DNA from: a candidate division TA06 bacterium SM23_40
Lineage (GTDB): Bacteria; LJUI01; SM1-40
Assembly: GCA_001303705.1 (NCBI GenBank)
Contig: LJUI01000088.1
Coordinates: 1 to 10,070 of the forward strand
Length of the DNA: 10,070 nucleotides
Reading direction: 5' to 3'
Shown here: positions 1-10,070 of the stretch, in pieces
How the letters are laid out: each line of letters opens with the position of its first letter
Position numbering within the stretch: position 1 is the first letter of the stretch
Notes under the pieces: model-generated
What the model was told of the DNA's origin: nothing
Database searches by the model: none
What the model saw: only the letters and a program-made list of their open reading frames with translations
Position numbers and translations under genes: made by a program

Positions 1-1758
1 ATTCTCGTCATGTGACCGGGGAGCGTAATAGGCCTTGGCCTGGGCGAGGGTGGCACCGATGTGGTAGATGTCCTGGACGAAGAGCATGGCGTAGAACCGC
101 TGGTCGAACCGATCGGAGTACCCGTATTCCGGATTCCCCGGCGACCCCCAGCCGTAGCGCGAGTTGCCGATGAATGCGACGCCGCCTCCGTTGGGGTTGT
201 TGACGAAGTGCTCGGCGATGCAATCGTAGTCGAATGCGGCCGGCCAGCAGCCGATTGAGTAGAGGATGCCGTTGCGGGGATGGTTCGTCAGCGCGTCCAT
301 ATCGCTCGGGCTGAGCGATCCGCTCCCCACGCTCATGATCGTTGTGTTTGCATGCCCTGCGTGGTTGGTGACGTTCTGTCCCTCGTTCAGCGCCGCCATC
401 ACCGTGGCGTGGCTCTCGTTCCCGAGCCGTTCATAGAGCTTGGTGATGGGATCGAAATCAGGCGGGACATAGAGGTCGTCGATCAGATCCTTGGCCACTC
501 CGCCGTCGGTGTACGGGTTCGACCAGAGGATCTCTGCGGCGAAGAGCATGTTGAGCTCGTAGTCGGTAGGTGGGTCTATCTCATAGGTGAGCACTTTGTT
601 GACCCAGGCCTGTGCCTCCGAGACCGAGCTCGTTGATGCCCGCCCGACGAAGACGTCCGGGTACAGATCGACCTCGTCGTCGACCTCACCGTAGGTCTGG
701 TTCTGATTCGCATTCCAGGTGCCGTCGAGGTCGGCATAGTACAGGTCGCACTGGAGATCGTTTTCGTCAGGATAGAATCCGGCCTGGCAATCCATGGCGA
801 ACGCGATCCGCGCGGGCACGACGTTGGTGTCGCCGCCGAGGAGCACCCAGACCGTCGACCAGTTCTGATAGGCGTCGATGATGAAATTGCGGATCCGGTC
901 CTGATTATCGACGCCCTGATAGTTGCTGTAGATCCAGTCCGTCGTCACGATCTTCGCCGGCGTCCCGGACTTCGTCTTCCAGTCCGCAAGCGGCTGGAAG
1001 GCGGAGACATAGGAAGGGCCGGTCACGATGACATATTCGTACACGTCCGTCTCGCCCTGCCGCGGAGTGGACCCGGAAGGCGAAGGAGCGCACTCGGCAA
1101 GATAGTTCTGGTTATGGACGATGCGAGCCACTGCCCTCTCATAGATGCGGCTCGCGGTCTCGGTGCGACGGCGCACCTCGCGCGGCGCTCGATCGCTCGC
1201 ACCATAGTGGATCTCGAGCTCGATCTCGGTGTACAGACTGAGCCGCCCGGAGGCCGGCACATAGGAGAGAGGATAGACGAGGATGTCGGCCACCTCATAT
1301 CCGCCGAGGTATCCGGTTCCTGCATGGATGACTACCCTCTCCGGGAAGCCGGCCGTCGATCCGTACACCTCGGGGGCGGGTTCGACGAACGGCGGCGGTT
1401 CATGTGACAGTTCGGGCATGGCGAGGATCGCAGGCGGCTGGGCCGGGAGGATATGATACCTGCCGGGGAGCTCGGTTGAGCTCCTGGCGTTCACCTCGAT
1501 CCTCTCGATCTCCGTGCCCGGGGGGAGCGCGAGCTGAACGAGGTCGACCGGGAGCTGCGGAGCCCCCACCTCGCTCATCAGATCCGCATCCCTCAATGTG
1601 ACGAGGTCGAAGTCTCGACTTCTCGAGAACTCGAGATCATCGGCCGTGTAGTAGAGCGTGTGGCGCAGTGTGCCCGGGCTGCCGGCAAGGGATCCCCACG
1701 CAAGCGCCGCCACCAGTACGACGGCCATCACTATACCGGTCCTGACATCCGGTCTCAT
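1..1758 (-). CDS. C25-family (gingipain-type) secreted cysteine peptidase, 3' end beyond left edge
   Basis: A reading frame of 586 codons runs from ATG at 1758 to the left edge without a stop. The start is supported by a GGAGG ribosome site at 1766-1770, seven bases upstream. Residues 1-26 form a signal peptide (arginines, then a hydrophobic stretch GIVMAVVLVAALAWG), so the protein is exported. Residues ~27-220 look like the N-terminal pro-domain, and from ~235 (YEYVIVTGPSYV) the C25 catalytic domain follows, including the typical DLYPDVFVGR block near 365-374. The catalytic dyad is visible: His469 in NHAGHAN and Cys504 in SIGCWPAAFD, spaced as in gingipain R. FIGNSRYGWG follows, as expected. 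C25 enzymes are extracellular endopeptidases that often carry C-terminal beta-sandwich and sorting domains; those would lie outside this window. Family assignment is confident; substrate specificity and secretion route cannot be seen. Confidence 0.93.
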   Translation of the reverse strand, partial: MRPDVRTGIVMAVVLVAALAWGSLAGSPGTLRHTLYYTADDLEFSRSRDFDLVTLRDADLMSEVGAPQLPVDLVQLALPPGTEIERIEVNARSSTELPGRYHILPAQPPAILAMPELSHEPPPFVEPAPEVYGSTAGFPERVVIHAGTGYLGGYEVADILVYPLSYVPASGRLSLYTEIELEIHYGASDRAPREVRRRTETASRIYERAVARIVHNQNYLAECAPSPSGSTPRQGETDVYEYVIVTGPSYVSAFQPLADWKTKSGTPAKIVTTDWIYSNYQGVDNQDRIRNFIIDAYQNWSTVWVLLGGDTNVVPARIAFAMDCQAGFYPDENDLQCDLYYADLDGTWNANQNQTYGEVDDEVDLYPDVFVGRASTSSVSEAQAWVNKVLTYEIDPPTDYELNMLFAAEILWSNPYTDGGVAKDLIDDLYVPPDFDPITKLYERLGNESHATVMAALNEGQNVTNHAGHANTTIMSVGSGSLSPSDMDALTNHPRNGILYSIGCWPAAFDYDCIAEHFVNNPNGGGVAFIGNSRYGWGSPGNPEYGYSDRFDQRFYAMLFVQDIYHIGATLAQAKAYYAPRSHDEN

Positions 1759-1772
1759 CGATCTTCCTCCTC

Positions 1773-1788
1773 CCATGGCATGCCATGG
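1773..1788. promoter_or_regulatory. 16-bp perfect palindrome next to the peptidase ribosome site, possible operator
   Basis: CCATGGCATGCCATGG is perfectly self-complementary. The unit CCATGGCATG also occurs twice as a direct repeat (1773-1782 and 1784-1793). It ends 15 bases upstream of the start codon at 1758 and directly abuts the GGAGG ribosome site. A dimeric repressor site, or an mRNA hairpin controlling ribosome access, would fit this position; both are inference. Confidence 0.35.
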
Positions 1789-2062
1789 CATGTAGTGAGT
1801 CGTGTGAAGACATTATCTGGCGTGGGCCAGCCCCCTTCCCATGGAGAGCGAATGCCCGCGCATCGGGTCCTGCCAAGAGCACGGGCTTCGGTCCGCTATT
1901 CCATCTAGATCCCACCCTTCAGTCACTGGCCCCGCAAACGGTTACATTCCGGCCGGGCCGCCCCGTCTCCGGCAGATGGGCGAGACACAGGGTCGACTAC
2001 TCGAATGGTGGCTCCCGATCTCCATTCGCCGAAGGGGGACGATGTGGCCTCAGCTTCGATAT

Positions 2063-2091
2063 AGCATATCGCAACCAGGGCCAGAAGTCAA
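2063..2091 (-). promoter_or_regulatory. Candidate sigma70-type promoter for the C25 peptidase
   Basis: On the minus strand, TTGACT (2086-2091) is followed after exactly 17 bases by TATGCT (2063-2068), matching 5/6 and 4/6 of the sigma70 consensus. Transcription would start near 2056 and run toward the peptidase at 1758, giving a leader of about 300 nt. The long leader is a reason for caution. A weaker alternative is GATAAT at 1812-1817 on the same strand, which lacks a matching -35. Confidence 0.4.
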
Positions 2092-2288
2092 GCGATTATG
2101 GCGATCGACGGGAAGTGCCTCGGAGCAAGCCGCCTCGTCTCGGCAGAAGGGGTCGTCCTGCCGGGCTTCTCTGATCTGGGGCACCCTCTGTTCGGAGATT
2201 CCCCGACGGAAATGAGTCGGCCAGTGGGATCGGTCGCCCGCGGGCAGCACAAAGAGGGATAGAGGTCGGCACGGGGCCGGCCGGCAGC

Positions 2289-2681
2289 TCAGAACGAGTA
2301 GCGTATCCCGAACTGGTTGATCGGCTCGGGAATGAAGGTTCCGTGGATACGCTGCACATTCACCTTGAGGCCCCGCCAGATGGGCTTCACGATGCCCGCC
2401 TCGAGGTAGTAGTCGAAATCCTCCTCCGACTGTTGATGGTTGAAGTCGGCGGTGAGCTCGATGTCGAACGACCACCCCAGCTTGATGCTGTTGATTGCGA
2501 TCACCTGGAGCGTCTGTCCTGCCTCCTCTCCGTCGTCCAGTACGTTGAGATAGGCCGAGACCTCGTTCACGAGCGGGGTGAACGATACAATCTCGGCCGA
2601 AGCGGCGGCGGCGGAGAGGAGAAGGCCGGCTGTGACACAGGTTGCCCAGGTGACTCGTCTCTGTCCACGGCATTGGACCAT
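2289..2681 (-). CDS. Small secreted outer-membrane beta-strand protein, function unknown
   Basis: This 130-residue protein starts at ATG 2681 with GGGAGG at 2691-2696, nine bases upstream. Residues 1-29 are a clear signal peptide ending in the cleavage motif ASA before Glu30. The mature part, about 101 residues, shows alternating polar and hydrophobic stretches typical of beta strands, and it ends NQFGIRYSF. A terminal Phe with alternating aromatic/hydrophobic residues is the beta-signal recognised by the BAM machinery, so insertion in the outer membrane is likely. The length is short even for an eight-stranded barrel such as OmpX, so it may be an oligomeric barrel, a remnant of a larger porin, or a soluble beta protein. 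It lies 79 bases downstream of the flavoprotein gene on the same strand and may share its transcript. I do not recognise a named family. Confidence 0.72.
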   Translation of the reverse strand: MVQCRGQRRVTWATCVTAGLLLSAAAASAEIVSFTPLVNEVSAYLNVLDDGEEAGQTLQVIAINSIKLGWSFDIELTADFNHQQSEEDFDYYLEAGIVKPIWRGLKVNVQRIHGTFIPEPINQFGIRYSF

Positions 2682-2760
2682 TGAACTCGCCCTCCCGATA
2701 ACGCGAGCGGTACGTGCGTGCCAGCCTGTCCATCATCCCGCTGGCTGCTCATTGATGAGA

Positions 2761-3198
2761 TCACTGCGCAGGTTCGTAGACCTCCAGCTTGCTCGTCCAG
2801 CTCTCTCTCCACTCGATCTTGTCGATGATAATTCGCAGAACACAGTACTCCTCCATCTCCGGGCCCTGGGGGAAGTGCTGACTCAGGTCGAAGGTGGCAA
2901 GGCTCCAGACCCGCTTCTTCTGCTTCATATCATTGACTATCTCGCACCTGCCGAGGAGAGTGGCTGCTTTGTCGCCCCTGGGAAGTTCGACGAAAGCGAG
3001 ACAGATGTTGGGGTTCTTCTTGATCTGTCGCACCTTTCTTGATGTGCAGAACGTCGCCACCCAGACCGACATGTCGTCTTCGACGATGGGAGTAACAGGG
3101 CGCACTCTCGGCTGGTCTCCATCGCACGTTGCGAGGTACGCAGGGGATGCGTTCTCTCTCATGATCGTTACGATCGTCTCCTCTGTCGATGGACTCAT
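2761..3198 (-). CDS. Pyridoxamine 5'-phosphate oxidase-fold flavin-binding protein (general stress protein 26-like)
   Basis: The protein has 145 residues when started at ATG 3198, the start preceded by GGGAGGG nine bases upstream. The frame stays open to an ATG at 3369, but the extra 57 residues are arginine/proline-rich and unlike the family, so I reject that start. The sequence fits the PNPOx-like split-barrel family: an N-terminal helix (residues ~4-15), the strand pair AYLATCDGDQPRVRPVTPI (~19-37), VWVATFCTSRKVRQIKKNPNICLAF (~45-69) with the usual nucleotide-phosphate-facing Ser/Arg/Lys, and LLGRCEIVND further on. Members bind FMN, F420 or heme and act in small redox or stress roles. True pyridoxamine phosphate oxidase is longer, so a role in vitamin B6 synthesis is unlikely. 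The cofactor and substrate cannot be read from sequence. Confidence 0.85.
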   Translation of the reverse strand: MSPSTEETIVTIMRENASPAYLATCDGDQPRVRPVTPIVEDDMSVWVATFCTSRKVRQIKKNPNICLAFVELPRGDKAATLLGRCEIVNDMKQKKRVWSLATFDLSQHFPQGPEMEEYCVLRIIIDKIEWRESWTSKLEVYEPAQ

Positions 3199-3340
3199 GA
3201 TCTTCGTCCCTCCCTTGGTGCAGGGGATCCGCCGCGAGGTGTGCTCGGGCGGCACGTGCCGGTCGGCGGAACCCGGGCGCCTGCGCCCCAGCTCAGCGAC
3301 CGTACTCAGTTCCGGAACGTGAGGTCCGGGAAGTCGTGAC

Positions 3341-3369
3341 ATCTTACCACGGGATCGATCCCCGGGCAA
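3341..3369 (-). promoter_or_regulatory. Candidate promoter for the flavoprotein gene, with a palindrome in the spacer
   Basis: On the minus strand, TTGCCC (3364-3369) and TAAGAT (3341-3346) are 17 bases apart; each matches the sigma70 consensus at four of six positions. The spacer contains the perfect 12-bp palindrome GGGATCGATCCC (3351-3362). A repressor bound there would block RNA polymerase. The predicted leader to the start at 3198 is about 136 nt. The moderate box scores keep confidence low. Confidence 0.3.
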
Positions 3370-3596
3370 ATCCTTTGCATCTGGCCGGTGGGGGGTCGGA
3401 TCTGGCCCGAGAGGGGCCGCGCTCTTGCCGGCCTCCCGACGAGTCCGTCGGACGGTCTCAAGGCTGGCGAGGCGGCCATTTCACTCGGGCCACAGATCCT
3501 GATGTATCGCTGGGACGGCTGCGTCGTGCCTGGAGATGAGCGGGGATCGTGAACGGGAGCCATCTTGGGACACCGGGCTCATGAGGTCGGGCCCCA

Positions 3597-3625
3597 TTGA
3601 CAAAGGAAGGTGGATCGGCTAGGGT
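3597..3625 (+). promoter_or_regulatory. Candidate sigma70-type promoter for nadE
   Basis: A perfect TTGACA (3597-3602) is followed after 17 bases by TAGGGT (3620-3625), which keeps the key first T, second A and last T of the -10 box. Transcription would start near 3632 and give a leader of about 57 nt before the nadE start at 3689. Confidence 0.5.
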
Positions 3626-3688
3626 GGTGCATGCTCGGCAGGTGTGGGCGAGCACCTTCTCTAGACTCACGGAAGGAGGTTCTCTTCG

Positions 3689-5455
3689 ATGAGGATTCTT
3701 CGCGTCGCGCTGGCACAGATCAACTCGACAGTCGGAGATCTCTCGGGCAACGCCGCGAAGATCGTCGACTATATCGAGCGAGCTCGCGATGTCGGCGCCG
3801 ATGTCGTTGCGTTCCCGGAGATGGCACTGAGCGGATATCCCCCGGAAGATCTGTTGCTGAAGCCGCGGTACAGGCGGGACAACCGCGAGTACCTCCAGGA
3901 GATCGTGAGACAGACCGGCGGGCTGGCCGCGGTAGTGGGGTTTGTCGATGGAGATGAGGGTGGATCGATCTACAATGCGGCAGCCGTGGCGAGCGACGGG
4001 ACACTACACGGGGTGTACCGAAAGATGCTCCTCCCCAACTACGGGGTCTTCGACGAGAAGCGCTACTTCTCGCCCGGTTCTGGCTGCCCCGTCTTCGTGA
4101 TCCGGGGGGTGACGGTGGGCGTCAATGTCTGTGAGGATATCTGGGAGTCGTGGGGCCCGACTGCCTGTCAGGCGAGGGACGGGCAGGCCGAGCTGATCAT
4201 CAACATCAGCGCCTCCCCGTATCACGCCGGGAAGTGGCGCGACCGGGAGGAGATGCTGGCCGGCCGTGCGTCGGAAAATCGTGTCTTCGTCGCCTATAAT
4301 AATATGGTAGGGGGACAGGACGAGCTCGTTTTCGACGGACATGGCCTCATCCTCGCCCCGGGAGGAGAGCTCATCGCGCGCGGCAGGGCGTTTCAGGAGG
4401 ACCTTATCGTCGCCGATCTCGACATGAGTCAGGTTCAGGAGGCGCGGCAGGGCGAGACCCGGGGAAGAAGGGCGTCCGGACCGCCGCCGGTGAATGCTCC
4501 TCCGGCCCAGTGGGAGCTCGAGCGCATAGAGGTCTCCCCCGGACCGCTCTCTTCCGAGCGCGTCCCCATCCCGCCGCGGGATGTGAAGCCGCCCGAGGTT
4601 CTCGAGGAGATATATGAGGCCCTCGTCCTCGGGGTTCGCGACTACGTCCGCAAGAATGGGTTCGAGACGGTCGTCATCGGCGTCAGCGGGGGGATCGATT
4701 CCGCCCTCGTGGCGGCGATCGCTGCCGACGCCCTGGGTCCGGAGCACGTGAAGGGCGTGGTGATGCCTTCGCCGTATACGAGCGACCGGAGCATGCAGGA
4801 CGCGGCCCGGCTGATCGACCGTCTCGAGATATCATCGATGACGGTCGACATCACTTCTACCTACGAGTCGTATCTCTCGATGCTCGAGGGGCCGTTCGCC
4901 GGTGCAGCGCCGGACGTGACAGAGGAGAACATCCAGGCGAGGATCCGCGGGAACATCCTCATGGGTCTATCGAACAAGTTCGGATGGCTCGTCCTGACGA
5001 CGGGGAACAAGAGCGAGATGGCGGTCGGATATGCGACGCTGTACGGCGATATGGCGGGCGGGTTCGCCGTGATCAAGGATGTGCCGAAGACGATGGTTTA
5101 CGAGTTGGCCCGTTATCGCAACGGGCGATCCGCGGGCGGTCCCGTCATACCCGACACGATCATCAACAAGCCGCCCAGCGCCGAGCTGAAGGACGGGCAG
5201 ATAGACCAGGATACCCTGCCGCCCTATGAGATCCTCGATCCTATCCTGAAGGCGTACGTGGAGGAGGACCGGTCGCTGAGCGAGATCGTCGGCATGGGGT
5301 ACGACGAGGCGACCGTCCGCCGCGTCATCGCCATGGTCGATCGCGCCGAGTACAAGCGGCGACAGGCACCACCCGGGATCAAGATCACCCCGCGCGCGTT
5401 CGGCAAGGACCGGCGCCTGCCGATCACCAACTGGTACGGGCGGGAGCGCAGATGA
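3689..5455 (+). CDS. nadE: Glutamine-dependent NAD+ synthetase
   Basis: This 588-residue cytosolic enzyme makes NAD+ from nicotinic acid adenine dinucleotide, ATP and ammonia, the last step of NAD biosynthesis, taking the ammonia from glutamine. The start is fixed by AAGGAGGT at 3673-3680, eight bases upstream. The N-terminal nitrilase-fold glutaminase (~1-265) carries the complete triad: Glu44 in FPEMALSGYPPEDLL, Lys112 in YRKMLLPNYGVFDEKRYF and Cys148 in VNVCEDIW. The C-terminal synthetase domain (~290-588) has the PP-loop SGGIDS at 333-338, then LTTGNKSEMAVGYATLYGDM and the KDVPKTMVYELA segment. All catalytic elements are present, so it should be active with glutamine. The length fits the two-domain class, shorter than the mycobacterial type of about 680 residues. 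It appears monocistronic, with divergent genes to the left and the exopolysaccharide control region to the right. Confidence 0.97.
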   Translation: MRILRVALAQINSTVGDLSGNAAKIVDYIERARDVGADVVAFPEMALSGYPPEDLLLKPRYRRDNREYLQEIVRQTGGLAAVVGFVDGDEGGSIYNAAAVASDGTLHGVYRKMLLPNYGVFDEKRYFSPGSGCPVFVIRGVTVGVNVCEDIWESWGPTACQARDGQAELIINISASPYHAGKWRDREEMLAGRASENRVFVAYNNMVGGQDELVFDGHGLILAPGGELIARGRAFQEDLIVADLDMSQVQEARQGETRGRRASGPPPVNAPPAQWELERIEVSPGPLSSERVPIPPRDVKPPEVLEEIYEALVLGVRDYVRKNGFETVVIGVSGGIDSALVAAIAADALGPEHVKGVVMPSPYTSDRSMQDAARLIDRLEISSMTVDITSTYESYLSMLEGPFAGAAPDVTEENIQARIRGNILMGLSNKFGWLVLTTGNKSEMAVGYATLYGDMAGGFAVIKDVPKTMVYELARYRNGRSAGGPVIPDTIINKPPSAELKDGQIDQDTLPPYEILDPILKAYVEEDRSLSEIVGMGYDEATVRRVIAMVDRAEYKRRQAPPGIKITPRAFGKDRRLPITNWYGRERR

Positions 5456-5638
5456 GCGGGGGCCCGGAACGACAGGTGCGCCTCTCGTGAGGACCTGGCT
5501 GCTCGCCCTCGAATCGCCCCTCCCTGACGGGCCGGCCTGTGCGAGTCAGAGCGCGGAGGGCACGGACCGGGGCAAAGGCCACAGACTGAGGCGGAGTCCC
5601 GTCTTGTCGAAACAGGGCCGCAGGTGGACGTCATGGGT

Positions 5639-5763
5639 ACTGTTGCCATTCGCATAGCAACAGTCGACAGGGGCAGCGGAATAGTACGCAGGCCCCCGGC
5701 GGCCCCTGGGCCCCAGGGGAGCAGAGATGTAGCAACAGTTAACCCTTGAGTAGAGACTGTTGC
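5639..5763. repeat. Four copies of octamer ACTGTTGC in two inverted pairs, likely regulator-binding array
   Basis: Pair 1 is ACTGTTGC (5639-5646) and GCAACAGT (5657-5664), separated by 10 bases. Pair 2 is GCAACAGT (5732-5739) and ACTGTTGC (5756-5763), separated by 16 bases and facing the opposite way. All four copies are exact. The last ends nine bases before the -35 box at 5773, and relative to a start near 5808 the sites centre at about -48, -72, -147 and -165. That layout is typical of an activator or repressor array with a distal pair that could loop. The only near match I noticed elsewhere is a 7/8 hit inside nadE coding sequence. The binding protein is unknown; the downstream Fis-type-HTH regulator is a natural candidate (inference). 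Confidence 0.75.
5703..5719. repeat. GC-rich imperfect palindrome
   Basis: CCCCTGG (5703-5709) pairs with CCAGGGG (5713-5719) around a three-base loop, or 8+8 around one base. No T-tract follows, so it is not a convincing intrinsic terminator for nadE, although it sits between the two octamer pairs on the nadE side of the promoter and could slow read-through. Confidence 0.35.
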
Positions 5764-5772
5764 ATTTTTCTC

Positions 5773-5801
5773 TTGACAAGTTTTTAGACGTGTGATACAA
5801 T
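5773..5801 (+). promoter_or_regulatory. Near-consensus sigma70 promoter with extended -10
   Basis: TTGACA (5773-5778) is followed after exactly 17 bases by TACAAT (5796-5801), and TG at 5793-5794 makes an extended -10 (TGATACAAT). This is the best promoter in the window. Transcription should start around 5807-5809 and run into the leader with the terminator at 5874-5915 and on to the regulator. Its strength, together with a nearby terminator and the upstream octamer array, suggests tightly controlled expression rather than low constitutive use. Confidence 0.8.
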
Positions 5802-5868
5802 CGCATCTAGAAGTTCGAAGATGTGATTTGTTGATGTTCGGCGTAGTTCAGGAGGATTAGCAGGCAGA

Positions 5869-5898
5869 ATGAGCTGCTGCTGTTCCCGGGACGCGTGA
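5869..5898 (+). CDS. Possible leader peptide MSCCCSRDA with three consecutive cysteine codons
   Basis: ATG 5869 opens a nine-codon frame ending at TGA 5896-5898, reading MSCCCSRDA. A strong ribosome site AGGAGG lies at 5850-5855, with a longish 13-base gap to the start. The frame lies about 60 nt into the predicted transcript. Codons 3-5 (TGC TGC TGT, 5875-5883) form the 5' arm of the terminator hairpin, and the stop codon falls in its loop. Cysteine-run leader peptides that control downstream genes are known in mycobacteria, but always before sulfur genes; the genes here are for polysaccharide. The cysteine run could also be an accident of a CTG-repeat stem. A second tiny frame, MFGVVQED (5834-5860), lies upstream without a good ribosome site. 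Expression is unproven. Confidence 0.4.
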   Translation: MSCCCSRDA

Positions 5899-5915
5899 GG
5901 GGCGGCAGCAGTTTT
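5874..5915 (+). terminator. Intrinsic terminator or attenuator in the leader of the regulator gene
   Basis: CTGCTGCTG (5874-5882) pairs with CGGCAGCAG (5903-5911) with one G-T pair, and the stem can be extended through 5886/5899 to 13 pairs with two more G-T pairs. TTTT (5912-5915) follows directly. It lies about 107 nt after the predicted start site and 190 bases before the regulator gene, so it would either produce a short RNA of about 108 nt or attenuate the operon. AGCAGGCAG at 5859-5867 is partly complementary to the 5' arm and could act as a competing antiterminator (inference). Confidence 0.65.
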
Positions 5916-5937
5916 GTCACATATCGTTACATAGTTC

Positions 5938-5965
5938 GAGGTTCCCTTTGGGGGTAAGGGAACTC
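5938..5965 (+). repeat. Hairpin between the terminator and the small membrane ORF
   Basis: GTTCCCTT (5941-5948) is perfectly complementary to AAGGGAAC (5956-5963) around a seven-base loop. With a bulged G5941 the stem can instead extend through GAG (5938-5940) and CTC (5963-5965). No T-tract follows, so it is not a terminator. It may shape ribosome access to the ORF at 5976 or stabilise an mRNA end. Confidence 0.45.
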
Positions 5966-5975
5966 GGCCTAGCTG

Positions 5976-6173
5976 GTGGGTCGGACAAGCGTCGTTCTTC
6001 GTGTGTTAGGGGCCTCGATTGCAGTAGGAGTCGGGGCCTTTCTGTACTTATTGGGGTCCGACTCGCAAGTGGAACCAACATCGATCGCCGAGGACGTGGA
6101 GGAAGGCGATGATTCCATCGAGAAAAGAGACCGGAGGGAAGACCCGCGAAACAGGCACCGGAGAGCGGAGTGA
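5976..6173 (+). CDS. Possible small single-span membrane protein overlapping the regulator gene
   Basis: A 65-codon frame starts at GTG 5976 and ends at TGA 6171-6173, overlapping the regulator start (6109) by 65 bases in another frame. The translation begins MGRTSVVLRVLG and contains one hydrophobic segment (~V6-G27, ending AFLYLLG), preceded by two arginines and followed by an acidic stretch (~31-48, EDVEEGDDSIE) and a basic tail. This topology looks like a real membrane-anchored small protein, but there is no good ribosome site before GTG, codon use is mixed, and the last third may be just the regulator gene read in another frame. If real, it would be co-transcribed with and translationally coupled to the regulator. 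The family is not recognised. Confidence 0.38.
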   Translation: MGRTSVVLRVLGASIAVGVGAFLYLLGSDSQVEPTSIAEDVEEGDDSIEKRDRREDPRNRHRRAE

Positions 6174-7527
6174 AATTCTACTCGTCGGCCCTGACGGAGA
6201 GGTTGCCTCTCTCCTCGACGGGTTTGGTGCCGGGCAGCGGGTAGCGATCTCTCTGGAAACGAGCCGGGATCGGGCGCTACAGCGCATGAGGCGAGATCCG
6301 CCGGCAGTCGTCCTCATCGGCACGGACGGGCAGATCGAAGAGAGTCTTCTCTTCGTGCAGCGGGCGAAGGAGGCGGCGCCACAGACCGGGCTCGTTGTCG
6401 TTTGCGATCCGACGCAGGTCGGCGTTGCACTCGAGGCATTGCAGATGGGGGTACACGATCTGCTCATCATGCCCATAGAACGTGAGGAACTGGAGAACGT
6501 GATCACGTCTCTGATCTCTCCCGGAGTCGACATGGGGAACGGGCTCCGTCCGGAGGTGCGGGCGGCGTTCCTCGAGTCGAGTCTTGTCGGTGCATCGAGC
6601 GAGATCGCGCAGGTGAAGCGAACGATCCACAAGGTCGCGGACTCCGGATTGAGTGTGCTCATCACGGGAGAGAGCGGGACCGGTAAGGAGCTTGTCGCCC
6701 GGGCACTTCACGCACTCTCCGGACGTGTGAGGGGGCCGTTTGTCAAAGTGAACTGCGCCGCTCTGCCCGATGAGCTTTTGGAGGCGGAGCTCTTCGGATA
6801 TCAGCGGGGGGCGTTCACGAGTGCATACCGCACGAAGCCCGGGAGGTTTGAATACGCCCACGGCGGCACGATTTTCCTCGATGAGATCGGCGAGCTCCCG
6901 CTTGGTGTGCAGTCGAAGCTCCTGCAAGTCCTGGAACAGAGAGAGTTCGTCAGGTTGGGAGGGAAGAGGAGCATCAAGGTAGACGTACGGATCGTGGCGG
7001 CAACGAACCGTCCGCTCGCGCAGGCACTCTCGGAAGGGATGATCCGTGAGGATCTTCTCTATCGAATCAATGAGACGACGATCCACCTCCCGCGGCTCGC
7101 AGACAGGGTCGAGGACATTCCGGTATTAATGGAACACTTTCTCCGGAAATACAGCCTCGAGTTCGGCAAGGAGATGCGGTCGGTCAGTACAGGGACGATA
7201 CGGAGCCTTCTGCAGCACGACTGGCCGGGCAACGTGCGGGAGTTGGAGACATTTATCAAGAAGGTAATCGTCTTCGGAGATGAGGTGGCAGCTATCGGCT
7301 CGCTCGACGTGGGGCAGCGAAACACGACACCCGATCCCGAACAGGTCTCTTCGACGGCATCCCCGTCGCTGAAGGAGATCGGGATCGAGGCCACACGCCG
7401 GGCAGAGCGTCCGGTGATCGTGGAGGCGCTGAACCGCACCCGATGGAACCGCCGTCAGGCCGCCAAGTTGCTCGGCATCAGCTACGGATGCCTTCTCAAT
7501 AAGATCAAGAAGTATGAAATCGAGTGA
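6109..7527 (+). CDS. NtrC-type AAA+ transcriptional regulator with degenerate receiver domain
   Basis: This 472-residue regulator starts at ATG 6109, with GGAGG at 6098-6102 six bases upstream; the frame upstream has no other ATG before a stop at 6025. Residues ~21-135 match a response-regulator receiver in length and pattern (EILLVGPDG, VVLIGTDG, GLVVVCDP, DLLIMPIE), but the phospho-acceptor aspartate position is Gly71, the conserved lysine is Met121, the Thr/Ser site is Cys99 and the acidic pair is lost. The AAA+ domain (~160-395) has Walker A GESGTGKE (187-194), Walker B IFLDEIGEL (Asp258, Glu259) and an arginine-rich sensor region. The sigma54-contact loop reads GAFTSA (234-239) rather than GAFTGA. 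A Fis-type helix-turn-helix ends the protein (NRRQAAKLLGISYGCLLNKIKKY). It probably activates the adjacent polysaccharide genes, without phosphorylation control; both are inference. Confidence 0.92.
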   Translation: MIPSRKETGGKTRETGTGERSEILLVGPDGEVASLLDGFGAGQRVAISLETSRDRALQRMRRDPPAVVLIGTDGQIEESLLFVQRAKEAAPQTGLVVVCDPTQVGVALEALQMGVHDLLIMPIEREELENVITSLISPGVDMGNGLRPEVRAAFLESSLVGASSEIAQVKRTIHKVADSGLSVLITGESGTGKELVARALHALSGRVRGPFVKVNCAALPDELLEAELFGYQRGAFTSAYRTKPGRFEYAHGGTIFLDEIGELPLGVQSKLLQVLEQREFVRLGGKRSIKVDVRIVAATNRPLAQALSEGMIREDLLYRINETTIHLPRLADRVEDIPVLMEHFLRKYSLEFGKEMRSVSTGTIRSLLQHDWPGNVRELETFIKKVIVFGDEVAAIGSLDVGQRNTTPDPEQVSSTASPSLKEIGIEATRRAERPVIVEALNRTRWNRRQAAKLLGISYGCLLNKIKKYEIE

Positions 7528-7647
7528 TCGACATATCCCATGGGGCGTAAGCCCGTTCGGGAATTGCAGAGATTGTGATGAGTGTGCCCCTGACGGTGGT
7601 CCCCGCGGCCATCGGGGCTTCTCCGACAACAAGGAGGCAACCAGACC
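7528..7647. other. Short intergenic region between regulator and export gene
   Basis: These 120 bases hold a small hairpin GGGC-GTAA-GCCC (7543-7554, GNRA-type loop) and a CCCCG/CGGGG hairpin (7601-7605 with 7613-7617) without a T-tract. I scanned for the sigma54 core GG-N10-GC and found none, and no good sigma70 pair. The export gene is therefore probably read from upstream, or from a promoter type I do not recognise. Confidence 0.45.
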
Positions 7648-8622
7648 ATGAGATTCACGATGAACCGTCTAGCGCGCATTCTCGTTCCGCCTCTATCCAT
7701 CTGTCTCATCGCCGGTCCGGCCCTGTCCGCGGCGTCTGAGGGAATTGGAAGTGAGTATGTCATCGGGGTCGGCGATGAGCTGGCGGTCGACGTGTGGCAG
7801 GAGCAGAGTCTCTCCTCGACCGCGACCGTGGCGAACGATGGCAAGATCCTGCTGCCGGCGATCGGCCCTGTTGATGCCGCGGGTGAGACCCCATCGGGAC
7901 TGGGGCAGGAGATCGCGCGTCGGCTCTCTAACTTCAACCCGCGCATATCGCAGGTGACGGTGAGGGTAGTCGGATACCGCAGCCGCTCAGTATCGGTACT
8001 CGGGGAGGTAGCATCGCCCGGGCGGTATGGATTCGCCGAAATCCCCGATCTTCTCGCGGTCCTCGGCGAGGCCGGTGGCCCGACACCCGAAGCGCGCCTC
8101 TCGGAGGTCGTGATTGTCCACGGAGATGGGAACGGAGAGACGCGCGAGGTAGTCGATCTCGAACGGTATATCGAAGCGGGCGAACCCTCATCGCTTCCCG
8201 GGCTCAGGCCAGGGGATACGGTCTTCGTGCCGGGAGCCACGGAAGGTGCGAGCCTCGGTCGGAATGTCGTCTATGTGTACGGCGAAGTTCGAGACCCGGG
8301 CATCTATCCTCTGAGCGATGGCGCGGACGTCGTGGAAGCGCTGTTGATGGCCGGCGGAACGACCGAGCAGGCCGACGACTCCGATGTCAAGGTCATATCG
8401 CGCAGCTCTCATGTGAGGCCGCTCCAGATCGATGTGCCGAAACTGATGAACCAGGGCTCGATGGACAGCGTACCGAAACTCCGGCCAGGCGATACGGTCG
8501 TCGTGGGCAGGCGGAGTGAGTTCTGGTCGGGCTTCTGGGATCGTTCGCGGGAAGTGACGCTCATCGTATCGGCGGTCGCTTCGCTCTACTTCAGCTACCA
8601 CATCTACCGGAGTGTGAGATAG
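7648..8622 (+). CDS. Polysaccharide export protein (Wza-like; Poly_export and SLBB domains)
   Basis: This 324-residue protein starts at ATG 7648, after AAGGAGG at 7631-7637. A signal peptide (~1-28, cleavage ALSA before Ala29) sends it to the periplasm. The Poly_export domain (~36-110) begins with the typical YVIGVGDELAVDVWQE, followed by two SLBB domains starting near 113 (SVSVLGEVASPGRYGF) and 206 (NVVYVYGEVRDPGIYPL). A C-terminal hydrophobic helix (~302-320, TLIVSAVASLYFSYHIY) resembles the membrane-crossing helix of Wza. Wza-type proteins form the outer-membrane channel for capsule or exopolysaccharide. Classical Wza is a lipoprotein of about 380 residues; here there is no proper lipobox (Cys19 lies within LSIC), so anchoring must be by the C-terminal helix. 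It is 22 bases from the chain-length gene, its likely partner in the trans-envelope complex. Confidence 0.93.
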   Translation: MRFTMNRLARILVPPLSICLIAGPALSAASEGIGSEYVIGVGDELAVDVWQEQSLSSTATVANDGKILLPAIGPVDAAGETPSGLGQEIARRLSNFNPRISQVTVRVVGYRSRSVSVLGEVASPGRYGFAEIPDLLAVLGEAGGPTPEARLSEVVIVHGDGNGETREVVDLERYIEAGEPSSLPGLRPGDTVFVPGATEGASLGRNVVYVYGEVRDPGIYPLSDGADVVEALLMAGGTTEQADDSDVKVISRSSHVRPLQIDVPKLMNQGSMDSVPKLRPGDTVVVGRRSEFWSGFWDRSREVTLIVSAVASLYFSYHIYRSVR

Positions 8623-8644
8623 CTCCGGGGAAGGAGATTGAGGC

Positions 8645-10070
8645 ATGGCATCGAATGCTGAAGAGCGCGTCGATCTAACCCAGTACTGGCGCATCCTGGT
8701 GCGCCGCAGATGGCTCCTGATGGGGCCGCTCGCGGTCGTCCTCGTGGGCGCCGCAGTTGGCAGTCGACTGGCCCGGCCCGTGTACGAGTCGGGAGCAACG
8801 ATCCTGATACAACCGCGGCAGCCCCTGTCTCGCTCTCTCGAGCAGCTCCTCCTCGGTGACCGCAACCTTGCGAGCCGGGAGAGGGCGAGTGCGCTCGCTG
8901 AGAGAGTGCGAAGCCCTGACCATCTCCGCTCTGTGATCGATGCGCTGGGCCTGGCCAGCGACCCCGATCTCCGGCTGGCGGCGGCTCAGGCGATGGAGGA
9001 TGACCCCGGCGGTCACTCTCTCGATGAGATCATCGAACGGAGGCTCATCGGCCGGCTGCGGGGCATGATTGCCGTGGAATCGCGGGGGGCGAACCTGTTT
9101 CGCATCTCCGTTCGGGGCGAAGATCCTGCGCTGGTACATCGGATCGCCAGGAGCCTGCTTCATGTGATGCAGGAACGTGCGCTGCAGAATGAGTTGGAGA
9201 GGGCGAGCTCGATCCAGCAGTTCAGCGCCGATCAACTTGCGCTGTACCAAGAGCGCCTTGCCGATGCCGAGGAGCGCCTCACGCGCTATCGGAAGGAGAT
9301 CGCCGCCCGGGCGATCGGTGGGACGGTTGTCGACGCCACAAATCTGAGCCAGGCCTCGGCGCTCGTCGACCAGTTCGAAAGCGAGATCGCTGCTCTCGAG
9401 GCAGAAATCGAGGATTACTCCGCAACGGTAGCCGCGCTGGGACAGCGGCTCGCCGCAGACGCAGGGATCGAAACCCAGACGGATGAAGCACTAAGGATTG
9501 CCCGTCGCCTCGTGCCCCTGTTCATAACGGCCTCATGGATGGACCCGGAGGTGATGCACCAGAGCGCGGAGCTGGCGCGCACCAGGGACGAGATCCGCCA
9601 GGCACTCACTCGCGCCGCTGCCGTGGAGGTCGCGACGGGCGAAGAAGAGGACGCGATCGCCTGCGCGCTCGCCGCAGTTGATCTGCGTATCGCCAAAGCG
9701 AAGCGGGCGACGATCCGGGGGCTGATCTATCAGTACCGTGAATCTGTTGTAACGGCCCCGGAGGATGATCTCACCCTCGCTCGCCTCGAGGCAGAGGTGG
9801 AGAGGAACCGAGAGATATACAACACGCTACTCGAACAGAGTGGGGCTGCAGAGCTCTCCAAGGCTGTGGGAGAACTGGAGATCGAGCGGAGTTTCGAGAT
9901 TCTTGTATCTCCTTCGCTCCCCCTGAGTCCGGTGAGCCCGGATCGCAAGAAGGCGTTATGTCTCGGCGCCCTCGTCGGCCTTGTGCTCGGGATTGTGGCT
10001 GTCTTCGTGGTGGAGTACGCAGACCGGTCGTTGAAGAGTATCGAAGAGGCCGAGGAGTATCTCGAACTGC
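8645..10070 (+). CDS. Polysaccharide chain-length determinant / Wzz-Wzc family protein, cut by right edge
   Basis: The frame starts at ATG 8645, eight bases after AAGGAG (8631-8636), and runs 475 codons to the window edge without a stop. It begins with the Wzz pattern DLTQYWRILVRRRWLL and a first membrane helix (~23-42). A large periplasmic part follows, with predicted coiled coils near 180-235 and 245-280, then a proline-rich SPSLPLSPVSPDRKK motif and a second membrane helix (~436-456). After it come ADRSLKSIEEAEEYLEL residues, the usual lead into the cytoplasmic part. Plain Wzz is about 330 residues, so this longer form is either an exosortase-type chain-length protein (about 500) or the N-terminal half of a tyrosine autokinase of the Wzc type; the kinase domain, if any, is outside the window. 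It sets chain length and couples synthesis to the Wza-like channel encoded just upstream. Confidence 0.92.
   Translation, partial: MASNAEERVDLTQYWRILVRRRWLLMGPLAVVLVGAAVGSRLARPVYESGATILIQPRQPLSRSLEQLLLGDRNLASRERASALAERVRSPDHLRSVIDALGLASDPDLRLAAAQAMEDDPGGHSLDEIIERRLIGRLRGMIAVESRGANLFRISVRGEDPALVHRIARSLLHVMQERALQNELERASSIQQFSADQLALYQERLADAEERLTRYRKEIAARAIGGTVVDATNLSQASALVDQFESEIAALEAEIEDYSATVAALGQRLAADAGIETQTDEALRIARRLVPLFITASWMDPEVMHQSAELARTRDEIRQALTRAAAVEVATGEEEDAIACALAAVDLRIAKAKRATIRGLIYQYRESVVTAPEDDLTLARLEAEVERNREIYNTLLEQSGAAELSKAVGELEIERSFEILVSPSLPLSPVSPDRKKALCLGALVGLVLGIVAVFVVEYADRSLKSIEEAEEYLEL

Follow-up and report, generated by a model that had tools for sequence, protein, structure and literature searches.

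An intrinsic-terminator-like hairpin in the leader of a regulator and polysaccharide-export operon, overlapped by a nine-codon cysteine frame that is most likely incidental

The 3′ part of the window – the whole stretch of 10,070 nt of DNA that was analysed – carries a gene for a sigma-54-dependent activator (hereafter the regulator), followed by genes for a polysaccharide export protein and a chain-length-determinant or Wzc-like protein (Table 1). For the regulator, the nearest NCBIfam model is that of the PEP-CTERM-box response regulators, matched with 353 bits, which is below the cut-off of 502.6. Upstream, on the same strand, lies a gene for NAD synthase, and the leader ahead of the regulator contains a sigma-70-type promoter, two palindromes, two terminator-like hairpins (T1 and T2) and a putative frame of nine codons, three of which specify cysteine. 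An earlier, sequence-only reading had described T1 and this frame as an attenuator preceding exopolysaccharide genes; the export genes are indeed there, but the first gene behind the terminator encodes a sigma-54-type activator. A possible 65-residue frame runs across T2 and into the beginning of the regulator gene; it has no Pfam match, and its codon score is not diagnostic.

Table 1. Features of the leader and of the genes behind it, in window coordinates
Feature	Position	Strand	Details
Palindrome ACTGTTGC-N10-GCAACAGT, probable operator 1	5639..5664		
Palindrome GCAACAGT-N16-ACTGTTGC, probable operator 2	5732..5763		
Sigma-70-type promoter TTGACA-17-TACAAT, extended -10	5773..5801	+	11/12 matches
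AGGAGG, Shine-Dalgarno-like	5850..5855	+	13 nt before ATG 5869
Alternative hairpin, possible antiterminator	5854..5886	+	about -16 kcal/mol; T1 5′ arm shared, ATG in loop
Putative frame MSCCCSRDA*	5869..5898	+	ATG AGC TGC TGC TGT TCC CGG GAC GCG TGA
Hairpin T1, intrinsic-terminator-like	5874..5917	+	arms 5874-5887 / 5899-5911, tail UUUUGUC
Possible 65-aa protein	5976..6173	+	GTG start, no clear Shine-Dalgarno, one hydrophobic segment
Hairpin T2, terminator-like	6009..6046 (hairpin 6009-6038)	+	tail UUUCUGU
Sigma-54-dependent activator	6109..7527	+	AAA+ domain PF00158, Fis-type HTH
Polysaccharide export protein	7648..8622	+	Poly_export, SLBB
Chain-length-determinant/Wzc-like protein	8645..10069	+	open frame; sequence read by eye; runs off contig end

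At the level of sequence, the reading of T1 as an intrinsic terminator that lies in the leader of this regulator/exopolysaccharide operon is well supported. Its predicted fold has a free energy of -25.7 kcal/mol (z -4.3; none of 200 shuffles equalled it), and its stem of 13 bp, eight of them GC pairs, is followed directly on the 3′ side by a U tract, as is characteristic of intrinsic terminators – albeit a short one, with four U residues in a row and then GU. T2 folds with a z of -3.6. Background statistics were drawn from about 1.05 Mb of stretches from the same genome, in which genes were called by open-frame length only; this sample contains 57 intergenic terminator-like sites, compared with 12–20 in Markov shuffles, and on a combined stem-plus-tail score T1 ranks seventh among 66 intergenic sites. 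The promoter/terminator scan did not list T1, because the T1 loop exceeds the length that the scan allows. With its z of -4.3, in a genome enriched for such hairpins, the intrinsic terminator that had been claimed ahead of the operon is thus borne out as sequence. The leader as such yields no leader or riboswitch match in Rfam at the gathering score.

A candidate terminator in a 5′ leader is ordinary in kind. A survey exists of intrinsic terminators that end transcription prematurely in the 5′ leaders of bacteria (PMC2965389), and the present arrangement shares with them the succession of a promoter, a short leader, a U-tailed hairpin and then a gene, as well as the genome's use of such hairpins; it differs from those surveyed in having no recognised sensing part.

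The promoter obtained the top score among 662 intergenic pieces of 220 nt from the 1.05-Mb sample. Its position places the likely transcription start near 5808, so that a product ending at T1 would be about 110 nt long; T1 follows the promoter at a distance of about 70 bases. A scan for sigma-54 promoters returned matches at a frequency not above chance, none of them in the leader. The two palindromes are probable operators, as judged from their sequence, and would be bound by a protein that we infer. The centre of operator 2 lies some 60 nt ahead of the inferred start, and the operator 2 pattern has this single match in the whole genome; the 8-base half-site ACTGTTGC occurs in 16 copies in 1.05 Mb, and the only four intergenic ones all lie in this leader. 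The palindromes are built from the same half-site, in opposite orientations, and their centres are 96 bp apart.

A strong terminator directly behind the strongest promoter of the sample is also what one might expect of a small RNA gene, in which the promoter and T1 would mark the ends of an independent RNA of about 110 nt acting in trans, with the regulator transcribed from an undetected promoter of its own. Several observations make this an unlikely account: the RNA has no Rfam match, and in a search of 59 genomes – the bacterium's own, which is the sole member of its phylum in the set, and 58 from other phyla – the leader DNA had neither a match in the other phyla nor a second copy in its own genome. 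Nor is there an above-background promoter-like site between T1 and the regulator: the best promoter score of this DNA is 6.14, below the median of 6.44 for intergenic pieces, and read-through is therefore the likeliest source of regulator mRNA. The regulator could also, and this would count against early termination as the mode of control, be transcribed from a promoter that belongs to a type outside the scan.

Alternatively, the main function of T1 might be to insulate against or to terminate NAD synthase transcripts, without a regulatory role for the regulator operon. The same-strand orientation of that gene and the lack of an obvious better terminator in 5456–5730 fit this idea, which we nonetheless regard as quite improbable: T1 lies 437 nt past the end of the NAD synthase gene and downstream of the strong promoter, whose transcripts it would stop too. 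A CsrA-controlled leader was also considered and was rejected, there being no PF02599 match in this genome of about 90% completeness.

The reading that we prefer, while holding the case for it to be evenly poised, is that T1 limits expression of the downstream regulator and polysaccharide export genes by early termination, with control set mainly at the promoter. Starting from three features of the sequence – the promoter, the palindromes and the terminator – one would arrive at a model in which transcription terminates in the cell, some of it reads through and a protein binds the palindromes, as follows. RNA polymerase would start near 5808 from the very strong sigma-70 promoter, with a protein on the two ACTGTTGC palindromes probably setting the promoter's output; most transcripts would stop at T1, after about 110 nt, with T2 as a backup stop at about 235 nt; and the fraction that passes the presumably leaky T1 and T2 would become regulator mRNA. 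The shortness of the U tract and the overlap of T2 with the possible 65-residue frame speak against this reading. Were T1 modulated at all, ribosome occupancy of the AGGAGG/ATG region would be the first candidate, without amino-acid specificity. If T1 acts in this manner, the polysaccharide operon stands under a very strong promoter combined with an early terminator, which is a known arrangement.

What had drawn attention to T1 was the frame MSCCCSRDA, which was described correctly as regards its coordinates, its reading frame, its Cys codons in the 5′ arm and its stop codon (5896–5898) on the loop side of the hairpin. Cysteine accounts for three of its nine codons. However, the 5′ arm of T1 is a CUG repeat, and a run of identical residues therefore arises in any frame, the three frames reading SCCCSRDA, AAAVPGTR and LLLFPGRV. 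When the T1 hairpin was kept fixed and the 64 nt of leader upstream of it were shuffled, an ATG frame ran over the T1 arm in 48% of the shuffles, and it included the CCC run in 26%. The terminator and the promoter exceed chance expectation, and the Cys run falls within it.

The ribosome-binding site, which had been called strong, is so only in part: its AGGAGG is perfect, whereas its spacing of 13 nt from the ATG falls into the background tail of the spacings found in this genome (mode 4–10). Among the upstream shuffles, an ATG frame with a 5-of-6 Shine-Dalgarno match at 3–14 nt appeared in 8.7%, and in 4.7% the CCC run was present as well; a perfect AGGAGG appeared in 4.9%, and in combination with an ATG frame at 3–14 nt in 0.6%. 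The site is thus modestly above chance, in a post hoc sense, as its rarity stems from the perfect AGGAGG, a feature noticed after the fact. Since a perfect AGGAGG is uncommon in the shuffles, some support remains for a translated leader. In the 1.05-Mb sample, 42 of the 66 intergenic terminators have some short frame over an arm, and for seven of the 66, T1 included, an arm-covering short frame is preceded by a Shine-Dalgarno match of at least 5 of 6; the other six such frames contain no amino-acid runs of the T1 kind. Most likely, the nine-codon frame is incidental.

These results bear on the proposal that the leader is a cysteine attenuator, in which a shortage of charged tRNA-Cys would stall ribosomes at the Cys codons, prevent T1 from closing and increase exopolysaccharide expression. 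Some evidence does lean towards it: three consecutive Cys codons stand within a frame of only nine, the long open frames of the genome sample, 306,821 residues in all, contain the tripeptide CCC just four times, and a ribosome stalled at these codons would cover the T1 arm. Against it stand the CUG-repeat origin of the run and the poor Shine-Dalgarno spacing. In amino-acid operon attenuators, moreover, a distance of more than 20 nt separates the terminator from the leader gene (PMC4824070), whereas here the stop codon falls within the hairpin itself (5874–5911). The genes behind such attenuators make or use the amino acid that is sensed; here they encode a sigma-54-type activator and polysaccharide export proteins, without a link to sulphur. 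An antiterminator above chance was not found either, as 257 of 1000 shuffled upstream leaders paired as well as the candidate hairpin at 5854–5886. The claim is accordingly not well supported, and we consider cysteine-specific attenuation very improbable.

The cysteine supply of the bacterium was considered too. No PALP-family enzyme (cysteine synthase, threonine synthase, threonine dehydratase or TrpB) was found in the roughly 90% complete genome, in a search whose controls were found in 14 of 14 cases. The apparent lack of a cysteine synthase might favour cysteine sensing, insofar as the genome may depend on imported cysteine; yet the absence of the whole family suggests broad amino-acid auxotrophy, which speaks neither for nor against such sensing at this leader. 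That a genome of 2.9 Mb should have no detected PALP-family enzyme is an observation in its own right.

A ribosome anywhere on the frame, from start to stop, would cover the T1 arm, and the classical attenuator mode is therefore impossible for this nine-codon frame. The sequence-only reading had itself raised the doubt that any ribosome on the frame would mask the stem, and the geometry of the frame bears this doubt out. If the frame matters at all, the signal would be translation rather than cysteine. The leader might then sense translation as such: a ribosome starting at the ATG at 5869 would cover the 5′ arm with the polymerase still close by, T1 could not fold and the operon would be read. 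Termination would then report poor translation initiation, with no special role for cysteine. We regard this reading as doubtful. Besides the geometry, the rare pairing of a perfect AGGAGG and an ATG frame that covers the arm is in its favour, as is the finding that in E. coli a ribosome close to a stop codon keeps a terminator from acting (PMC4824070). The 13-nt spacing, a stable hairpin that begins 5 nt after the ATG and the fact that T1 is only one of seven intergenic terminators with a Shine-Dalgarno-led short frame over the arm count against it. A further variant, in which this uncultivated, deeply branching bacterium would possess a minimal attenuator, with ribosome loading on a stem-nested frame controlling the regulator and the Cys codons adding cysteine sensitivity in an organism that seemingly lacks the usual synthase route to cysteine, strikes us as scarcely credible.

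Several known systems invite comparison. In the ampC attenuator of E. coli, the leader frame overlaps the terminator. The same is true of the pyrBI attenuator (PMC4824070). As in these two systems, the frame at the present locus runs into the terminator, so that translation as such would block termination; unlike in them, the otherwise perfect AGGAGG is poorly spaced from its ATG, no pause site or U-run sensor was recognised, and the genes are different ones. Among upstream frames with cysteines, CruR is copper-responsive and acts through Rho-dependent termination; it encodes a long protein of the DUF2946 type, in which CXXC and RAPP motifs occur (PMC9426467). Like the present frame, CruR is an upstream frame with cysteines, and it controls transcription of the genes that follow; the present leader, unlike CruR, has no DUF2946, CXXC, RAPP or Rho-dependent termination. 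Rho itself was found in the genome. The polycysteine leader frames of mycobacteria, which are leaderless, are reportedly cysteine-responsive, as described by Canestrari and colleagues in 2020 (cited in PMC13236596). They, too, are short upstream frames with consecutive Cys codons; here, in contrast, the leader is long, the frame overlaps an intrinsic terminator and a polysaccharide regulator lies downstream. A cysteine-responsive leader of the present type would be new, but its key feature is one frame in three of a CUG-repeat stem, and the case carries a warning that repeats in a terminator arm can mimic leader peptides with amino-acid runs.

A search with the regulator returned at least 80 loci, with a best-segment identity of at most 48% among the matches listed. 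None of the 80 loci has an export gene near the regulator, among the matches listed; as regards the loci of other genomes, only contig C635 of genome G057, again among the matches listed, has an export gene near a regulator, and the DNA upstream of the regulators on that contig contains, by eye, nothing similar to the leader. The bacterium's own genome encodes a second sigma-54-type activator (G000:C136:19422-20822), 49% identical to the product of 6109–7527; on its contig this paralogue is preceded by only about 155 nt, in which no similar leader was seen.
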